Source of the DNA: an uncultured Spirochaetaceae bacterium
GTDB lineage: Bacteria; Spirochaetota; Spirochaetia; Sphaerochaetales; Sphaerochaetaceae
NCBI GenBank assembly: GCA_944389025.1
Contig: CALXKU010000003.1
Span: 62,001 to 126,000 of the forward strand
Reading direction: 5' to 3'
Length of the DNA stretch: 64,000 nt
Of this stretch, positions 1-64,000 are shown piece after piece; position 1 is the first letter of the stretch, and each line of letters begins with the position of its first letter. The notes under the pieces were generated by a model. That model was given only the letters and a program-made list of their open reading frames with translations. It did no database searches and had not been told where the DNA came from. A program made the position numbers and the translations under genes.

Positions 1-1
1 G

Positions 2-334
2 GAGTTCATCATGTGGATGGTATCTCCTGAGGTGCAGGCCGAGTGGGCTATGGCGACAGGTTATCTCCCTGTGAACAAGAAATCTCTTGAACTTGATTCT
101 TATAAGGAGTTCGTCGCTGCAAGTCCTGCAGTAAGCGTAGCTCTTGAGCAGCTCATGGAAGCCCTCCCTTCAACCCAGGAGACTGTCATGAACATGCAGG
201 ATGAGATCAGCGGTTACATCAAGACTGCTGCGACCGATGTAAAGAACGGTACGATCTCTGCAGAAGAGGCTGTGGATAGGATTATCGCTGAATCCGAGCA
301 GGCGTTCAGTACCTACAACAGGGCAAACCAGTAG
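2..334 (+). CDS. Sugar ABC transporter substrate-binding protein, C-terminal part
   Basis: The reading frame is open from the window edge, so only the last 110 residues are visible. The segment with WMVSPEVQAEWA followed by TGYLPVN is the hallmark C-terminal lobe of family 1 extracellular solute-binding proteins (UgpB/MalE type), which deliver sugars or glycerol-phosphate to an ABC permease in the inner membrane. Downstream lie sugar-isomerase and nucleoside genes in the same direction, so it probably closes the transport part of that operon. The ligand cannot be told from this fragment; permease genes would have to lie upstream of the window. Confidence 0.8.
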   Translation, partial: EFIMWMVSPEVQAEWAMATGYLPVNKKSLELDSYKEFVAASPAVSVALEQLMEALPSTQETVMNMQDEISGYIKTAATDVKNGTISAEEAVDRIIAESEQAFSTYNRANQ

Positions 335-382
335 CTAAAGCGGGGGTGCGGCATCAGCCGTATCCCCTTATAAGGAGTTAAA

Positions 383-1258
383 ATGCGGCTTTCCACATCC
401 ACGAACATCTATCTGAGACGTCCGGGTAATCGTTTTGCTGAAATAGAGGAGTCCATGAAGGTCTGTGCAAAAGCAGGATTCAGGGTGATGGATCTCAATT
501 TCTACGATGCTACCTCGTTCCATCTTGAGTTCATGTCACCTGCATGGGAAAGCTGGGCGAAAAGGGTAAAGGATCTGGCCGCGGAGCTTGGCATCGAGTT
601 CAGCCAGGCTCACTCCAGTTTTTATAATTTCTGCGAACCTGATATTCCGGATTGGGAATATTGGGAGACGTCTGTTAGAAGAAGTGTTCAAGCCGCAGAA
701 ATCATAGGAATTCCATGGATCGTGATTCATGCCGGAACCGCATTCGATGCCGAGGATTACAGGAAGGAATCCCGGAAAAGGAACATAGCATACTTCAGAC
801 CACTTCTTGCATTCGCCGCAGAGCATGATATAGGCCTTGCGATAGAGAACCTATGGGATCTCGCCATCAGGCCGAGGCGGAGGTATACGGCCAACGCTGA
901 GGAGCTGATGGAGCTTGTCACGGCTTTGGATGCTTATGGTGACGGGCGTGTCGGTACATGCTGGGATTTCGAACATGCGGACATAATGGGACAGAGCCAG
1001 AGGGAAGGGCTCTTGCTACTTGGCAAAAGTCTGAAATGCACTCACGTATCGGACCAGACCGGGATAAACAATGACCATATACTCCCTCTTTACGGCTCGA
1101 CAGACTGGAAAGAGTGCGTTGGCCTTCTCAGGGAGATCGGATACGAGGGGGATTTCACCTTCGAAATGCACCGCTATGGCATGAATACCCCCGAGCCTCT
1201 CATTCTTGATGCCCTGCGCTATAGCATAAAGGTTGGAGAATACATCCTTTCACTTTAG
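383..1258 (+). CDS. Sugar phosphate isomerase/epimerase (TIM barrel, AP_endonuc_2 family)
   Basis: The 291-residue protein has the xylose-isomerase-like TIM barrel of COG1082. The pattern of metal ligands is visible in order: the strand end VIHAGT, LAIENLW with its Glu, TCWDFEH with Asp and His, THVSD, and the terminal Glu in FTFEMHR. Family members isomerise or epimerise free or phosphorylated sugars, often inositol, tagatose or unusual ketoses. The AAGGAG ribosome site 6 nt before the ATG fixes the start. It lies 48 bp after the binding-protein gene and 9 bp before the SIS gene, so it is operonic. The substrate is unknown. Confidence 0.8.
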   Translation: MRLSTSTNIYLRRPGNRFAEIEESMKVCAKAGFRVMDLNFYDATSFHLEFMSPAWESWAKRVKDLAAELGIEFSQAHSSFYNFCEPDIPDWEYWETSVRRSVQAAEIIGIPWIVIHAGTAFDAEDYRKESRKRNIAYFRPLLAFAAEHDIGLAIENLWDLAIRPRRRYTANAEELMELVTALDAYGDGRVGTCWDFEHADIMGQSQREGLLLLGKSLKCTHVSDQTGINNDHILPLYGSTDWKECVGLLREIGYEGDFTFEMHRYGMNTPEPLILDALRYSIKVGEYILSL

Positions 1259-1267
1259 GAGAAATGA

Positions 1268-2386
1268 ATGAATGAGTACATGGGCCTGATAAACCAGGTC
1301 AGAAGCCTTCCTGAGCTTATCAGGAATCAGTATGAGGATCTTGAAAGGAAGACAAGGAGCGCTTTAAGCACACCTGAGATTTTCAAGGTAATGCGTGTGA
1401 CACTCACCGGATGCGGGGACTCGTATGCAGCTTCCCTGGCAGTAAGGGATGCGTTTGCAAGTCTTACAGGATTAGCTGTGGATGTGATCCCATCCATAGA
1501 ACTGAGCAGGAGCTATGACAGGTCGTTCTTCGGATGGGCGCCGCTCAATCCGCTTGTGATAGCCGTAAGTAATTCTGGAAGCGTTGCAAGGGTTGCAGAG
1601 GCAATAAGCCGTGCCTCAAAATACGGTGCTTTCACGCTTGGTGTGACGGGTAACCGCAAAAGCCCACTTGCTGAGGCATCAAGTCGTATCCTTGACCTTG
1701 ACATTCCTTCATTTGAAGCCGCACCTGGGACTAGGTCATACGTGGTATCAGTTCTTGCATTACTTCTTCTTGCGATCAGAATCGGAGAGGTAAGGGGACG
1801 TTACAGCATGGATGAGGCGATGAGAATGAGGCTTGATATACTATCTCAGGCAGATGAGCTTGAAAGGCTTCTTCCATCAATTGAAAGTGAAATGAAAGAA
1901 CTTTCAATAAGATGGGCAGATCTTGATGGCTATGATTTCATAGGAACAGGAATGGAGTTCGGAAGTGCCTGGTATGCTCATGCGAAAGTCCTTGAAATGC
2001 TGGGAAAGTACTCCTCCTATAAGAACTCGGAGGATTGGCTCCATACGAATCTTTTCCTGAGGAACAATCATAAAACCGGTACTCTCGTATTCTCAGATGA
2101 CCGCAATGGTGCGTATGGCAGAACAGAAGAGCTCATCGGTTATGCCTCAAAGCTTGAGCGTCCGCTTCTTGTCATTGGTGACACTGATGAGGATGTTCCT
2201 TCTATCCGTACTCCGAAGACAGAATATTTATTCAATTCGGCTCTTACGGATTTCACTCCTGTCAACATACTCTTGAACCACATAGCAAATGCTATTGGAG
2301 AAGAGGACGGAAGGGGGTGCAAGGGTGTCTGGAAGATAGCAGATGGTGCCAAGTGCATCAGAGAGAGTGAGATTAAGATACTTTGA
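1268..2386 (+). CDS. SIS domain sugar isomerase/deaminase-like protein
   Basis: A protein of 372 residues with two SIS (sugar isomerase) domains as in GlmS C-terminal and FrlB/AgaS-type proteins. The first shows LTGCGDSYAASLA near residues 47-59 and the loop AVSNSGSVARV near 100, the classical phosphosugar-binding Ser/Thr pattern. The second domain, from about residue 215, has FIGTGMEFGSAWYAHAK, typical of fructosamine deglycase-like proteins. Likely role is isomerisation or deamination of an amino or ketose phosphate in the cytoplasm. The start lies 9 bp after the preceding gene and the end abuts yjbQ, so co-transcription is likely. Confidence 0.78.
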   Translation: MNEYMGLINQVRSLPELIRNQYEDLERKTRSALSTPEIFKVMRVTLTGCGDSYAASLAVRDAFASLTGLAVDVIPSIELSRSYDRSFFGWAPLNPLVIAVSNSGSVARVAEAISRASKYGAFTLGVTGNRKSPLAEASSRILDLDIPSFEAAPGTRSYVVSVLALLLLAIRIGEVRGRYSMDEAMRMRLDILSQADELERLLPSIESEMKELSIRWADLDGYDFIGTGMEFGSAWYAHAKVLEMLGKYSSYKNSEDWLHTNLFLRNNHKTGTLVFSDDRNGAYGRTEELIGYASKLERPLLVIGDTDEDVPSIRTPKTEYLFNSALTDFTPVNILLNHIANAIGEEDGRGCKGVWKIADGAKCIRESEIKIL

Positions 2387-2393
2387 GGTGATT

Positions 2394-2813
2394 ATGTACA
2401 GGGAAATAGGAATAAGCACGACGAGTGAAGACGGGCTTTATGAGATTACGGACGATGTGAGGAAAACTGTTGAAGAAAGCGGTGTCAGGGAAGGCCTCTG
2501 CATCGTATATTCTCCGCATACAACGGCAGCTGTGACGGTAACATCACGCATGGACTTAAACGGATTCGAGGATCTTAAGGATGAGATAAGAAGACTTGTT
2601 CCAACGAGGGTCGATTTCAAGCATCAGGCAGACACCCCCAGTGATGCTGCAGGTCATATTAAATCAGCTCTCATCGGCGTGGAGAAGATATTCATCGTGC
2701 ACGATGGTAACCTTATTCTGGGATCATCCCAGGGGATATTCTTCATGGAGTTCGACGGACCGAGAAAACGCAAGGTTTCTGTGATGGTAACTCGTCATGA
2801 TAGTACGTGTTGA
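2394..2813 (+). CDS. yjbQ: YjbQ family (UPF0047) protein
   Basis: A 139-residue YjbQ/UPF0047 protein. The family signature is clear: YSPHTTAAVTVTS, then NGFEDL, then HQADTPSDAAGHIKSAL with the conserved His residues, and a C-terminal LGSSQGIFFMEFDGPR strand. E. coli YjbQ has weak thiamine-phosphate synthase activity, but the physiological role is unsettled. The start was placed at the ATG preceded by GAGGTG rather than at an upstream in-frame ATG that would overlap the SIS gene. The 3' end overlaps the next gene by 17 bp, so translation is probably coupled. Confidence 0.85.
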   Translation: MYREIGISTTSEDGLYEITDDVRKTVEESGVREGLCIVYSPHTTAAVTVTSRMDLNGFEDLKDEIRRLVPTRVDFKHQADTPSDAAGHIKSALIGVEKIFIVHDGNLILGSSQGIFFMEFDGPRKRKVSVMVTRHDSTC

Positions 2814-3582
2814 GAAGAGTGCTGAGATATTCCGTATCGACAAGGCAGGGGAGAGGCATCTTAACATATATAAGGGATGCCCGATCGGCTGTCCTTTCTG
2901 CTATTGGCAGGCCGATCCCAGCTGGAACGGGTATCTATATGTCTATAGCGATGTCAGAGAACGGCTTGAAGCGGAGATAGGCTCCGTCCCCCCATCTTCC
3001 TTAATCAGGTTGAGCTATGGGCCTCTGGAGAAGGAGTGGCGGCTTGCACGCAGCTGCATCTCGCTCCTGCTTGAGCATGGCATGCGCCTCATAATATCTT
3101 CCGACTACCCGGAAATCCTTGATGATATCGGGATGCTTTCCTCCCATAAGGAGCAGGTAAAGGTCATTATCGAGCTTTCGAAATTCAAAGCCATGGATGA
3201 GTTCAACAGAAGTGGAAGCAACATGTATTTCGATATCGCGAATGAGCTGAGAAGGAACGGAATCGATGTGTCTGCGACTGTCTCCCCGGTGCTTCCAGGC
3301 ATTACCGATGTGGAGGAGATTGCAAGGCATCTTCCGTCCATCCCAGTGCATATATCGCTTCTTGATGTGAGGCCGGGAACGCTCTGGGGTGAGAATACGC
3401 TCTCATACGTAAGAGACAACTATCCTGAGCTTTATCAGGATTATCTGGCAATATCTGAGTCTGGACGTGATCCATATTACGAGAGCCTTTACGAGAAATA
3501 TAAGGATGGGAAAGGACAGATACGGACCGATCTGCCATTTTACGATACGCGCCCAAAAGGGAATGCTGATGCGATCAGATGA
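2797..3582 (+). CDS. Radical SAM protein (SplB-like, CX3CX2C)
   Basis: A protein of 261 residues with a radical SAM cluster motif CPIGCPFCYW at about residues 29-38, inside the sequence YKGCPIGCPFCYWQ. The rest fits a compact SAM barrel: a basic-then-acidic LIRLSYGPLEKEW strand, ISSDYPEI, STVSPVLPGIT and LLDVRPG. It is closest in style to COG1533 (spore photoproduct lyase-like) enzymes, whose members cleave or rearrange nucleobases and nucleosides. It overlaps yjbQ by 17 bp and is followed 15 bp later by a nucleoside hydrolase, so a nucleobase or nucleoside substrate is a reasonable inference. The reaction is unknown. Confidence 0.75.
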   Translation: MIVRVEKSAEIFRIDKAGERHLNIYKGCPIGCPFCYWQADPSWNGYLYVYSDVRERLEAEIGSVPPSSLIRLSYGPLEKEWRLARSCISLLLEHGMRLIISSDYPEILDDIGMLSSHKEQVKVIIELSKFKAMDEFNRSGSNMYFDIANELRRNGIDVSATVSPVLPGITDVEEIARHLPSIPVHISLLDVRPGTLWGENTLSYVRDNYPELYQDYLAISESGRDPYYESLYEKYKDGKGQIRTDLPFYDTRPKGNADAIR

Positions 3583-3597
3583 GAAAGGAGTGAAATA

Positions 3598-4545
3598 GTG
3601 AAAAAGAAGATCATACTTGACTGCGATCCCGGAATGGATGACTCAATGGCGATAGTCATGGCTGCCAAGTCGGATGTGCTGAGCCTTCTTGCGGTTACGA
3701 CCTTGAATGGAAACTATCCTGCTGATGTGACTGCGAAGAATGCGCTCAAGGTCGTTGAGATGCTTGGCATTGACATCCCTGTTGCGAAAGGAATGAGTGA
3801 GCCGATGGTCCGTTCATCTCCTCAAGATCCCTTCACCCACGGCAGTGACGGGCAGGCGGATATAAATCTTCCGGAGCCGGAAAGGAGGCTTTCTCCTTTG
3901 CATGCGGTGGACCTGATCATCCGTCTTGTAAGGGAGAACCCGGGGGAAGTGAGTCTTGTTTGCACAGCCCCGCTAAGCAATGTCGCAATGGCAATGAAGC
4001 TTGCCCCGGATATCAAGCCCCTGATAAAGGAGATAATAGCAATAAGCGGTTCGTTCGGACTCAATCAGGCCGCTTTTCTCAATGCCACCGGGGATACTCC
4101 GCAGAGTGAGTGGAATGTCTATGTAGATCCGGAAGCGGCTAAGATAGTCTATGAAAGCGGGGTTCCGTTCAAGGCGATCGGGCTTGATGTCGCGACATTT
4201 TTCAGCGTCGATTTCTCTGATGATGATATTTCCCGTCTCAAAGGATCTGAGAGAAGGGAGGCAAAGTTCCTTTCAAACGCGATAGATTTCGTGAAGGGCA
4301 GGGGATACAAGGCATACTGCACATGCATAGACTGCATGGCCGTTGCATATGCGATTGATAGCTCGCTCATACGCTTTGAAAAATGCCGTGTCGGCATAGA
4401 GACCAAGGATGGACTGACACTCGGGATGACCGTCAGGGATGGGCGTCATCATCACGTATGGCAGGATCTTGAGGAAATAGAAGTGGCCGTAGACGCCGAT
4501 TACAGGCGTTTTCTGGATATGCTTGTCAGCCTGAGCATTGAATGA
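3598..4545 (+). CDS. Inosine/uridine-preferring nucleoside hydrolase family protein
   Basis: A protein of 315 residues. The N-terminal LDCDPGMDDSMAI motif is the Ca2+- and ribose-binding DxDxGxDD signature of nucleoside hydrolases, which split the N-glycosidic bond of ribonucleosides. The usual catalytic HD dipeptide in the C-terminal half is replaced here by CIDCMAVAYAID, so the aspartate is kept but the His is Ile; this could shift specificity away from the standard purine/pyrimidine nucleosides. The GTG start is chosen because AAAGGAG lies 7 nt upstream. It ends just before a deoxyribosyltransferase gene, which supports a nucleoside-processing operon. Confidence 0.82.
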   Translation: MKKKIILDCDPGMDDSMAIVMAAKSDVLSLLAVTTLNGNYPADVTAKNALKVVEMLGIDIPVAKGMSEPMVRSSPQDPFTHGSDGQADINLPEPERRLSPLHAVDLIIRLVRENPGEVSLVCTAPLSNVAMAMKLAPDIKPLIKEIIAISGSFGLNQAAFLNATGDTPQSEWNVYVDPEAAKIVYESGVPFKAIGLDVATFFSVDFSDDDISRLKGSERREAKFLSNAIDFVKGRGYKAYCTCIDCMAVAYAIDSSLIRFEKCRVGIETKDGLTLGMTVRDGRHHHVWQDLEEIEVAVDADYRRFLDMLVSLSIE

Positions 4546-4561
4546 TCAAGGAGGAATGGAG

Positions 4562-5614
4562 ATGGTAACATACCCCGAAGAGGGTCTTTATATCGCAGGA
4601 CCTGAATGTTTTTACGAAAACGGATATGAGCTCTGGTGGGCTGAGCGTAAACTTGCCGAGTTTTATGGAATTCCCGTTGTTATTCCGACATCAACGCCGT
4701 TAAAAGGGAATGCTGAAGATTTGAGGGATAACGCTTTTGAAATCTTTAACGATCTTGTTGAGAAAATGAAAGCCGCGACGGCTATAATTGCCGATCTTGA
4801 GTTCTTCAGAGGCAGTGAACCGGATGGTGGTACCATCTTTGAAATGGGCTGGCTATGGGCGAAAGGGGGATCGCTTTATGCTTTCAGCCGTGACTGCCGG
4901 ATCATGGCGGCAAAGAAGAACAACGTACGCCTTTCAGGAGATAAGGTTGTTGATTACGATGGCCGCGTACTCGGCTACCCCGATCTTCCATTCTGTCCAT
5001 CGATCTCTGCAAGTACGAAGATTATTGAAGGTGATTTTACTGATGCTCTGAAGCTTTACATGGTCGATCTTGTTGAGAAAAGAAAGCATGGTAAGATGTC
5101 TCTTTCTTCACCTGTCTTTCCTGAGCGTATTAGCAACCGGGTGTTCATAGCGACATCTAAGAGGTATGACGAAGACTACGCACAATACAGGGAAAGTGTG
5201 AGAAGCTATTACAAAGAGAGAGGATATGAGGCGGTGTTTCCTGGAGACAATCTTGATGATCTTTCGGACATAAGGGATCCGTATGCAAGAGCTGTGAGGA
5301 TATTCGATGCTAATATGACTCTTCTCTTATCATCGTCAAGCATTGTTGCGGATCTTGACGGTTACCATGGATTTGAGCCTAACAATGATGTATCGTTCGA
5401 GTGCGGAGTCGCATTCGGTGCAGGGCTAAAGTGTATCGCATTCATCTCTGATGGAAGGATCATGAGGGAAAGGATTCCACACCGCGGCTCTTCGAATATT
5501 GACTGGGCAGGCAATACGATAGAGAACTTCAATATGAGTGCGAATCTCATGTTCGGCTGCTGTTTCAACATCCTGGAAGGGGATGCTATCTCCGCACTTT
5601 CAGCATTAGCCTAG
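4562..5614 (+). CDS. Tandem nucleoside 2-deoxyribosyltransferase
   Basis: Two nucleoside 2-deoxyribosyltransferase domains are fused head to tail (about residues 3-150 and 185-348). Each copy keeps the family core: ATAIIADLEFFRG with EPDGGTIFEMG in the first, SSIVADLDGYHGFEP with DVSFECG in the second, so both catalytic Glu residues are present. The enzymes move 2-deoxyribose between nucleobases. A single domain is normally about 150 residues and works as an oligomer, so this 350-residue protein is a built-in dimer. The AAGGAGG site lies 1 nt from one ATG and 7 nt from the next; the latter (4562) is taken as start. Last gene of the operon. Confidence 0.8.
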   Translation: MVTYPEEGLYIAGPECFYENGYELWWAERKLAEFYGIPVVIPTSTPLKGNAEDLRDNAFEIFNDLVEKMKAATAIIADLEFFRGSEPDGGTIFEMGWLWAKGGSLYAFSRDCRIMAAKKNNVRLSGDKVVDYDGRVLGYPDLPFCPSISASTKIIEGDFTDALKLYMVDLVEKRKHGKMSLSSPVFPERISNRVFIATSKRYDEDYAQYRESVRSYYKERGYEAVFPGDNLDDLSDIRDPYARAVRIFDANMTLLLSSSSIVADLDGYHGFEPNNDVSFECGVAFGAGLKCIAFISDGRIMRERIPHRGSSNIDWAGNTIENFNMSANLMFGCCFNILEGDAISALSALA

Positions 5615-5635
5615 GCTTTTGGAACAAAAAGATAT

Positions 5636-5678
5636 GGAGAGATGGCTTTGTTAGTGTTTTTACAAAGCCTTTCTCTCC
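5636..5678. terminator. Strong hairpin between convergent operons
   Basis: GGAGAGA and GGCTTTGT (5636-5651) pair with ACAAAGCC and TCTCTCC (5662-5678) with one internal mismatch and a 10-nt loop. On the minus strand the stem is followed, after about five bases, by CTTTTT. It sits between the converging deoxyribosyltransferase and DUF362 genes, so it probably ends both transcripts. Confidence 0.65.
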
Positions 5679-5750
5679 AAGAGATAGAGTCTTGCTCCTC
5701 AAGTCCTCTCTGATAAGGCATAAGGGGTGCAATATGGTAAGTCATTCCTC

Positions 5751-6641
5751 TTAGAACTCAATCAGCTCGTAATCCCTCACTCCTATGCCGAGAGCTTCTG
5801 CGGCCTCTATAGTATGTATTCCGTTTCTGCTCGTAACACGCTCCATGAAGTGCTCTTTCCCCGGATCGTCCGAATTCATCACGAGATCGATGCACGCCTG
5901 GTCTATTGCCACCGGATCCAGTGATGATAGGAGCCCGATATCCTTCATGCACGGGTCTTCCGCAACAGCGCAGCAGTCGCAGTCAACGGAGAGGTTCTTC
6001 ATGACGTTGATATACGCAATCCTGTCCTTGAAATGTCTTACGACACTTGAAGCGGCATCCGCCATGGCCTCTGGGAACTTAACCTTGTCCGCATGCTTCT
6101 CCCAGGTCTCATAGCGGTCATCAGTTACACCGGCAGAGTGGATCAGGGCCTTTCCTGCACGGCTTGCGCATCCGATCGATAGCTGTTTCAGCGCTCCTCC
6201 GTAGCCTCCCATCGGATGGCCTTTGAAATGGGCCAGTACAAGCATCGAGTCATAGTTCAGGATGTTTTTGCCAAGATGGTTCTCTTTCAGAACTTTTCCA
6301 TCTGGGATTTGCCATATGATATCAGGACCTTCAGCATCCATGAGATCCACATCGAAGTATTTTGTCCAGCCGTGCTCCTTTATGAGTGCCCAGTGCGATT
6401 CGGTGTTGTCCCTGACTCCGCCTGAGGCATCACCGTATGCGGTGTTGCATTCGACGACGGTTCCTTTGACTCTTTCAATCATCGCCTTCCAGAACTCGGG
6501 ATGCAGGTAGTTCTGATTGCCTTTCTCTCCGGAGTGGACCTTTACCGCAACATTTTCTGGCAGTACTATGCCAAGCTTCTCATAAGCCTCCACAACCTTT
6601 TCCGGTGTGAGCGTTCTTGTAAAATACACTTTCGATTTCAT
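5751..6641 (-). CDS. DUF362 domain protein
   Basis: The 296-residue protein matches the DUF362 family: AVKVHSGEKGN near the start, the central AHFKGHPMGGYGGALKQLSIGCASR and the C-terminal GLLSSLDPVAIDQACIDLV. The family is widespread in anaerobes and often fused to ferredoxin domains; this copy has no ferredoxin domain, but carries a DCDCCAVAEDPC cysteine cluster at about residue 214 that could bind metal. No reaction is established. It is the last gene of a five-gene minus-strand operon with two flavodoxin-type proteins and an ABM protein, so an electron-transfer or Fe-S linked role is inferred. Confidence 0.75.
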   Translation of the reverse strand: MKSKVYFTRTLTPEKVVEAYEKLGIVLPENVAVKVHSGEKGNQNYLHPEFWKAMIERVKGTVVECNTAYGDASGGVRDNTESHWALIKEHGWTKYFDVDLMDAEGPDIIWQIPDGKVLKENHLGKNILNYDSMLVLAHFKGHPMGGYGGALKQLSIGCASRAGKALIHSAGVTDDRYETWEKHADKVKFPEAMADAASSVVRHFKDRIAYINVMKNLSVDCDCCAVAEDPCMKDIGLLSSLDPVAIDQACIDLVMNSDDPGKEHFMERVTSRNGIHTIEAAEALGIGVRDYELIEF

Positions 6642-6656
6642 TATTGTTCCTCCGTT

Positions 6657-7190
6657 TTAGATACTTTTTCCGAGCTCGTATGCTTTTCTTGGGTAGTCGG
6701 TTGCCTTTGTCATTGAAAGATTTCCACACCCCTTGCCCAGTATCTCCCCGACGCTTTTGAAATTCATATAGTGGCAGAGTGTCCTGTAGTGATTTGCCAC
6801 ATCATTCATGGTCCAGTCTTTGTCATCCCATGCGGCAACGATGAGCGCTGTTCTCATTCTCTTTTCCGATAGCCGGGTGGTGAAACTGTACCACCTGTCA
6901 ATCGTCAACTTAAGCTGACTTGAGAAGCCGTAGTAGTAGAGTGGGGTGACAAGAACCATCATCTCAGATGAGAGTATCAGCTCTTCAAGAGTCGCCATAT
7001 CATCATCTTGGATGCATTTGCCATTCATGGCACACTTATCGCACCCAAGGCATGGATGGATTGAGCTCCTTGCCGCATCGAATTCCACCACCTCATGCCC
7101 TTTTTCCCTCGCTCCTCTTATGAACTCATCTGCGAGAAGATTCGAGGATCCCTTTTTATGCGGACTGCTTTTTACCACGAGAATTCTCAC
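6657..7190 (-). CDS. NADPH-dependent FMN reductase-like / iron-sulfur flavoprotein
   Basis: A protein of 177 residues with a flavodoxin-like fold: N-terminal LVVKSSPHKKGSSNLLADEF phosphate-binding loop for FMN, and LVTPLYYYGFSSQLKLTIDR, the typical FMN-reductase/WrbA-type second flavin loop. Between them CLGCDKCAMNGKC (residues 48-60) is the compact cysteine motif seen in archaeal and clostridial iron-sulfur flavoproteins, so a [4Fe-4S] cluster next to FMN is likely. It probably shuttles electrons to small acceptors in the cytoplasm. It starts 2 bp after the ABM gene and is 15 bp from the DUF362 gene. Confidence 0.8.
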   Translation of the reverse strand: MRILVVKSSPHKKGSSNLLADEFIRGAREKGHEVVEFDAARSSIHPCLGCDKCAMNGKCIQDDDMATLEELILSSEMMVLVTPLYYYGFSSQLKLTIDRWYSFTTRLSEKRMRTALIVAAWDDKDWTMNDVANHYRTLCHYMNFKSVGEILGKGCGNLSMTKATDYPRKAYELGKSI

Positions 7191-7192
7191 CT

Positions 7193-7519
7193 CTACCTCC
7201 TTATGAAGATGGATTCTGTTTCATCGGATGCATCCGATATGTACCGCTCAACGCTCATATGCAGGTCATACTTTTCCCTGAGCCTTGCAATCTCACTCAT
7301 CATTTCCGTTTTGTGATGCCTGTCCAGAGCCGCCTGATCTTTCCAGATGTCTATCAGAAGGACGGATGAATCATCACGCATAGGGAAGAAATACTCATAT
7401 CTCTCGCATCCTTCTTCAGCTCTGATCTTATCGGCAATCCCATCCCTCTCCATCTCTTCTGCAAAGAGGCGTGCACTGTTATCTTTTCCTTTGTAGAGGA
7501 TGTTTATCGCGATGCTCAT
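7193..7519 (-). CDS. Antibiotic biosynthesis monooxygenase (ABM) domain protein
   Basis: A 108-residue single-domain ABM/YgiN-like protein with a ferredoxin-like alpha-beta sandwich: LYKGKDNSARLFAEEM, the strand CERYEYFFPMRDDSSVLLIDIW, and DQAALDRHHKTEMM with the conserved His pair region. ABM proteins act on quinones or aromatic compounds without cofactors, or simply bind them. In this operon, flanked by two flavodoxin-type genes, a quinone- or flavin-detoxification role is plausible. Spacing is 2 bp to the next gene and 13 bp to the previous one. Confidence 0.75.
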   Translation of the reverse strand: MSIAINILYKGKDNSARLFAEEMERDGIADKIRAEEGCERYEYFFPMRDDSSVLLIDIWKDQAALDRHHKTEMMSEIARLREKYDLHMSVERYISDASDETESIFIRR

Positions 7520-7532
7520 ATCAGTTTCCTCC

Positions 7533-7982
7533 TCAGATTATGTCGCTAGTAACAGGTCCTTTTATGAGCTTTGAGCCCTTTATTCTCAGATAGGGATATT
7601 TTTTCTTTATGTCATTGAGGGCATACGGCATCTGGCTTCCGCCCGATGTTGCGAAAAGCACTATGTCTTTTCCTTCAAGATTCACACTCTCAATGAAAGT
7701 GTTGACTATCCTGGGACAGACTCCCCACCAGATCGGGAATCCGATATATACTCTGTCATAGTCTGAGATATCTGGAAGGCTTCCTTCAAGCTCAGGTCTT
7801 GAGGCCTCATTCTGCATTTCCAGTGAGCTTCTGCTTTTCTTATCCCTCCAGTCGAGAGCATGTGTCGTATATGGCTCTTTTGGTTTTATCTCATAAAGAT
7901 CCGCACCGGCTACTTTAGCAAGCTCTTCAGCTGCCTTCCTCGTAACCGAGCTAGCTGAGAAAAATGTTACAAGCTTCTTCAT
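7533..7982 (-). CDS. Flavodoxin
   Basis: A 149-residue flavodoxin. The FMN phosphate loop is FFSASSVTRKAAEELA at residues 6-21 and the isoalloxazine region is IGFPIWWGVCPRIVNTFIE, the pattern of flavodoxin_4 family (clostridial-type) proteins. FATSGGSQMPYA near residue 111 supplies the third flavin contact. The start ATG overlaps the stop of the TetR gene (ATGA), with GGAGGAA-like sequence inside the TetR 3' end, which argues for translational coupling. A longer in-frame extension upstream runs through the TetR gene in another frame and is discarded. Confidence 0.85.
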   Translation of the reverse strand: MKKLVTFFSASSVTRKAAEELAKVAGADLYEIKPKEPYTTHALDWRDKKSRSSLEMQNEASRPELEGSLPDISDYDRVYIGFPIWWGVCPRIVNTFIESVNLEGKDIVLFATSGGSQMPYALNDIKKKYPYLRIKGSKLIKGPVTSDII

Positions 7983-8623
7983 CTCTGTTCCTCCTTGACT
8001 ATTCCATAAAGAATGTCTTTTATGAATTTTCTCGCTGTTTCCACCTGATCCATATCCAGCCTCTCTATCCCCGCGTCCATCATCGCATCCAGCTGCTTTT
8101 CGGTTGGATGGACATAGGGGTAGAGACCGTACATGAAGGGGAAGAAGGCGAATATGAATTCTTTTCTTTCTTCTTCTGAGAGGGATGGGAAGAACTTTTT
8201 CAGGCATAATCCGGTAAGCTCCACGGCTTTACCATACTCTTTCTTGAATTCTACAAGACTCTCTTTCCTGCTGTTCTCCTCAATCTCATAAAGGTTCATG
8301 CTCAGAATCTTTAAAAGCCCTGTTCTCTCTTTTAGTGTATTGGAAAACTTAGCTGAAAATTCCTCCACACCAAGTTCTTCATTATTTTTCAGTATGTTTT
8401 CAAGGGAGATGTTCCATAGCCGGTACTCATCCTCTAAGACAGCAAGAAAGATTTCTTCCTTAGTCTGGAAATAGTTATATATTGAAGGGCGGGAGAGACT
8501 TGTTTCCCTGCTGATATCCTTCAGACTTATCTCTTTGAATGATTTCACCTTGTAAAGCTTCCTGCAGGCCTCTATTATCTCAGCTGGCCTTTTCTCGACT
8601 ATCTCTCTTGCTACCTTTGCCAT
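7979..8623 (-). CDS. TetR family transcriptional regulator
   Basis: A 214-residue TetR-type repressor. The N-terminal helix-turn-helix is ISLKDISRETSLSRPSIYNYFQTKEEIF (about residues 33-60), with the usual YNYF recognition helix. The C-terminal half is a divergent ligand-binding domain. It is the first gene of the operon TetR-flavodoxin-ABM-flavoprotein-DUF362, so it is probably autoregulatory through the operator-like sites at 8643-8685. The inducer is not predictable; the co-regulated genes suggest a redox-active or quinone-like compound. Confidence 0.85.
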   Translation of the reverse strand: MAKVAREIVEKRPAEIIEACRKLYKVKSFKEISLKDISRETSLSRPSIYNYFQTKEEIFLAVLEDEYRLWNISLENILKNNEELGVEEFSAKFSNTLKERTGLLKILSMNLYEIEENSRKESLVEFKKEYGKAVELTGLCLKKFFPSLSEEERKEFIFAFFPFMYGLYPYVHPTEKQLDAMMDAGIERLDMDQVETARKFIKDILYGIVKEEQR

Positions 8624-8642
8624 TTTTATTTCCTTTGTTTTA

Positions 8643-8685
8643 TGACATCATGTCAATAAAATAATATTAATCTGACTCTATGTCA
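8643..8685. promoter_or_regulatory. Two TetR operator-like sites
   Basis: TGACATCATGTCA (8643-8655) is a perfect 6-bp inverted repeat around one central base. A related site, TGACTCTATGTCA (8673-8685), keeps the outer TGAC/GTCA arms. Centres are exactly 30 bp apart, three helical turns, immediately upstream of the TetR start at 8623. This fits two dimers on one DNA face. Assignment to the adjacent TetR is inferred. Confidence 0.55.
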
Positions 8686-8808
8686 AATATTTTTTTCGTA
8701 TCTCTCTTTTCTCTATTTTCAATAAGACTTCGAAGCTAAACTGCAGGTTTACACAACTAAACCAGATGTCGGTTGAGTCGATTAATGCTAATGTGTATTG
8801 TTTGTGAC

Positions 8809-9219
8809 ATGGAAAAGAATACATTCGGCTCAATGGTTGCAGAGCTTAGGAAAGAAAAGGGTATGACGCAGGCGGATCTTGCTGAGAAGATGGGTATTAC
8901 CGACAAGGCGGTATCAAAATGGGAGAGGGATCTCTCTTATCCTGATATCGCATCAATACCACGCCTCGCGGAGATTCTCGGGGTGTCGGTTGATGAGCTT
9001 CTCAGTCTTAAAAGACCTGATGGCGAGAAGGGGAAGACGAAGGCTGAGGAATATGTCACGTTAGCTCTCAACTCTATCGCAGTTGCAATGGGTATTGCGG
9101 TTGTAGTGCTGGTAGTACTTGATGAGCTTAGTCAGAAGAGCGGAACTCTGATGCTCGGCATAGGACTCTCAGCCTTGGCTATAAACATGCTCAGAAATAG
9201 TGGGAAGAAAGAAGAGTAG
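8809..9219 (+). CDS. XRE-family HTH regulator with C-terminal membrane segments
   Basis: The N-terminal 65 residues are a Cro/C1-type helix-turn-helix: LRKEKGMTQADLAEKMGITDKAVSKWE, followed by YPDIASIPRLAEILGVSVDELL, typical of the small XRE regulators of Firmicutes and spirochaetes. The C-terminal 60 residues contain two hydrophobic stretches (AVAMGIAVVVLVVL and LMLGIGLSALAINML), so the protein is probably membrane-anchored. The ATG at MEKNTF was chosen because homology begins there; an ATG 12 codons upstream is also in frame and neither has a clear ribosome site. The target is unknown. Confidence 0.78.
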   Translation: MEKNTFGSMVAELRKEKGMTQADLAEKMGITDKAVSKWERDLSYPDIASIPRLAEILGVSVDELLSLKRPDGEKGKTKAEEYVTLALNSIAVAMGIAVVVLVVLDELSQKSGTLMLGIGLSALAINMLRNSGKKEE

Positions 9220-9244
9220 GAGTAGGTGATTATTAGAACGCAGA

Positions 9245-9264
9245 TTTCAGATTGCAATCTGAAA
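9245..9264. promoter_or_regulatory. Perfect 20-bp palindrome
   Basis: TTTCAGATTGCAATCTGAAA is a perfect palindrome in the gap between the XRE gene and the cardiolipin synthase gene. It has no T-run on the + strand, so it is more like an operator than a terminator. The XRE protein next to it is the obvious candidate ligand, but this is inference. Confidence 0.4.
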
Positions 9265-9346
9265 ATGTCTTCTTCATCTCATCGATCTTATTATCAGCTG
9301 AAAGTGGTGCTAGTCAATAATCATGATTAACGGTTAGAATCATGGA

Positions 9347-10858
9347 ATGAGAAGAATCATAAGCAGAATATTCATCATCATTCCGGCTGTTGCGTTCGAG
9401 GCATTATGGATTTATGCGCTACTGACATGGATAAGGCCATGGGCCGGACTCATTGAGACCGTTCTCTCTTTCCTTTCCGTATTATTTGTTTTCTATCTGC
9501 TTACTAAGCATGATGAGGATACTTATAAGATTCTCTGGCTTCTCATAATACTTGTCTCGCCCATAATCGGGGCTGTCCTTTATCTTCTTTTCGGGAATAA
9601 GAGGACGACATGGCCTCTTAGGAGGGCGCTAAGAAAGAATCCGCTGCTTAAAAGCACAGAGGATGAATCTGAAAAAGTGCTTAAAGAGATTGGATGCCAT
9701 AATCCGCGTCTTGCAGAAACATTCAGATATATCAGTGGCATAAGCTCTCTGGAGCCAAGTTTCAATACCTCCTCTAGATACTACTCTCTTGGGGATGAGA
9801 TGTTGCCTGACATGCTGTCTGAGATTAAGAGGGCGAAAAACTTCATCTTTATCGAGTATTTCATAATCGAAGAGGGCCAGATGTGGAACTCGATGGTTGA
9901 ACTTCTAGCGGAAAAAGCTAGAAACGGTGTGATTGTGAAGGTTCTATATGATGATTTCGGAAGCCTTATGACATACTCTGGGAAGGAAGTCAGAGGACTC
10001 TGGGAGAAGGGTATAGAGTGCGTTCCGTTCAATCCGCTTTTATTCATAAAAGGAACGCTGAATTACCGAGATCACAGGAAAATGCTCATAATAGATAATC
10101 GTGTCGTCTTCTCAGGTGGGATAAACCTTGCCGATGAGTACGTGAATAAAAAGGTGAAGTTCGGGCATTGGAAGGATATCGGATTCAGACTTGAGGGAAG
10201 GGGAGTTGAAAGTTACACGCGCATGTTCGTCCAGTTCTGGAATTCATTTGCCGCAACACCTTTGTCCAGCGATGTTCTTATCCCCTACCCAGGTGATGAG
10301 ACGGAAAAAGATGGCTACGTTCTCAGCTATTATGATTCTCCACTGAGAAGCAAGGCCGCAAGTAATGAGCTTTATATCGAACTTCTCTCCCAGGCTAAGA
10401 GTAGAGCCTGGTTCTACACCCCTTATCTTATTCTCGGAGACAGGCTCCTTGATGCCATTACAAGGGCGACTGCAAGGGGTGTCGATGTCAGGATAATCAT
10501 GCCTAGCATCCCTGATAAGAAGATAATTTATCGCATCAGCAGGAGCTTTTATACGGTTTTACTGGAAGCGGGGGTGAAGATATACGAGTACACTCCGGGC
10601 TTTGTGCATGCGAAAGCTTCCATCATAGACGATGATGTATGTACGATTGGAACTGTTAATCTCGATTACAGAAGTCTCTTTTTACATTTCGAAAATAACT
10701 CGCTTTTCTACAGATCCTCCATACTTAAGAGCTTGGAAAGTGACTATCTTGAAACGCTTGCTAAATGCAGGCCTCAGATTCTTGGAAAGACGTTCAAGGC
10801 AACTTTCTTCAGGTGGCTTGTCGATGGTGTTCTGAGAATCATAGCACCTCTCTGCTGA
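9347..10858 (+). CDS. cls: Cardiolipin synthase (phospholipase D family)
   Basis: A 503-residue cardiolipin synthase. Two transmembrane helices occupy residues 1-60 and end in LYLLFGNKR, the classical N-terminal anchor. Two HKD active-site motifs follow: HRKMLIIDNRVVFSGGINLADEY at about residue 244 and HAKASIIDDDVCTIGTVNLDYRS at about residue 423. The enzyme condenses two phosphatidylglycerols, or PG and another donor, to cardiolipin in the inner membrane. Length is normal for ClsA. It is a single gene; the upstream gap holds a 20-bp palindrome and a 12-bp palindrome (9318-9329). Confidence 0.92.
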   Translation: MRRIISRIFIIIPAVAFEALWIYALLTWIRPWAGLIETVLSFLSVLFVFYLLTKHDEDTYKILWLLIILVSPIIGAVLYLLFGNKRTTWPLRRALRKNPLLKSTEDESEKVLKEIGCHNPRLAETFRYISGISSLEPSFNTSSRYYSLGDEMLPDMLSEIKRAKNFIFIEYFIIEEGQMWNSMVELLAEKARNGVIVKVLYDDFGSLMTYSGKEVRGLWEKGIECVPFNPLLFIKGTLNYRDHRKMLIIDNRVVFSGGINLADEYVNKKVKFGHWKDIGFRLEGRGVESYTRMFVQFWNSFAATPLSSDVLIPYPGDETEKDGYVLSYYDSPLRSKAASNELYIELLSQAKSRAWFYTPYLILGDRLLDAITRATARGVDVRIIMPSIPDKKIIYRISRSFYTVLLEAGVKIYEYTPGFVHAKASIIDDDVCTIGTVNLDYRSLFLHFENNSLFYRSSILKSLESDYLETLAKCRPQILGKTFKATFFRWLVDGVLRIIAPLC

Positions 10859-10988
10859 GACACGGAGCCTCCCGAATTCAGTTTGTTTTGTCCTATTTCA
10901 AATCCCATGCTATCATGAGGGAAAGGTACGTTGAGTTCATCTTGAATCATGCTAAGCCATGAATCGAGTGAAGCAGAAGGAGGCTTTT

Positions 10989-12716
10989 ATGAGAAAGATT
11001 GCCCTCTCAGCCATTGTCGGCCTTGTCCTATTGGCATCGCTAAATGCCGTGAACATGCAGAAGACGTTCTCCCGGGATAGCAGTGAATACCAAGCCACTT
11101 ATGCCTTATGCATATCATCGGGTGTTCTTCCACCCTCATCGGTGACTCCCGTTACCGGTGCCGAGCTTGCCGCAGCACTATCGAGAATACCCTATGAGCT
11201 CCTTAACAATGCCGAACGTGCGATCTATGATAAGCTTCTTGCCTCTCTTGAATACCATCCCCTGCTGGAGTACGATATCTTTGGCATGGATCCGAATCCA
11301 ACCATAGGCTTGGATATGTTCGCCCAATCTGCCATTTCGCAATCGGAGAAAGACATACTTTTCCCTCGAGAGGACAGGACGGAGGTCCTTTCACTCTCCT
11401 TCGATTTCAAATTTGCAGACTCCGGCTATGGCTTTGTTGACTGGCTGATGCTCTCTCCGATGATAACCGACTATAGTGGTAAGCATTTCGATACCAATCT
11501 GAATAAGCTAATTGAGGGAGATATCATTGCAACTATACACGAGGGGACACTCGATGCAGGAATTCTCTTTGGCAATAACTGGATGAATTTCTCCATAATG
11601 AGCGCTAGGCAGGAGCAAGGGTATGGACACACCGGTAATCTTGCTCTTGGGGATAATCTTCGCCGTCAGCAGTACATGAGATTCCATACATTCTCAAAAT
11701 GGTTTGATTATACCTATACGCTGACCCGTTATTCCAAAATGACATACGATAGCGGAAGTAGCGATAACCTGCGTCTCATCTCTCAGGATGAGTCGTTCGA
11801 GCTTCCTCAGCAGGTATTTCCGTTGCACCGTTTCGATTTCAAGATTAAGGACCGCTTCTCCATATCGGTTGTTGAGGGTGCGATGATGCTCGTAGACAGC
11901 GTTTTCGATGTCAGGATGCTTAATCCGTTCCTTTTCATACACGGTTTCGATAACTACGCGGACAGTACCCAGATAAGTGATCGTGGTGATGAGGCTAACA
12001 ATATCCTCCTTCTTGAGTTCGGCTATACCTTTCTCCCGCATCACAGGATCAACCTTAACCTCATGTCCGATCAGATTCAGGTGGGAGGGGAGAGCAAGGC
12101 GATGCCCAACGCTTTTGCCGCCCTTCTAAATTATGAGACGAGCTGGATTGTGGATCGCTTCTACCTTACCGGCTGGGTGGAGGCTGCCTATACGATGCCG
12201 GCCACTTATCTTAACAATAAGATGCGGGGAGATGATTATGATCCGAATTATGATTTCATCGTCGGCTATCCGCTATGGGGTTATGATAACGGCCTTAATG
12301 GGGACATAGATTACGCAGGCTATAAGTATGGACCTGATTCGATAGTTGTCGGTCTCGGTCTTGAGTTCGGAGAGCTAAATACGTTCTCCCTCTCGGCGAA
12401 CATAAATTACATAATCCATGGACATTATGGCCTTGGCTACGATTATACCGTGGCAGCCCGTGGGGATGATGCGAACAATCCATATAATCCAGATGATGTG
12501 ACAAAGCTGCCACTTTCAGTCCCTATCGCGGATGCTGAGCATAGGATTGAGGCCTCTCTCCGGTCAACTTTCGTCCTCGTGGACGGCCTTACCTTCGATA
12601 CGGGGATAGGGGTTCTTCAGGCATGGAACTATGCCCTTGAGAAGGGGGAGAACTTCTTTGATGTCCAGCTCTATCTCGGAGTTTCATTCGACCCTGTGCG
12701 GATGTTCACGGATTAA
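10989..12716 (+). CDS. Wzi-like outer membrane beta-barrel protein (paralog 1)
   Basis: A 575-residue exported protein. It starts with a signal peptide (MRKIALSAIVGLVLLASLNA), then a short helical region (residues 50-90, ELAAALSRIPYELLNNAERA), and then a beta-rich body with alternating aromatic residues. Several pieces recall the capsule-assembly Wzi barrel: RRQQYMRFHTFSKWFDYTYTL, and FPLHRFDFKIKDRFSISVVEG followed by LNPFLFIHGFDNY. Wzi proteins anchor or secrete surface polysaccharide in the outer membrane. AAGGAGG 5 nt before the ATG at 10989 decides the start. The next gene, 3 bp downstream, is a paralog. Confidence 0.7.
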   Translation: MRKIALSAIVGLVLLASLNAVNMQKTFSRDSSEYQATYALCISSGVLPPSSVTPVTGAELAAALSRIPYELLNNAERAIYDKLLASLEYHPLLEYDIFGMDPNPTIGLDMFAQSAISQSEKDILFPREDRTEVLSLSFDFKFADSGYGFVDWLMLSPMITDYSGKHFDTNLNKLIEGDIIATIHEGTLDAGILFGNNWMNFSIMSARQEQGYGHTGNLALGDNLRRQQYMRFHTFSKWFDYTYTLTRYSKMTYDSGSSDNLRLISQDESFELPQQVFPLHRFDFKIKDRFSISVVEGAMMLVDSVFDVRMLNPFLFIHGFDNYADSTQISDRGDEANNILLLEFGYTFLPHHRINLNLMSDQIQVGGESKAMPNAFAALLNYETSWIVDRFYLTGWVEAAYTMPATYLNNKMRGDDYDPNYDFIVGYPLWGYDNGLNGDIDYAGYKYGPDSIVVGLGLEFGELNTFSLSANINYIIHGHYGLGYDYTVAARGDDANNPYNPDDVTKLPLSVPIADAEHRIEASLRSTFVLVDGLTFDTGIGVLQAWNYALEKGENFFDVQLYLGVSFDPVRMFTD

Positions 12717-12719
12717 GTT

Positions 12720-14444
12720 ATGAGAAAGTTTGTAATATTCGTTCTGGTATTGTTCGCTCTTTTCCCAGCCTTTGCCAACGATGCATATGTCATTCCGCTC
12801 TCTTCCCCTCTATATGATGCCATCGACGCCCTTTATGCAGTGACGGGTAATGTGATGCCTTCCACATCCCGGCCTTGGAGTACGGCGGAGGCGAAGAACA
12901 TCCTCTCTAGGATTGAGCGGAGCGATCTTGATGCCGATGAGGCTGCACTCTATGAGCGTGTTAGGACCATGCTCGATAGCGCACGCACTTACTGGATGCT
13001 TGATGATGGCACATTCGGCCTTAGCACAGCACTCTCTCTCAATGGGGAGTATTACTATCATACGAATGCCTCTTATGATAACGATAGCGACTGGGTATGG
13101 AATTATGAGAAGCGCAAGCCGTTTCTCAATCTTGAACTCGAATTCAGCGCATTCTCCTGGTTCTATACCGTGGCTAATGCGCAGTATACAAAAGGACGAT
13201 GGGATGGAAGGAATGACGGCATATGGTATTATGACCCAGATACCGCTTACCCAGAGGGCATAGGAGCGGGGCTCTCCAAAGATGATAATGAGCTCCATAT
13301 CCCATCAGGTTCCATCAGCTACAGCGAGCACTCCAACTTCAATTTCCCCTCTCTTCCAGAGACTTTTGAGTTCGACTGGCCGAAGAGGGCGATCATATCT
13401 TTTGCTTCCCCCGGCTGGGCACTGAGCATAGGACGTGATCGCATGGTCTGGGGAAATGCGAGAATCGGTAATCTTCTTATAGATGACAGCCTTGAATACC
13501 ATGATGCGCTGCGTTTCAAGGTATATACGAAAAACGTGTTCGAGTATGAGGTTCTCTTTTCCTTCTTTGATGACGATTACTCAGGCTCATTTCATAAGTC
13601 GGATTCATTCAAGATGCTTATGGCGCATAAGATTTCCTTCCGTCCCACCTCGTGGCTGTCATTCTCAGTTTCTGAGAATGTCATGTACCGCTCTGCCGTG
13701 CTTGAAGGCCAGAGCCTGAATCCCGCATTCATCTTTCATAACCTCAATAACAGGGATATGTTCAATGCTATAGCATGGGCGGAGATTTCAATAATGCCAT
13801 TCAAGGGGTTTGGAATATACGCACAGGCTGCCTTGGATCAGGGTAAGCTTCCACAGGAGGGTGATAGTGAGAGGGATGCCTGGGGCATCATAGCAGGTCT
13901 TGAGTATACAGCTCTTGCAGGAGACGGATATTTCGAAGCAGCCCTTGAGTTCGCATATACGACACCTCTTCTGTACAGGCGTGACAAGGTTGATTTCATT
14001 GTTCCGCATAGGACTTCAACCCAGCTTACGGACGGCTCTCCTTTAAAACTCTTCTATGTGGGCTTCCCATATGGTGGCGATACCATCGCTTCCGAGATAG
14101 ATATCTCATATGTCAGTCCCGGAAAGTGGAGTATCGCATCCGCATGGCGCGCGGTTATTCATGGCTCGATGGACATGTTTGAGAGTCACAACAATGATAA
14201 CAATAACGATGGAAAGCCGAATAAGGACATAACAACACCATCGGGTGATGATATCTCGATGACAAACACTTGGACTCTTGCGGGGACATACTCGTTCCCA
14301 TCCATAGCAGGTGTGATGGATATAAGCCTCTATTCAAATATTTCCATCATTGACCGCTTCATGCTTAAGGGCAGCTTTGATTCCAATGAGCCATCTGGAA
14401 CTGATCTGCAACTTGTAATCGGCTTAAGCCTGAGTCTTCTATGA
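12720..14444 (+). CDS. Wzi-like outer membrane beta-barrel protein (paralog 2)
   Basis: A 574-residue protein with a signal peptide (MRKFVIFVLVLFALFPAFA, cut before NDAYV). Layout matches its upstream neighbour: an N-terminal helical region (PLYDAIDALYAVTGNVMPS, then RPWSTAEAKNIL) and a beta-barrel. WALSIGRDRMVWGNARIGNLLIDD and the later SLNPAFIFHNLNNRD are the motifs shared with capsule assembly Wzi-like proteins. The start is 3 bp after the first paralog, so the two are translated from one message and may form one secretion or anchoring device. The 3' end overlaps the convergent reductase gene by 6 bp. Confidence 0.7.
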   Translation: MRKFVIFVLVLFALFPAFANDAYVIPLSSPLYDAIDALYAVTGNVMPSTSRPWSTAEAKNILSRIERSDLDADEAALYERVRTMLDSARTYWMLDDGTFGLSTALSLNGEYYYHTNASYDNDSDWVWNYEKRKPFLNLELEFSAFSWFYTVANAQYTKGRWDGRNDGIWYYDPDTAYPEGIGAGLSKDDNELHIPSGSISYSEHSNFNFPSLPETFEFDWPKRAIISFASPGWALSIGRDRMVWGNARIGNLLIDDSLEYHDALRFKVYTKNVFEYEVLFSFFDDDYSGSFHKSDSFKMLMAHKISFRPTSWLSFSVSENVMYRSAVLEGQSLNPAFIFHNLNNRDMFNAIAWAEISIMPFKGFGIYAQAALDQGKLPQEGDSERDAWGIIAGLEYTALAGDGYFEAALEFAYTTPLLYRRDKVDFIVPHRTSTQLTDGSPLKLFYVGFPYGGDTIASEIDISYVSPGKWSIASAWRAVIHGSMDMFESHNNDNNNDGKPNKDITTPSGDDISMTNTWTLAGTYSFPSIAGVMDISLYSNISIIDRFMLKGSFDSNEPSGTDLQLVIGLSLSLL

Positions 14445-15584
14445 GAAGAGCTTTCTGGCCTTGCTCATGCGTTCTATCACATTGACCGAGAATGGGCAGC
14501 GACTTTCGCATCCTCCGCATGAAATGCAGTCGTCCGCGTTTGCCGAAAGACTTCTGTAATGCTCTCTAAGGGATGGTGGCACTTCGCTTTGCATCGTGGC
14601 AAGGTCGTAGAGCTTGTTCACCATCGCTATGTCTATTCCTTTCGGACATGGTGCGCAGTGCCCGCAATATGTGCATTCCCCGCTGTATGCATGCCTCGGG
14701 GCTCCTGCAAGTACGCTTGCATAGTCTTTCTCCTCTTCATTCGCACTCTCATAAGCAACTGCCGCATCCACGTGCTCGATGGAATCATAGCCTGCGAGCA
14801 CTGATGCGACCGCAGGGCGGGTGAGGGCGTAATGGATGCACTGCACCGGGGTAAGCGCGATGCCGAACGGGGATGTCTTTGCAGAAAAAAGGCGTCCTCC
14901 CGCATAGCCCTTCATGACCGTTATTCCAACTCCTCTCTGTTCACAGATTCTGTATAGCTCTGCCCTCTCAGGAGAGATTCCCCCGATTTCATCCGTGTAT
15001 GCAGCCTCTTCGAAATACCTGTTCAGATCCTCTGATGCCGGGAGCATGTCGAACGCGGGGTTTATGCTGAAAAGTATCATCTCGATCTTCCCGCTCTCTG
15101 CCGCCAGTCTTGCAACCTTCGGGTTGTGGGTGCTCATGCCTATGTGCTTGATCGTTCCTTTTTCTTTCAGGGCCTCGGCAAAGGAGTAGAACTCGCCATT
15201 CATTATCGTGTGGAATTCCTTCTCTTCGTCCACGAAATGGATCATCCCAAGATCTATGTAATCGGTCCCAAGCCTTCCAAGCAGATCTCTGAATGCAATT
15301 TTCACCTTCTCCAGATCCCTTGATTTCACGTACTGTCCATTCTGCCAAGTCGATCCCAGGTGTCCCTGGATTATCCACCAGTTTCTTCTTCCTTTTATCG
15401 CAGAGCCTATGTTCGAGCGTACTTCCGGGTTGCTCATCCAGCAGTCCAGAATGTTGATTCCTTTTTCCTCCGCATGATGGATTATCGCTGCGACCTCTTC
15501 TTTGTTGTGCCGCTCAAGCCACTCTGCACCGAGTCCTATCTCACTTACCTCAAGTCCTGTCTTCCCTAACGCTCTGTATATCAT
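14439..15584 (-). CDS. Aldo/keto reductase with C-terminal [4Fe-4S] domain
   Basis: A 381-residue fusion. Residues 1-270 are an aldo/keto reductase TIM barrel (YRALGKTGLEVSEIGLGAEW; LGRLGTDYIDLGMIH; STHNPKVARLAAES). The C-terminus has two cysteine groups, CTYCGHCAPCPKGIDI and CISCGGCESRCPF, so it can carry two [4Fe-4S] clusters. The normal catalytic tetrad is incomplete: after the ILD Asp the Tyr position is occupied by the sequence CWMSNPE, and the Lys strand reads IIQGHLG, while the His in MIHF is kept. Electron transfer from ferredoxin rather than NADPH chemistry is therefore possible. Monocistronic. Confidence 0.8.
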   Translation of the reverse strand: MIYRALGKTGLEVSEIGLGAEWLERHNKEEVAAIIHHAEEKGINILDCWMSNPEVRSNIGSAIKGRRNWWIIQGHLGSTWQNGQYVKSRDLEKVKIAFRDLLGRLGTDYIDLGMIHFVDEEKEFHTIMNGEFYSFAEALKEKGTIKHIGMSTHNPKVARLAAESGKIEMILFSINPAFDMLPASEDLNRYFEEAAYTDEIGGISPERAELYRICEQRGVGITVMKGYAGGRLFSAKTSPFGIALTPVQCIHYALTRPAVASVLAGYDSIEHVDAAVAYESANEEEKDYASVLAGAPRHAYSGECTYCGHCAPCPKGIDIAMVNKLYDLATMQSEVPPSLREHYRSLSANADDCISCGGCESRCPFSVNVIERMSKARKLFS

Positions 15585-15793
15585 CTGAACCTCATTTTTT
15601 CGTATTGTAAACCATGGGAATGGAAAAAGAGAGAATTATCTTATGTGTCGATTCTCTCCGATTTTATTTTTTAGTTTGATGTGCAATGTGTGAGAGTGAG
15701 TGCAACAGCGGCAAATTCAGTCCTGTGAAAGTGACTGTGAAGGCTAGTGATATCCGATTGTCTCTTGCTCTCTGAAAGTGTATCATCGCTGAC

Positions 15794-16666
15794 ATGAAAA
15801 AAGAGATTTCGGGACATTATACGGCACTTCTTACTGAGCTGATCTGGGGAACCACCTTCATCTCAACGAAAGTCCTCCTCTCTGATTTTCTGCCTATCGA
15901 GATCCTTTTCTTCCGCTTTCTCCTTGGATACTTCGCACTATGGATGATTTCACCTCATATCCTGATAGTGAAAGATAGGAGCGAGGAGATTTATTTTGCT
16001 CTTGCCGGCCTTACTGGAGCTTGCCTTTACTATCTGCTTGAGAATATTGCTCTGACTTACACTTTGGCGACGAATGTTGCGATAATCGTTTCTGTCGCGC
16101 CGTTCTTCACCGCTGTGCTTTCACATCTGTTCTCTAGGGAGAGGGAAAGGATTTCTCCTTTCTTCTACATTGGCTTTCTTATAGCTTTTTTAGGAATTCT
16201 GCTTATAAATCTCAATGGTAGCCGTATGAACTTGAATCCTAAAGGGGATATCCTGGCCCTTGTCGCGGCATTCATCTGGGCGCTCTATTCCATTTTATGC
16301 AAAAAGATAAACTCTTATGGCTATAACGTAGTTCAGAGCACAAGGAGGACATTCTTCTACGGGCTGCTTTTCATGATTCCCATCTTCATCGCATCCGGAG
16401 CATCTTTCGATTTAACCGGTTTTAAGGAATTTAAGAACCTGTTCAATCTGGTTTTCCTCGGTCTTGGAGCATCTGCGATAAGTTTTGTAACCTGGAACTA
16501 CTCGGTAAAGAGGCTTGGAGCGATAAAGACCAGTGTGTACATATATCTCATTCCTGTGGTGACAATCGTTTTCTCCGCCATATTCCTCTCTGAGCCTATC
16601 ACACCGATGATTGGAGCCGGTACTGTGATGACGCTTTCCGGCTTGATTGTTTCGGAGCTTAGATAG
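15794..16666 (+). CDS. EamA/DMT family transporter
   Basis: A 290-residue membrane protein with ten predicted helices in two EamA repeats (residues 10-140 and 152-288). LLTELIWGTTFISTKVLL opens the first repeat and LALVAAFIWALYSILCKK the second, the typical tryptophan-containing first helices. Drug/metabolite transporters export amino acids, nucleotides or related metabolites, and substrate cannot be inferred here. It converges on bioY with 30 bp between stops. No operon partner is visible. Confidence 0.85.
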   Translation: MKKEISGHYTALLTELIWGTTFISTKVLLSDFLPIEILFFRFLLGYFALWMISPHILIVKDRSEEIYFALAGLTGACLYYLLENIALTYTLATNVAIIVSVAPFFTAVLSHLFSRERERISPFFYIGFLIAFLGILLINLNGSRMNLNPKGDILALVAAFIWALYSILCKKINSYGYNVVQSTRRTFFYGLLFMIPIFIASGASFDLTGFKEFKNLFNLVFLGLGASAISFVTWNYSVKRLGAIKTSVYIYLIPVVTIVFSAIFLSEPITPMIGAGTVMTLSGLIVSELR

Positions 16667-16696
16667 ATCTTCAGAGTTCCCATGGGGTGCTTCAGC

Positions 16697-17236
16697 TTAC
16701 TTTTCTAGAATTTCCTTAACCCTTGCCCTTGCTTGCGGGGTAACGATAACCGTTATGATGATTTTCAGCGTATCTCCGACAAGGAATGGTAGAAGACCTG
16801 CTGCAAGCGTTGCAGTAAATGACAGGTTGAGCTGTACTGACATCCATGGCAGACCTACCAGGTATATGAGAGCAGTGGTTGCGATTGCTGATATGATAGA
16901 TGCCAGTCGAACTCTATTTTCCATGGCTTTCATTATGAGAGAACCTGCGAGCACTCCGGGAATCATGCCGATTAAAAATCCACCGGTTGGCCCTAGCATG
17001 GCAGCAAGTCCTCCTCCAGTTGTGAAAATAGGAAGACCGAGCACTCCAAGCAGAAGGTAGGCGATTACGCTTAGCAGTGCCATGGCTGGAGGCAGAATTG
17101 TGGCAGCAAGCAGAGCAAAGAGGGTTTGCAGCGTAACCGGTGCCGGGACAAGGGGGATCTTTATGAACGCTCCTGCTGAGATAAGGGCCGCAAACAGGGC
17201 CGTAAGAACGAATCTCGCTATCTGTTTTCTTTCCAT
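16697..17236 (-). CDS. bioY: Biotin ECF transporter S component BioY
   Basis: A 179-residue BioY. Six hydrophobic helices and the family hallmarks are visible: FIKIPLVPAPVTLQTLFALLAA in the first loop and TGGGLAAMLGPTGGFLIGM in the middle, both contributing to the biotin pocket. It captures biotin at the inner membrane and works with the T and A components encoded immediately upstream. Gap to bioN is 4 bp, so the three subunits form one operon (bioM-bioN-bioY) controlled by the BirA-type site at 18718-18749. Confidence 0.92.
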   Translation of the reverse strand: MERKQIARFVLTALFAALISAGAFIKIPLVPAPVTLQTLFALLAATILPPAMALLSVIAYLLLGVLGLPIFTTGGGLAAMLGPTGGFLIGMIPGVLAGSLIMKAMENRVRLASIISAIATTALIYLVGLPWMSVQLNLSFTATLAAGLLPFLVGDTLKIIITVIVTPQARARVKEILEK

Positions 17237-17240
17237 TTTA

Positions 17241-17963
17241 TTACCTCACATACTTGGTTATAGTGTTTGTTATCAGCACAATCAGGCTTAGCAGTATTAT
17301 CAAGAAATCTCTTTTCCCGTATTGTCTGCAAGTCTTTCGTTTTGAGGGATCATAGCCACGGCTTATGAGGGCATCAACATAGGCTTCGGTCCTGTCGATA
17401 AGATCTGAGAGTATGCTCGCTGTAAGCTCTGAGAGAAACCTTATCGGGTGCGAGAGAAATGATGCCCCTCGTGCTTTTCTCGCTTCAAACATACAGCTTG
17501 AGCTGTCTATTATAAGAGGGATCATGGAGAGTGTTATCTCCATTACAGCTGCTAAGGAGTATGCGTAGCGTCCTAGAACATGGGATAGAGCTGAGCCCAA
17601 TGAACGTGATAGCTCGTCTGGCATCGTCGTGTCCGTAAGTATCATGGAGGAGAGTATCATAGAGCAGAAGGAGACTGTTTTCGCTGTAGCTTTCAGCATG
17701 CCATTGCCCGATATGTATTCCGATAGTCCCATCACTATGGCAAGGATTATGAAGAATATGCTCTCTTTCAAATAGGAACGCCAAGGAAGGCGTATCATGA
17801 TGGCCAGAAAGAGGGGAAAGAGTGCAAGTATGAACACCGATTCCGCTTTTGCTGTCGTTATCACCGTAGTGTATGAGAGCAGTGCAATGAGCTTCGTGTT
17901 CGGATTCAGAGAACTTAAGAAGTTCTCATTTGCCCTGTAGTGGAATATCACTGCCTGAGCCAT
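17241..17963 (-). CDS. bioN: ECF transporter transmembrane T component (BioN/CbiQ type)
   Basis: A 240-residue EcfT-type protein with five to six hydrophobic helices. The C-terminal cytoplasmic coupling helices carry the paired motifs FEARKARGASFL (residues 159-170) and DALISRGYDPSKRK, i.e. the two conserved Ala-Arg-Gly signatures that dock onto the ATPase. It transmits ATP hydrolysis to BioY. It overlaps bioM by 16 bp and precedes bioY by 4 bp. Confidence 0.88.
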   Translation of the reverse strand: MAQAVIFHYRANENFLSSLNPNTKLIALLSYTTVITTAKAESVFILALFPLFLAIMIRLPWRSYLKESIFFIILAIVMGLSEYISGNGMLKATAKTVSFCSMILSSMILTDTTMPDELSRSLGSALSHVLGRYAYSLAAVMEITLSMIPLIIDSSSCMFEARKARGASFLSHPIRFLSELTASILSDLIDRTEAYVDALISRGYDPSKRKTCRQYGKRDFLIILLSLIVLITNTITKYVR

Positions 17964-18688
17964 GATAGCTCCTTGAATTCGGCATTCTTTGGAAGATAGA
18001 TGCCGTGATCTCGCAGTTTCCCATATATCTCGGGCGAATTTCCCCTTTCTACTATCCGCCCTTCTTCCATGATAAGAAGCGTATCCGTATGGGCTATGAA
18101 CTTCTCCGCCTCATGGGTCACCGTCAGAACCGTATAGCCTTTCTCATGAAGGGAGAGAAGGGCTTTCAACACGGAGAGGGTTGATGGATAGTCCAGATTT
18201 GCAAAAGGCTCATCGAGAAGTATTACATTTGGCTCCATCGCGAGGATTCCAGCGATCGCGCATTTTCTCATCTCTCCCCCCGATAGCGTCTGGGGCCTCT
18301 GCTGCGCCTTATCCTTCAAGTCCATCAGGGCCAAGGCATTCTCAACCCTGCGCTCAATCTCACCCTTGTCGAGTCCCAGGTTCTCAGGCCCGAATGCGAC
18401 ATCCTTTTCAACGCTCTGGCTGACAATCTGCATTTCCGCACTTTGAAAAACAAGCGCAATCTCCCTCATCCTTTTCTTCTCATCGGCCTCAGTTCCGTTT
18501 ATGAGGATTTTTCCGCTTTTGGGCTTGCTCAGTCCCTTGAGGCATCTGAGAAGCTGGCTTTTGCCAGCCCCGTTCCTTCCACATAGGATGGCGAAAGAAC
18601 CTTTTTTAATGGAGAACGATATGTTCTCAAACACCATTTTGCCACCGATGGAAAAAGAGAGGTTTTCAATGCTTAGAGCGTCTTCCAT
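17948..18688 (-). CDS. bioM: ECF transporter ATP-binding component (BioM type)
   Basis: A 246-residue ABC ATPase. Walker A is CGRNGAGKSQ (residues 36-45), Q-loop VFQSAEMQIVSQSVEKDVAFG, signature LSGGEMRKCAI, Walker B VILLDEPFANLDYP and the switch VTHE. The VSQSVEKDVAFGPEN stretch is characteristic of ECF-type EcfA proteins. First gene of the biotin-uptake operon. No strong ribosome site precedes the ATG, and the best promoter match places transcription start almost at the ATG, so translation may be leaderless. Confidence 0.9.
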   Translation of the reverse strand: MEDALSIENLSFSIGGKMVFENISFSIKKGSFAILCGRNGAGKSQLLRCLKGLSKPKSGKILINGTEADEKKRMREIALVFQSAEMQIVSQSVEKDVAFGPENLGLDKGEIERRVENALALMDLKDKAQQRPQTLSGGEMRKCAIAGILAMEPNVILLDEPFANLDYPSTLSVLKALLSLHEKGYTVLTVTHEAEKFIAHTDTLLIMEEGRIVERGNSPEIYGKLRDHGIYLPKNAEFKELSWLRQ

Positions 18689-18695
18689 GGGTTGG

Positions 18696-18724
18696 AGAAT
18701 ACATCATATCAATCATTCTGTAAA
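18696..18724 (-). promoter_or_regulatory. Predicted bioMNY promoter
   Basis: On the minus strand TTTACA (18724-18719) lies 17 nt from TATTCT (18701-18696). The -35 is part of the downstream arm of the BirA-like operator, so a bound repressor would block RNA polymerase. The -10 is only about 8 nt from the bioM ATG. A second possible -10 (TATACT, 18759-18754) lies upstream of the operator. Confidence 0.45.
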
Positions 18725-18749
18725 CCATCTAAGCTTATAAAGTTTACAG
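18718..18749. promoter_or_regulatory. BirA-type biotin operator
   Basis: CTGTAAAC (18718-18725) and its exact reverse complement GTTTACAG (18742-18749) are separated by 16 bp. This matches the classical bacterial BirA operator, in which TTGTAAAC and GTTTACAA flank about 15-16 bp. It lies 30 bp before bioM. The same 300-bp gap also holds the upstream region of the xylulokinase operon, where no clear promoter was recognised beyond a TATAAT at 18964-18969. Confidence 0.8.
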
Positions 18750-19002
18750 AAGTAGTATAAAGATTCCTGCCCTTGTCCTTCTGGGATTCACATACTAGGC
18801 AATGCTATTGGACACAATAAAAAAGTGTTTGTTGAGAGTTCCAACATTGATGATGTATCCTATGAGAGATCATGTTATTTGTAATTTTGACTGAAATGAT
18901 TCGTATCTTCATAGGTGGTATAGGGTAGTAAGAGATCAGAATTCATGACTATGTTATGAACAATATAATAAAGATTGCAAAGAATATTTGAAGGAGGGGA
19001 AT

Positions 19003-20487
19003 GTGAGTCTCTATTTAGGTGTTGATCTTGGTACATCAGGGGTAAAGGTAATACTTGTAAACGAGAGTGGGGTCGTTCTCAATACTGTGACTAAAGAGTA
19101 TGAGCTTCATTTCCCTCATCCAGGCTGGGCGGAGGAGAACGCTGCGGACTGGTGGGATATGACCAAGGAAGGTATAAGGGAGGTGATCTCTGATGTGAAT
19201 GCTGCATCCGTCAGGGCGATAGCTGTAGCAGGACAGATGCACGGTCTTGTCACTCTCGATGAGAATGGTGAGGTTATCAGACCCGCCATATTATGGAATG
19301 ATGGCCGCTGTGATAAGGAAACCGACTATCTTAATAATGAAATCGGGAAGGAGTATCTTTCATCTTGCACGGCTAACATCGCATTTGCCGGATTCACCCT
19401 TCCAAAGATCCTATGGATGAGGAATAACGAGAAGCGGAATTTTGATCGGATACGCAAGATTATGCTTCCAAAGGACTATATAAACTATAAGCTGACGGGA
19501 GAGTTCGCAACCGACTATTCCGATGCCTCGGGAATGCTTCTTCTGGATGTTAAGAACAAGTGCTGGTCCGATGATATGATAGCGCTTGCGGGGATAGATA
19601 AGGAGATGCTTTGCACTCTTCATGAGAGTTTCGATGTTATCGGTAAGCTGAAAAAAGATGTGGCATCTGAACTTGGCCTTAGCTGGGATGTCATTGTCGC
19701 AGCGGGCGCTGGGGATAACGCGGCTGCAGCAATCGGGACAGGAACGGTAGGAGAGGGAAGATGCAACATAAGCATTGGAACAAGCGGGACAATCTTCATC
19801 TCCTCCGATTCTTTCAGTGTCGATAAGAATAACGCGCTTCATAGTTTTGCCCATGCCGATGGTCACTATCATTTGATGGGATGTATGCTCTCAGCCGGCT
19901 CTGCAAGCAGATGGTGGATGCTTAGCATACTTGGCTCTCATGACTATCCGGCACTCGAGGCTGCGATAGAGGAGTCCCGTCTAGGGCATAACAACGTCTA
20001 TTTCCTTCCATATCTTATGGGTGAGCGAAGCCCGATAAATGACACCGATGCTCGTGGAACTTTCACTGGCATCAGCATGGACACCACTACCGCAGACCTT
20101 ACCCAGAGTGTGCTTGAAGGTGTTGCTTTCGCTTTCCGTGACAGTTATGAGATTGCACGCTCATTAGGAATCGATATAAAAAAGAGCATGATCTGCGGAG
20201 GTGGAAGCCGATCTCCGCTATGGAGGAAGATAATGGCGAATGTGCTTGCCATTCCTCTTGAGAGCCTTGAGACGGAGCAGGGGCCGGGCTATGGTGCAAG
20301 CATTCTTGCCATGGTTTCAGATGGACTATTTCCGTCCGTTAAGGAGGCCTCCGATTCTCTTGTCAAGGTGAAGTCGGTAACATATCCTGACGAGAAGCTT
20401 ATAAAGGCTTATGATGATAGGTATGCTGGATTCAGGGAAATCTATCCGGCTATGAAAGGTATGTTCAAGACCTTGGGAGGTAAGTGA
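19003..20487 (+). CDS. xylB: Xylulokinase
   Basis: A 494-residue FGGY kinase. YLGVDLGTSGVKVILVNE is the N-terminal phosphate-1 motif; IAVAGQMHGLVTLD and RPAILWNDGRCDKE are the sugar-binding segments characteristic of xylulokinases, and MICGGGSRSPLWRKIMANVL closes the ATP site. It phosphorylates D-xylulose or a close ketose. The start is GTG at 19003, placed by AAGGAGGGG 5 nt upstream; the ATG two bases earlier is out of frame. It overlaps the next reading frame region at its TGA, so it is the first gene of a three-gene sugar operon. Confidence 0.88.
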   Translation: MSLYLGVDLGTSGVKVILVNESGVVLNTVTKEYELHFPHPGWAEENAADWWDMTKEGIREVISDVNAASVRAIAVAGQMHGLVTLDENGEVIRPAILWNDGRCDKETDYLNNEIGKEYLSSCTANIAFAGFTLPKILWMRNNEKRNFDRIRKIMLPKDYINYKLTGEFATDYSDASGMLLLDVKNKCWSDDMIALAGIDKEMLCTLHESFDVIGKLKKDVASELGLSWDVIVAAGAGDNAAAAIGTGTVGEGRCNISIGTSGTIFISSDSFSVDKNNALHSFAHADGHYHLMGCMLSAGSASRWWMLSILGSHDYPALEAAIEESRLGHNNVYFLPYLMGERSPINDTDARGTFTGISMDTTTADLTQSVLEGVAFAFRDSYEIARSLGIDIKKSMICGGGSRSPLWRKIMANVLAIPLESLETEQGPGYGASILAMVSDGLFPSVKEASDSLVKVKSVTYPDEKLIKAYDDRYAGFREIYPAMKGMFKTLGGK

Positions 20488-20489
20488 TC

Positions 20490-21122
20490 ATGGAGATAAG
20501 AAGTGTTTTCGATAGCTCGTTCAGGGAGTATGGGGAGGTTCTGGAGAATCTTGATGTATCAACCCTTCTTAAGAGGGCGTCTGAAATTGAGTACGGTGAG
20601 GGTGTATGTTATGAACCCTCGATAGCCAGTCTTGAGGAGGATGGGATTTTCCAGATCCTCCAGGATAACGCCTATGGCGGACTTCCTATACAGTTTGGGC
20701 TCTGTTACGGACATAATACGAAACTCAACTGTCTTGAGTACCACAGGTGCTCGGAAATAAACATCGGGGTATATGATTTCATCCTTCTACTTGCGAAAAA
20801 GGAGAAAATCGTGGATGGCAAGCTCGATACGTCATGCGTTGAGGCATTCCGTGTTCCCAAAGGCATTGCAGTCAGGCTTTACGAGACAAGCCTGCACTAT
20901 GCTCCATGTCAGGCTTCTCTGGACGAGGGTTTCAAGGTTGTCATCGTTCTTCCCAAGGGAACTAACACTGACGCTCCTAAGCTGAATGTGATCTCAGAGG
21001 AGGACAGGCTTCTTACAGCACGCAATAAATGGCTTTTAGCACATGCTGAGAGCAGTGAGGCTAGCTCTGGTGCGGTTGTCTGTCTTACTGGTGAAAATAT
21101 AGATATTAAGAACATGATATGA
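20490..21122 (+). CDS. DUF4867 family protein (cupin-like, sugar operon)
   Basis: A 210-residue protein of the DUF4867 type, typically found next to fucose/arabinose isomerases and sugar kinases. LEYHRCSEINIGVYDFILLL (near residue 80) has the cupin metal-ligand spacing with His and Glu, and LHYAPCQ near 135 gives a further His. It may be a metal-dependent sugar isomerase or mutarotase; function is unproven. The ATG at 20490 is preferred because GGGAGG lies 9 nt upstream; a GTG at 20484 is in frame. It starts 2 bp after the xylB stop. Confidence 0.7.
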   Translation: MEIRSVFDSSFREYGEVLENLDVSTLLKRASEIEYGEGVCYEPSIASLEEDGIFQILQDNAYGGLPIQFGLCYGHNTKLNCLEYHRCSEINIGVYDFILLLAKKEKIVDGKLDTSCVEAFRVPKGIAVRLYETSLHYAPCQASLDEGFKVVIVLPKGTNTDAPKLNVISEEDRLLTARNKWLLAHAESSEASSGAVVCLTGENIDIKNMI

Positions 21123-21135
21123 AAAGGAGGCGAGA

Positions 21136-22611
21136 ATGAACAATATTCCGCAGATTAAACTTGGGCTTATAGCCGTAAGCAGGGGGTGCTTTCCGAAAGA
21201 ACTCTCTGAGAGGAGAAGGGATGCCATCAAGGCTTCTTATAAGGGGGAAATTTACGACTCGAAGATTATCGTAACTACGGAAAAGGATGCCATCGCAGCT
21301 GTTGAAGATGTAAAGAAGAATGGTGTTGATTCCCTTGTCGTCTTCCTTGGCAACTTCGGTCCTGAGACACCTGAGACACTGATCAGCGAATTTTTCGATG
21401 GCCCCATAATGTATGTTGCAGCAGCAGAAGGGGACGGTGATCTCTTTGATGGAAGAGGAGATGCTTATTGCGGTCTTCTCAACTGCTCATACAATCTTGG
21501 ACTGAGAAAGAAGAAGGCATATATCCCGGAGCATCCGGTGGCAAACGCCAAGGAGCTTGCAAAAAGAATTGAGGAGTTCGTTCCTGTAGCAACGGCTGTT
21601 GTCGGTCTTAAGAATCTTAAGATCATCGCATTCGGTCCTCGCCCAGACGATTTCCTCGCATGTAACGCACCTATAAAAGCTCTCTATGATCTTGGTGTCG
21701 CAGTTGAGGAGAACAGTGAGCTCGATCTTCTTGTGGCATATAACAAGCATGCGGGAGATCCCCGTATTCCTGGTAAGATGAAGGAGATGGAGGCTGAGCT
21801 TGGGACGGAGAACAGGTACTCAGGTGTTCTTCCTCGTCTTGCACAGTATGAGCTTACGCTCCTTGACTGGGCTGAGGAGCATAAGGGCAGCAGGAAATAT
21901 GTGGCATTCGCCAACAAGTGCTGGCCAGCGTTCCAGACCGAGTTCAAGTTCGTTCCATGCTATGTCAACAGCCGCCTGGTCGCACAGGGTATCCCGGTTT
22001 CATGCGAGGTCGATATCTACGGAGCTCTTTCTGAGTATATCGGATTATGCGTGTCAGACTACCCTGTAACACTGCTTGATATAAACAATACCGTTCCTGA
22101 GAGCATGTATGATAAGGCTATAAAGGGTAAGTATGACTGCCGCCTGGAGGAGGTTTTCATGGGCTTCCACTGTGGAAACACGAGCTGCGGACTTCTGAAG
22201 AATCCTCATATGGGCTATCAGCTGATAATGAAGAGGGATCTTGAGCCGGAGCTTAAGGAACCGGATATCACCCGTGGAACGATGGAGGGTAACATCAAGG
22301 CTGGAGAGATCACGTTCTTCCGTCTTCAGAGCAGTGCCGATACCACACTCAAAGCATATGTTGCAGAAGGTGAGGTCCTTGATGTGAACTGTGAGAGTTT
22401 CGGATCCATCGGTGTCTTCAAAATCAGTGAGATGGACCGCTTCTATCGCCATGTGCTAATTGAGAAGCAGTACCCCCATCATGGAGCTGTCGCATTCGGA
22501 CACTATGGAAAGGCGCTCTTCTCCGTATTCAGATATCTTGGAATCGCCGATATCTCATACAATCAGCCGAAGAGCCTGCCATACCCGAGCGAGAACCCGT
22601 TCGAGTGCTAA
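21136..22611 (+). CDS. L-fucose/L-arabinose isomerase family protein
   Basis: A 491-residue protein with the N-terminal Rossmann-like domains and C-terminal barrel of the FucI/AraA superfamily. VVFLGNFGPETPE and GRGDAYCGLLN lie in the N-terminal domain; VSCEVDIYGALSEYIGL supplies the active-site Glu and LDINNT the Asp; GFHCGNTSCGLLKNP gives the His. It probably interconverts an aldose and a ketose that the adjacent kinase phosphorylates. The exact sugar (fucose, D-arabinose or another) cannot be decided. AAAGGAGG precedes the start. Confidence 0.8.
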   Translation: MNNIPQIKLGLIAVSRGCFPKELSERRRDAIKASYKGEIYDSKIIVTTEKDAIAAVEDVKKNGVDSLVVFLGNFGPETPETLISEFFDGPIMYVAAAEGDGDLFDGRGDAYCGLLNCSYNLGLRKKKAYIPEHPVANAKELAKRIEEFVPVATAVVGLKNLKIIAFGPRPDDFLACNAPIKALYDLGVAVEENSELDLLVAYNKHAGDPRIPGKMKEMEAELGTENRYSGVLPRLAQYELTLLDWAEEHKGSRKYVAFANKCWPAFQTEFKFVPCYVNSRLVAQGIPVSCEVDIYGALSEYIGLCVSDYPVTLLDINNTVPESMYDKAIKGKYDCRLEEVFMGFHCGNTSCGLLKNPHMGYQLIMKRDLEPELKEPDITRGTMEGNIKAGEITFFRLQSSADTTLKAYVAEGEVLDVNCESFGSIGVFKISEMDRFYRHVLIEKQYPHHGAVAFGHYGKALFSVFRYLGIADISYNQPKSLPYPSENPFEC

Positions 22612-22645
22612 TCGAATAAGCTTTCTCGAAATACATTTTTTCATC

Positions 22646-22676
22646 CCCGGTGGTACATGAGTGCATGTCCACCGGG
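22646..22676 (+). terminator. Hairpin after the sugar operon
   Basis: CCCGGTGG (22646-22653) pairs with CCACCGGG (22669-22676), and ACATG inside pairs with CATGT, giving a long nearly perfect stem 35 bp after the isomerase stop. There is no immediate T-run; the first runs of T come about 18 nt later. Probable terminator or mRNA-end stabiliser. Confidence 0.5.
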
Positions 22677-22758
22677 CTAATTTGGGTTATACGTTTTTTT
22701 ATTTTCTCTTTTTGTTTGCAGGAATTTTACATTTTCGCATTTCTTTGCACTAATTAAT

Positions 22759-23646
22759 ATGAGCAAAACTACAAAGCAAAGCATAGATGCGAAGATATGG
22801 AAGATTCTGCATAGCGAGACACTTTTAAGCGATCTTACCTTTCGTTTCGCATGTGAGAGCTTCCCTGATTTCCCTGCATACATAGCGTCAGCGATTACAG
22901 GGGAGACTGTCATCCCGAAAGATGTAAGACTGCAGCACAGGATTATGAACCCGGGAGGCAGGGATATCATAACGGATGTCATGGTGTATGGTGAGGATGG
23001 GAGTGTTTACGATCTTGAACCCAATAAATACATTGAGGGCTCATCTATTGAACGTGGACTTTTCCATATGTACCTGGTTGGCTCAAAGCTGCTTAAGCCG
23101 GGTGAGAATTGGAAGGATTTGAGAAAAGGTACGGTGATACTGCTTAACAGGCATGACATCTTCAGGGATGGGGATAGTCTCAAACATTTCTCAATCACTG
23201 ATTTGGAAAAAGGGTGGATTGCATCTGAAAAAGCCATGAAACTGAGTATTGCACACGTCTCGCCTGATGGAACAAGGGGCGATGAGATTGATGAGCTATT
23301 CAGAGATCTTTCTGTGATGTATGCAGATGTGGAAATGAGTTTGCCAGAGACTAAAAAGATAGTAAAATATATTTTGGATAAAGGAGTTCAGGAAAACATG
23401 TATGAATATATGAGAGAGTATTTTGCAGAGGAGCTTGCCGAGGGTAGGGCTGCTGCGAGGGCGGAGGCCAGAGCAGAAGGTCTGGCTGAAGGTAGAGCTG
23501 AAGGTAGAAGAGAAGGACGAAAAGAAGGACGACGGGAAGAAAGACTTGCAAATGCAAAAGCCATGCTTAGAGGTGGTATTTCTTCTGATCGTGTAGCAGA
23601 TATTCTCAAGCTTTCTGATAGTGATATGAAAGAGATTATGAATTAA
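22759..23646 (+). CDS. Rpn family PD-(D/E)XK nuclease / putative transposase
   Basis: A 295-residue member of the recombination-promoting nuclease group. The N-terminal SETLLSDLTFRFACESFP and the core DIITDVMVYGEDGSVYDLEPNKY carry the Asp and Glu of a PD-(D/E)XK site, although the usual E-x-Q/K is E-x-N here. GLFHMYLVGSKLLKPGENW and VILLNRHDIF are also typical. The C-terminus (about residues 220-260) is a run of AEGRAEGR-like repeats predicted to form a charged helix, and then SSDRVADILKLSDSDMKEIM. It is a single gene; these genes are usually multicopy in spirochaetes. Confidence 0.75.
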   Translation: MSKTTKQSIDAKIWKILHSETLLSDLTFRFACESFPDFPAYIASAITGETVIPKDVRLQHRIMNPGGRDIITDVMVYGEDGSVYDLEPNKYIEGSSIERGLFHMYLVGSKLLKPGENWKDLRKGTVILLNRHDIFRDGDSLKHFSITDLEKGWIASEKAMKLSIAHVSPDGTRGDEIDELFRDLSVMYADVEMSLPETKKIVKYILDKGVQENMYEYMREYFAEELAEGRAAARAEARAEGLAEGRAEGRREGRKEGRREERLANAKAMLRGGISSDRVADILKLSDSDMKEIMN

Positions 23647-23701
23647 GGGAAAATAATTCAGGCTTGAAGAGCGTTTCTTCAAAGCCTTTCATGTTTCCAA
23701 G

Positions 23702-24280
23702 TCAATTAATAATGTAATCCAGCACTGATAGGGCTACTAATGAGGCGGGGAATCTTAAGGCCATGCCAACATATCCGTTTACCAATATGCTGAAATTTGA
23801 ATTTCTTGCATCATCGAATATTAAGAACTGTGGGTAGGCTGTAGCTCCCAAAGTGAATCCTATGGCGTTTTTTTCTCCAATGAAGTAAGAGATTGATGCA
23901 TCTGCTCCAACACCGATTCCGACAGAAGGCTCTACGACTCCCGTCTCACTGACTACTGCCGGTCCGATAAGAAAGTTCATCGATAACCCTGAAGTAAGCT
24001 GGAATTGTAATCCCAGCCCTGTGATGAACCCAAATGACATCAAAAAATCATCGGGATGATTCAAGCCGAAGAGCATGTCTCCATGAACTCCATAACCGAT
24101 TGCGGACACAGAGTTTACAGATGCATAATAGCTATATGCGCCATTGAAACCGAGAAGTGCGGTATTATCTTTTGAGGAATATCCTCCAGTTATGCCAGCA
24201 ACAGCAAGATCGCTATCTGCTGCCAGAGGTAGCAAAACAATTGTTATCAGAATGATAAGCAGTGCTAATAACTTTCTCAT
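23702..24280 (-). CDS. Small outer-membrane beta-barrel-like protein
   Basis: A 192-residue exported protein with a signal peptide (MRKLLALLIILITIVLLPLAA). The mature part alternates hydrophobic and small residues with many Gly (FGFITGLGLQFQLTSGLSMN; VGIGVGADASISYF), as in eight-stranded outer-membrane barrels. No conserved domain is recognised. It lies between the Rpn-like gene and the membrane protein gene below, both unrelated in function. Beta-barrel prediction only. Confidence 0.55.
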   Translation of the reverse strand: MRKLLALLIILITIVLLPLAADSDLAVAGITGGYSSKDNTALLGFNGAYSYYASVNSVSAIGYGVHGDMLFGLNHPDDFLMSFGFITGLGLQFQLTSGLSMNFLIGPAVVSETGVVEPSVGIGVGADASISYFIGEKNAIGFTLGATAYPQFLIFDDARNSNFSILVNGYVGMALRFPASLVALSVLDYIIN

Positions 24281-24316
24281 GGTGCTTCCAAATTATACCA
24301 TATGGTGGTATGTTTT

Positions 24317-24997
24317 TCATTCAAAAAACCTTCTCAAATTGAATGCATCTGAAAAGGTAAAATATTTTTCAAACAGTTTGCTACATAGCCCGATTAAGGA
24401 GCCGTTTACCAGGGCACATATGACGGTCCCCCATTTTACACCCTCAAAGTGTCCAAACCCCATGAACATGAATGACATCATGATTGCTATCAGGCAACTG
24501 CAGCAATCATATGCTGTCTTTGTCTTACTGATGCTGAAATTGAATTTTGAAGATATTTCCTTCACAAAAAGCTCGTATGCTTCTGGGGAGATATAGGTGT
24601 TAAATAACAGTGATACCCCGATTGCGCATATTATGATACCAAAGCCATAACAGACGGTTCTTAAGGCAAGAGAATCCCCTTCAATTAATGTCATGGCTTT
24701 CATCATCAGATCCAGCACATTCCCATATATGAATGCTGTTATGAATGAAAAAATGTATTTTCTTTTAAAGCGGCGTAAGATGATGGCAAGAATGATGATA
24801 AGAACAGCCTGGAGACAGTACTCAGCCATGCCGAATGAGAACCAACTGACATATTCCGATACTTTCAGATATGTCAGGTATGCCGGAGCGACAACCATGG
24901 ACATGCCAAAATCTGCCTTTTCCATGAAAGCAGTTCCCAGTGCTAGCGTGATTATTCCAATGACATATGCCATCTCCGTGTAGAACGTCTTTTTCAT
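24317..24997 (-). CDS. YczE/YitT-like (DUF6198) integral membrane protein
   Basis: A 226-residue membrane protein with five or six helices. YVIGIITLALGTAFMEKADFGMSMVVAPAY matches the first helix and the FGMS(P/M)-like loop of YczE/DUF6198 proteins, and GFGIIICAIGVSLLFNTYISPEAYELFVKE is the matching second half. The start at 24997 was chosen because AGGAGCT precedes it; an upstream in-frame extension has no ribosome site. The function of the family is unknown. A 36-bp gap separates it from the barrel gene on the same strand. Confidence 0.65.
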   Translation of the reverse strand: MKKTFYTEMAYVIGIITLALGTAFMEKADFGMSMVVAPAYLTYLKVSEYVSWFSFGMAEYCLQAVLIIILAIILRRFKRKYIFSFITAFIYGNVLDLMMKAMTLIEGDSLALRTVCYGFGIIICAIGVSLLFNTYISPEAYELFVKEISSKFNFSISKTKTAYDCCSCLIAIMMSFMFMGFGHFEGVKWGTVICALVNGSLIGLCSKLFEKYFTFSDAFNLRRFFE

Positions 24998-25129
24998 AAG
25001 AGCTCCTAAAAAATGACGTTTGATATAGAAACGGCAAAAGATAGTGTTTTTGAATTGCGTATAAAAAAAACGCATGTTTCGTTATCTAAATATATCATAA
25101 GGCAAAGCGGTATGCCATATTGGTAATGC

Positions 25130-26020
25130 TTAAACCAGTGAATTTTCTTTTAGCGCATTCCTTTTAACTTCTTCATGGAAGAAATAATTTACAACTATCG
25201 GCTCTGAATCGAAAGGACGGTTTTCAGAGTCATCGTTTCTAAGGTATTCCAGATTTTCATCTTCGCAGAACTTTCTAAGCTCTTCATTCAAGGAGTACCA
25301 GTAGTTTCTGTTCCCTCGTATGTAGATATCCTCATAAAGAGGGTGGAGATCATTATGTTTCTCACGGATGTAATCAAGTATTCTGGGCTTGTATTCCCCT
25401 CGGAGGTTGAGGTTCTCAAGCCATATGAGATTGCATTTGTTCCTGCATTCCCTGATTATTGCCTTGCAATCCGTGATACAAGGGAAGATAGGGGATATGA
25501 AGCATGTGGTTCTTATGCCGTTCTCATGGAGCTTTTTCATTGCATTGATCTTACGCTCGATTGATACCGAGTCATCCATATCTTTTCTGAAACTGTCATC
25601 GAGTGTGTTTATGGAGAAGGATACCCTTGCATCCGGAAAAGTTCTGATGAGATCAACATCTCTGAGGACGAGATCCGATTTCGTTGCAATGCTTATGAGA
25701 GCACCGCTTCCCTGGAGCTCCTCAAGCAGTTTTCTTGTCCTTCCATACTTCTCTTCCAGAATCTGGTATGGGTCTGTGACAGAGCCGATGAAGAGTTTCT
25801 TTTTCTCATATTTTCCTGCATTCTTTATTTCTTGCCAGAACTTGACATCCACAAAACTTCCCCATGGTTCAGGATGGTTTGAGAATCTCTTCATGAAAGA
25901 GGCATAGCAGTATCTGCAACTATGAGCGCATCCCACATACGGGTTTACCGAGTAATCGGCAACCGGCAGATTGGATTTCGTCAATATGTTCTTAACTTTG
26001 ATTTCCTTCACTCGTGTCAT
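25130..26020 (-). CDS. SPL-family (COG1533) radical SAM protein
   Basis: A 296-residue radical SAM protein. CAHSCRYCYASFMKRF at about residues 31-46 is the CX3CX2C cluster-binding motif, preceded by the typical NPYVGC start of COG1533. GSVTDPYQILEEKY, TKSDLVLRDVDLI and SFSINTLDD follow the SAM-barrel order, and SPIFPCITD is the late strand. The family includes spore photoproduct lyase but most members are uncharacterised DNA or nucleotide repair-like enzymes. Divergently arranged with the TetR gene at 26136. A second, shorter SplB-like protein is at 2797-3582. Confidence 0.85.
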   Translation of the reverse strand: MTRVKEIKVKNILTKSNLPVADYSVNPYVGCAHSCRYCYASFMKRFSNHPEPWGSFVDVKFWQEIKNAGKYEKKKLFIGSVTDPYQILEEKYGRTRKLLEELQGSGALISIATKSDLVLRDVDLIRTFPDARVSFSINTLDDSFRKDMDDSVSIERKINAMKKLHENGIRTTCFISPIFPCITDCKAIIRECRNKCNLIWLENLNLRGEYKPRILDYIREKHNDLHPLYEDIYIRGNRNYWYSLNEELRKFCEDENLEYLRNDDSENRPFDSEPIVVNYFFHEEVKRNALKENSLV

Positions 26021-26092
26021 GCTATAATGATAAGAGAAAAACTATGTGAGATACAGTTTCTTAACCGAATGATAACACCCGCAGTTTTCTGT

Positions 26093-26131
26093 TATAATGC
26101 GAAAAGGAAAGCAATAGCGATGGAAAGGAGG
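26093..26131 (+). promoter_or_regulatory. Probable promoter and ribosome site of the TetR-radical SAM-metK cluster
   Basis: TATAAT at 26093-26098 is a consensus -10; a -35 match 17 nt upstream (TGATAA) is poor. AAAGGAGG just before the ATG at 26136 gives a strong ribosome site for the TetR gene. Confidence 0.4.
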
Positions 26132-26135
26132 TTCC

Positions 26136-26687
26136 ATGTCAAGATTGATTACACAGCGTGCCATTGTTGCCGCGTTTAAGGATATTTTGAAGGATACCCC
26201 TTTCAATAAGGTCACAATTTCAGATTTATCAGATAGAACGGGGATAAACAGGCAGACCTTCTATTATAATTTCAGGGACATATACGACCTGATCCTTTTC
26301 ATGATAGAGGATGAACTCATTCCAATCATAGACGGGGAAAAGGATTTCAGTTCATGCATGCTTAAAATATATGATTATTTCATTGGCCATCGGCAGATGC
26401 TTCTGAATATCTATCGTCATATTGAGATAGGGGAGATAAATCACAGACTTGAACCTGTGATTAAGCAGGTGGCAGAGACCATGGGTGATGATGTCGTTAC
26501 CGATTTCCCGTTAAAAGCCGAGGATAAGGATGTTGCGGTAAGGTTCACCGCACTGATGATTTCTGAATTCACCTCACGTTGGATCAGCCTCGGGGCTCCT
26601 GATCAAAGAGAAAGGTTCTCCCGTTTCGCAGATCTCCTTGAATGCAATATGAAGAGCACCATCAGGTTCCTTCATGAAGAGAAATGA
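26136..26687 (+). CDS. TetR/AcrR family regulator (DhaS/TetR_C_7-like)
   Basis: A 183-residue regulator. The N-terminal helix-turn-helix is NKVTISDLSDRTGINRQTFYYNFRDIYDLI, with the FYYNF recognition helix common in DhaS-like TetR proteins. The C-terminal half (MILNIYRHIEI-like, then DVAVRFTALMISEFTSRWISLG) corresponds to the TetR_C_7/8 type domain. It lies 107 bp before a radical SAM gene and metK on the same strand, and probably controls them. Its ligand is unknown. Confidence 0.82.
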   Translation: MSRLITQRAIVAAFKDILKDTPFNKVTISDLSDRTGINRQTFYYNFRDIYDLILFMIEDELIPIIDGEKDFSSCMLKIYDYFIGHRQMLLNIYRHIEIGEINHRLEPVIKQVAETMGDDVVTDFPLKAEDKDVAVRFTALMISEFTSRWISLGAPDQRERFSRFADLLECNMKSTIRFLHEEK

Positions 26688-26794
26688 ATTTATACAATTG
26701 TTTTCCTTTGTCAAAAAATCAATACAAAACCATTTAATCGTTCATGGGTGAACGCGTTTTCCATTGCCATATTCAAGGCATAGGAGAAACAAAA

Positions 26795-28141
26795 ATGGAT
26801 ATAAAAACAAAATCAGTAGAGATGGGCTTTAGCAAAGCCTATGAGTATCTTGACCGCAATCCGGAGGAGAATCTTCCAAAGCTTCTTTCAATGGTAAGGA
26901 AGATGATGCCTGATGAGGAGTACGATAGCAAGTTCAGGCTGTTTGAGATGGCAATCAATGATAAGAACAGTCCATGGCATAAACTGCTTCTCTCCCTATG
27001 GACGGATGTAGATGGTGATGTTAGAAAGACAGCCTTCCGCAATTTCATCGTAAACTCCTTCTTCAGATGGTCTCAGATGCAGAAGTTCAATGAGAAGACT
27101 TATGGATTTAGGGCGCCATGGACGATATTGATGGATCCCACCTCCGCATGCAACCTGCATTGTACGGGATGCTGGGCGGCAGAATATGGAAACAGGCTCA
27201 ATCTAAGTTTTGATGAACTTGATAGTATCGTGGAACAGGGTAAGAAGCTTGGCATATATATGTATCTTTTCTCCGGCGGAGAACCTCTTGTCAGAAAAAA
27301 TGACATAATAGCACTATGCTCAAAGCACTCTGAGGTCCAGTTTCTCGCATTCACAAACGGTACTCTCATTGATGAGGATTTCGCAGATGATATGCTCCGT
27401 GTGAAAAACTTTATCCCCGCAATCAGCGTGGAAGGCTTTGAGAGTGCAACGGATGCAAGACGTGGCGATGGAACTTACCGCAGGGTACTTAAGGCGGCCT
27501 CAATATTGAGGGAGAGAAAACTTCCTTTCGGGTTCTCCTGCTGCTACACTTCAAAGAACGTGGATTGCATAGGCTCTGAGGAGTATTTCGACTGGATGAT
27601 CGACTGTGGCGCTAAGTTCTGCTGGTTCTTCACTTATATGCCGATAGGGAAAGGAGCTCCTACGGATTTAATGGTATCTGCAAAGCAGAGAGCTGAGATG
27701 TATCGTGTGATAAGGACGTTCAGGAAGACGAAGCCGATATTCACCATAGATTTCTGGAACGACGGGGAGTATGTGAAAGGCTGTATCGCCGGCGGAAGGT
27801 ATTATTTCCATATCAATGCAAACGGAGATGCGGAGCCTTGCGCGTTCATCCATTATTCGGACAGCAATATACGGGATAAGAATCTTATCGAAATACTTTC
27901 TTCTCCGCTTTTCTCAGATTACAGATCCAAGCAGCCATTCAACTGCAATCACCTCAGGCCATGTCCACTGCTGGATAATCCCGAGAAATTGGTCACAATG
28001 GTTAAGGAGACATATGCCGAATCAACGGATCTTGCTGCTCCCGAAGATGTGGAAGAGCTTGCAGTAAAATGCGAAGACAAGGCTGTGAAATGGGCACCTG
28101 TCGCAGACGAGATATGGAATGATTCCAGGCAATCCAGATGA
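26795..28141 (+). CDS. Radical SAM protein with SPASM-like C-terminus
   Basis: A 448-residue protein. After an N-terminal helical region comes CNLHCTGCWAAEYGNRL (about residue 118), the CX3CX2C cluster motif, then YLFSGGEPLVRKNDI and SVEGFESATDARRGDG, a complete radical SAM core. The C-terminal third has further cysteines (GCIAGG, EPCAFIHYSD, NCNHLRPCP), as in SPASM or twitch auxiliary-cluster domains that modify peptides or anaerobic cofactors. AGGAGA 9 nt before the ATG decides the start. It ends in an ATGA overlap with metK, so SAM supply is genetically tied to it. Substrate unknown. Confidence 0.8.
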   Translation: MDIKTKSVEMGFSKAYEYLDRNPEENLPKLLSMVRKMMPDEEYDSKFRLFEMAINDKNSPWHKLLLSLWTDVDGDVRKTAFRNFIVNSFFRWSQMQKFNEKTYGFRAPWTILMDPTSACNLHCTGCWAAEYGNRLNLSFDELDSIVEQGKKLGIYMYLFSGGEPLVRKNDIIALCSKHSEVQFLAFTNGTLIDEDFADDMLRVKNFIPAISVEGFESATDARRGDGTYRRVLKAASILRERKLPFGFSCCYTSKNVDCIGSEEYFDWMIDCGAKFCWFFTYMPIGKGAPTDLMVSAKQRAEMYRVIRTFRKTKPIFTIDFWNDGEYVKGCIAGGRYYFHINANGDAEPCAFIHYSDSNIRDKNLIEILSSPLFSDYRSKQPFNCNHLRPCPLLDNPEKLVTMVKETYAESTDLAAPEDVEELAVKCEDKAVKWAPVADEIWNDSRQSR

Positions 28142-29301
28142 AAAAGCTGATCACATCTGAAGCTGTTACAATAGGGCACCCGGATAAGGTCTGTGATCAG
28201 ATTGCGGATGCCATCCTTGACAGTCTGCTTGAGCAGGATCCTCTTTCCCGCTGTGCATGCGAAGTCACAGCTGCGCCGGGACGTGTTAATATCATGGGGG
28301 AGATTACGACCAAAGCCGATGTGGATTATGCTGACATAGCACGAAAGGTCATCCGCGATATCGGGTACACGCGTCCAGAATATGGTTTTGATGACAGTAT
28401 CCGTATTGATGTTGCAATCCATGAGCAGTCTCCAGACATAGCAATGGGTGTGAATTCTCCGTCCGAAGACGGATTTGCAACCGGGGCTGGAGACCAGGGT
28501 ATGATGTTCGGTTACGCATCTTCTGAAACTGAGACTTTAATGCCTTATGCTGCATATCTTGCCAGAGGCCTTTCAATGAAGCTTGCTGCTGCAAGGAAGA
28601 GTGGGGGATTGAGCTATCTGCGCCCAGACGGGAAAAGCCAGGTTACAGTGGAATATGATGGTAGAACTCCGGTGCGCGTTGCCGCCATCGTCCTTTCCGC
28701 ACAGCATGATCCAGATATATCGATGGAGAAGCTGAGAGGAGATCTTAATGAAGCTGTCATTAGAGAGATTATCCCTAATCGTATGATTGATACAGATACC
28801 CGTATCTATATTAATCCGACAGGACGGTTCGTGCTTGGAGGTCCTGCTGCGGATACAGGGCTGACGGGACGAAAAATCATCGCCGATACTTATGGGGGAT
28901 ATGCCCGTCATGGTGGTGGTGCTTTCTCTGGAAAGGATCCCACAAAAGTGGATAGATCCGCTGCCTTGATGCTCCGGCACATAGCAAAGACGATAGTTGC
29001 ATCCCGTGTTGCAGATGAATGTGAACTGCAGGCTGCGTATGCAATAGGGGTATCTGAACCTGTCTCACTCTATGTGAATACCTATGGAACCTGCAGGATA
29101 AGCGAAGAGAGCCTGGCAGGGTGGATTCTTGATAATTTCAATCTCAGCCCTGACAGTATGATATCCTACCTCAATCTGCGAAAACCTATTTACTATAGCA
29201 CGGCGGAAAATGGCCCGTTCGGCTGGAATGAACGGGGCTATGCCTGGGAAGCAGTGAATGCCGAGGCCCTTGAAAAGCTGAATAACCTGTGTAGGAAATG
29301 A
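28138..29301 (+). CDS. metK: S-adenosylmethionine synthetase
   Basis: A 387-residue MetK, the normal length. SEAVTIGHPDKVCDQIADAILD at the N-terminus, GAGDQGMMFGYA at about residue 121, and GGGAFSGKDPTKVDRSAA at about residue 259 are the three diagnostic segments for ATP, Mg2+ and methionine binding. It makes SAM from methionine and ATP. It overlaps the radical SAM gene by 4 bp (ATGA), an unusual arrangement, and the next gene has its own structured leader. Confidence 0.95.
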   Translation: MKKLITSEAVTIGHPDKVCDQIADAILDSLLEQDPLSRCACEVTAAPGRVNIMGEITTKADVDYADIARKVIRDIGYTRPEYGFDDSIRIDVAIHEQSPDIAMGVNSPSEDGFATGAGDQGMMFGYASSETETLMPYAAYLARGLSMKLAAARKSGGLSYLRPDGKSQVTVEYDGRTPVRVAAIVLSAQHDPDISMEKLRGDLNEAVIREIIPNRMIDTDTRIYINPTGRFVLGGPAADTGLTGRKIIADTYGGYARHGGGAFSGKDPTKVDRSAALMLRHIAKTIVASRVADECELQAAYAIGVSEPVSLYVNTYGTCRISEESLAGWILDNFNLSPDSMISYLNLRKPIYYSTAENGPFGWNERGYAWEAVNAEALEKLNNLCRK

Positions 29302-29308
29302 GATTAAT

Positions 29309-29366
29309 CCGTACCCCTGATGTGATGTTTCAAAGCATCGCCTGTCTCTTTGAGCCAGGGGTGCGG
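29309..29366 (+). promoter_or_regulatory. Structured leader of the P-type ATPase gene
   Basis: CCGTACCCCTG (29309-29319) pairs with CAGGGGTGCGG (29356-29366) around an inner hairpin (GATGTTT with AAAGCATC, 29324-29339). The outer stem ends 18 nt before the ATG. It could be a metK terminator, an attenuator or a small ion-responsive leader. No T-run follows. I see no match to the known yybP-ykoY manganese riboswitch core. Confidence 0.4.
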
Positions 29367-29384
29367 TCTTCTATGGAGTAACAG

Positions 29385-32027
29385 ATGAAAGCGTATTTGA
29401 AGAATGAAGAAGAAATACTGAAAGATATGGACTCTTCCCTTGATGGACTATCAGGAGAGGAGGCGTTTGCCAGGTATGAGGCCTATGGCCCGAACAGGTT
29501 GGAGGAGAAAAAGAAGGAGAGCCTCCTGAAAAGATTCATTGGAGAGCTCTCAGATCCTATGCTCATAATCCTCATGATAGCAGCTGTGCTTTCCGTAGTC
29601 ACATCAGCCGCAGCGGGAAGCGCAGAATGGTCTGATGCAATCATAATCCTTGTTGTGGTCCTTATAAATGCAGTTCTTGGGGTTGTACAGGAGTCCAAAG
29701 CGGAAAAAGCGATAGAGGCTCTTCAGTCGATGTCCAAGGCAAGATCGAGGGTGAAGAGGGACGGCAGTGTTATGACCGTTGACAGCGGTGAGCTCGTTCC
29801 TGGGGATATAGTGGAACTTGAAGCTGGCGACAGCGTTCCTGCGGATGCGAGAATACTGTTCTCTGCTTCGATGAAGATTGAAGAAGCAGCCCTCACAGGT
29901 GAGTCTGTTCCTGTGGATAAGACGGCAGAGACGTTGACCGGTGATGAGATCCCGCTTGGAGATAGGAGGAACATGGTCTACATGGGGTCTACCGTAGTAT
30001 ATGGCCGCGGTGAGGCGATTGTGGTTTCCACGGGTATGAATACAGAGATGGGTAAGATAGCCACGGCCCTTTCGGATGCCAAAGACAATGAGACACCGCT
30101 GCAGAGGAAGCTTAATCAGCTGTCAAAGGTACTGACATGGCTTGTTCTTGGTATCTGTGTGGTAATGTTTGCTGTCAACCTCATTAGAATGGTATTCACG
30201 GGGGATGTTCAGCTTTCTGGGGTTCTCGATACTTTCATGATCGCAGTCTCCCTTGCGGTTGCTGCAATTCCTGAAGGTCTTGCCGCGGTTGTTACCATAG
30301 TCCTTTCCATAGGCGTTACGAAGATGAGTCATAAGAATGCCATCATCCGCAAACTTACTGCTGTTGAGACCCTTGGATGCACAGAGGTCATCTGCTCGGA
30401 TAAGACAGGAACCCTCACACAGAATAAGATGACAGTCGTAGATTCCTATGGTGATGATAAGAAGCTCCTTGCTGCGGCTATGGCGCTCTGCTCGGATGCT
30501 CATCTCAATAGTGAGCTGAAAGCTGAAGGTGAACCGACAGAGGTGGCTCTTGTAGACTGGGCTTTATCAATGGGGATGAACAAGAGTGACCTTGAAAAGG
30601 AATCTTTTGCCAGGGTTGGAGAGGCTCCGTTCGATTCTGAGAGGAAGATGATGAGCACTATCCACACAAATCCAGAAGGGGGTTATGTGCAGTTCTCAAA
30701 AGGTGCTCCCGATGTGCTTCTTTCAAAGTGTACTATGATTTTCTCTGGAGGCGGTATCCGCAATCTGACGGATAGTGACAGGAATGCGATTCTGAATACA
30801 AACAAGAATTTCGCAGATATGGCACTCAGAGTCCTTGCTGGGGCAATGAGAAAGCTTGATGAGGTTCCTGAGGACCAGAATCCCGATTCCCTCGAACATG
30901 ATCTCATATTTCTCGGTCTTGCTGGTATGATAGATCCGATACGTCCCGAGGTGAAGGATGCGATAGCGGAGTGCCGGAGCGCAGGAATCCGCCCAGTCAT
31001 GATTACAGGAGACCATATCGATACTGCAGTTGCCATCGGAAAAGAACTAGGGATAGTCAAGGACAGGAGTGAGGCGATCACAGGTGCAGAGCTCGATAAG
31101 CTGTCGGATGAGGAATTCCAGAAGAACATCAGGAAATACTCCATCTATGCCCGTGTGCAACCAGAGCATAAGGTAAGGATAGTCAAAGGCTGGCAGCAAG
31201 CCGGCATGATAACCGCAATGACCGGCGATGGCGTCAATGATGCACCTTCGATTAAGAATGCCGATATCGGGGTAGGAATGGGTATCACGGGAACGGATGT
31301 TACAAAGAATGTTGCAGACATGGTTCTTGCTGACGACAATTTTGCGACAATAGTTGTCGCTGTGGAGGAGGGAAGAAAGATTTATGAGAATATCCGCAAG
31401 GTGATCCAGTTCCTCCTTTCTGCGAATCTTGCAGAAGTGGTGGCTGTATTCGTCTCATCGCTTATGGGTGTAACCCTTTTGAAACCTACCCATCTGCTTT
31501 GGCTGAATCTGATTACTGATACCTTCCCTGCCATTGGGCTTGGAATGGAAGCATGTGAAGCCGACATCATGACCAGACCCCCTCGCTCCTCAAAGGAAGG
31601 ACTCTTTGCGAATCATCTTGGCACTAACTGCATAATACAGGGGATTGCTCTTGCTGTCATCGCAATTGCCTCATATATAGCAGGGGAGGTTTTTGAAAAC
31701 GGTTCATTCCATTTCGGCGTTTCAAGTGAGGATGGCATGACCATGGCTTTCCTGACGCTGTCAATGGCTGAATTGTTTCATTCGTTCAACATGAGGTCGC
31801 TCGATAAATCGCTTTTCAGGATAAAAGGGCATAACAAAGTCCTCTACTGGACGCTTGCTGGGGCTTTTGTGCTGACATTGGCCGTACTTTACATCCCATT
31901 CTTAAGCAATGCATTCGGCTTTGCCCATATATCCCTGACGGAATTCATGATTGCCATTGCTGTCGCAGTCCTGATTATCCCGATTGTTGAGGCCCAGAAG
32001 AGATTGCAAAGTAGGAAGAAGATATAG
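29385..32027 (+). CDS. Calcium-type P-type ATPase (P2A)
   Basis: An 880-residue cation pump of normal length with ten predicted transmembrane helices. The phosphorylation site is CSDKTGTLTQNKM; TGES lies in the actuator domain at about residue 168, and TGDGVNDAPSIKNADIGVGMG in the P-domain hinge. AAIPEGLAAVVTIVLSIG carries the PEGL-type helix-4 motif of Ca2+ pumps, and the last six helices contain acidic and Asn residues in ANLAEVV and NLITDTFPA. It exports Ca2+ or Mn2+ from the cytoplasm. Monocistronic, behind a structured leader. Confidence 0.9.
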   Translation: MKAYLKNEEEILKDMDSSLDGLSGEEAFARYEAYGPNRLEEKKKESLLKRFIGELSDPMLIILMIAAVLSVVTSAAAGSAEWSDAIIILVVVLINAVLGVVQESKAEKAIEALQSMSKARSRVKRDGSVMTVDSGELVPGDIVELEAGDSVPADARILFSASMKIEEAALTGESVPVDKTAETLTGDEIPLGDRRNMVYMGSTVVYGRGEAIVVSTGMNTEMGKIATALSDAKDNETPLQRKLNQLSKVLTWLVLGICVVMFAVNLIRMVFTGDVQLSGVLDTFMIAVSLAVAAIPEGLAAVVTIVLSIGVTKMSHKNAIIRKLTAVETLGCTEVICSDKTGTLTQNKMTVVDSYGDDKKLLAAAMALCSDAHLNSELKAEGEPTEVALVDWALSMGMNKSDLEKESFARVGEAPFDSERKMMSTIHTNPEGGYVQFSKGAPDVLLSKCTMIFSGGGIRNLTDSDRNAILNTNKNFADMALRVLAGAMRKLDEVPEDQNPDSLEHDLIFLGLAGMIDPIRPEVKDAIAECRSAGIRPVMITGDHIDTAVAIGKELGIVKDRSEAITGAELDKLSDEEFQKNIRKYSIYARVQPEHKVRIVKGWQQAGMITAMTGDGVNDAPSIKNADIGVGMGITGTDVTKNVADMVLADDNFATIVVAVEEGRKIYENIRKVIQFLLSANLAEVVAVFVSSLMGVTLLKPTHLLWLNLITDTFPAIGLGMEACEADIMTRPPRSSKEGLFANHLGTNCIIQGIALAVIAIASYIAGEVFENGSFHFGVSSEDGMTMAFLTLSMAELFHSFNMRSLDKSLFRIKGHNKVLYWTLAGAFVLTLAVLYIPFLSNAFGFAHISLTEFMIAIAVAVLIIPIVEAQKRLQSRKKI

Positions 32028-32085
32028 AAGTAATAAATATCGAACATCTTACCAGTGAGTGCAAGGTGGGAGGAACTGCTGGTTC

Positions 32086-32967
32086 TTAAGCTGCAGTGAT
32101 TGAGGGAAGTGCAATAATCAAGGTCCCGATGATGATCGCTGCAAGTCCTATCGATGCTTTCCTGGTAAGGTGTTCATTGAAAGCGATTCTTGAAAAAACG
32201 ATTGTGACGATTATGCTCAGCTTATCTATCGGCACGACTACGCTTGCAGGCCCGTCCTGTAATGCTTTGTAATAGCATAGCCAGGAGGCTCCTGTAGCTA
32301 TTCCAGAGACGATGATGAAGAGCAGTTCCTTTTTCTGTATTCCCTTGAGTCTTTTCTTCTTGCCTGTTACAAAGACGATAAGCCATGACATGATAAGAAC
32401 GACAAATGTGCGTATTGCAGTCCCAAGATTGGAATCTATCCCCTCAATGCCGATTTTCCCGAGAATCGATGTCAGACTTGCAAATAATGCAGATAGAAGT
32501 GCATATGCTATCCATTGATGATTCTCTTCCGATGTTTTCTCTACTGTTTCTTTCTTCTCAATCATCAAGAAAATTCCAACTCCGATAAGGATTATTGCTA
32601 TGAGGCCAGAAAGACTGATACCCTCACCAAGGAATATCATGGCAAGTATCATTGTGAGTACGGTGCTTGATTTGTCTATCGGGACGACTTTGTTGATATC
32701 TCCTTTCTGCAGTGCATGGAAGTAGCAGAGCCACGAGGCACCAGTTGCAAAGCCTGAGAGGATTAGGAAGGTCCATGTTTTGATACTTATACTCTCAATA
32801 GAGGAGTCCGGTGTCGTCATGAAAGCCATAATCCAAGCGAAGACGAGGACGACTATTGTACGTATTGCGGTTGCTACTGTTGAGTCGGTCTTTTCTATTC
32901 CGCATTTTGCAAGAATGGCCGTTACCCCTGCAAAGAAAGCCGATCCAAATGCAAAAAGAATCCACAT
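32086..32967 (-). CDS. EamA family transporter (two-repeat DMT)
   Basis: A 293-residue membrane protein with ten helices in two EamA repeats. Both repeats hold the same TGASWLCYFHALQKGD/TGASWLCYYKALQDGP and VVPIDKSSTVLTMILAMIF/VVPIDKLSIIVTIVFSRIAF elements, an internal duplication visible by eye. These are marks of the YddG/PecM-like exporter group. The substrate is unknown. It is transcribed away from the Rrf2/SirTM operon; the 220-bp gap between them holds that operon's operator. Confidence 0.85.
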   Translation of the reverse strand: MWILFAFGSAFFAGVTAILAKCGIEKTDSTVATAIRTIVVLVFAWIMAFMTTPDSSIESISIKTWTFLILSGFATGASWLCYFHALQKGDINKVVPIDKSSTVLTMILAMIFLGEGISLSGLIAIILIGVGIFLMIEKKETVEKTSEENHQWIAYALLSALFASLTSILGKIGIEGIDSNLGTAIRTFVVLIMSWLIVFVTGKKKRLKGIQKKELLFIIVSGIATGASWLCYYKALQDGPASVVVPIDKLSIIVTIVFSRIAFNEHLTRKASIGLAAIIIGTLIIALPSITAA

Positions 32968-33093
32968 ATGTTTCTTTCCTATGTTGCCCGTTTAGTGTAA
33001 CACTTCACAGAGCTTAAAACAAATAATCCAAGGCATTATCCTCAAAATATATATTTTTTAAACAGTAGTGGAAAATATATTCATAATTTTAAT

Positions 33094-33112
33094 TGTAACT
33101 ATTGACATTACA
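33094..33112. promoter_or_regulatory. Rrf2-type 19-bp operator, copy 1
   Basis: TGTAACTATTGACATTACA: a TGTAAC/ATTACA inverted repeat with a 7-bp spacer. Its twin, with two changes, is at 33962-33980. Part of it is TTGACA (33102-33107), a perfect -35 box, with TATCTT (33125-33130) 17 nt later as -10. Binding here would block transcription of the whole operon. Assignment to the operon-encoded Rrf2 protein is inferred. Confidence 0.65.
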
Positions 33113-33130
33113 TCAAATGCGGTATATCTT
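33102..33130 (+). promoter_or_regulatory. Promoter of the SnoaL-Rrf2-SirTM operon
   Basis: A consensus TTGACA -35 and a TATCTT -10 with 17-nt spacing, 58 nt upstream of the first gene's ATG. It is embedded in the 19-bp inverted-repeat element. Confidence 0.6.
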
Positions 33131-33187
33131 CCTGTTTATAGATGAAACCATTATGATTACATTAAAAAGATCTTGGAGGATTACATT

Positions 33188-33961
33188 ATGACAAACAAGG
33201 AAAAAGCATTGGCATTGATCGGAACATTCGCATCAGGCGACACGAAGGCAGCAGCATTACTGCTCGCAGAAGGCTACATCCAGCACAACCTTTCTTACGG
33301 TACAGGACGTGATGCCTTCATCTCTTCCGTTGAGTATCTTGCCTCAGCTCCGGTGAAAACAACAGTGAAGAACATCAGGGCATTTGAGGATGGTGACAAG
33401 GTGTTCCTGCAGACAGTCTACAACTTCGCAGGAGCAGGAGAACAGGTAGCCTTTGACATCTTCCGTTTTGATGAGGAAGGCAAGATCGCCGAGCACTGGG
33501 ACAATCTTGCATCTGTAGTGGCTCCTAATCCGTCAAACCACACCCAGATTGATGGATATATGGCAGTTGAGGATATTGATAAGACAGAAGAGAACAGGAC
33601 TCTTGTTAAGAACTTCCTTGTTGATGTCATGCAGGGCAAGCATCCTGAGAAGACAGCATCCTACTTTGATGGCAACAAATACATCCAGCACAATATAAGT
33701 ATCGCAGACGGTCTTTCAGGTCTTGGAGCTGCACTTGAGACAATGGCGAAGCAGGGAATCCAGATGATCTACGACAGGACACATATGGTGCTTGCAGAGG
33801 GTAACTTCGTTCTTGGTGTAAGCGAGGGAACATTCGGTGGTGTTCCTACTTCCTACTATGACCTCTGGAGGATTGAGAACGGAAAGATCGCTGAGCACTG
33901 GGATGTGATGGAGACAATTGCAGATTCATCCACATGGAAGAACAGTAACGGCAAGTTCTGA
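33188..33961 (+). CDS. Double SnoaL-like (NTF2 fold) protein
   Basis: A 257-residue protein made of two SnoaL-like NTF2 domains. The repeat is plain: EGYIQHNLSYGTGRDAF and NKYIQHNISIADGLSGL; FDIFRFDEEGKIAEHWDN and YDLWRIENGKIAEHWDV. Each NTF2 half keeps the HNxS and AEHWD positions used in related ester or ketone isomerases and polyketide cyclases. No catalytic role is established. The ATG at 33188 has GGAGG 8 nt upstream; an earlier in-frame ATG has no site. It is the first gene of the Rrf2/PPOX-ferredoxin/macrodomain/SirTM operon, and its expression is likely the most redox-responsive. Confidence 0.8.
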   Translation: MTNKEKALALIGTFASGDTKAAALLLAEGYIQHNLSYGTGRDAFISSVEYLASAPVKTTVKNIRAFEDGDKVFLQTVYNFAGAGEQVAFDIFRFDEEGKIAEHWDNLASVVAPNPSNHTQIDGYMAVEDIDKTEENRTLVKNFLVDVMQGKHPEKTASYFDGNKYIQHNISIADGLSGLGAALETMAKQGIQMIYDRTHMVLAEGNFVLGVSEGTFGGVPTSYYDLWRIENGKIAEHWDVMETIADSSTWKNSNGKF

Positions 33962-33980
33962 TGTAATAATTGACATTACA
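33962..33980. promoter_or_regulatory. Rrf2-type 19-bp operator, copy 2
   Basis: TGTAATAATTGACATTACA, a TGTAAT/ATTACA inverted repeat with a 7-bp spacer, starts at the base after the SnoaL gene's stop codon and lies 37 bp before the Rrf2 ATG. It differs from the 33094 copy at only two bases. It suggests internal autoregulation of the Rrf2 gene. Confidence 0.65.
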
Positions 33981-34017
33981 GTGGAATATGTTTGAGAATG
34001 ATGGCAGGAGGAATAGC

Positions 34018-34458
34018 ATGCAGATATCATCAAGGTTTACGGTGGCACTCCATATATTCGCCTGTGTCGAATACTTCAAGGATAAATGCAAGGTCACCAG
34101 CGATTTCCTGGCCTCAAGCATAAACACCAATCCTGTCATCATCCGCAGAATACTTTCACAGCTCTCAAAAGCAAGGCTGATAAGAGTGTTGAGAGGGACA
34201 GGCGGAATTGAGATAACCAGACCGCTGAGGGATATCACATTCCTGGATGTCTACAAGGCGGTCGAGCCCATAGAGGATGGAACGCTTTTCCATTTTCATG
34301 AGAATCCGAATCCATCCTGTCCTGTAGGACGCAATATCCATGCGCTTCTGGATGGAAAGCTCTGCTCTATTCAGGAAGCGATGGAAGACAGGATGAAGGA
34401 GTACACGCTTGAAGATATCAAAAGTGGAATTGGAGAAATCCTCGGAGAGAAAATTTGA
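34018..34458 (+). CDS. Rrf2 family transcriptional regulator
   Basis: A 146-residue Rrf2-type DNA-binding protein. N-terminal QISSRFTVALHIFACVEYF, winged helix INTNPVIIRRILSQLSKARLIRVLRGTGGIEITRP, and dimerisation helix follow the family order. It has Cys at about residues 15, 25, 85 and 100, but not the three-cysteine IscR spacing, so a [2Fe-2S] or thiol-based sensor of the CymR/NsrR sort is possible but unproven. AGGAGG 6 nt upstream decides the ATG at 34018. Its 3' end overlaps the next gene, so the two are coupled. Confidence 0.85.
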   Translation: MQISSRFTVALHIFACVEYFKDKCKVTSDFLASSINTNPVIIRRILSQLSKARLIRVLRGTGGIEITRPLRDITFLDVYKAVEPIEDGTLFHFHENPNPSCPVGRNIHALLDGKLCSIQEAMEDRMKEYTLEDIKSGIGEILGEKI

Positions 34459-35092
34459 AACCACTGGAGATTTTCTCTCTTTTCTCACAAATGAGATACA
34501 TACTGTAGTTGCCTCGACTGTTGACGATGATGGTCTGCCTGTAACCTGCGTCATCGACATGATGGACAGTGATGAGAATAGCCTGTATTTTCTCACAGCA
34601 AGAGGAAAGGGATTCTATCACAGGCTCAAGAGACAGAAATTCATAGCGCTTACCGGAGTCAAAGGCAAAGATACCATGTCATCCGTCGCGGTATCGGTGC
34701 GCGGCCACGTTGAAGAAGAGAGAGACATTGTTCTATCCCATCTTTTTGAGAAGAATCCATACATGCTTGAAATCTATCCGTCAGAAGAGTCGAGAAAGGC
34801 CCTCTCTGCATTCAGGATATATGATGGAACAGGGGAGTTCTTCGATCTTTCCAAGAGGCCAATTGTCCGCAAGTCCTTCAGTTTCGGTAACTGTTCTTCT
34901 GAAACGGCTGTAATGGAAATCTCCGATAACTGTACAGGTTGCGATCTCTGCCTCAAATCGTGTCCTCAGCAGTGCATAGATATAAGTTCAGTTCCTTTCC
35001 GTATCAGAAGCGAGAACTGTCTGATGTGTGGTCGTTGCATCGAGATCTGTCCTCAGAAGGCTGTCTCAAGGAGAAGAAGCTATGAATCATGA
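34424..35092 (+). CDS. Pyridoxamine-phosphate-oxidase-like flavoprotein fused to 2x[4Fe-4S] ferredoxin
   Basis: A fusion of about 220 residues. Residues 10-140 match the FMN-binding split barrel of pyridoxamine 5'-phosphate oxidase-like proteins: FLTNEIHTVVASTVDDDGLPVTCVIDMM and LYFLTARGKGFYHRLK. Residues 165-215 contain two ferredoxin motifs, CTGCDLCLKSCP and CLMCGRCIEICP. It should pass electrons between iron-sulfur clusters and a flavin. No good ATG exists; GTG at 34424 is taken as start, overlapping the Rrf2 gene by 35 bp, with TTG at 34430 as an alternative. It precedes the macrodomain and sirtuin genes and overlaps the former. Confidence 0.75.
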   Translation: MELEKSSERKFETTGDFLSFLTNEIHTVVASTVDDDGLPVTCVIDMMDSDENSLYFLTARGKGFYHRLKRQKFIALTGVKGKDTMSSVAVSVRGHVEEERDIVLSHLFEKNPYMLEIYPSEESRKALSAFRIYDGTGEFFDLSKRPIVRKSFSFGNCSSETAVMEISDNCTGCDLCLKSCPQQCIDISSVPFRIRSENCLMCGRCIEICPQKAVSRRRSYES

Positions 35093-35879
35093 TGAGGAGA
35101 GAATATGGCTGATTAGATATCTTCTTGATGAGAATGCTGAATACAAAGATATCAGTATCCCCTCTGATGCCAGTGATCAATGGCGGCTTCTTCGTTCTCT
35201 GATGAATGTCAGGCAGGCAGAATCCATAGGAGAGGACTATCTCTCTGTCCAGGATGGATTCCTTCAGGAAGAGATAAGAAGGAAAGGGATAACCGGCATC
35301 AGCTCGCTTGAGCCGGTTGAGGGCAATCTGTATCTATGGCAGGGGGATATAACGACACTCCGTTGCGATGCCATCGTCAATGCCGCGAACAGCGGTATGA
35401 CTGGTTGCTATGTTCCATGCCACGGCTGCATAGACAATGCAATACATACATATGCTGGAATCCAGCTGAGGCTTGAATGCTCCGAAACCATGAGAAAGCA
35501 GGGCCATGAGGAGGAAACAGGAAAGGCCAAGATAACGAGAGGCTGGAATCTTCCTTCCTCTCATGTGATCCATATTGTCGGTCCGATTGTATATACAGGC
35601 AAGCCCTCGGCAGAAGACAGAAGGCTTCTCTCATCATGCTATCGCTCATGCCTAGCTCTTGCAGATGAGAACAATCTTGGAAGTATCGCATTCTGCTGTA
35701 TATCGACAGGTGAATTCCATTTCCCGAACCGTGATGCAGCAAAGATAGCGATTGAAACAGTGCGGGATTATCTCCGTAAGACAGGCAGCAGAATCAAGGT
35801 GGTGTTCAATGTTTTTAAGGATGAGGATAAAAGAACATATGAAGGACTTTTCAGAGAATATAAAGAAGCTCAGAAGTGA
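35082..35879 (+). CDS. Zinc-type macrodomain (ADP-ribosylhydrolase family)
   Basis: A 265-residue macrodomain protein. GDITTLRCDAIVNAANSG is the ADP-ribose-binding core; GCYVPCHGCIDNAIHTYAG carries the Cys-x3-Cys-His-x2-Cys metal ligands found only in the zinc-containing macrodomains that pair with SirTM. HIVGPIVYTG and FCCISTGEFHFPNRDAA complete the site. These enzymes remove ADP-ribose from proteins modified by SirTM. The ATG at 35082 (AAGGAGAAG upstream) overlaps the ferredoxin gene by 11 bp and the SirTM gene by 41 bp. Confidence 0.9.
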   Translation: MNHDEERIWLIRYLLDENAEYKDISIPSDASDQWRLLRSLMNVRQAESIGEDYLSVQDGFLQEEIRRKGITGISSLEPVEGNLYLWQGDITTLRCDAIVNAANSGMTGCYVPCHGCIDNAIHTYAGIQLRLECSETMRKQGHEEETGKAKITRGWNLPSSHVIHIVGPIVYTGKPSAEDRRLLSSCYRSCLALADENNLGSIAFCCISTGEFHFPNRDAAKIAIETVRDYLRKTGSRIKVVFNVFKDEDKRTYEGLFREYKEAQK

Positions 35880-36678
35880 GCTTAAGACAGCTGATGCCGT
35901 TGTCATCGGAATCGGAGCAGGAATGTCTGCAGCCTCCGGATTCGGTTACTCAGGAGAGCGTTTTGAAAAGACATTCGGGGACTTTCAGCAGAAGTATGGG
36001 ATAACCGACATGTATTCGGGAGGATTCTTTCCTTTTCCATCTCTTGAGGAATACTGGGCCTGGTGGTCGCGCATGATCTGGATCAACAGATATACGGATG
36101 AGATCGGGAAACCGTATTCGGATCTGCTGACAATCATCCGTGATAAGGATTATTTCATCATCACCACTAACGTCGATCATCAGGTACAGAAGGCAGGTTT
36201 CGATAAGGAAAGGCTGTTCTACACCCAAGGGGATTATGGACTTCTTCAGTGCTCTGAGCCCTGCCATCGGAATACTTATGACAACAAGGAAATCATCCGA
36301 AAGATGCTTGATGAACAGGAAGGCATGATGATTCCTTCTGAGCTTATCCCATATTGTCCAATATGCGGCAAACTCATGACGACCAATCTCAGAATCGATG
36401 GCAGATTCGTCCAGGATGATGGCTGGTATGATGCTGCACATCGCTATGAGGATTTCCTTAATAGACATAAGGGGATGCATATCCTGTTCCTTGAGCTTGG
36501 TGTGGGAATGAATACGCCTGGTATCATAAAGTACCCATTCTGGAGGATGACAGCTGAAAATCCTGAAGCTGTCTACTGCACGATCAACAGCGGGCAGGCT
36601 TTTGTTCCTTCAGAGATCAGGAATAGAGCTATTGCTATTGATGCGGATATAAAAGGAGCCGTATTAGCCATCTTATAG
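35839..36678 (+). CDS. Class M sirtuin (SirTM), protein ADP-ribosyltransferase
   Basis: A 279-residue Sir2-fold protein. The NAD motif GIGAGMSAASGFGYSG matches, and FIITTNVDHQVQKAGF replaces the classical HG/NxD catalytic block: the usual His is absent and Gln follows the aspartate-His, as in SirTM. The zinc ribbon is at CSEPCHRN and CPICGKL. LELGVGMNTPGIIKYPFW closes the domain. SirTM transfers ADP-ribose to lipoylated GcvH-L in S. aureus and S. pyogenes; here neither GcvH-L nor LplA2 lies in the window. It is the last gene of the operon; no terminator is seen. Confidence 0.9.
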   Translation: MKDFSENIKKLRSELKTADAVVIGIGAGMSAASGFGYSGERFEKTFGDFQQKYGITDMYSGGFFPFPSLEEYWAWWSRMIWINRYTDEIGKPYSDLLTIIRDKDYFIITTNVDHQVQKAGFDKERLFYTQGDYGLLQCSEPCHRNTYDNKEIIRKMLDEQEGMMIPSELIPYCPICGKLMTTNLRIDGRFVQDDGWYDAAHRYEDFLNRHKGMHILFLELGVGMNTPGIIKYPFWRMTAENPEAVYCTINSGQAFVPSEIRNRAIAIDADIKGAVLAIL

Positions 36679-36783
36679 TATGACAAACTATGTGCAGGGA
36701 ATCAGTTTCTATCAGTAGCAGCGGAATATATCTTTGGAGATGCGTGAAGGAAAGAGGCGAGAGTAGTGCTGCTCTGCCTCGCT

Positions 36784-36845
36784 CAGATTAAACCCTAAAA
36801 CGAAATTCACACTATGAAACGAAAATACATGTAGGGGTGGCTAAA
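36784..36845. repeat. 62-bp dispersed repeat, copy 1 (IS-end-like)
   Basis: This stretch matches 46767-46828 at 57 of 62 bases, in the same orientation, with 34 identical bases in the middle. It ends in GGGGTGGCTAAA, a 12-mer found four times in the window (36834, 38981, 39000 and 46817). It looks like a remnant of an insertion-sequence end, perhaps IS21-like, but no transposase is attached. Confidence 0.6.
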
Positions 36846-37187
36846 GAATCTGTAAGCACATAAGAGGGATGATTTTCCACTCAGTCACCTTGTTGTTAAT
36901 CGCCATGATGTTGTTTGCGCAAATGCAATGTCTGCTTTATAACTTCTTTTAATATAAAGAATAATTTTGCCAGTATTGATTCTGCTGAGATATGTCTCAG
37001 AATCCCGATTGTATCAAAAGTGTAAACATCACATGATTAAGAACTCTAATTCAAATAAATATTAGAAGGCTTTTTGTTTATGCAATTGGGCGAATTGTCG
37101 AATGTTGTGGGAGAAGTTTGAAGATAAACTAATGAGTAGCTACAAGATGAATCTTTCGAGCTTGAGTAGCTGTTTCTGCTTCAGATA

Positions 37188-37470
37188 ATATCGTTTTTGC
37201 TCACTTTTAACTAGATTTCATCGCTCTTCGAAAAGTACAGATCGACAGTCTCTAGGCACATAAAGAACATATTTCCTGATGGAGAACTTGAGTAGAAATC
37301 AGTTGTTGCAAATTATGCAACTACTGCCTTCGACGGAAACCCTATCAGGCGGCATATTACAATCTTGATGCCATAATCTCTATCGACTGTAGAATTAGGT
37401 TTGAAGCTCAGGGAAAAACAATTAAGCTACAGTTCAGAATGGTTGCAAGAGGATTGGTTCTACATTGTTT
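37188..37470 (+). pseudogene. RhuM-like virulence/phage protein pseudogene
   Basis: Conceptual translation gives LFEKYRSTVSRHIKNIFPDGELE, then a TAG (37293), then KSVVANYATTAFDGNP, and after a frame change YYNLDAIISI with QFRMVARGL. This is the order of the RhuM family (death-on-curing/Fic-like partner, phage-borne virulence protein): helix-turn-helix, SVV motif, YYNLDxIIS and QFRxWA. It has at least two stops (37212 and 37293) and one frameshift. Surrounding sequence, 36850-37180 and 37470-37680, shows no other gene; a reading frame at 37401-37646 has no ribosome site. Confidence 0.6.
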
Positions 37471-37685
37471 CTTGCATTCTTCCAGAGGAACTGTTTACCT
37501 CTGCAGGCGAGCAAGTGTTTTTCAACAGAGCCCTTGTTGCGATAATGCTGAGGATTGTAGAATCAAGACAGGAAGAGAAAAATATTATGGTTACGTTAGT
37601 CATGAATCTCCTATCAAAGATAGTGTTTGAAGAATTTGCCATATAGCTGTATTTTACTTTTTTTGAAATCAATATGGAGAAGAGA

Positions 37686-38186
37686 ATGGAATATAGGCTT
37701 GTAAGAGAGGAAGATGCTTTTGCATATCTTGAGTTTTTCAGAACTGTCGTTTCTGAGACGGACAATCTTGCGTGTTCTGCCAAGGAAGCGGCTGCGATGA
37801 CAGTAGAGGATGAACAGGCTTTTATCAGGAATACAAATGGTTCAGGATCTTTTTCCATCGTTGCTGCAGCAGATGATGGCATCTGCGGTTCCTGCGATAT
37901 CCGAATACAGGGCAGAGAGCGCCTGAGGCATCGTGCCGAGATGGGAATCGCGGTCAGAAGAGAATATTGGGGTACAGGGGTTGCTCAGTACCTTCTTGAA
38001 GAAGCGATAGCAGAAGCAAAAAGCCGGAGAATCAGTATAATCTCTCTGACTGTCCGGTCTGATAACAAAAGGGCTGTAGCATTCTACAAAAGAAATGGCT
38101 TTGAACTTTCAGGTGTACTCAGAATGCTGTTCTGCATTGATGGCAAATATTATGATGGCGAACAATATGAACTTCTGCTGAAGTAG
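37686..38186 (+). CDS. GNAT family N-acetyltransferase
   Basis: A 166-residue acetyltransferase. The acetyl-CoA motif A is AEMGIAVRREYWGTGVAQYLLEEAI (residues 80-105), with the RxxGxG/A loop read as RREYWGTG. SLTVRSDNKRAVAFYKRNGFELSGVLR forms the C-terminal beta-alpha unit, giving an N-terminal alanine or small-molecule acetyltransferase. GGAGAAGAG lies 6 nt before the ATG at 37686; an earlier in-frame ATG (37674) has none. It is intact inside an otherwise decayed region. Confidence 0.85.
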   Translation: MEYRLVREEDAFAYLEFFRTVVSETDNLACSAKEAAAMTVEDEQAFIRNTNGSGSFSIVAAADDGICGSCDIRIQGRERLRHRAEMGIAVRREYWGTGVAQYLLEEAIAEAKSRRISIISLTVRSDNKRAVAFYKRNGFELSGVLRMLFCIDGKYYDGEQYELLLK

Positions 38187-38203
38187 AATATGCTGAAGGC
38201 CCT

Positions 38204-38761
38204 TTACCAGAGATTACCTTCTCCTAGGTTGATGATAATATCGGTACATTCAAAATCTTCACTGTGCAGCTTTGCCTTAGATGAAATGAGCATAATCATT
38301 GTTGTGAGTTCGAGGCTGTCACTGCGGAATGTTTTCTCTGCAGATCCGCCTACAAGATACGAGTTGGATAGAGGCGTCCATCCGCATCTTGAATACATGT
38401 GAATCTTATCTTTGGCACAAGTGAAGATACTGATATCAGGTCGTTGGGCAATAATAAACTCCTTAGCTTTCTGTATTGTTCTTGTAGCCAGTCCTTACTT
38501 TCTGTAAAGTGGATGCGTCACGACTTCGCTTATACCATATGCCGAATATGTTTCCATTTTGTGGTGTAATATGCTCTTTCTTATTCCCACGTGGCAGATT
38601 GCCATATCATTTTCCATTAATACGAATGATGTCACGTATGTATTTGGAGCGGATGGGAATATCCCATCTTCCTGATTGCAAGGCCAAGCTATATTTTCCA
38701 ATGCAATAATCGCTTTTTTTACATTGTCTTCACTATCCTCTTGATACTTGATTAGCCTCAT
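38204..38761 (-). pseudogene. GNAT acetyltransferase pseudogene with one nonsense codon
   Basis: One reading frame runs for 186 codons and is interrupted only by a TAA at 38495-38497, between residues 88 and 90. Before it lies YSAYGISEVVTHPLYRK and after it GLATRTIQKAKEFIIAQ, IFTCAKDKIHMYSRCGW, so the acetyl-CoA loop (R-K-x-G-L-A) sits at the stop. The expected codon at that place is any for Lys, Gln or Arg; CAA to TAA would be enough. The frame is otherwise sound, so the mutation is recent. Product would be a truncated N-terminal fragment. Confidence 0.7.
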
Positions 38762-38850
38762 ATAAGCTCCATTGGTCTATTGAAGTATAAATTATCCGTT
38801 TGAAACTTTCAGTATTATTTCATTGGTTTCCAGATTATCAGAGCTACTAT

Positions 38851-38936
38851 TGCTATAAAATAAGGAGCGGCTCCTTGGATTACCGCTCCTCGTTTTGTAA
38901 GAAAAGGCTTTGTATCACCTTTTTCGTCTTTAGAAT
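38851..38936. repeat. tRNA-flank repeat, copy 1
   Basis: This stretch repeats 46941-47030, which directly adjoins the tRNA-Ile 3' end, in the same orientation at about 85% by eye. It includes a hairpin (GGAGCGG 38864-38870 with CCGCTCC 38883-38889). Here no tRNA follows. Two GGGGTGGCTAAA boxes come just after (38981-38992 and 39000-39011). Confidence 0.55.
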
Positions 38937-39006
38937 GTGTTTGAACGCTCTTGATGATACAATCGGGCGAAACTTTCAGTGGGGTGGCTAAAATCGCTTG
39001 GGGTGG

Positions 39007-40284
39007 CTAAACATTGAAATAGTTATCTAAACGTTTCTTAATCTCTTCTTCATGAAGATCATAATAGATAAGGCTCCAGGCTCCATACCCAATATCAAAA
39101 TCATGATCCTGTAAATAGTGATATATATCTACCAAAGCTATCTGCCTTGCCTTGTTGAATCCATTAGCATGATAACGATTTATTGCATATTTTGGACTTC
39201 CTATTCCGGAATATCTACCTATTCTTTCTAAATCTGAAAGATCTTCTACAAGCAAAAAATAAACATCGTTATACTCTAGACAGAGTCTTACCACAAAATC
39301 GATCATTTCCTCTGGGTTTACAATAGTATCCAAGCGGTAATCATATCCATCTAACAAAATGTTGTAATTCAGCTCGAATGAATTAAGTTCAAAAACAAAT
39401 GAATAATCCCAAAATTCAGAAATCACAACCAGATATTCAGGATCAAAGAACAAATCATGTTCGGCCTTGATGATTCCAAAGATATAGTCATCAATCTTTC
39501 CATATCCGTGTTTTGCTTCCTTCTCTGTCCCTTCTGTCTTTCGGAGTAATGTCAGATCGAAAAACGGGTTAAAGGGATCTCCTTCAATCCTATTCGTGCC
39601 ATCATAATATGAAGAATTTGGCGACAGGGTGACTTTTTCCTCATCGAATGAAATGTTCAACCTGCTGGAGAGTACCATCGAGATAAAATGATCTTTGTCA
39701 GTTTGAGTGTGCAGCCAGTTCGCGACACTGATTAAGGCCGCAAGAGCATCTTCACGAATCTCATATATACCATTAATTGTCAGCCTTTTCCCATCTGTAT
39801 AATACACGCCATTCGTAATCTGCAAGGAAGAGCCAGGGAAAATAGCGGGAGAAACTGCAACATAAGAAAGGAATTCTTCATATTCAGAATATGGAGCAAC
39901 CCATCTATTAAACGACTCCGGCTCTGTTGTTTTGAAATACAAGGTCAATCCATCTTCAAAGACCAGTTCATAATAGGTGTAGGTATATGTCCTATTAGTC
40001 CAAGAGTAATCTGTTTCAATCTCAAAAGGTGGCGTGTTTGTCCTATAGCACTGTCTCCCCCAATATTTATCAATATCCTTAAATCCAACGCCATTTGCAG
40101 CAACAACAAAATCTGATGAAGCATCATAACTTCTATTGAATGGCCTGCATAATACAAGCAACTCTTTTCCCTCTGGCCTGTATTCTTGGAAGGAAGGTTC
40201 ACGAATAACGTTGTTTGTTGATGCGCAGGATATAAGAGAGAGGATTAATATTGCCAGCCAGGCGTGCTTTATATGTTGTTTCAT
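39007..40284 (-). CDS. Hypothetical lipoprotein
   Basis: A 425-residue lipoprotein. The signal peptide ends in LISCAS, a lipobox that places the Cys at position 20. No domain was recognised. The mature part is rich in Tyr, Asp and aromatic pairs (YTYTYYELVFEDGLTLYF; DVYFLLVEDLSDLERIG). Composition is AT-rich compared with the flanking core. The TAG stop lies within a GGGGTGGCTAAA repeat, so the natural 3' end may have been replaced. It sits in the decayed island, between repeats. Function unknown. Confidence 0.6.
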   Translation of the reverse strand: MKQHIKHAWLAILILSLISCASTNNVIREPSFQEYRPEGKELLVLCRPFNRSYDASSDFVVAANGVGFKDIDKYWGRQCYRTNTPPFEIETDYSWTNRTYTYTYYELVFEDGLTLYFKTTEPESFNRWVAPYSEYEEFLSYVAVSPAIFPGSSLQITNGVYYTDGKRLTINGIYEIREDALAALISVANWLHTQTDKDHFISMVLSSRLNISFDEEKVTLSPNSSYYDGTNRIEGDPFNPFFDLTLLRKTEGTEKEAKHGYGKIDDYIFGIIKAEHDLFFDPEYLVVISEFWDYSFVFELNSFELNYNILLDGYDYRLDTIVNPEEMIDFVVRLCLEYNDVYFLLVEDLSDLERIGRYSGIGSPKYAINRYHANGFNKARQIALVDIYHYLQDHDFDIGYGAWSLIYYDLHEEEIKKRLDNYFNV

Positions 40285-40391
40285 GGTAAGTATTCATGTT
40301 ATCACAATCGCAACTTTCATAATATAAAAGTTGCTATCTGATTTTGTAATTTGTTTACCTAAAATGTCTTGCTTGTTTTGAAAGATGAGAG

Positions 40392-40411
40392 AAAGCCGGT
40401 TCCCCGGCCTT
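40392..40411 (-). terminator. Hairpin after the 66-residue protein gene
   Basis: On the minus strand AAGGCCGG pairs with CCGGCTTT around a GGAA tetraloop, followed by a pyrimidine-rich stretch with several T. It lies 21 bp after the small gene's stop. Confidence 0.5.
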
Positions 40412-40431
40412 ATGCTGTATTTCAAACTGTA

Positions 40432-40632
40432 TCAGAATTTCGTGGAGTGTGTGCTGTATCCCTTGTCCCATGTGCCTTCGGTGTAGTCCTTTTCGGCAAT
40501 CCTGATTCTCACACCCTTGTCCCAGCCGATGCCCCTCTCTCTTGGCTTTATCATTTTCACAACGTAACTGTCTCTTGCAATGACCTTGTATCCTTTCTTC
40601 TCGAATTCCTTAATCTTTTGCTCAACCGTCAT
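40432..40632 (-). CDS. Small hypothetical protein (66 residues)
   Basis: A 66-residue basic protein: KIKEFEKKGYKVIARDSYVVKMIKPRERG. A good AAGGAG ribosome site lies 6 nt before the ATG, and a hairpin follows the stop, so I take it as real. It resembles small accessory or prophage proteins with an HTH-like beginning, but no family is recognised. It is next to the recombinase remnant on the same strand. Confidence 0.5.
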   Translation of the reverse strand: MTVEQKIKEFEKKGYKVIARDSYVVKMIKPRERGIGWDKGVRIRIAEKDYTEGTWDKGYSTHSTKF

Positions 40633-40733
40633 CTTTTTCTCCTTCGGAAGGCTTCTTGTTTCTTCCTCCTTACATGTGTATATATCGCTATTATTCGGAA
40701 TTGTATCAAGCTAAATACATATAATATAAAGAA

Positions 40734-40949
40734 TTAAACGGATGTAGTGATGGCAGTACCATTCCTGAATTCAACCCTTATCTCATCCTCTGATACGACG
40801 GTCATTCTCTCCGCAAGCCCTATGAAAAGCTCAGGAGAGAATGAATCTGTTATCGTATCAGATTTCCTCAATATGGCAATAAACTCCTTGGCTCTCGTCT
40901 TTCTTATCTCCTTGTCGGTTATTACAGCCTCAACGGCATCGAGCTTCTC
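40734..40949 (-). pseudogene. Serine recombinase C-terminal remnant
   Basis: Minus-strand translation yields LDAVEAVITDKEIRKTRAKE, FIAILRKSD, and FSPELFIGLAERMTVVSEDE followed by FRNGTAI. This is the end of a large serine recombinase, where a helix leads to a strand like VTVYSxDDIxFxFRxGTxI. A TAG lies directly before it and there is no N-terminal resolvase domain nearby. It is the remains of an integrase-like gene, perhaps the one that mobilised the island. Confidence 0.6.
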
Positions 40950-41000
40950 CTATAAAAAGTCAACAGCAAAACAGGAAGCCGTTAACTTCATTTCATTTTT

Positions 41001-41321
41001 TCAAGATGCCATCTCATACTCTCCGTCAATCAGTTTAGTAATATCAAAAGTTGTATGAGTCTTAAGCATCACATATATGATGCGGCTGAGTTTCCTTGCA
41101 AACGCTATTATGCTCTTGCCAGATCCCTTCTCCCGCTTCATCTTCTTATACATGAAGATGAGAGTCATTCCTCCTATCCTCTTCTGTACCCTCAGCATTC
41201 CCATCACCACCTGAACCATTGCAGTCCTCAGCTCCTTCGGCCCTCTCTTCGTAATATGACCGGTGTTGGTCCATGACTTCGCATAGCATGAGATGCCATA
41301 CGAGATTCCGAGTTCGCGCAT
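41001..41321 (-). pseudogene. IS110-family transposase, C-terminal remnant
   Basis: A 106-residue frame matches the Transposase_20 half of IS110-type enzymes: TGHITKRGPKELRTAMVQVV, then YKKMKREKGSGKSIIAFARKLSRIIYVML. The RuvC-like DEDD N-terminal half is missing. Curiously an AAGGAGGTG lies 7 nt before its ATG, so it could still be translated as a short protein. It ends near the recombinase remnant, indicating stacked insertions. Confidence 0.6.
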
Positions 41322-41499
41322 ACCGCTTCACCTCCTTCGCAGGGACGGACGGAGGTGTGTGTCCGCCCCTTATATGTATGGAGGCCCGGTTCGAATCCTG
41401 CAGTCGGAAGATGGAACCATGGTCTCCTGATTACTGCCGGAAAAGCGGACCCGGGCTGTTGGATACGGTGTTTTTATCCTGTTTGATAGGGTTCCAACC

Positions 41500-41530
41500 T
41501 TGACAAACGGGTTAACCCAGTATCAGCATA
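41500..41530 (+). promoter_or_regulatory. Possible promoter with palindromic operator
   Basis: TTGACA (41500-41505) is a perfect -35 box, and GGGTTAACCC (41509-41518) is a palindrome in the spacer. The -10 region is weak (TATCAG, 41521-41526). It would serve the lipoprotein gene at 41582. The 160 bp before it (41336-41499) show no feature. Confidence 0.3.
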
Positions 41531-41581
41531 AACTTATGACGGACGGAGAATATGGTAGGTAAGCGGAATCCGGAGGGGATT

Positions 41582-43054
41582 ATGAGAAAGATTTACGGCC
41601 TTTTGTTTGTTTTTGTCTTATTGCTTTTTACTTCCTGTCCATCCCCTGGTTTTGAATCCATGGATGGTATGGAAATCAGCGGCAACGATTACAGGCTCGC
41701 CAAGGGAGCCATATTATATTCAGCCAGCAGTATTGGTGGTTACAGCGATAGCGGAGGTGACGGCGGTAGGGCTGTCGATTCCAATCTGACCGTTTATGAA
41801 ATAGTAAATACCATCTCATCGTCTGATGAGTATTTGTCCAGCTATCAGGAAATGATGGATAGGACGATTACGGATAATGACTATTATCTAGGTTTCAGTT
41901 TGCAGACACTGTTCGGAGAGGCCGCGTTCTATTTTGATTTTGTGAATGAAGCCGGATTTAAAGACGGCATACCTCAAACATCGAGTTTTGATTTATCTAA
42001 TGACTTCTTCCACCTTTTTATTGAGATGGATGACATACGATTCAATGACATATCATCATCAGCCTCTGCGGATGTCTACTATGAAGATTCCCGGTTGTCT
42101 GGAATGAACTTCAAATACCGGCTTACTGAAGGGGCTGGTTATCTGCAGTTTACGGATATCCATATGGGCTTGGATAGGGTTGTCTTCACCGAGGCTCAGA
42201 AAAGTGAGATTCGGGAAGAATTGAAGAATGTTTCCAGCAATATCTATTTCGATGGCGATGTCGTACCTGACACTGATTACGGCTCTTTGACAGATGCGGG
42301 GATAGCTGCTGTCAATGAGCTATTCTCCTCTTTTACTGCGGATTTGAATTCCGACAATTTGACATTCGGTTCATCATTGCTTAGGTATGTCATGAATACG
42401 ACACCGGATAGCGCTTTTGCCCGGGAGAATGATTTCAAATTGAAGAGCGACGGGCTTGAATATGTGATAAGCGAGTATTACACGGATGATTATCCTCTGA
42501 AAGAAAGAAGATATGGCCTTACAGGTTTGGCTTATATGGATCGCATCTCTCTTAAATTAGATGGTTACGGCTATTTAAAACAATTTAGAGGGTATACTAC
42601 TGATGGCAAAGTTTCTTATTATTGGCCAAGTTTGGACGCATTGGATTTAATGCTCAGCTACACCTCTAATGGTTTTGGGGAACCGGATCATGCCTTAATT
42701 AAAGAAAATCTAAAACTATTGATTGAACTTATAGAGGTAAGACCAGAAGGGTGGAATCAGATCATTACCCAGCTTAAAGAAGGTAAGAGCAGGACATTCA
42801 GAGAAAACGATTATACCTATACCGGTTCTGTCGGATCTATTCCTGAAGACAATGAGTACACATTGGTTTTGACTGTTATGGATAAATACGGCATTGAAAC
42901 CAATTTAAAAGTTATCGGTTCTGTTGATGGAGACAAAGTTATATTAAGCTCTTTCACAGTGAATGAGGAAAGCCTGTCCATGGATAATTTCACCCAGGAG
43001 TTAAGTGAGACTCTGGAAGGAGCTATTATGAGCTGTGCTGGTATAGAACTATGA
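41582..43054 (+). CDS. Hypothetical lipoprotein
   Basis: A 490-residue lipoprotein with a clear signal: MRKIYGLLFVFVLLLFTSC, lipobox LFTSC with Cys 19. The mature protein is acidic, rich in Ser, Asp and Tyr, with long beta-like segments such as VSYYWPSLDALDLMLSY. No domain was recognised. GGAGGGG 6 nt before the ATG decides the start. It overlaps the next gene by 4 bp, so the two are translationally coupled. Probably anchored in the outer or inner membrane; role unknown. Confidence 0.65.
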   Translation: MRKIYGLLFVFVLLLFTSCPSPGFESMDGMEISGNDYRLAKGAILYSASSIGGYSDSGGDGGRAVDSNLTVYEIVNTISSSDEYLSSYQEMMDRTITDNDYYLGFSLQTLFGEAAFYFDFVNEAGFKDGIPQTSSFDLSNDFFHLFIEMDDIRFNDISSSASADVYYEDSRLSGMNFKYRLTEGAGYLQFTDIHMGLDRVVFTEAQKSEIREELKNVSSNIYFDGDVVPDTDYGSLTDAGIAAVNELFSSFTADLNSDNLTFGSSLLRYVMNTTPDSAFARENDFKLKSDGLEYVISEYYTDDYPLKERRYGLTGLAYMDRISLKLDGYGYLKQFRGYTTDGKVSYYWPSLDALDLMLSYTSNGFGEPDHALIKENLKLLIELIEVRPEGWNQIITQLKEGKSRTFRENDYTYTGSVGSIPEDNEYTLVLTVMDKYGIETNLKVIGSVDGDKVILSSFTVNEESLSMDNFTQELSETLEGAIMSCAGIEL

Positions 43055-43569
43055 GTGGCTGGATTTACATAAACGACGGTGACAATCGTAATCGGTTCGT
43101 CTTGGGCAACACGGGTTCTTCACCGCTTTTATGTATTGGAGTCAATCCCAGTACGGCAACGCCTGACAAGCTGGATCCTACGATAAGATCTGTCAGAAGG
43201 ATTGCGGAGCATAATGGCTATGATGGCTGGATCATGTTGAATTTGTATCCTCAACGTGCCACAGACCCGAAAAGAATCGATCAAACTCCTGACAGAAGTA
43301 GTATCGAGCGAAACCTTGTTGAAATAATAAAGGTGCTATCAACATATGATGTGAAAGAGATATGGGCAGCATGGGGCAATCTGATTTGCATAAGGCCGTT
43401 TATGGTTGACTGTTTGAGGGAGATCCATTCTATTGCCGCTGATTATAGATGGGTTAGGATTGGTGATGTCACAAAAGCAGGAAATCCACGGCATCCATTA
43501 TTTCAGAAGGCTGATGCGGACATGAACATTTTTGATGTTTCCGCATACCTGGATTCTTTTCATAGATAA
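43051..43569 (+). CDS. DUF1643 domain protein
   Basis: A 172-residue DUF1643 protein. CIGVNPSTATPDKLDPTIRSVRRIAE and GWIMLNLYPQRATDP are the family motifs, WAAWGNLICIRPFM and GNPRHPLFQ the later ones. DUF1643 proteins are frequent in phages and genomic islands and their activity is unknown. The ATG overlaps the lipoprotein stop by 4 bp (ATGA), so its cargo pairing with a lipoprotein is odd. Confidence 0.82.
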   Translation: MSGWIYINDGDNRNRFVLGNTGSSPLLCIGVNPSTATPDKLDPTIRSVRRIAEHNGYDGWIMLNLYPQRATDPKRIDQTPDRSSIERNLVEIIKVLSTYDVKEIWAAWGNLICIRPFMVDCLREIHSIAADYRWVRIGDVTKAGNPRHPLFQKADADMNIFDVSAYLDSFHR

Positions 43570-43743
43570 AAACGATGCTACGTTAGTCGGGGTGTATCTG
43601 CTGTGTTCATAACCATCATTTTCTTCGGTGGGTCTGATTCGCCGTTGCCTGACGATATTAAGGTGTAGCGGTCCCTTTAGTAATCCGTCTCGTTTGAAAA
43701 CAGGAGGCCAGGATATCCTATCGTGAGTATTGAAGAATTCCAC

Positions 43744-44493
43744 AATGCAGATGACATTTGAATTGTCTGATTTTCCATGGAAATAGATGCAATTCTCACA
43801 ATCTTTGAAAGAAACGATTTCTCCTGGAACTCTTGCAGGACAGTTTGGAATCGTCCCATTCGAATTAACAGCATATTACTTCTTTGACGATTCAAATTCA
43901 TTTATCGCGTTAAACGCAACAGGGTTGTGTATCCAATGCGTTCTTGCTGCTTCATGAATATGTTCTCTAAGCTGCTCTTTTGTCATGTCTTCATTAACAA
44001 ATTCGCTGAGGTCTATTTCAACCATAAAGCAGTTTCCGGCTTTGATGACCTTAGCCTTCTTTTCTTCATCGACAGCATGTGTGACATAGATTTCCACAAG
44101 CAGTGTCACTCCGTTGATATTCAATACTATGTCGGGGATGAAATCTGAAATCCTCTTCTCAAGTTCAACGGAATCAATTGACGCTTTGACTCCCCGGAAG
44201 ACAGGACTGTAGGTGTTTCCTTCATCGATTATTATAGGGGGCAGGAGTATTTCCTTTTCTTCAAGAAAGATTTCCTCTGCCATGCAATGGAAGTTTGTCT
44301 GCTTTATATATTCACACTCATTAGTACCTCTGTGAGCAAAGTGATGAGCGTTCTTCTGTCCCTGCTTGGCGATAAGAGGCTTGCCGCAGGAAGGACATAC
44401 GCAGCCACAATCGAGTCCGTTTTCAGCTTCATCTATGTAGATCAGTTTCCCATCTTTAAGTCCATATACTAGTTCGGATCCAGCAGTCTTCTC
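43744..44493 (-). pseudogene. CoiA-like nuclease pseudogene
   Basis: One minus-strand frame spans both sides of a TAA at 43876-43878. Upstream it encodes a zinc ribbon (DCGCVCPSCGKPLIAKQGQK, then AHHFAHRGTNEC) and a PD-(D/E)XK-like core (FIPDIVLNINGVTLLVEIYVTH, FMVEIDLS); downstream in frame it reads NCPARVPGEIVSF, DCENCIYFHG, ICIVEFF, a second cysteine cluster. These belong together in CoiA-like proteins. No ATG, GTG or TTG exists between the upstream TAA (44494-44496) and an ATG at 44283, which is after the zinc ribbon. So the gene lacks a start and carries a nonsense codon. A 135-residue fragment from 44283 could still be made. Confidence 0.65.
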
Positions 44494-44537
44494 TTACAAC
44501 TCCTGATATTAAATGCGTACAATGGTTGCTTTTCCAT

Positions 44538-45998
44538 TCATTGGCTTACATTTTCCAATTGATCAACAGCGACATACATATCAAGAATCTTATTCTTTAC
44601 TCTTACTTTTTTTACTGCCACCGGAATAATTTGTTTGATTGCTCTTGTGAACATCGAAAGTGATATTTGCTCATAGTTGTTTTGCTTTGCGAACGTCAGA
44701 TAATCTTTGTAAGCGTCTTTTGTGAAAGCGTTTTTTATGTTGTATGTATCTTTAAATGCGGAGACTTCGTTAATGATTTTCGCCTGTATTGGGCCTAGTA
44801 CCACATATTTTGATACGGTTCTGTTTTTGTACCAGACTTTCTTTACCGTAACAGGTAATAACTGTTTTAACACTTGAGAGAATTTTGTTTTTGTTACCTC
44901 TTCGAAACCTCGTTCTCTTGCAAAAGAAATATACGAGTTAAATGTATCTTCGGTTAAGGTATTTCCTATTTCATGGTCTTTTATGAATTCCTGTATACCG
45001 GCAACAGAGGGGTCTTGAAGATATATATCATCGTTTTGCGGTAGGCTTGTAATTGCTCTTCGGATTTTACCGTGCCTTTCTTCATATAATGAGATTCCAG
45101 TAATGTTGTTGATCCATGAGTTCTGTCCATTCTGCTTCCCTCCAAGAACAAATGATGCGGCCTCTCCCGGGGAAGAAAACTCCATGTCTCTGATCAAGTA
45201 AAATTTACCTTCACGATTAACTATGTTTCCACGCTTCATCTGAGCATTGCGTTTTTTGTTCATGAAGTCAGATGCAATGGGAGATTCCATGTTCACCACA
45301 GATCCAGCAATCACTACATAGCTACTTAGGTTTATTTTCATATATCCGTTCTGTTCAGGAGTGTTTATGACATATTCATAATCCGCAGGATCGGGTTTGC
45401 TGATGATTGAACCTGTTTTTTGTTCTGATGAATCAATGGGCTTTTCATTTTCTGCATTCTTGTTTTCTTGAACATTCACAGGTTCAGGTACATATGATGT
45501 ATGAGCATATAAAAGTTCTTTGCCTGTTACATAAGAAAGAACGAAAGAAATCTGGGAATATAATTCAGAAATGATGTTTCGTATATTTTCAGGAATTTGA
45601 AAAGCCGGGACAACTCTGTTTTCGAGATGGCATGAATTATTATCGTTGAGATGCTCAATGGCTAACTTTTCCAATCCGCTTATTACATCAAGAGTGAACA
45701 CGTCATTGGAGCCTAGAAACATTATGGCGTTATCCCAGAATTCTTTGGACACATTATGATTGTTTAAGCGGTTGATACCATTTCTTGCTTGGCCTGCATA
45801 TATATAAAATCCATCAGCTCTTTGTGTCATTAGGAAATATATTCCTGGATTATCTATGCCATCAATCTGCTGCACATCTTTTATAAGTTTTCTGGGAATC
45901 ACATACGCCGTAAAACTTGAAGAAGGAATTGAAATAAGCCTTATTCCTCGAGGATTGGATGAATCCGGGAATTTTATATTTATCATCATCTCTGCCAT
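44538..45998 (-). CDS. GIY-YIG nuclease-family protein with DUF4357 and two C-terminal winged-helix repeats
   Basis: A 486-residue protein. NPGIYFLMTQRADGFYIYAGQARNG (residues 50-74) is the GIY-YIG core in which YIG reads YAG. A SWINNITGISLYEE segment near residue 310 matches DUF4357. The last 150 residues are a tandem repeat: FNSYISFARERGFEEVTKTKFSQVL and YKDYLTFAKQNNYEQISLSMFTRAI, each followed by VxVKKVxxKN, resembling winged-helix ends of phage D5-type primases. This mix suggests a DNA-targeting defence or mobile-element protein. It lies between the CoiA-like pseudogene and the HU gene, both on the same strand. Confidence 0.65.
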   Translation of the reverse strand: MAEMMINIKFPDSSNPRGIRLISIPSSSFTAYVIPRKLIKDVQQIDGIDNPGIYFLMTQRADGFYIYAGQARNGINRLNNHNVSKEFWDNAIMFLGSNDVFTLDVISGLEKLAIEHLNDNNSCHLENRVVPAFQIPENIRNIISELYSQISFVLSYVTGKELLYAHTSYVPEPVNVQENKNAENEKPIDSSEQKTGSIISKPDPADYEYVINTPEQNGYMKINLSSYVVIAGSVVNMESPIASDFMNKKRNAQMKRGNIVNREGKFYLIRDMEFSSPGEAASFVLGGKQNGQNSWINNITGISLYEERHGKIRRAITSLPQNDDIYLQDPSVAGIQEFIKDHEIGNTLTEDTFNSYISFARERGFEEVTKTKFSQVLKQLLPVTVKKVWYKNRTVSKYVVLGPIQAKIINEVSAFKDTYNIKNAFTKDAYKDYLTFAKQNNYEQISLSMFTRAIKQIIPVAVKKVRVKNKILDMYVAVDQLENVSQ

Positions 45999-46078
45999 AA
46001 TTTTGTCGCCTGTTGGTTATTATGGCTTAGTTTAGCATATATCAAGAATTGCTTATAGCTTAACACTCTAATTCCTGT

Positions 46079-46414
46079 TCACTTTTTATCCCACAGCTCT
46101 TCTTTCAATTCACGCCCGGCTCTGAAGACAGCGACACCATGCTTGTCTACTGACACAATCTCACCGGTCTTCGGGTTGCGCGCTTTCTCATTTCCCTTGC
46201 GTACCCTGACCTCGAATGTTCCGAAACCGTGAAGTTCCGCGGTCATGCCTTTCCCAAGGCTGTCCTTAACCTCATCGAAGAACTCATCGATTACCGCGTG
46301 GATGTCTTTCTTGTCGGTCCCGAGCTTGTCGTGAATGTTCTCAATAATCTCAGCTTTTGTCAGTTTTCCGTTTATGTGATAAAAATTCCTGAAAAATTTT
46401 ATGTCATTATACAC
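46079..46414 (-). CDS. HU/IHF family DNA-binding protein
   Basis: A 111-residue HU-like protein, a little longer than the normal 90. KLTKAEIIENIHDKLGTDKKDI is the N-terminal helix, GFGTFEVRVRKGNEKARNPKTGE the beta-arm, FRAGRELKEELW the last helix. The first 16 residues (MYNDIKFFRNFYHING) are an extension; no other ATG is available closer to the domain. HU bends DNA and is often carried by mobile elements. It ends 80 bp from the GIY-YIG gene and may be co-transcribed with it. Confidence 0.85.
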   Translation of the reverse strand: MYNDIKFFRNFYHINGKLTKAEIIENIHDKLGTDKKDIHAVIDEFFDEVKDSLGKGMTAELHGFGTFEVRVRKGNEKARNPKTGEIVSVDKHGVAVFRAGRELKEELWDKK

Positions 46415-46506
46415 GAAAGAGATAAACTGCCCAATAGCCTTATTTTAGCGTTTTCGTATTAACCAAAATGAAGACTAACCGCGTATATATAGTAGGAGGT
46501 ATCGAA

Positions 46507-46674
46507 ATGGAAAAAATCGATGCATATTTAGAAGAGACTGATGAAATCATCAGGGAGTACGAGGCTGCAATCGCGGAACGTGAAAGGGTCATCAGGGAGA
46601 ATCAGGAAGCCATCAGGAAATATGAGGAAATGAGTATGGTGAGTTTGAAACTGTGCTGTTTGACTCTAAGATAA
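46507..46674 (+). CDS. Small coiled-coil protein (55 residues)
   Basis: The 55-residue product MEKIDAYLEETDEIIREYEA and so on is predicted to be one long charged helix with heptads in AAIAERERVIRENQEAIRKYEE. AGGAGGT 6 nt before the ATG makes the start convincing. The C-terminal MSMVSLKLCCLTLR is unlike the rest and ends at the start of the repeat-bearing stretch, so it may be a gene truncated by an insertion. No family is recognised. Confidence 0.5.
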   Translation: MEKIDAYLEETDEIIREYEAAIAERERVIRENQEAIRKYEEMSMVSLKLCCLTLR

Positions 46675-46703
46675 CATCATGGGAGGACTGGCCAGGCGGA
46701 ACG

Positions 46704-46720
46704 CCGAAACACAGTTTCGG
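46704..46720. other. Perfect 7-bp hairpin in the IS remnant
   Basis: CCGAAAC pairs with GTTTCGG around an ACA loop. It lies between the coiled-coil gene and the 62-bp repeat, in a 350-bp stretch without genes. Confidence 0.35.
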
Positions 46721-46766
46721 AAAACTCTGATGAGGCTGAGGCGGGGTAGTGATGCTCCGTCTCCTT

Positions 46767-46828
46767 CAGATTGAACTCTAAAACGAAATTCACACTATGA
46801 AACGAAAATACCCATAGGGGTGGCTAAA
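46767..46828. repeat. 62-bp dispersed repeat, copy 2 (IS-end-like)
   Basis: Partner of 36784-36845 (57 of 62 identical). It also ends in GGGGTGGCTAAA. Upstream of both copies lies a purine-rich stretch with partial similarity (GAGGC, AGTAGTG), so the full repeat may be about 100 bp. Confidence 0.6.
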
Positions 46829-46940
46829 ATTTCCGGGAAAATACAGAGATTGCGGGACGAATCCTGGAAACGCCTGCTTTCATGGCTTCTGATAACCTTC
46901 AGATGGTAGCTAAATTCCGACAGTTCACATCGCAACTCTT

Positions 46941-47030
46941 TGCATATAAAGAAATAAGGAGCGGCTCCTTGGAATACCGCTCCTTGCTTCATAAGAAAAG
47001 GCTTTGTATCACCTTTTGTGTCTTAAGATG
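46941..47030. repeat. tRNA-flank repeat, copy 2
   Basis: Repeats 38851-38936 and directly abuts the 3' end of the tRNA-Ile gene. The stem GGAGCGG/CCGCTCC (46958-46983) followed on the minus strand by TTATTTC serves as a probable terminator for the tRNA. The two copies enclose about 8 kb, consistent with a recombination or insertion target. Confidence 0.55.
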
Positions 47031-47101
47031 GGCCCAGCTGGATTTGAACCGGCGACCCAAGGATTATGAGTCCTTTGCTCTAACCGCTGAGCTATAGGCC
47101 C
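47029..47101 (-). tRNA. tRNA-Ile(CAU), lysidine type
   Basis: The 73-nt gene folds as a cloverleaf: acceptor GGGCCTA/TGGGCCC (one G-U pair), D-arm with AGCTCAGCGGTTAGAGC, anticodon loop CTCATAA, T-loop GGTTCAAATCC. The CAU anticodon with ACTCATAAT and similarity to E. coli tRNA-Ile2 point to the isoleucine tRNA whose C34 is changed to lysidine by TilS, not to a methionine tRNA. CCA is not encoded; the base after the A73 is T. It marks the right end of the accessory island. Confidence 0.85.
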
Positions 47102-47273
47102 GTGCCGTCATGTTGACGTGCTATAGTACTTTAGCAGATTTGGAAAATAGGGGCAATGCTTTTTTCAAAAAAGTTTCCAATGTTAACTTGTCGTGAATTA
47201 ATATTCCTTGAGTTCTCAACATGTGTTTTTACTGGTACAATCTAATTCCAGATATATTTTTGTTGGAGTTTTA

Positions 47274-48407
47274 ATGAAAAGACTGCTCACTATTTTATTG
47301 GTTTTTATAATGATTCTTACGGGGGCTTTTGCCTCAAGCCCAACGTTCCGTTTCGTATTCGGAGATCTTGACCAGCATCCTGAGATTCTTATCGGATTCT
47401 GTCCGACGTATCTGTTATTAGGATTTGGCGCCGATTTTCACTTTATAGAGAATAATACATCCGAGTTACAGGTTCTTGTCGGCGGTGGATATAATCAGAG
47501 AATGGTATTCCAGGATCCCAGTGATGGTACTCCATTTTACACGGTTTCAGATGGAAGAGGCATAACGTATGATGCTGCCCAAGGAGATCTGTTTCTTCGA
47601 TTCAATCAGGGGTTCATGAACGACCTTCTTGTTCTCAGGGCTAGTATTGAGACGCAGTATGAGGCCAATCTTAACAGTTTTGTGGATGGCAAGAATGATC
47701 CGTTGAAAACACAGCTTGGTCCTTCTTTCAATAAGACAATTTATCCAGATCTCTCTGGTGATGCCCAGTTCCTGGGAACATCCCTTGCACTTCGTCTTAC
47801 CTATGATGATATGGAAGACACCCTTTTTACAAACGATGGCATATTAGCTTATGTTGAGGCGAAAGTTGCACCATATTTCCTTAATCAATGGCTTGATGGT
47901 ACCGCAAATTACTATTCTTTAACTGCAAATGCGGTATTTGCGAAGACCCTTTATAATTACAGTACGGAGAATGCGGACTGGTTCAGTATCGTGCTTATAG
48001 ACAGGGTGAATGTGAACTGGACCGATGGCTCCGTTCCTATTAATGCTCAGGGACCTGTGTCTCTGGGAAGAAAGGTCAGAGGCTATAACACATACAGCTA
48101 TGGAACAGAGTTCTCCGTTGTGAACAATTTCGATATCCGTTTCTCAGGTCCTGCTGTCGGACTCGATGGACTAAGGCCACGTGTCAACCTGTTCTTCGAT
48201 ATGGGGCTTGGGGCTGGTGATTATTTCAACACCAGCATAAAGCCTGATGGTGTTAACTTCCTCTGCAGTACGGGAGGACAGATTACTATCTCCATTTTCG
48301 ATTTCATAGATCTAGGGTATGAGGTTGCATATATTTTCACTGGAGAAAAGCTTACTAAACCGGGAGACCGCGTTGTAACGCGCTTCACGTTCTTCCTTGA
48401 TTTCTGA
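47274..48407 (+). CDS. Outer-membrane surface antigen-like beta-barrel
   Basis: A 377-residue exported protein with a signal peptide (MKRLLTILLVFIMILTGAFA). The mature part has alternating strands and the feature GPVSLGRKVRGYNTYSYGTEF, which resembles the L6-like V/LRGY motif of BamA/D15 surface-antigen barrels; POTRA domains are missing, so it is more like a compact Omp85-type translocator or a patatin-associated barrel. GGAG 6 nt before the ATG at 47274 supports this start over one 22 codons earlier. Single gene. Confidence 0.6.
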   Translation: MKRLLTILLVFIMILTGAFASSPTFRFVFGDLDQHPEILIGFCPTYLLLGFGADFHFIENNTSELQVLVGGGYNQRMVFQDPSDGTPFYTVSDGRGITYDAAQGDLFLRFNQGFMNDLLVLRASIETQYEANLNSFVDGKNDPLKTQLGPSFNKTIYPDLSGDAQFLGTSLALRLTYDDMEDTLFTNDGILAYVEAKVAPYFLNQWLDGTANYYSLTANAVFAKTLYNYSTENADWFSIVLIDRVNVNWTDGSVPINAQGPVSLGRKVRGYNTYSYGTEFSVVNNFDIRFSGPAVGLDGLRPRVNLFFDMGLGAGDYFNTSIKPDGVNFLCSTGGQITISIFDFIDLGYEVAYIFTGEKLTKPGDRVVTRFTFFLDF

Positions 48408-48438
48408 TTTCTGGCCAGGGTTATCTCCTGGCCTTATT

Positions 48439-49035
48439 TTACAAATACGGATTGACTTCCGGCATCTGAAGCGTTGACGTATAACCAAGGCTGTCCAGGT
48501 ATAAGAGCATGTCTATTGCCTGATACTGAGGTACGAACCTGACATACAGCTCGATGGTATCTCCGTGCACCTTTGCCGCCGCATTGAGCCCGTTTGCTCT
48601 TAGACTGTTATAGATTCTCAGGGCTTCTGCATTGCTCTTCGCTGTTGCCACAAGGTATTTCACCCAGCCTCTGGTTGCAAGGTCTTCGTTTCCTTCTCCT
48701 TCAAGCACAATCTCGACATCAAAGTCGTCATAGCCTGTTCCCATAATTCCTAGGTTTTCTGCAGCCTTTGTATTGAGAAGTATCTTTCTATCCGGTGGCA
48801 TCTCGTATATGTCGTTCACATAGACAGACTCGCTTTTTCCGTTTTCCAGACTCAGGTTAAGTATGGAGCCAACAGGGTATTCAGATGATGCAGCCATATT
48901 CTCATCCTTTGAGTAAGCTGTCTCCTCTGCAGTGACATAGTCCTTGCTGTCTGGTACATAAATTCCGACACCGACGGAAAATAGGATTGAGAGGGGCAAT
49001 AGTGTGAGGATGGAAAGTGCAATCAGTTTTTTCAT
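48439..49035 (-). CDS. RlpA-like double-psi barrel/SPOR-like protein
   Basis: A 198-residue exported protein with a signal peptide (MKKLIALSILTLLPLSILFS). PVGSILNLSLENGKSESVYVND and ILLNTKAAENLG follow the double-psi barrel of RlpA (V-N-D strand, then the AA..LG helix). The C-terminal 80 residues, GWVKYLVATAKSNAEALRIYNSLRANG and VRFVPQYQAIDMLLYLDSLGY, look like a SPOR-type peptidoglycan-binding domain. RlpA proteins are lytic transglycosylases or cell-division proteins. Key catalytic residues of RlpA are not all present, so activity is uncertain. Confidence 0.6.
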   Translation of the reverse strand: MKKLIALSILTLLPLSILFSVGVGIYVPDSKDYVTAEETAYSKDENMAASSEYPVGSILNLSLENGKSESVYVNDIYEMPPDRKILLNTKAAENLGIMGTGYDDFDVEIVLEGEGNEDLATRGWVKYLVATAKSNAEALRIYNSLRANGLNAAAKVHGDTIELYVRFVPQYQAIDMLLYLDSLGYTSTLQMPEVNPYL

Positions 49036-49117
49036 GCCACATATATTACATCATGACTTATCTCTTGCATAGGCTCTGGCTTGCAAGAAAATAGTTACTT
49101 TGAGATAATATGGGGCT

Positions 49118-50704
49118 ATGAGTGATAATAAGAGCATGAATGCCCACTGGGCAGATCAGATGGCGGAGAGAATAATCCGAGAAAAAGGTGACAAGGAATG
49201 TTATACTTGTGCGAGTGGAATAACTCCTTCCGGCACTGTGCATATAGGTAATTTCAGGGAGATAATAACGGTCGATCTCGTTGTAAGGGCTTTAAGAGAA
49301 CGTGGAAAGCGTGTTCGCTTCATCTATTCCTGGGATGATTATGATGTTTTCAGAAAGGTTCCGAAGAACATGAAGGATCCTGAGCTTCTTCAGACATATC
49401 TGCGTAAGCCAATCACACTGGTCCCTGACACATCCGGAACGGCAGAGAATTATGCCAGAGCGAATGAGGTAAGGGTTGAGAAAATCCTTCCCACCGTGGG
49501 CATATACCCGGAGTACATTTACCAGGCGGAACGCTACAGGAAAGGCTACTATGCGGAAGGCATCAAGAGGGCGCTTGAGAAGAGGGATGAGATAAGAGCG
49601 ATACTCAACGAATGGAGAAGTGAGCCTCTCCCGGAGGACTGGTATCCTGTTTCGGTCTTCTCTTCTTTCACGGATAAGGATACGACCACTGTCACCGGCT
49701 GGGATGGCGGTTATAAGATAACCTATCATGATGATGAGCTCGATAAGAGTGAGACTATCGATATAAGAGAGACTCCGAATACGAAGCTTCCATGGAGAGT
49801 GGACTGGCCTATGAGATGGGCTCGTGAAGGAGTTGATTTCGAACCGGGGGGAAAGGATCATCTCACCGAAGGTGGAAGTTATGACACTTCTAAGAAGGTG
49901 GTTGAGCTTTTTGACGGCAAGGCTCCCGTGTCGATGCGTTATGATTTCATAAAGCTCAAAGGAATGGGAGGCAAGATCAGTAGCTCAGGGGGGGATGTCG
50001 CCGACCTTTATGATGTCCTTGAAATCTATACCCCAGAGATCGTGCGTTACCTCTTCGTTGGAACAAGGCCTAATTCGGAGTTCGCCATCTCGTTCGATCT
50101 TGATGTTCTCAAGATTTATGAGGACTACGATAATTGTGAAAGGATTTACTTCGGGCTCATGGATGTGAAGGAGCAGAGAAGGGAGAAGGAGAGAAGGATT
50201 TACGAGCTTTCCCAGGTCGATAGTTCTAACATCCCGACAGAGCCTGGTTACCAGGTACCGTTCAGGCATCTTTGCAATCTTCTCCAGATTCATGAAGGCA
50301 ATATAGAAAAGGTAATGGCAAGCCTTACTGATGTCACGGAAGGGCAGAAGGCACGTCTGGAGGCAAGACTTAAGTGCGCATGGAACTGGATTGAGAAATA
50401 TGCTCCGGAAGAGTTCAGATGGTCACTTAGAAAGGCTGATGACGAGCTTCCTGTTCTAAGCGATAACGAGAGAAACGCTATGAGGGATCTTTCCGGTTAT
50501 GTGAGCGAGTATCTCGATACGATGAGTGAGAAGGAATTCAGCCAGTATATCTACAAGGCGGCAGCTGACAACGGGATGGAGAATGCTGATTTCTTCACCC
50601 TTACATACCGCGTACTCATTAACAAGGAAAAGGGACCTAAGCTTGCCGGCTTCATCAAGACGGTTGGAAAGGAAAAGATTGTAAGCATACTTTCCAGGTA
50701 TTAA
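49118..50704 (+). CDS. lysS: Lysyl-tRNA synthetase, class I
   Basis: A 528-residue class I LysRS, unrelated to the common class II enzyme. GITPSGTVHIGNFREI has the HIGH-like signature, and KLKGMGGKISSSGGDV the KMSKS-like loop. YSWDDYDVFRKVPK and FVGTRPNSEFAISFD are also characteristic. It charges tRNA-Lys and is the only LysRS type in most spirochaetes and archaea, so it is a good lineage marker. Followed by a terminator at 50749. Confidence 0.95.
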   Translation: MSDNKSMNAHWADQMAERIIREKGDKECYTCASGITPSGTVHIGNFREIITVDLVVRALRERGKRVRFIYSWDDYDVFRKVPKNMKDPELLQTYLRKPITLVPDTSGTAENYARANEVRVEKILPTVGIYPEYIYQAERYRKGYYAEGIKRALEKRDEIRAILNEWRSEPLPEDWYPVSVFSSFTDKDTTTVTGWDGGYKITYHDDELDKSETIDIRETPNTKLPWRVDWPMRWAREGVDFEPGGKDHLTEGGSYDTSKKVVELFDGKAPVSMRYDFIKLKGMGGKISSSGGDVADLYDVLEIYTPEIVRYLFVGTRPNSEFAISFDLDVLKIYEDYDNCERIYFGLMDVKEQRREKERRIYELSQVDSSNIPTEPGYQVPFRHLCNLLQIHEGNIEKVMASLTDVTEGQKARLEARLKCAWNWIEKYAPEEFRWSLRKADDELPVLSDNERNAMRDLSGYVSEYLDTMSEKEFSQYIYKAAADNGMENADFFTLTYRVLINKEKGPKLAGFIKTVGKEKIVSILSRY

Positions 50705-50748
50705 TAAGTATTGCTGATTAATCCATCTCAATATAGTGAGAATTAATA

Positions 50749-50774
50749 AGGAGGAGTCTATGGTGGCTCCTCCT
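50749..50774 (+). terminator. Terminator of lysS
   Basis: AGGAGGAG (50749-50756) pairs with CTCCTCCT (50767-50774) around a 10-nt loop and is followed by CATTTCTT. It is 45 bp after the lysS stop. Confidence 0.6.
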
Positions 50775-50826
50775 CATTTCTTAATAATCAGTAAAGCTAA
50801 CTAAATTGCAAATTCTTGTACTGTAT

Positions 50827-51756
50827 TTATTTGTTTATTTCTCTGAAAATCCGATCGAGTACCGCCTGATTATTCCTCCACTTTGCTACGGCCTTTACTC
50901 TGAGGTCCAGTTCAAGCTTTGAGCCGGGGAAAATCTTTCTTATGTCCTTGAATGATTCCTGTCTGATTTTCTTAATGTTCTCCCCACCTTTCCCGACGAT
51001 GATTCCTTTCTGTCCATCACGCTCGGTGTTTATGAAGGCTCTCACCCATACCTTCTTCTCCTCCTCGTCGTATTCAAGGTCGGAAACCTCGACAAAGATA
51101 GTATGAGGAAGCTCGTCCGAGAGCATGTTTATCGTTTTTTCTCTTATGATTTCCGAGATTCTGAATTCGAGATTCTGATCGGTGTATGAACTCTCATCAT
51201 ACATGAGCTCTCCCTCCGGTGCCAGGCGAAAGAGTTCTATCAGAAGCTCATCGATTCCATCGTCGTCTTTTGATGATGTAAGAAGGACAGGTGCGCTTGG
51301 AAACCTGTTCTTAAGGAAGAAACGGACATTCTCCTCCTCTTCTTTCGTTATGATGTCTTTCTTGTTTATGGCGCAGACGAGGGGGACTTCAGCCTCCTTT
51401 ATAAGGGATGAAAGCGTTTCCTCCTCCTTCTTGGGTTCCCTCTTTCCATCAATTATGTAAAGTATGATATCCGATTCGCTGAGGGCTGAGACCGTAACCT
51501 CCTGCATCTTCCTGTTTATCGTCTTTTCCGAAAGGTGGTAGCCCGGTGTGTCTATGAAGACAAGCTGTCCCCTCTGGTCTGTATAGATCCCTCTTATCTT
51601 GTTCCTCGTTGTCTGAGGAATCGGGCTGGTGATGCTCACCTTCATCTCACATATCGTGTTGACCATGGTGCTTTTTCCCGCACTTGGCCTCCCTATTACT
51701 GATACTGTCGCACTTTTCATGACATCATCATAATTGAAATTTGAAAAGCTTTCCAT
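50827..51756 (-). CDS. era: GTPase Era
   Basis: A 309-residue Era. G1 is GRPSAGKSTMVN, G2 PQTTRNKI, G3 FIDTPGYH, G4 INKKD, then a C-terminal KH domain with GIIVGKGGENIKKI. It acts in 16S rRNA maturation and ribosome assembly. The homologous start is nearer to M13 (51720); the ATG at 51756 adds 12 residues, and neither has a clear ribosome site. Divergent from clpP with a 29-bp gap, so their promoters overlap. Confidence 0.95.
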   Translation of the reverse strand: MESFSNFNYDDVMKSATVSVIGRPSAGKSTMVNTICEMKVSITSPIPQTTRNKIRGIYTDQRGQLVFIDTPGYHLSEKTINRKMQEVTVSALSESDIILYIIDGKREPKKEEETLSSLIKEAEVPLVCAINKKDIITKEEEENVRFFLKNRFPSAPVLLTSSKDDDGIDELLIELFRLAPEGELMYDESSYTDQNLEFRISEIIREKTINMLSDELPHTIFVEVSDLEYDEEEKKVWVRAFINTERDGQKGIIVGKGGENIKKIRQESFKDIRKIFPGSKLELDLRVKAVAKWRNNQAVLDRIFREINK

Positions 51757-51785
51757 CTCAGGCCAGATGTGCTAACTTATAATGC

Positions 51786-52352
51786 ATGGAAGAAGAAAAG
51801 AAAGCTAATAAGGAAGATGGCTATCAGGATCGTCTTTTGAAAACACGCAGCATCCTGATTTCCGGTGAGATAAACAAGGACCAGGCTGACAGTTTCACAA
51901 AACAGATGCTGATTCTGGACAGTGAAAGCAGCGATCCTATTTATGTGTATATAAACAGCCCGGGAGGGGATGTTTACTCCGGGTTCGCAATTCATGACAT
52001 GATCCGCTATGTATCATCTCCTGTATATGTGATCGGGGAAGGGCTTGTCGCATCGGCTGCCGCTCTGATATACCTTGCCGCAGCTAAGGAGAGAAGGCTT
52101 GCCTTCCCTCATTCGACATACCTTATCCATCAGCCACTTTCCCAGATGAAGGGGGTTGCTTCGGATATGGCCATTCAGGCGGAGAAAATGGAGGAGCTCA
52201 GAAAAGCTCTCGACCAGCTTATTGCGGATGCTACGGGGAAGGATGTCAAGGAAGTGAGCGCGGATACTGAGCGTGATTGCTGGCTCAGTGCTTCGGAAGC
52301 CCTCTCTTACGGAATCGTTTCAAGAATCATCACGAGAAAGAGCGAAATTTAA
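51786..52352 (+). CDS. clpP: ClpP-family serine protease
   Basis: A 188-residue ClpP. YINSPGGDVYSGFAIHD is the classical oxyanion region; the nucleophile Ser lies in GLVASAAALIYL; the His in TYLIHQPLSQ; and the Asp in TERDCWLSASEAL. The Ser is followed by AAA instead of MG/MA. It degrades proteins with a Clp ATPase in the cytoplasm; no clpX is near. Spirochaetes often have several ClpP copies and this may be the atypical one. Confidence 0.88.
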   Translation: MEEEKKANKEDGYQDRLLKTRSILISGEINKDQADSFTKQMLILDSESSDPIYVYINSPGGDVYSGFAIHDMIRYVSSPVYVIGEGLVASAAALIYLAAAKERRLAFPHSTYLIHQPLSQMKGVASDMAIQAEKMEELRKALDQLIADATGKDVKEVSADTERDCWLSASEALSYGIVSRIITRKSEI

Positions 52353-52382
52353 CATTTTGCGTTTTTTCGCATTATATGGGAT

Positions 52383-53327
52383 ATGAAGATATTGATTGCT
52401 CTTCTTATCCCATTTTTTATTCTCCTCTCATCCTGCCGCGTTGAGCGTGATGAGAGCCTTTCCATTCTTACATACAACCTCTATCTGATGTTTGATGATG
52501 TGGAGGGTGGGGATGAGTATCATCCTTTCACAAAAAGCGGTGGATATACAAAAGAAGATTATCATAGACGGATTGAGAGATACCGGGATTTCTTCCTCTC
52601 TGATGAGGGGAGTGCCGACATATATGTTCTTTGCGAGGTTGAGTCTGAAAAAGTGCTGAAAGATCTAATTAGCGGCAAGATGTGCAAGAAAGGATATAAA
52701 TATTATGGCATATTAGATGATACAGGTCCGATATCGGTAGGATTTATAAGCAGAATTCCTATAGAGAACGTGCTCATACATTCTAATGACGGTCCCCGCC
52801 CGATTCTTGAGCTGCGCTTCTTTTTCCGCGGCAATGAAGTGAGACTCTTTGCCATCCATGCGAAAAGCCGCCTCGATGGGGGAGATGTGGAGAGGTGGAG
52901 CACGTTCGAACATTTATCACATCTTATGATGCGCTCCCATCCGTCACTCGTGATTGCCGCTGGGGATTTCAATGAGGATCCGAGGTACGGGGAGTCTTTC
53001 TCAGATGTGACTGCCGCCTTATCTTCCCCGCTGCATGTTACAGGAGATCCGGCATTGCTTGAAAGCGATGTGTTCTATGCAGCTATACTCGATCCTGCTT
53101 TTTCATCTCTCGAGACATATTATTACGATGATCTCTGGTATGCCTATGACCATATTCTGCTTGGCAAGGCGGCTTTTGACGCCCTCTCTCTTGAACATTC
53201 ATATACCGCTGTAGTGTACCCTCCAGGGGCTGTTGATGAGGCGTTCAGGCCACTGCGTTATGACGTTGAGACCGGTGAGGGGTACTCAGACCATCTGGCG
53301 GTAAAGACCGTACTGAGGTATTATTAG
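52383..53327 (+). CDS. Endonuclease/exonuclease/phosphatase family lipoprotein
   Basis: A 314-residue EEP-fold protein carrying a lipoprotein signal (MKILIALLIPFFILLSSC, Cys 18). The core pattern is present: LSILTYNLYLMF, then the metal Glu in VLCEVES, IHAKSR, AGDFNEDP, and the late SDHLAV. Members cleave phosphodiesters in nucleic acids or lipids. A lipid-anchored form may act on extracytoplasmic DNA or phospholipids. It lies between clpP and the glycosylase, 3 bp from the latter, so a repair role of the pair is also possible. Confidence 0.8.
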   Translation: MKILIALLIPFFILLSSCRVERDESLSILTYNLYLMFDDVEGGDEYHPFTKSGGYTKEDYHRRIERYRDFFLSDEGSADIYVLCEVESEKVLKDLISGKMCKKGYKYYGILDDTGPISVGFISRIPIENVLIHSNDGPRPILELRFFFRGNEVRLFAIHAKSRLDGGDVERWSTFEHLSHLMMRSHPSLVIAAGDFNEDPRYGESFSDVTAALSSPLHVTGDPALLESDVFYAAILDPAFSSLETYYYDDLWYAYDHILLGKAAFDALSLEHSYTAVVYPPGAVDEAFRPLRYDVETGEGYSDHLAVKTVLRYY

Positions 53328-53330
53328 CTC

Positions 53331-54080
53331 ATGAAAGAAAATTTAAGAGAGATACTCACAGGCGGACAGACGTTCTCCTGGAAGGAAGAGGAGGACGGAC
53401 TTTTTTCCGCTGTACTCAACGAGAAGGTTTATAGGATACGATCGCTGGAGGATGCTTCGAGTGACGCGTATCTGAGAGAATATTTTGATCTTGATTACGA
53501 CTATGAGAAGGCGATGAGGGAGATAGCTGCGAAGGACGAGATACTCAGGGCCGCGGTTGAGAGCACCGGGCTATTGAGGATTCTCAAGCAGGATCACTTT
53601 ATAGCAACCATTTCTTTCATACTGAGCCAGAACAATAATATAAAGAGGATTACAGGACTCTATGACAGGTTCTGCAGGGCTTTTGGGCATGAGGTCGAGC
53701 CTGGCTATTTCTCTTTCCCTACAAAGAAGGAGCTTGGAAATGTCTCTGCCGAGGATTTCAGGGCGCTTGGTTGCGGCTTTCGCGCACCATTCTTGGTGGA
53801 TGCCGTCTCAAAGGCCGATATGCTTGATGATATTGAGAGCATGGATTTCGATTCGGCAATGAATGCCCTGATGACTATAAAAGGAATAGGGCCAAAGGTG
53901 GCATCCTGCATCCTGATATTCTCCTACCAGAAGAGGGAGGGCTTCCCTATGGATGTATGGATGAAAAAGGTCATGTCCACTTATTATCAGGGAAAGGATA
54001 AGTCGTATTTCTCCCCATATGAGGCGCTCTCCCAGCAGTATCTTTTTTCCTGGATAAGGGAGAGCTCTAAAAAAGCCTGA
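53331..54080 (+). CDS. 8-oxoguanine DNA glycosylase (OGG1-like)
   Basis: A 249-residue protein. LTGGQTFSWKE opens the OGG N-terminal domain; ISFILSQNNNIKRI and FPTKKEL continue it; TIKGIGPKVASCILIFSYQ with FPMDVWMKKV is the helix-hairpin-helix with the catalytic Lys (GPK) and Asp (MDV). It excises 8-oxoguanine and cuts the DNA at the site (bifunctional). The start is 3 bp after the preceding stop, so they are co-transcribed. Confidence 0.88.
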   Translation: MKENLREILTGGQTFSWKEEEDGLFSAVLNEKVYRIRSLEDASSDAYLREYFDLDYDYEKAMREIAAKDEILRAAVESTGLLRILKQDHFIATISFILSQNNNIKRITGLYDRFCRAFGHEVEPGYFSFPTKKELGNVSAEDFRALGCGFRAPFLVDAVSKADMLDDIESMDFDSAMNALMTIKGIGPKVASCILIFSYQKREGFPMDVWMKKVMSTYYQGKDKSYFSPYEALSQQYLFSWIRESSKKA

Positions 54081-54099
54081 GCTTCTTTCTGCCCAGGCT
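54068..54099 (-). terminator. Bidirectional hairpin between glycosylase and TetR genes
   Basis: AAGCCTG (54072-54078) pairs with CAGGCTT (54093-54099). On the minus strand it ends in a run of T (54073-54068), so it terminates the TetR transcript; on the plus strand it may weakly stop the glycosylase transcript. Confidence 0.6.
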
Positions 54100-54105
54100 T
54101 CTCTC

Positions 54106-54714
54106 TCATTCCTGCTCAGCTATTCCGTAAAGGATGCTGTCCGCAAAGAAGTTCATGTTCTTTTCATGCGCCTCCGCAAGACTTAATATGTCCGCGTGCT
54201 CTTCGGTGTTATCAAGGGTGTATCTGATCACCATCCAGGATGCTAGCATGAGGTATTCGAGAACAAAATCCATGGTCACACCGTTTCTGAAGCTGAAAGA
54301 TGACATCAGATCCGTAATGACCTTAAGATAACTTCTTCTGATATCACTGAGCTCTTTAGCCAGATGCTGTGGCGGCATATATACCGAATAGTAGAAAAGC
54401 TTTTTAAGGGTAGGTTCCTTATCGAAGAATTCTTTTCTTCTTGTGAATACGCTGAGGACTTTCTCTTTTATGGAACCTTCTGGGTAAACCCCCTCCTCAA
54501 TATACTTGATCATCTCTTCGGTGCACCTTCTAAGAGCACAGAGATACAAATCATCCTTATTCTTGAAATTGTGGTAAATCAGTCCTTTGGAGAGCCCGTT
54601 ATTCTCGCAGATCGAGTTCATCGAACCCTGCTCATAACTGTTCTCTCCGAATTCCCGAATCGCAGCTTGAAGGATCCTCTCCCTGCTGATTCTGGTCTTT
54701 TCTTCCTTTCTCAT
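54106..54714 (-). CDS. TetR/AcrR family regulator
   Basis: A 202-residue regulator. N-terminal helix-turn-helix: RILQAAIREFGENSYEQGSMNSICENNGLSKGLIYHNFKNKDDLY, with IYHNF as recognition helix. The C-terminal domain resembles TetR_C_36-like or AcrR type but no ligand is implied. No neighbouring gene is an obvious target; the 269 bp upstream (54715-54983) holds only AT-rich DNA. Confidence 0.82.
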   Translation of the reverse strand: MRKEEKTRISRERILQAAIREFGENSYEQGSMNSICENNGLSKGLIYHNFKNKDDLYLCALRRCTEEMIKYIEEGVYPEGSIKEKVLSVFTRRKEFFDKEPTLKKLFYYSVYMPPQHLAKELSDIRRSYLKVITDLMSSFSFRNGVTMDFVLEYLMLASWMVIRYTLDNTEEHADILSLAEAHEKNMNFFADSILYGIAEQE

Positions 54715-54983
54715 ATTTTTGTCCTTTTTTCTTAAGCATAACCTGTTAAAATCGATTCGTAAACCTTCAAAATTGAACAGAATGTCATGATTTGAAGGGG
54801 TCTATTTAGTTATAACTTATCTAGTTAATAATTCTTTTCACATTAAGTAAATATTTCAATGTTTGTAACTTACCTCCAGTAAAATAAATTTTATCAGTCT
54901 ATAATGGAAGCGTTAGACAATGAGAGGGTAAAAGATGTGCTTGATTAGTTTTTTAAATACAATTTAAAGAGGAGCTCTTGGCG

Positions 54984-55012
54984 AAAAAAAAGCCCCGAAC
55001 ATGTTTCAGGGC
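54984..55012 (-). terminator. Terminator after tRNA-Ala
   Basis: On the minus strand GCCCTGAA pairs with TTCGGGGC (with one G-U pair), followed by eight T (54991-54984). It lies 8 bp after the tRNA 3' end and is the best intrinsic terminator of the window. Confidence 0.85.
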
Positions 55013-55019
55013 ATATGCG

Positions 55020-55092
55020 TGGAGAAAATGGGACTCGAACCCACCACCCTCAGATTGCGAACCTGATGCTCTACCAGATGAGCTATTTCCCC
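55020..55092 (-). tRNA. tRNA-Ala(CGC)
   Basis: The 73-nt cloverleaf has acceptor GGGGAAA/TTTCTCC with the G3-U70 pair that identifies alanine tRNAs, D-arm AGCTCATCTGGTAGAGC, anticodon loop TTCGCAA and T-loop GGGTTCGAGTCCC. It reads GCG codons. CCA is not encoded. The 5' end is one base from the rex stop codon, so it is probably co-transcribed with rex. Confidence 0.88.
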
Positions 55093-55093
55093 G

Positions 55094-55735
55094 TTATTCC
55101 TTGACCTTCTTAGGATACTGTATCTCGTAGAAGATCTGTTCCAGCTCAAGTGCGATGTTTATGTTGTGAACAACTGGGCGCAGCACTCCATCCACATTCT
55201 GGCTCTTGAGTGTAACTGGTGAGAAGTTTAGCACTCCTTTGATATTAGCGTCAATCAGTTTCTGGAAGCAGTCCGCCGCGGCATTTTCTGGAACGGTTAT
55301 TATCGCGATTTTCACATCAAGCGCTTCTATGACCTCTTCCAGCCTGCTCATAGGATAGAGCGGTATCGGGTGCGATGCGTCCGAATATACAAGAGGATCA
55401 GTATCGAAGCCAGCGACGATCCTTATCCCGTCGGGCTCGAATCCCGAGTAGTGCATCAGGGCCTTTCCTATTCTTCCGCAGCCTACGATTATCACATTCT
55501 GAGGTTCCCCTTTGCCCAGCAGTTCGCCAAGTTTGTTGACCAGTGGCAGTATGTCATAGCCTCCTCTTTTCTGGCCATGAATCCCAAGCAGGGAGAAATC
55601 TTTTCTTACTATTACGGCGTTCACTCCGGCTGCATCCGCCAGATTATGTGCGAACACTTTCTCTAAACCGATTGCCCTCAGCCTATTAAGTGCCCTGTAA
55701 TATCTTGTAATTCTGGTAAGCATGTCACTATTCAT
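55094..55735 (-). CDS. rex: Redox-sensing transcriptional repressor Rex
   Basis: A 213-residue Rex. N-terminal winged helix (RYYRALNRLRAIGLEKVFAHN, GVNAVIVRKDFSLLGIHGQKRGGYDI) and Rossmann domain (NVIIVGCGRIGKALMHYSGF) that binds NADH. It represses fermentation and hydrogenase genes until NADH/NAD is high. Divergent from the hydrogenase operon; the gap contains the probable operator 55752-55769. The gene is followed by tRNA-Ala after one base. Confidence 0.94.
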   Translation of the reverse strand: MNSDMLTRITRYYRALNRLRAIGLEKVFAHNLADAAGVNAVIVRKDFSLLGIHGQKRGGYDILPLVNKLGELLGKGEPQNVIIVGCGRIGKALMHYSGFEPDGIRIVAGFDTDPLVYSDASHPIPLYPMSRLEEVIEALDVKIAIITVPENAAADCFQKLIDANIKGVLNFSPVTLKSQNVDGVLRPVVHNINIALELEQIFYEIQYPKKVKE

Positions 55736-55751
55736 GAAAAACCTCTGGAAT

Positions 55752-55769
55752 ATGTGAATGAGATTACAT
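55752..55769. promoter_or_regulatory. Candidate Rex operator
   Basis: ATGTGAATGAGATTACAT resembles the 18-bp Rex site TTGTGAA-N4-TTCACAA at about 10 of 14 defined bases, with good symmetry at the outer four. It is 17 bp upstream of the rex ATG. This suggests autoregulation and control of the hydrogenase operon. Confidence 0.5.
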
Positions 55770-55845
55770 TATTTCTCTTATACTGTCAATAAATTAAGAT
55801 TAATATCTTTTCATGTTCTCTACATATAAAATATATTACAAATAA

Positions 55846-55874
55846 TTGCTAATCGGTAAATTTTTAGCTATTAT
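55846..55874 (+). promoter_or_regulatory. Promoter of the hydrogenase operon
   Basis: TTGCTA (55846-55851) and TATTAT (55869-55874) with 17-nt spacing, 27 nt before hydC. The -35 box lies in the sequence TTGCTAATCGGTAAATT, another weak Rex-like half-site. Confidence 0.55.
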
Positions 55875-55900
55875 ATACACGAATTGAAAGGAGAAGATAT

Positions 55901-56365
55901 ATGTCTCAGAATTTATTTTCTGAAGAATTGAATGCTTTCGTTGACGAATGGAAGGATAAGCCGGGTAATCTCATCATGGTTCTTCATCGTGTGCAGCAGG
56001 AGATAGGGTATATTTCCAGAGAGGCTGCTGATGAGGTTTCCAGGCGTCTCAATATTCCTCTGGCAAAGATCTGGGGAGTTGTCACGTTCTATCATTTCTT
56101 CAAACTTAATAAGCCGGGTAAGTACAATATCCAGGTCTGTTTGGGAACCGCATGCTATCTTAAGGGGGGAGATATCATAATCGAGGAACTTGGGAAGCAG
56201 AAGGGCCTGAATGTCGGAGGGCTCACGGAGGATGGAAAGTTCTCCCTTGAGGCCGTCAGATGTGTTGGCTGTTGCGGTCTGGCTCCTGTAATGACTATTG
56301 CAGGAGAGGTTTTCGGAAAGGTCACTAAGGACCAGGTGGCTGGAATTCTGGATAAGTTTTCCTGA
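55901..56365 (+). CDS. hydC: Bifurcating hydrogenase [2Fe-2S] subunit (NuoE/HydC type)
   Basis: A 154-residue NuoE-type protein. VQQEIGYISREAADEVSRRL and IWGVVTFYHFF are the thioredoxin-like N-terminal helices; CLGTAC and CVGCC hold the four cysteine ligands of the [2Fe-2S] cluster. In bifurcating hydrogenases this subunit (HydC) passes electrons between NADH and ferredoxin sides. First gene of a five-gene operon; stop overlaps the next ATG by one base. Confidence 0.9.
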   Translation: MSQNLFSEELNAFVDEWKDKPGNLIMVLHRVQQEIGYISREAADEVSRRLNIPLAKIWGVVTFYHFFKLNKPGKYNIQVCLGTACYLKGGDIIIEELGKQKGLNVGGLTEDGKFSLEAVRCVGCCGLAPVMTIAGEVFGKVTKDQVAGILDKFS

Positions 56366-56826
56366 TGGATGATGAGGACCTCATCCTGGAAGGGCTCAAG
56401 AACAGTCTGGAAGCGGGTGCCTCTGCGATAGATATCTATGTTGATGGATGTGGTTTTTCTATCGTGGATGATGGCAGGATGGATACTCTTCCTGCTTTCA
56501 GAGAAGGCTTTTCTTCCAAGGGGGAGAGAAGAGGGAGAGGACTCTATCTTCTTAGTGAGGTCACAGGAGGTAGGTGCGGCATAAAGAGAGAGAAGGAAAG
56601 GACTTGTCTTAGCGGGACGTTCTCCCATCGGATTGCGGTGGAAAAGGTCATACCTTACTGCTTCAATCTTTTCCCAGAGCTTGTTTTTCATAGGCTTGAG
56701 AGGGGCAGGGAGATTTATGTTCTCTCTGGTGCGATGCTGGAATCACGCGGTATCGATGTCCATCTTATCTCCGGTTTGGCACACCTTAAAAGGATTATCA
56801 GAGAAAAGGAACAGAGGAGTTTATAA
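56365..56826 (+). CDS. ATP-binding protein (histidine kinase-like ATPase fold) of the hydrogenase operon
   Basis: A 153-residue GHKL-type protein with no kinase phosphoacceptor. The N-box is LEGLKNSLEAGASAI and the lid/G2 region GERRGRGLYLLSEVTGG, with DGCGFSIVDDG as G1. Such small ATPase-like proteins lie in HydC-HydB-HydA operons of spirochaetes and Clostridia and their role is unknown. Possibly an assembly or regulatory factor. It overlaps hydC by one base and is 2 bp from the next gene. Confidence 0.7.
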   Translation: MDDEDLILEGLKNSLEAGASAIDIYVDGCGFSIVDDGRMDTLPAFREGFSSKGERRGRGLYLLSEVTGGRCGIKREKERTCLSGTFSHRIAVEKVIPYCFNLFPELVFHRLERGREIYVLSGAMLESRGIDVHLISGLAHLKRIIREKEQRSL

Positions 56827-56828
56827 AA

Positions 56829-57194
56829 ATGGCAAAGCTTACAGTTGAAGATCTTCATAGCATCAGGGCTCGTGAAGAGGTCAAGATGAAGAAGCGTGAC
56901 ATTGAGGGCAGAAAAAGGCATGTCGTTGTGGCGATGGGTACGAGTGGTATTGAGAATGGTGCGAAGATCATTCTTGATGAGCTTGTGGATCTTGCTGAGA
57001 AGAAAGGGCTTGATGATGTCATCGTAACGCAGTCTGGAGCTATCGAGGGTGTGAAGGAGCCGGCAATTCAGATTCATACTCCGGACCTCGGGCTTGTTAC
57101 CTATGCTGCTGTAAAAAAGAGCGATGTGGAAAGGATTCTTGATGAGACCGTAGTTGGCGGAAAGGTCATAAAGGACCTTCAGGCAGAGGCTTAA
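56829..57194 (+). CDS. Thioredoxin-like ferredoxin-family protein of the hydrogenase operon, cysteine-free
   Basis: A 121-residue HndB/NuoF-N-terminal-like protein. HVVVAMGTSGIENGAKIILDEL and DVIVTQSGAIEGVKEPAIQIH align with the [2Fe-2S] ferredoxin fold, where the four ligands normally lie in VCxGTxC and TGCxxxC positions. Here Ser, Ala and Val occupy these places and there is no Cys anywhere. The protein therefore cannot hold the expected cluster. It keeps its place between the ATP-binding gene and hydB; it may be structural. Confidence 0.7.
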   Translation: MAKLTVEDLHSIRAREEVKMKKRDIEGRKRHVVVAMGTSGIENGAKIILDELVDLAEKKGLDDVIVTQSGAIEGVKEPAIQIHTPDLGLVTYAAVKKSDVERILDETVVGGKVIKDLQAEA

Positions 57195-57210
57195 GGAGTA
57201 GGAGGGAATT

Positions 57211-58998
57211 ATGGCATTTAAGAACTATATCCTGGTCTGCGGGGGAACGGCATGTGAGTCCTCCAAATCCGACCAGATATATAAGAATCTCGTCGAGGAG
57301 GCTAAGAATCAGGGAGTTGCGGACCAGGTACAGGTCGTAAAGACAGGATGTTTCGGTTTCTGCGAGCAGGGTCCGATTGTCAAGGTCCTTCCTGAGGACA
57401 GCTTCTATGTCCAGGTAAAGCCTGAGGACGCTAAGGAAATAATAAGCGAGCATGTGATAAAAGGACGTGAGGTAACGAGGCTTCAGTATGGCCATCAGGT
57501 TAGAAAGGCATACGAGGAGGTCGAGGACATCCAGTTCTATAAGAAGCAGAAGAGGGTAGTCCTTCGCAACTGCGGAAAGATCGATCCAGAGAACATCGAT
57601 GAATATATCGCATGTGATGGATATAAGGCGCTTGAGAAGGCCCTTTTCGAGATGAGTGAGGATGATATCATCAACGAACTCAAGGTGGCGGGCCTCCGTG
57701 GCCGCGGTGGTGCCGGCTTCCCTACATGGATGAAGTGGAACTTCACCAAGCAGGCGGAAGGGGACGTGAAATACGTCGTATGTAATGCTGATGAGGGGGA
57801 TCCGGGAGCTTATATGGACCGCTCTACACTTGAAGGGGATCCTCATTCCGTGCTTGAGGCCATGACGATCTGCGGTAAGGCTATCGGGGCTCATCAGGGA
57901 TTCATCTATATCAGGGCTGAGTATCCTCTTGCAATTCATCGCCTTGAGGTTGCTATGAAGCAGTCCAGAGAGTATGGACTTCTTGGAAAGAACATTCTCG
58001 GGAGCGGATTTGATTATGATATCGAGATCCGTCTCGGAGCCGGTGCGTTCGTCTGCGGTGAGGAGACCGCGCTTCTGCAGTCCATTGAAGGGCACAGAGG
58101 TATGCCTCAGCCGCGTCCACCATTCCCTGCTGTAAAGGGACTCTGGGGTAAGCCGACTGTAATCAACAACGTTGAGACCTGGGCTAACATCCCTGCAATC
58201 ATCGTCCGCGGAGGCGAGTGGTTCGCATCAATCGGAACTGCTGACAGCCATGGAACGAAAGTATTCGCTCTCACCGGTAAGATCTGCAATTCAGGCCTTG
58301 TAGAGGTTCCGATGGGAACGACACTCAGGGAAATCGTTTTCGATATCGGTGGAGGAATCGCACATGGTAAGAAGTTCAAGGCGGTTCAGACAGGAGGTCC
58401 TTCAGGTGGTGTAATCACCGAGGAGAATCTCGATACTCCAATCGATTTCGGTTCCCTCATGAAGATCGGTTCGATGATGGGATCTGGAGGCATGATCGTA
58501 ATGGATGAGGATGACTGTATCGTCGATGTTGCCAAGTTCTATCTCGATTTTACTGTCGATGAGTCATGTGGAAAATGCGCACCATGCAGAATCGGAGGAA
58601 AGACGCTTAACGGACTTCTTGGAAAGATTACCGAGGGCAAGGCAACAGACGAGGATGTTGCTCAGATGCGCCAGATCGCACTTGCCATGCAGAAGGGCAG
58701 TCTCTGCGCTCTTGGACAGACTGCACCGAACCCCGTTCTCTCTACTCTCAAGTACTTCCCAGAGGAGTATGAGGCTCACATACGTGACAAGAAGTGCCCA
58801 TCAGGAAAATGTAAGAAGCTTATTTCTTACTCAATCGATCCGACAAAGTGCATAGGATGTACCGCATGTGCGAGAAAGTGTCCTGTCGGTGCGATTTCCG
58901 GAGAGCTTAAGAAGCCGCATAGCATCAATACCCAGGTATGTATCAAGTGTGGCGTATGTAAGGAAACCTGTAAGTTTTCTGCTATCAGCGTGAAGTAA
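57211..58998 (+). CDS. hydB: Bifurcating hydrogenase flavoprotein subunit (NuoF/HydB type)
   Basis: A 595-residue NuoF-type subunit. Thioredoxin-like [2Fe-2S] N-terminus with Cys 10, 15, 47 and 51; GLRGRGGAGFPTWMKW and CNADEGDPGAYMDR for NADH/FMN binding; SLBB region; CGKCAPCRIGG for the [4Fe-4S] cluster; and two C-terminal ferredoxin motifs (CIGCTACARKCP, CIKCGVCKETC). It oxidises or reduces NADH and is the bifurcating site. Stop overlaps the next start region (TAATG). Confidence 0.94.
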   Translation: MAFKNYILVCGGTACESSKSDQIYKNLVEEAKNQGVADQVQVVKTGCFGFCEQGPIVKVLPEDSFYVQVKPEDAKEIISEHVIKGREVTRLQYGHQVRKAYEEVEDIQFYKKQKRVVLRNCGKIDPENIDEYIACDGYKALEKALFEMSEDDIINELKVAGLRGRGGAGFPTWMKWNFTKQAEGDVKYVVCNADEGDPGAYMDRSTLEGDPHSVLEAMTICGKAIGAHQGFIYIRAEYPLAIHRLEVAMKQSREYGLLGKNILGSGFDYDIEIRLGAGAFVCGEETALLQSIEGHRGMPQPRPPFPAVKGLWGKPTVINNVETWANIPAIIVRGGEWFASIGTADSHGTKVFALTGKICNSGLVEVPMGTTLREIVFDIGGGIAHGKKFKAVQTGGPSGGVITEENLDTPIDFGSLMKIGSMMGSGGMIVMDEDDCIVDVAKFYLDFTVDESCGKCAPCRIGGKTLNGLLGKITEGKATDEDVAQMRQIALAMQKGSLCALGQTAPNPVLSTLKYFPEEYEAHIRDKKCPSGKCKKLISYSIDPTKCIGCTACARKCPVGAISGELKKPHSINTQVCIKCGVCKETCKFSAISVK

Positions 58999-59012
58999 TG
59001 GGGGAGAAGAAG

Positions 59013-60758
59013 ATGAAGATTCATTTAACCATAAACGGTATTCCAGTAGAGGTTGAGGCAGGAACGAGCGTGCTGGAAGCGGCACGCCAGGCCGGAGTCA
59101 GGATTCCTACTCTCTGCTATCATCCTGATTTAAAGCCTTTCGGCTCATGTGGACTCTGTGTCTGCAAGCAGGAAGGGTCTGCGAAGATTCTCAGGGCATG
59201 TGCAACGCCATGTGCGGAGGGGATGAAGATTATCACCCACGACTCTGAGCTCTATGAGGTTCGAAAGACCATAATCGAGCTTACGATGAGTACCCATCCG
59301 ACATCATGTCTCACATGTGTTAGGAACAATAAGTGTGAGCTTCAGAAGCTCGCCATTGAATATGGTATCCGCGAGCAGCCTTTCAAGCCAAGGCTGAGGG
59401 ATAGGGTTGTCGATGATTCGACACATATCATCACCCTTGATCCATACAAGTGTATCAAATGTGGTCGCTGCGTACAGGTCTGCCAGGAACTTCAGGGAGT
59501 CTATGCTCTTGAGTTCATCGGAAGAGGTGATTCCACAACGATGAGCCCCGCTGCAAACCTTCCTCTCAACCAGAGCCCGTGTATCAAATGCGGTCAGTGC
59601 ATAACACACTGCCCTGTTGGTGCCATCTATGAGCAGGATGATGTCAGCCTGATGATGAAAGCGATCAGCGATCCAGATAAGATTGTCGCTGTCCAGATGG
59701 CCCCGTCCGTACGTGTCGCAATAGGCGAGGAATTCGGTATGGAGCCTGGTGAGATTACGACAGGAAAGCTTTACACCGCACTCAGAAGACTTGGAATCGA
59801 TTATGTCTTCGATACCAATTTCGGTGCCGACCTTACCATCATGGAGGAGGCTAGCGAGCTGGTGGAGAGAATCAAGGATGGAGGAGTTCTTCCTCAGTTC
59901 ACATCCTGTTGCCCTGGCTGGGTGAACTATGTCGAGGAATACTATCCTGAGCTACTTGATAACCTTTCAACTGCCAAGAGCCCGATGATGATGCAGGGTG
60001 CTATCACCAAGACTTACTGGGCTAAGAAGATAGGGGTGGATCCTGCGAAGATCTACTCTGTGGCAATCATGCCGTGTACCGCTAAAAAGGACGAAATCAG
60101 AAGGCCTATGAACGCATCCGATTACAAGGATGTGGATGTCGTTCTCACCACAAGAGAACTTGGAAGGATCATCAGCCAGTATGGAATCGACTTCAAGAAT
60201 CTTGAGGAGAGCGAGGTTGATAGCCCGATTGGCGAATATACGGGAGCCGCTACCATCTTCGGTGTCACAGGTGGCGTAATGGAAGCCGCTGTACGCTCAG
60301 CATATAAGTTTGTTACGGGAAGTGAGCTTGAGAATGTCGAGGTCTCTCCTGTGCGCGGTATGCAGGAGGTCAAGAAGGGTACTGTCGATTTCAACGGTAC
60401 TCCGGTGCGTGTCGCGGTCGTACATGGAATGGCAAACGCCAAGGAGATTCTTGAAGAGGTTAAAGAGGCCAAGCTCAAGGGCGAGAGGGCTCCTTATGAG
60501 TTCATCGAGATCATGGCCTGCCGTGGAGGCTGTATCGCTGGTGGTGGACAGCCTATCGGAACCGATGACGAGGTTAGGGCAAAGAGGACCAAGGGCCTTT
60601 ACAGCGATGATGAGAAATGCACTCTCCGCCGCAGCCATGAGAACCCATCAATCATCAAGCTCTATGATGACTTCCTTGAAAAGCCTCTAAGCCATAAGGC
60701 ACATGAGACGCTTCATACGTCATATAAGCCGCAGAAGGTTTATAAGGACGAAGAGTAA
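59013..60758 (+). CDS. hydA: [FeFe] hydrogenase catalytic subunit (HydA)
   Basis: A 581-residue multi-cluster [FeFe] hydrogenase. N-terminal [2Fe-2S] domain (Cys 35, 46, 49, 63), His/Cys [4Fe-4S] (HPTSCLTCVRNNKC), two [4Fe-4S] ferredoxin motifs (CIKCGRCVQVC, CIKCGQCITHCP), then the H-cluster signatures TSCCPGW, MPCTAKKDE and EIMACRGGCIAGGGQP. With HydB and HydC it forms the electron-bifurcating enzyme that makes H2 from NADH and reduced ferredoxin. The ATG at 59013 has GGGGAG upstream; an earlier ATG overlaps the hydB stop. HydEFG maturases are not in the window. Confidence 0.95.
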   Translation: MKIHLTINGIPVEVEAGTSVLEAARQAGVRIPTLCYHPDLKPFGSCGLCVCKQEGSAKILRACATPCAEGMKIITHDSELYEVRKTIIELTMSTHPTSCLTCVRNNKCELQKLAIEYGIREQPFKPRLRDRVVDDSTHIITLDPYKCIKCGRCVQVCQELQGVYALEFIGRGDSTTMSPAANLPLNQSPCIKCGQCITHCPVGAIYEQDDVSLMMKAISDPDKIVAVQMAPSVRVAIGEEFGMEPGEITTGKLYTALRRLGIDYVFDTNFGADLTIMEEASELVERIKDGGVLPQFTSCCPGWVNYVEEYYPELLDNLSTAKSPMMMQGAITKTYWAKKIGVDPAKIYSVAIMPCTAKKDEIRRPMNASDYKDVDVVLTTRELGRIISQYGIDFKNLEESEVDSPIGEYTGAATIFGVTGGVMEAAVRSAYKFVTGSELENVEVSPVRGMQEVKKGTVDFNGTPVRVAVVHGMANAKEILEEVKEAKLKGERAPYEFIEIMACRGGCIAGGGQPIGTDDEVRAKRTKGLYSDDEKCTLRRSHENPSIIKLYDDFLEKPLSHKAHETLHTSYKPQKVYKDEE

Positions 60759-60767
60759 TGTTATAAT

Positions 60768-60790
60768 CCCTCCTTCGGGAGGGAATTTTT
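60768..60790 (+). terminator. Terminator of the hydrogenase operon
   Basis: CCCTCC, a TTCG tetraloop and GGAGGG are followed by AATTTTT, 10 bp after the hydA stop. Textbook intrinsic terminator. Confidence 0.85.
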
Positions 60791-60795
60791 CTGCC

Positions 60796-61314
60796 ATGGC
60801 ACAGCACGTAATAGTCGAGCCCTATAATCCTTTGTGGCCTCTCCTGTATGAGAGGGAAGAGAAGTTGATCCGGAGAATATTGAAGGATAATCTCGTCTCT
60901 ATTCATCATATCGGGAGCACTTCTGTTCCAGGTCTTGCCGCAAAACCAATAATCGACATAATGCCTGTTGTCAGAGTCCTGGATGCTGTTGCCCCCCTTT
61001 CTCATGAATTCGAAAAGATAGGCTATGAGTACATGGGGGAGTTTGGCATTCCCCGTCGTCGCTACCTTAGAAAGGGTGGGGATGAGAGGACTCACCAGAT
61101 TCATATTTTCCAAGTCGGGGACGATGAGAACATCTTGAGACATCTTTATTTCAGGGATTATCTTATTGCGCACAGGTGCGTTGCCGAGGAGTATGCCAGG
61201 CTAAAGAAAGAATTGGCTTTACGGTTCCCTTATGATATCGAGGGGTATTCCGATGGCAAGGATTCTTTTGTAAAGAAAGTAGAGAGGGCGGCACTTGAGG
61301 AAATGCTGAAATAA
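60796..61314 (+). CDS. GrpB family nucleotidyltransferase-like protein (UPF0157)
   Basis: A 172-residue GrpB/UPF0157 protein. VEPYNPLWPLLYEREEKLI, HHIGSTSVPGLAAKPIIDIMPVV (nucleotidyltransferase GS-x-D-x-D-like motif) and HQIHIFQVGD, FRDYLIAHR are the family marks. The family is fused to CoaE in some bacteria; activity is unknown. The ATG lies 5 bp after the terminator and no promoter is strong; GGAGGG from the terminator stem is the nearest ribosome-like sequence. Confidence 0.85.
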   Translation: MAQHVIVEPYNPLWPLLYEREEKLIRRILKDNLVSIHHIGSTSVPGLAAKPIIDIMPVVRVLDAVAPLSHEFEKIGYEYMGEFGIPRRRYLRKGGDERTHQIHIFQVGDDENILRHLYFRDYLIAHRCVAEEYARLKKELALRFPYDIEGYSDGKDSFVKKVERAALEEMLK

Positions 61315-61385
61315 TTTAATGTTTCTATTGATAGTATCTTTACAATAATCTTCTGGCAGTGTATAGTTACACGAGAGGTGTTACT

Positions 61386-62372
61386 ATGAAGAGAATCATA
61401 ATTGCAGCTATAATACTCTTATCATCAGCTTTTGCTTTTGCCGAAGGTGCGCGTGAGGATTTTTCTTCTGATAATGTTTATAAGATCGGTATTTCAAAAC
61501 TTTTCGCTCATCCTGCACTTGATGCGATAGAAGAGGGGATCAAGGATTATCTTGCGACGACTCCCTACCTCTTTGAATACAACACGCAGAATGCCAACGG
61601 GGATATCAGCGCAGCCAGCCAGATAGCACAGGTCTTCAAGGATGAGGGGACCGACCTGAATATCGGGATAGCGACACCAACTGCACAGGCGCTTGCAAAC
61701 ATATGCATCGATACCCCGCTCATATACTCATCCGTGACGGATCCTGAGGCCGCGGGGCTCTTAGGAGAGGGGATGGAGAATATCGCAGGAGTTTCGGATA
61801 TGGTGCCTGTGAAAGCTCATCTTGAGCTGATTCTCAATATTCTGCCTTACATTGAAAGTCTTGGCATGATATACACTTCAGGGGAGGCGAACGGCATTGC
61901 GCTTATGGAGGCGATGAGGAATGCTGCTGAGAAGGTGGGAATAGAGCTTGTTACTGCATCTGTTTCGAATTCCAGTGAGGTAAGGATGGCGGCATCTTCA
62001 ATCATCGAGCGTGTTGATGCGGTGTATGTTGCAACGGACAATACGGTAATCAGTGCGATAACAGCGCTCTCAGATGTATGCATGGCTCACGGTGTTCCTC
62101 TTTTCAGTGCCGATACAACAAGCAGCTATGGAACCGAGGTGCTTCTTGCGGGAGGTTTTGATTACTATGCCTCAGGTCTTCTTACGGGGGAACTGGTAGA
62201 AAGGTATCTTGATGGGGAGAGTCTGGAAGATATCGGTGTCGTCTATCTTGATCAGGACAGCCTTGAAATCTATCTGAACATGGATGTTGCAAAAGCCCTT
62301 TCTCTTGATATCCCAGAGGAGATCGTGAACTCTGCCGCCATTGTGATTAATGACGGCAGAGAGGTGCTTTAA
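61386..62372 (+). CDS. ABC transporter substrate-binding protein (ABC_sub_bind family)
   Basis: A 328-residue exported binding protein. Signal peptide MKRIIIAAIILLSSAFAFA, then YKIGISKLFAHPALDAIEEGIKDYL, the first strand-helix unit of the ABC_sub_bind family (TrpX-like). SSVTDPEAAGL and AVYVATDNTVISAITAL are the hinge motifs. TrpX proteins bind tryptophan or related amino acids. The permease and ATPase genes that normally follow are missing; a convergent gene overlaps by 4 bp. Orphan binding protein, or partner genes lie elsewhere. Confidence 0.8.
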   Translation: MKRIIIAAIILLSSAFAFAEGAREDFSSDNVYKIGISKLFAHPALDAIEEGIKDYLATTPYLFEYNTQNANGDISAASQIAQVFKDEGTDLNIGIATPTAQALANICIDTPLIYSSVTDPEAAGLLGEGMENIAGVSDMVPVKAHLELILNILPYIESLGMIYTSGEANGIALMEAMRNAAEKVGIELVTASVSNSSEVRMAASSIIERVDAVYVATDNTVISAITALSDVCMAHGVPLFSADTTSSYGTEVLLAGGFDYYASGLLTGELVERYLDGESLEDIGVVYLDQDSLEIYLNMDVAKALSLDIPEEIVNSAAIVINDGREVL

Positions 62373-64000
62373 GCGGTTCGGATTCTCATGATTTCAATGT
62401 TTGATGCGTTTTCCTTCGTATACATGATAAGGTAGGAGCCATCCAGACTCAGCTCGATGTTTCTGTTCGAATTGAGCGTGTCTATGACGGTCTCTCCTCC
62501 GATGTTGCCACTTGAGTCGATGCTGTATGAGTATAGCTTCATTGTTTCCGCACTTAAGAGGTATAGATTTCCTGTGGTGTTGTTAATCGCGAAATCGGAG
62601 AAAGATGCCCCGCTGATGGTTTTGAAGAAGATCTCCTTGTCACTAGAGGTGTCATAACCTGCGATGTAATCATCTCCAAGCATGTATGCGATTCCCTCAT
62701 CCGATATCTCAATCTTCTTAAGACCCGCATATTTCGAATTGTCCAGGCTTGGAATGGAGTATTTACTCTTCATTGCCATGCCGTTCGAGTATATCCTGTG
62801 ATCGAGTTTCGCAATGTTTCCCTTCGCGTTCCCTGCCAGGTAGAACATGCCGTCCGGGGAGACTGTGAAGGCTATTATGTTATCCATATCCATCTTGGTA
62901 TTGGCTTCCAGCTGGTCGCTGACCTCCCAGCCGCGGGAAGCGAACTCGGAGGATGCGTTGACAGATGGAACGTAGCGTTCAAGGAGGAAGTTCCTCTTGC
63001 CGTCGCTATCAAGACCGATGAATACGAAGTTGTTCATCATCGTATCGAAACCGACCATGCCGACAGAGGATGAGAACTTATCGGTATTCCCGTTGAATGT
63101 GGTTCGTATTCCGTCACATTCCTCTATCTGGCGGATCTCATTTGTCGAAGCAGAGTAGTTGAGCCTTACCGAGTTTGTCGGACTGTTCATAGCCATCAGG
63201 ATTGCATACGTACCGCTTCCATCAAGAAGATGGTAATCGAAATCTACAGGGTCGCTTGTAAGAGCAGGAATGGATGCTACTCCGTACTCCTTTACCACGT
63301 CTACGGTGTTTCTCATCATTGTCGCTATCTGGAGGCTGTTGTTTATTCCGCTTACGACTATCAGCTTTCCATCTGGCATGAATTTCATTACGGTGTTCGC
63401 ACCCATTTTGAGTCCTGTTGAGTTCGCATCAAGCCTTACAGGATTGCCGGGTACTCCGATCTCGGTTTTCACCAAGGCGTTGAAAGCCATTGAGCATGAT
63501 CCGTATGAGCCGATTTTGTTCGTGTATGCAACCGCATCCAGGCGGTGTGCTCCGGGCTGAAAAGTTATGCTCACGCTTGATCCCGTGTCAACGAGCTCCC
63601 CATCCACATACCATTTCACGGTCATATCGCTCAGATTTCCCCTTGATGGTACAAGCGATATCTCAATGCTCTCTCCTGCGTTGACCTCGCTCTCAAGCCC
63701 TTCGACTGTGCATTCAACTGGAACTCCCGACTGATCTAAGAGCTGTAGTGTCCCGGGAGAGTAGGGAAAGTTGTCAAGGTTGAATTCTATCTCCTTAGCA
63801 CTTGTGGCATCAGCTACGATTCTCACCGCTTCCGAGAAGCCTGACATCAGAATATCATCCGAATATAGTCTGCCTTGGAGGATGTACGAACCTGATGGAA
63901 GGGCTGTTTTTGTAATTGTGGCAGTTCCTTCCGATGTGTTCATGCTTGCGTTTAGACTCTCACTATCGCTTCCGTCCTGGGCTGTAAGCTCAAGCTCGAT
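62369..64000 (-). CDS. Large surface protein, C-terminal part (runs off the window)
   Basis: At least 543 residues; the N-terminus is beyond the edge. First visible are short Ig-like segments (LPSGSYILQGRLYSDDIL; VKWYVDGELVDTG with GAHRLDAVAYT, PKD-like), then a region with repeated blades such as GMFYLAGNAKGNIAKLDHRIY and SDEGIAYMLGDDYIAGYD that resembles a beta-propeller. It is probably an exported or lipid-anchored protein; no domain family is named with confidence. The last codons overlap the ABC_sub_bind gene. Confidence 0.6.
   Translation of the reverse strand: MELELTAQDGSDSESLNASMNTSEGTATITKTALPSGSYILQGRLYSDDILMSGFSEAVRIVADATSAKEIEFNLDNFPYSPGTLQLLDQSGVPVECTVEGLESEVNAGESIEISLVPSRGNLSDMTVKWYVDGELVDTGSSVSITFQPGAHRLDAVAYTNKIGSYGSCSMAFNALVKTEIGVPGNPVRLDANSTGLKMGANTVMKFMPDGKLIVVSGINNSLQIATMMRNTVDVVKEYGVASIPALTSDPVDFDYHLLDGSGTYAILMAMNSPTNSVRLNYSASTNEIRQIEECDGIRTTFNGNTDKFSSSVGMVGFDTMMNNFVFIGLDSDGKRNFLLERYVPSVNASSEFASRGWEVSDQLEANTKMDMDNIIAFTVSPDGMFYLAGNAKGNIAKLDHRIYSNGMAMKSKYSIPSLDNSKYAGLKKIEISDEGIAYMLGDDYIAGYDTSSDKEIFFKTISGASFSDFAINNTTGNLYLLSAETMKLYSYSIDSSGNIGGETVIDTLNSNRNIELSLDGSYLIMYTKENASNIEIMRIRTA

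Follow-up and report, generated by a model that had tools for sequence, protein, structure and literature searches.

A cross-phylum operon of nucleoside hydrolase, deoxyribosyltransferase-fold, SIS and YjbQ proteins in a Sphaerochaetaceae bacterium, a candidate unit for purine riboside catabolism

Introduction

Nucleoside 2-deoxyribosyltransferases (NDTs) classically act on 2'-deoxyribose, and ADP-ribosylglycohydrolases act on ribosyl linkages. Nucleoside hydrolases (NHs) are divided into structural groups I, II and III, which carry His, Trp and Cys, respectively, at the site before the last Asp; in group I enzymes, His241 is described as catalytic (PMC8910321). QueK, a hydrolase that releases queuine, and the queuine lyase QueL are known from gut bacteria (PMC11130926). 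Poly(ADP-ribose) and tRNA both contain disaccharide nucleosides, and 3'-O-beta-D-ribofuranosyladenosine occurs in plants (PMC6290457).

Here we describe an operon of an uncultured Spirochaetaceae bacterium that encodes an NH, an NDT-fold protein and a radical SAM protein together with double-SIS, YjbQ and TIM-barrel proteins, and compare it with these systems and with its relatives in other phyla.

Results

Operon layout

The window analysed is a stretch of 64,000 nucleotides (start at G000:C3:62001) from a 2.3-Mb genome most closely related to Spirochaetales/Sphaerochaetaceae MAGs. A simple script was used to call the genes. Six ORFs lie on one strand at 383-5614, no more than 16 nt apart or slightly overlapping, and are preceded by the end of a transporter gene:

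1..334, plus strand: 3' end of the gene for a CUT1 solute-binding protein (SBP); whole gene at L002:10976-12334, with MalF and MalG ahead
383..1258, plus strand: TIM-barrel sugar epimerase/isomerase-like protein (TIM; PF01261, E 1e-29)
1268..2386, plus strand: double-SIS phosphosugar isomerase/deglycase-like protein (SIS; PF01380, E 1.9e-12; GlmS/3knz relatives)
~2394..2813, plus strand: YjbQ (UPF0047) family protein (TIGR00149)
2797..3582, plus strand: radical SAM protein with CxxxCxxC and a spore-photoproduct-lyase-like fold (PF04055)
3598..4545, plus strand: NH of the Ile244 clade (PF01156, E 6.6e-79)
~4562..5614, plus strand: tandem NDT-fold protein (NDT; PF05014, two stretches)

The original prediction had listed six tightly packed genes of these families behind a sugar ABC binding protein. 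Both statements hold: the ORFs are on the same strand and Pfam places each in its family, and the full-length CUT1 SBP gene, which follows MalF and MalG, runs into the window and ends there. The set from TIM to NDT is the end of a longer unit that reaches a further ~5 kb beyond the start of the window. Just outside the window, minus-strand genes for GntR/UTRA and HAD proteins diverge from plus-strand MalF-MalG-SBP, and in relatives the SBP is conserved ahead of TIM/HAD. Ribosome-binding-like sequences precede TIM, NH and NDT. For NDT, a start at ATG 4562, after AAGGAGGA, is likelier than one at TTG 4538; the YjbQ gene starts near 2394. Convergent behind the operon, at 5751-7190 on the minus strand, are genes that by eye encode a DUF362-type-like protein and an NADPH-dependent-reductase/flavodoxin-like protein.

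Conservation across phyla

Known enzyme kinds make up this operon, a regulated catabolic unit conserved across phyla. Genome contigs scanned with the NH yielded 80 loci with NH relatives, which span Spirochaetota, Bacillota, Actinomycetota and Chloroflexota, plus single others. These loci were picked by NH similarity, so that the counts describe the NH neighbourhood and not independent events, and many of the contigs are short, which makes the presence counts lower bounds. NH, SIS and YjbQ occur together in at least 54 of the 80 loci and the tandem NDT in at least 45, while an ADP-ribosylglycohydrolase and a PfkB-family kinase are each present in at least 44. SIS and YjbQ are adjacent 51 times, NH and NDT 45 times, and YjbQ and NH 33 times. 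The original prediction was to fall if the genes did not stay together in relatives; a comparison of neighbourhoods contradicts this, by these adjacencies and by a common operator.

Two layouts recur. Form A consists of a CUT1 transporter, two ADP-ribosylglycohydrolases (~700 aa), PfkB, a phosphorylase-superfamily protein, SIS, YjbQ, NH and NDT, followed by DeoD/DeoB. Form B, to which the window operon belongs, comprises GntR, CUT1, HAD, TIM, SIS, YjbQ, an optional radical SAM protein, NH and NDT, and at times adds a 341-aa ADP-ribosylglycohydrolase. NH-ribokinase closes the operon in several Bacilli. Several Paenibacillus loci have SBP-MalF-MalG-NH, with the NH as the sole recognised enzyme of the set; in one of them (L066) it lies beside ribokinase. 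Two of the loci with the radical SAM gene have a member of the serine-dehydratase-alpha (SDH_alpha) family immediately ahead of NH-NDT (L006:2681-3961 and L029:8701-9972); L006 apparently has an oligopeptide-type ABC transporter in place of CUT1.

The distances of the core proteins NH, SIS, YjbQ and NDT correlate pairwise (r 0.57-0.80; 0 of 500 permutations), which fits inheritance as a unit, although species relatedness alone also gives such a correlation. The locus had been predicted to be a nucleoside- or glycoside-type catabolic unit that fits no standard pathway. This is borne out by its conservation, and in the literature searched, with most subscription journals outside its scope, we found neither a matching pathway nor a description of YjbQ, ADP-ribosylglycohydrolase, SIS and NH in combination.

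A common operator

Operons of the NH loci repeatedly have a palindromic operator, TGTATTAAnnTTAATACA, in their upstream region. The HAD-MalF intergenic region of the window operon holds TGTATTAAAGTTAATACA, which overlaps a promoter-like -10. The exact palindrome occurs once in the window genome, with one two-mismatch copy 100 bp away and another elsewhere. A search of 1.49 Mb located 6 exact sites, and 23 when up to 2 mismatches were allowed; 100 shuffled-half palindromes averaged 0 and 0.84 (maximum 6), respectively. The palindrome was defined from the same loci, so that these counts are descriptive and the shuffled set serves as the control. A search at 3 mismatches returned 43 sites, chance matches included, against ~10 in shuffled DNA, and our conclusions use 0-2 mismatches.

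In other loci, this palindrome is found ahead of SDHa-NH-NDT (L006), of an SBP-SIS-YjbQ-radical SAM operon (L029) and of NH (L016). Near-copies precede SIS-YjbQ operons in Bacilli, and looser copies are found in Actinomycetota and Chloroflexota. Because split clusters have the operator in common, the data suggest that transport/SIS/YjbQ and NH/NDT form one regulon. The GntR protein presumably binds the palindrome. Two operator-like palindromes are also located upstream of a different cluster, ATPase-MalF-MalG-SBP-HAD-GntR (L031:13133-13217 and L037:13146-13226), which may be another target, of a related regulator.

The nucleoside hydrolase

The window NH resembles the group I enzymes (RihA/RihB/RihC and Crithidia IU-NH) in its fold family, with E values down to 2.9e-47 against solved members, and in its conserved Ca-binding residues D10, D14, D15 and D245 and H81 of the beta3-alpha3 loop. 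It differs from them in having Ile for His, an 8-residue insert beside the sugar-binding loop, and Trp for Phe. The predicted change of the catalytic HD to ID is real (I244-D245) and clade-wide, with Ile ahead of the last Ca-ligand Asp in all aligned relatives. The NH thus has the Ca-binding Asp and loop His of group I without the His before the last Asp, and Ile244 likewise stands where group III has Cys before the last Ca-coordinating Asp. As judged from its sequence, the clade falls outside structural groups I-III as they are described (PMC8910321), because the site holds Ile and not His, Trp or Cys. The clade insert ATGDxPxSEWNVYVDP is conserved, as are H285 and W288.

The tandem NDT-fold protein and the SIS, TIM and YjbQ proteins

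The NDT arose by internal duplication, its halves being 28% identical over 114 aa (E 6e-11). A catalytic-type Glu is conserved in each half (E102 and E288, numbered from TTG 4538), and the best structural matches of the AlphaFold2 model (pLDDT 91) are solved NDTs (2a0k, E 1.7e-8). With the NDT fold predicted by the model and the catalytic Glu present in the sequence, the protein is a probable member of the family. Two PF05014 stretches, the internal repeat and the Glu motif in both halves accord with the duplicated deoxyribosyltransferase that had been proposed. The window protein shares the fold and one Glu motif per half with nucleoside 2-deoxyribosyltransferases, but carries its two half-sites permanently fused in tandem within a single 350-aa chain and sits in an operon set without deoxyribose enzymes.

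The TIM protein has the residues expected at the metal site of a tagatose-3-epimerase-type enzyme: E155, D195, H221 and E261 are conserved in 17 family rows. E255 and H259 of SIS are conserved, and YjbQ scores 115.8 bits with TIGR00149, above the cut-off of 67.75.

The radical SAM protein

The radical SAM protein scores 27.1 bits with PF04055, just below the cut-off of 29.5, and its model has a pLDDT of 85.6. Spore photoproduct lyase (SPL) ranks first among the Foldseek matches, with five SPL entries at E ~1e-5, and the queuine lyase 6p78 is at rank 16 (E 0.023); a comparison with 6p78 gave no sequence match. By VIA, SPL is the first match (Z 13.2, 229 aligned, rmsd 3.8); 6p78 is not among the VIA matches listed, which carries no weight either way. 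The protein matches the fold of SPL/SplB-like proteins over nearly its full chain, but has 12% identity to them, is shorter and is encoded in a catabolic operon. The gene is accessory to the operon core, because it is present in 8 of the 80 loci. A paralogous SplB/PA0069-like radical SAM gene, whose product is 24% identical to the operon's protein, lies at 25277-25951 on the minus strand.

Neighbouring genes

Purine genes, namely DeoD, purine nucleoside phosphorylase I, adenine deaminase and adenosine deaminase, directly adjoin the core in 27 loci, and the tested member of each kind scores above its NCBIfam cut-off; 52 of the 80 loci are without any of the four kinds within reach. Ribokinase and phosphopentomutase also adjoin the core and point to ribose. 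Taken together, the purine and ribose genes and the ADP-ribosylglycohydrolases point to ribosylated purine nucleosides. Pyrimidine and deoxyribose genes are nearly missing: E. coli Cdd, CodA, CodB and DeoC queries gave 0 matches in the 80 loci at E 1e-8, and DeoA gave 1, a threshold that divergent forms may escape. The deoxyribose-like substrate of the original prediction is disfavoured by the lack of a DeoC match in these loci, and the 7-deazapurine or C-nucleoside also suggested there is without the positive support that adenine-type purines have.

The window operon itself is without an ADP-ribosylglycohydrolase, a purine phosphorylase and a deaminase, all of which are encoded elsewhere in the genome. 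On the minus strand at L124:6935-12308 (G000:C4:34935-40308), a second CUT1 operon contains SBP-MalF-MalG, an ADP-ribosylglycohydrolase (453 aa) and a ribokinase-like PfkB, with a divergent LacI-like regulator alongside. The functions of form A, including ADP-ribosylglycohydrolase and kinase, are therefore present in trans in the window genome.

Discussion

Our preferred reading, to which we give about an even chance, is that the operon serves the GntR-controlled uptake and dismantling of an unusual purine riboside, most likely of adenine type, for carbon and base. After import of the riboside by the CUT1 ABC transporter, an O- or N-linked ribosyl group would be released by an ADP-ribosylglycohydrolase-fold enzyme, which many relatives encode within the operon and the window genome in its second CUT1 operon. 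The base-sugar bond may then be cut by the His-less NH and the tandem NDT-fold protein, joined in relatives by purine nucleoside phosphorylase. The sugar would enter central metabolism through ribokinase/PfkB and phosphopentomutase together with the HAD, TIM and SIS proteins, and adenine or adenosine deaminase would take the base. What the data establish is the conservation of the gene set, the common operator, the association with purine genes and the altered NH active site; the substrate and the reaction order are what we infer, as are the roles of SIS, YjbQ, TIM and the radical SAM protein. The leading specific substrate is a ribosyl-adenosine disaccharide nucleoside, an assignment whose own probability is low. 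Against the purine-riboside reading stand SIS, YjbQ and TIM, for which a plain ribosyl-adenosine pathway offers no natural place, and the classical 2'-deoxyribose substrate of NDTs, at odds with the missing DeoC. The lack of an ADP-ribosylglycohydrolase, a purine phosphorylase and a deaminase in the window operon, and the majority of loci without the four kinds of purine gene, count against it as well.

The protein kinds also match the E. coli frl (fructoselysine) operon, with which the window unit type shares a GntR/UTRA regulator, SIS, TIM epimerase and PfkB kinds. In Amadori/glycosylamine catabolism, GntR, PfkB, SIS and TIM would act like FrlR, FrlD, FrlB and FrlC on a ketosamine derived from an amine that had been ribosylated or glycated, and NH and NDT would take related N-glycosides. 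GntR is related to FrlR (E 5e-28), TIM weakly to FrlC (E 3e-6), and SIS is of the GlmS/deglycase type. However, the similarity of SIS to FrlB is weak or absent (pairwise E 1.3; profile just 24.6 bits), and FrlB and FrlC queries gave 0 matches at E 1e-8 in the 80 loci. The unit type also differs from frl in its extra NH, NDT, YjbQ, purine enzymes and ADP-ribosylglycohydrolase, and an frl-like function would leave DeoD, the adenine and adenosine deaminases and the ADP-ribosylglycohydrolase unexplained; we consider it unlikely. More generally, CUT1 transporters and GntR/LacI regulators are usually devoted to sugars, and an ordinary sugar operon could have acquired nucleoside genes through chance linkage. 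The association repeats across phyla, split clusters under the same operator included, which makes such an accident improbable.

The replacement of the catalytic-site His by Ile across the NH clade, with the Ca-binding Asp kept, would suit the salvage of nucleosides with cationic or modified bases, such as N-methylated purines from RNA or nicotinamide riboside, whose leaving group needs no acid to protonate it. For such substrates the adenine and adenosine deaminases and the ADP-ribosylglycohydrolase would be superfluous, and the conserved H285/W288 could provide an alternative acid, so that we hold this explanation, too, to be doubtful. The original prediction had raised queuosine salvage, with the NH and the radical SAM protein in the roles of QueK and QueL, and we judged it by the fold and sequence of the radical SAM protein, by linkage to tRNA-guanine transglycosylase (TGT) and by genome content. 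As in the QueK/QueL pair of hydrolase and queuine lyase known from gut bacteria (PMC11130926), NH and radical SAM genes are close together in the window operon. However, the radical SAM protein appears closer to SPL than to 6p78 in fold and is absent from the core in most relatives; a TGT gene was found in 0 of the 80 loci, and the window operon clusters with neither TGT nor a Q-precursor transporter such as QueT. A queuosine role of the operon is accordingly very improbable by fold, sequence and TGT linkage. The window genome has TGT and QueA, QueT was not found in it, and a QueC match is borderline only, in a 399-aa frame; because of this gene content (L115, L135, L136), the spirochaete may salvage a queuosine precursor through other genes and some other transporter.

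In its broadest form, the purine-riboside reading would amount to an undescribed cross-phylum pathway for ribosylated adenosines of plant, RNA or poly(ADP-ribose) origin, with ADP-ribosylglycohydrolase-fold proteins acting as catabolic ribosidases and the NH representing a fourth structural group without a leaving-group His; this is a speculative proposal with small odds of being correct in full. The operon brings the YjbQ, ADP-ribosylglycohydrolase-like, double-SIS, tandem NDT and His-less NH families into a single regulated pathway of bacteria from gut and soil. Its operator, its binding protein and the culturable hosts make the substrate directly findable, which would place YjbQ in a metabolic context.

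Follow-up and report, generated by a model that had tools for sequence, protein, structure and literature searches.

A cysteine-free HndB/HydD-type subunit in a spirochaete hyd operon and an apparently repeated loss of a three-cysteine site among its relatives

Introduction

The role of the fourth subunit of bifurcating hydrogenases is unsettled, and the literature is divided as to whether it holds a cluster. In the group A3 [FeFe]-hydrogenase Hnd of Solidesulfovibrio fructosivorans the fourth small subunit, HndB, is described as probably free of redox centres (PMC10084766), and for HydD of Acetobacterium woodii the absence of any cofactor is predicted (PMC6288185). In contrast, the prediction for HydD of Caldanaerobacter is one Fe-S cluster (PMC4694547). 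The latter protein co-purifies with its partners, as it was identified in a purified complex of 325 kDa which was taken as (HydABCD)2 (PMC4694547). A gene named hydD is also found in the NiFe operon of A. mobile, where a role in maturation or regulation was presumed for it; its product is absent from the holoenzyme (PMC8880783, PMC9304861); it is likened to the other genes by name only.

The N-terminal domains of the B subunits form the second group of described relatives. Two of the four ligand cysteines at the N-terminus of StnB are replaced by glycine, and in Hnd the N-terminal [2Fe-2S] cluster is absent from HndC (PMC7483475). A single [2Fe2S] cluster, B2, located ~15 Å from FMN, is reported for StnB along with a zinc in the C-terminal linker (PMC10482914). 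For the B subunit of NiFe-Bfu two [2Fe-2S] clusters are described, B2 (with ligands numbered 438–536) and B5 (PMC9304861); in our reading B5 is the one belonging to the N-terminal domain. We infer from the single reported cluster and from the residue numbers of B2 in the related enzyme that the N-terminal domain of StnB is empty.

Here we describe a subunit of this kind encoded in a stretch of 64,000 nucleotides of spirochaete DNA (the window), the source genome of which is 2.3 Mb in size and 97.6% complete.

Results and Discussion

Genomic context

The gene was said in the first-pass annotation to stand at the place where HndB/HydD is expected, and this proved correct: it lies between hydC (with the following HATPase-like ORF) and hydB of a hydABC operon, in the order hydC, HATPase, hydD, hydB, hydA, all on the + strand. 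The features are as follows.

55094..55735, − strand: Rex redox repressor, divergent from the hyd operon
55901..56365, + strand: hydC, NuoE-like (PF01257), with the ligand cysteine motifs CLGTAC and CVGCC
56365..56826, + strand: HATPase/histidine-kinase-like ORF, weak profile matches only, no clear family
56829..57194, + strand: HndB/HydD-type subunit, 121 aa, no Cys, predicted thioredoxin-like ferredoxin fold
57211..58998, + strand: hydB, NuoF-like, with its own N-terminal thioredoxin-like domain (CGGTAC and GCFGFC)
58998..60758, + strand: hydA, [FeFe] hydrogenase, with the H-cluster motifs TSCCPGW, MPCTAKKDE and MACRGGC

The HndB/HydD-type ORF starts with ATG, 2 bases after the end of the HATPase-like ORF, and is separated from hydB by 16 bases. 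HydA scores over the NF040763 cut-off, and together with its H-cluster motifs and the partners HydB and HydC this identifies the enzyme as an NAD-dependent [FeFe]-hydrogenase of the HydABC type, which belongs to group A6 by its NCBIfam name and to group A3 in published papers. Judging by their motifs, hydA, hydB and hydC look intact. The divergently transcribed Rex is a likely regulator of the operon.

The same gene order, hydC-tte0891-hydD-hydB-hydA, is reported for Caldanaerobacter (PMC4694547), where tte0891 takes the place of the HATPase-like ORF of the window. A hisK gene likewise lies within the NiFe operon of A. mobile (PMC8880783). As extra small Hyd subunits, HydD of Caldanaerobacter and of A. 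woodii resemble the window subunit, and so does HndB, which in the group A3 enzyme Hnd is the fourth small subunit; all three are likened by description, not by comparison of sequences. The cofactor predictions for the two HydD proteins differ (none in A. woodii, an Fe-S cluster in Caldanaerobacter).

Fold and the positions of the missing cysteines

The structure was modelled with AlphaFold2 from an alignment of 16 same-genus sequences including the window protein. The model, with a mean pLDDT of 79 (56–60 for the first 30 residues), has the fold of thioredoxin-like [2Fe-2S] ferredoxins, so that the earlier statement that the fold is kept stands for the predicted structure. Its best matches, which can show relatives but cannot exclude a family, are ferredoxins of this type and the N-terminal domains of HydB/StnB/NfnB (Foldseek E from 1e-6 to 5e-5; Z ~13–16), with VIA-align Z of 15.9 to 9bp5_B and of 15.8 to 5abr_A and 1m2a_B. 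The ferredoxins of Aquifex (1m2a) and Azotobacter (FeSI, 5abr) share the fold at Z 15.8; unlike the window subunit, which has no cysteine ligand, they are free cluster-holding proteins. The N-terminal domains of the B subunits of Stn and NfnABC (8oh5, 9n5u, 9bov) also share the fold and carry the three-cysteine motif of the HndB relatives; they differ from the window subunit in being fused to a NuoF-like core and in keeping the cysteines. In profile searches with the window subunit no Pfam family scored over its cut-off, PF01257 gave no match at E up to 1, and the only NCBIfam match was NF041612, which scored 18.9 bits where its cut-off is 150.

The 121-residue protein contains no Cys at all, as first noted, and thus none of the four ligands of a thioredoxin-like [2Fe-2S] ferredoxin. 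When it is aligned pairwise with the N-terminal domain of its own HydB, all four HydB cysteines face other residues. The parts of the subunit discussed below are the following (all on the + strand).

56829..56912, + strand: N-terminal extension, residues 1–28 (predicted helix 6–23, lower confidence), with similar conservation in proteins with and without the three cysteines
56937..56951, + strand: loop 1, residues 37–41, GTSGI (GTCGI in the family), Ser39 in place of Cys
57036..57056, + strand: loop 2, residues 70–76, GAIEGVK (GCxGxC in the family), both cysteines absent and the loop shorter by one residue
57057..57062, + strand: Glu77-Pro78, conserved

Without cysteines the subunit is unable to hold a Cys-ligated [2Fe-2S] cluster or to perform thiol chemistry. 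The absence of Cys as such is unremarkable, since at the Cys frequency of the window (1.48%) a protein of 121 residues would have none with a probability of 0.16. It is the fate of particular conserved positions in the family that calls for attention.

The three-cysteine site among homologues

A match to the subunit was found in 31 of 40 related genomes (20 of 23 from the same genus). Across the phylum, 203 of the 392 genomes gave a match when HydB N-terminal domains were counted too. The census draws on 30 loci and 100 further listed matches from the phylum, which are part of all matches, as well as on 8 loci from named genomes and 2 plasmid records, one of which is the only representative of Clostridia. 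A search of viral contigs with alignment yielded no relatives from 101 stretches. ORFs longer than 300 aa (except L137, L162, L163 and L168), domains below 25 bits and the HydB N-terminal domain L041 were left out; the best 15 of 156 long ORFs were looked at, and two of the long ORFs, L169 and L177, were excluded by length although they have the HndB-type motif with three cysteines. Two HydB N-terminal domains, L137_207 and L092_2411, were removed after alignment and before the counting.

Among the 157 distinct homologues all three cysteines of the motif MGTCG...GCxGxC are present in 111 and none of them in 46; no homologue has one or two. The family norm is MGTCGIAAGA ... GCMGLC..EP, and compared with the canonical CxGTxC ... 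GCxGxC we read its first Cys as displaced by one residue. The first-pass annotation had described the ligand cysteines as changed. The cysteines of the relatives are indeed all absent; however, the relatives have three of them and not the canonical four. Of the 46 homologues without the site, 38 have no Cys and 8 have a single one elsewhere, so complete freedom from Cys is not general among them. The parts of the literature consulted nowhere state this motif as a defining feature of HndB/HydD.

In the window's genus the site is missing from 29 of 29 sequences, while 13 of 13 rows from five further genera of its family (g18, g19, g21, g22, g25) have it. An assembly error is unlikely, as two named MAGs, 92% and 91% identical, encode Cys-free proteins and all 29 distinct sequences of the genus are alike. 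The idea that the family never had cysteines is rejected by the 111 homologues which carry them. Moreover, all 7 rows from outside the phylum (L019–L023, L178, L179) and each of three aligned StnB/NfnB-type domains have three cysteines, which makes this the likely ancestral state, although the tree itself is unrooted. Among the outside rows, L021–L023 come from Desulfobacterium/Desulfobacteraceae MAGs and, unlike the window subunit, keep the three cysteines; no hydB was found adjoining them, so they are perhaps not hydrogenase subunits. For 153 of the 157 homologues a HydB-type ORF was found in the same orientation (five of these ORFs are fused to the HndB domain), the Parabacteroides relative is found in an annotated [FeFe]-hydrogenase operon, and in two Nitrospirae MAGs the relative stands beside hydB.

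The tree of homologues was built without the three cysteine columns. On it the state of the site changes at least five times, three of the changes being forced by starred branches; these counts are approximate because of the few columns, the long branches and the quick method. The groups without the site are the window's genus (29 of 29 rows), L160/L165, L094/L115/L117/L123/L130, L044 and nine rows of families f8, f12, f21, f24 and f27. The replacements are, for example, S-A-G and S-S-P in the window's genus and S-E-S or S-S-D elsewhere; such differences between groups fit independent events. The loss is thus clade-wide in the genus and recurs in other groups of the phylum, and a conserved three-cysteine site seems to have been lost repeatedly, each time as a whole, in spirochaetes. 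No account of repeated loss was found in the consulted parts of the papers or in the titles and the beginnings of abstracts of the HndB/HydD papers listed; the repeated all-or-none loss appears to be new. A cofactor-less subunit has already been suggested in print.

What the three cysteines do in the relatives may be explained in several ways. It is conceivable, if somewhat doubtful, that they form a single unit which has not been described before and is distinct from the four-Cys [2Fe-2S] site, and that spirochaetes lost this unit in its entirety on no fewer than three occasions, probably five. If so, the subunit persists without a cofactor and its structural job is separated from a redox or sensing job. 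According to the second explanation, the relatives hold a true [2Fe-2S] cluster on the three cysteines and one other ligand, so that the clade of the window has lost a redox centre and its electron wiring has changed. The all-or-none pattern suggests one site, a cluster is predicted for Caldanaerobacter HydD (PMC4694547), and the Parabacteroides relative is annotated as "(2Fe-2S) ferredoxin domain-containing protein". On the other hand, one Cys is displaced from its canonical place, the N-terminal domain of StnB has the same displaced motif and, with B2 alone reported, is apparently empty, and a redox centre is described as probably lacking in HndB; altogether a lost redox centre is rather unlikely. 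For the same reasons the statement that a [2Fe-2S] subunit is expected at this place of the operon can be kept only in part: it agrees with the prediction for Caldanaerobacter and disagrees with the displaced Cys and with the cofactor-less view of HndB and of A. woodii HydD. As to a family that never carried a cluster, which the first-pass annotation had named as its refutation, the evidence points both ways.

Similarly unlikely is a metal (zinc-like) or disulfide/thiol site which tunes the subunit and was dispensed with in some spirochaetes. The concerted loss of the three cysteines, the single [2Fe2S] cluster in the published account of StnB and the replacement of Cys by Ser/Asp or Ser/Glu in some of the groups are in line with it; the zinc of StnB, however, sits in the C-terminal linker, and the consulted part of that account mentions no metal at the N-terminal domain. 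Neither the redox-centre loss nor the metal/thiol site would conflict with the window protein having a structural role.

Selective constraint and the probable role of the subunit

It had been concluded earlier that the gene has not decayed, and we agree: dN/dS among the five nearest genes is 0.03–0.09 (9 of 10 pairs; dS is saturated, and in the tenth pair it is undefined). Judging by these values, the subunit is under purifying selection without the three cysteines. In the window's genus mean identity is 0.81 in the N-terminal helix, 0.95 in loop 1 and 0.98 in Glu-Pro. Loop 2 falls to 0.57, whereas those genera of the family that have the cysteines show 0.86; all other regions are within 0.1 of these genera or more conserved, with the largest drop in the C-terminal helix (0.61 versus 0.70), the two sets being unequal in size (29 and 13 rows).

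At the same time the proteins without the site evolve faster. The rate of HndB relative to the HydB core, compared as medians in bins of core distance over pairs which are not independent, is 1.4–2.7 times higher without the cysteines than with them. For core distances of 0.03–0.08 it is 4.95 in the window's genus and 8.59 in other Cys-lacking pairs (only 4) against 3.19 in Cys-bearing ones; for 0.08–0.15, 5.95 and 6.62 against 3.19; for 0.15–0.25, 3.24 (only 5 pairs) and 4.25 against 2.36; and for 0.25–0.4, 3.39 without the cysteines against 2.19 with them. The control, the rate of the HydB N-terminal domain, gave 0.72–1.99 versus 1.41–1.72.

Faster evolution could mean that the protein is on its way out, and the gene a decaying remnant. 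A match is also absent from 3 of 23 genomes of the genus (drafts, 76–93% complete). Nevertheless, there is no internal stop in any of the 20 same-genus matches, dN/dS is low, the scaffold is conserved and the spacing in the operon is tight, which makes decay highly improbable. The subunit is not universal and is optional: apart from these drafts, a match is absent from three genomes of the same family (G311, G347, G418) which do have a HydA match (E < 1e-214).

Most probably, the window subunit is a fourth, accessory part of HydABC of the HydD/HndB type, kept for structural or assembly purposes, with the electrons bypassing it. Retention for a structural or regulatory task had been proposed before, and the structural half is the best reading. 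The predicted thioredoxin-like ferredoxin fold of the subunit is homologous to HydB's N-terminal domain and is preceded by an extra helix; the subunit may dock on the complex via conserved surfaces, namely this helix, the MGTxG loop and Glu-Pro. The search by sequence found no structure, isolated or complexed, of HydD/HndB as a free subunit, and for this reason docking is given here as a proposal. Electrons would pass through HydA, HydB and HydC, which retain their ligand motifs, while the three-cysteine site of the relatives would be an optional extra. Related versions with and without the cysteines in one family offer natural pairs for testing what the cysteines do and whether the enzyme needs them.

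Relation to the N-terminal domain of HydB

At all 46 loci where HndB lacks the site, a motif search finds the four-Cys motif in the N-terminal domain of HydB. By alignment the number is 45 of 46: L015 did not align over the domain, and in L116 and L015, which were misaligned, the motif was seen by the motif search. The reverse is also found. In L164, L166, L167, L170 and L172 the HydB N-terminal domain has lost cluster ligands and HndB has three cysteines; L118 has lost one ligand of this domain, and in L173–L175 the domain is absent. No locus was seen to lack both the ligands in HydB and the cysteines in HndB, but this pattern is only a hint, as the reverse losses may represent one or two events. 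In L162, L163, L168, L176 and L045 a NuoF-type protein carries the HndB-type domain at its N-terminal end, an arrangement also found in StnB/NfnB.

Maturases

Profiles for HydE, HydF and HydG find none over the cut-off in the genome of the window; given its completeness of 97.6%, a gap in the assembly is possible for this genome taken alone. None was found over the cut-off either in 6 further genomes tested within the genus or in 9 tested genomes of other genera of the family, four of which are single-contig and 98–100% complete. We found no literature on maturase loss in Sphaerochaeta or spirochaetes. Since the three genes were not found over the cut-off, it is unsure whether the complex works as an active hydrogenase. 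Five tested genomes of the window's genus carry all three maturase genes in a cluster, and a scan for HydG found it in 7 of 16 genomes of the genus. A tie between the loss of the three cysteines and that of the maturases was considered and rejected: HydG is present in these 7 of 16 genomes of the Cys-lacking genus, and no HydE, HydF or HydG scored over the cut-off in seven genomes from sister genera which carry the cysteines (G260, G283, G294, G338, G354, G386, G414).

The H-cluster motifs are retained in HydA of the window's genome and of G354, G386 and G414, which are complete genomes (L200 and L201 were not counted in this check). Second HydA-like genes are present in G386, G354, G414 and G260 (L193, L194, L197 and L199), and these are without TSCCP and MACxxGC as searched.
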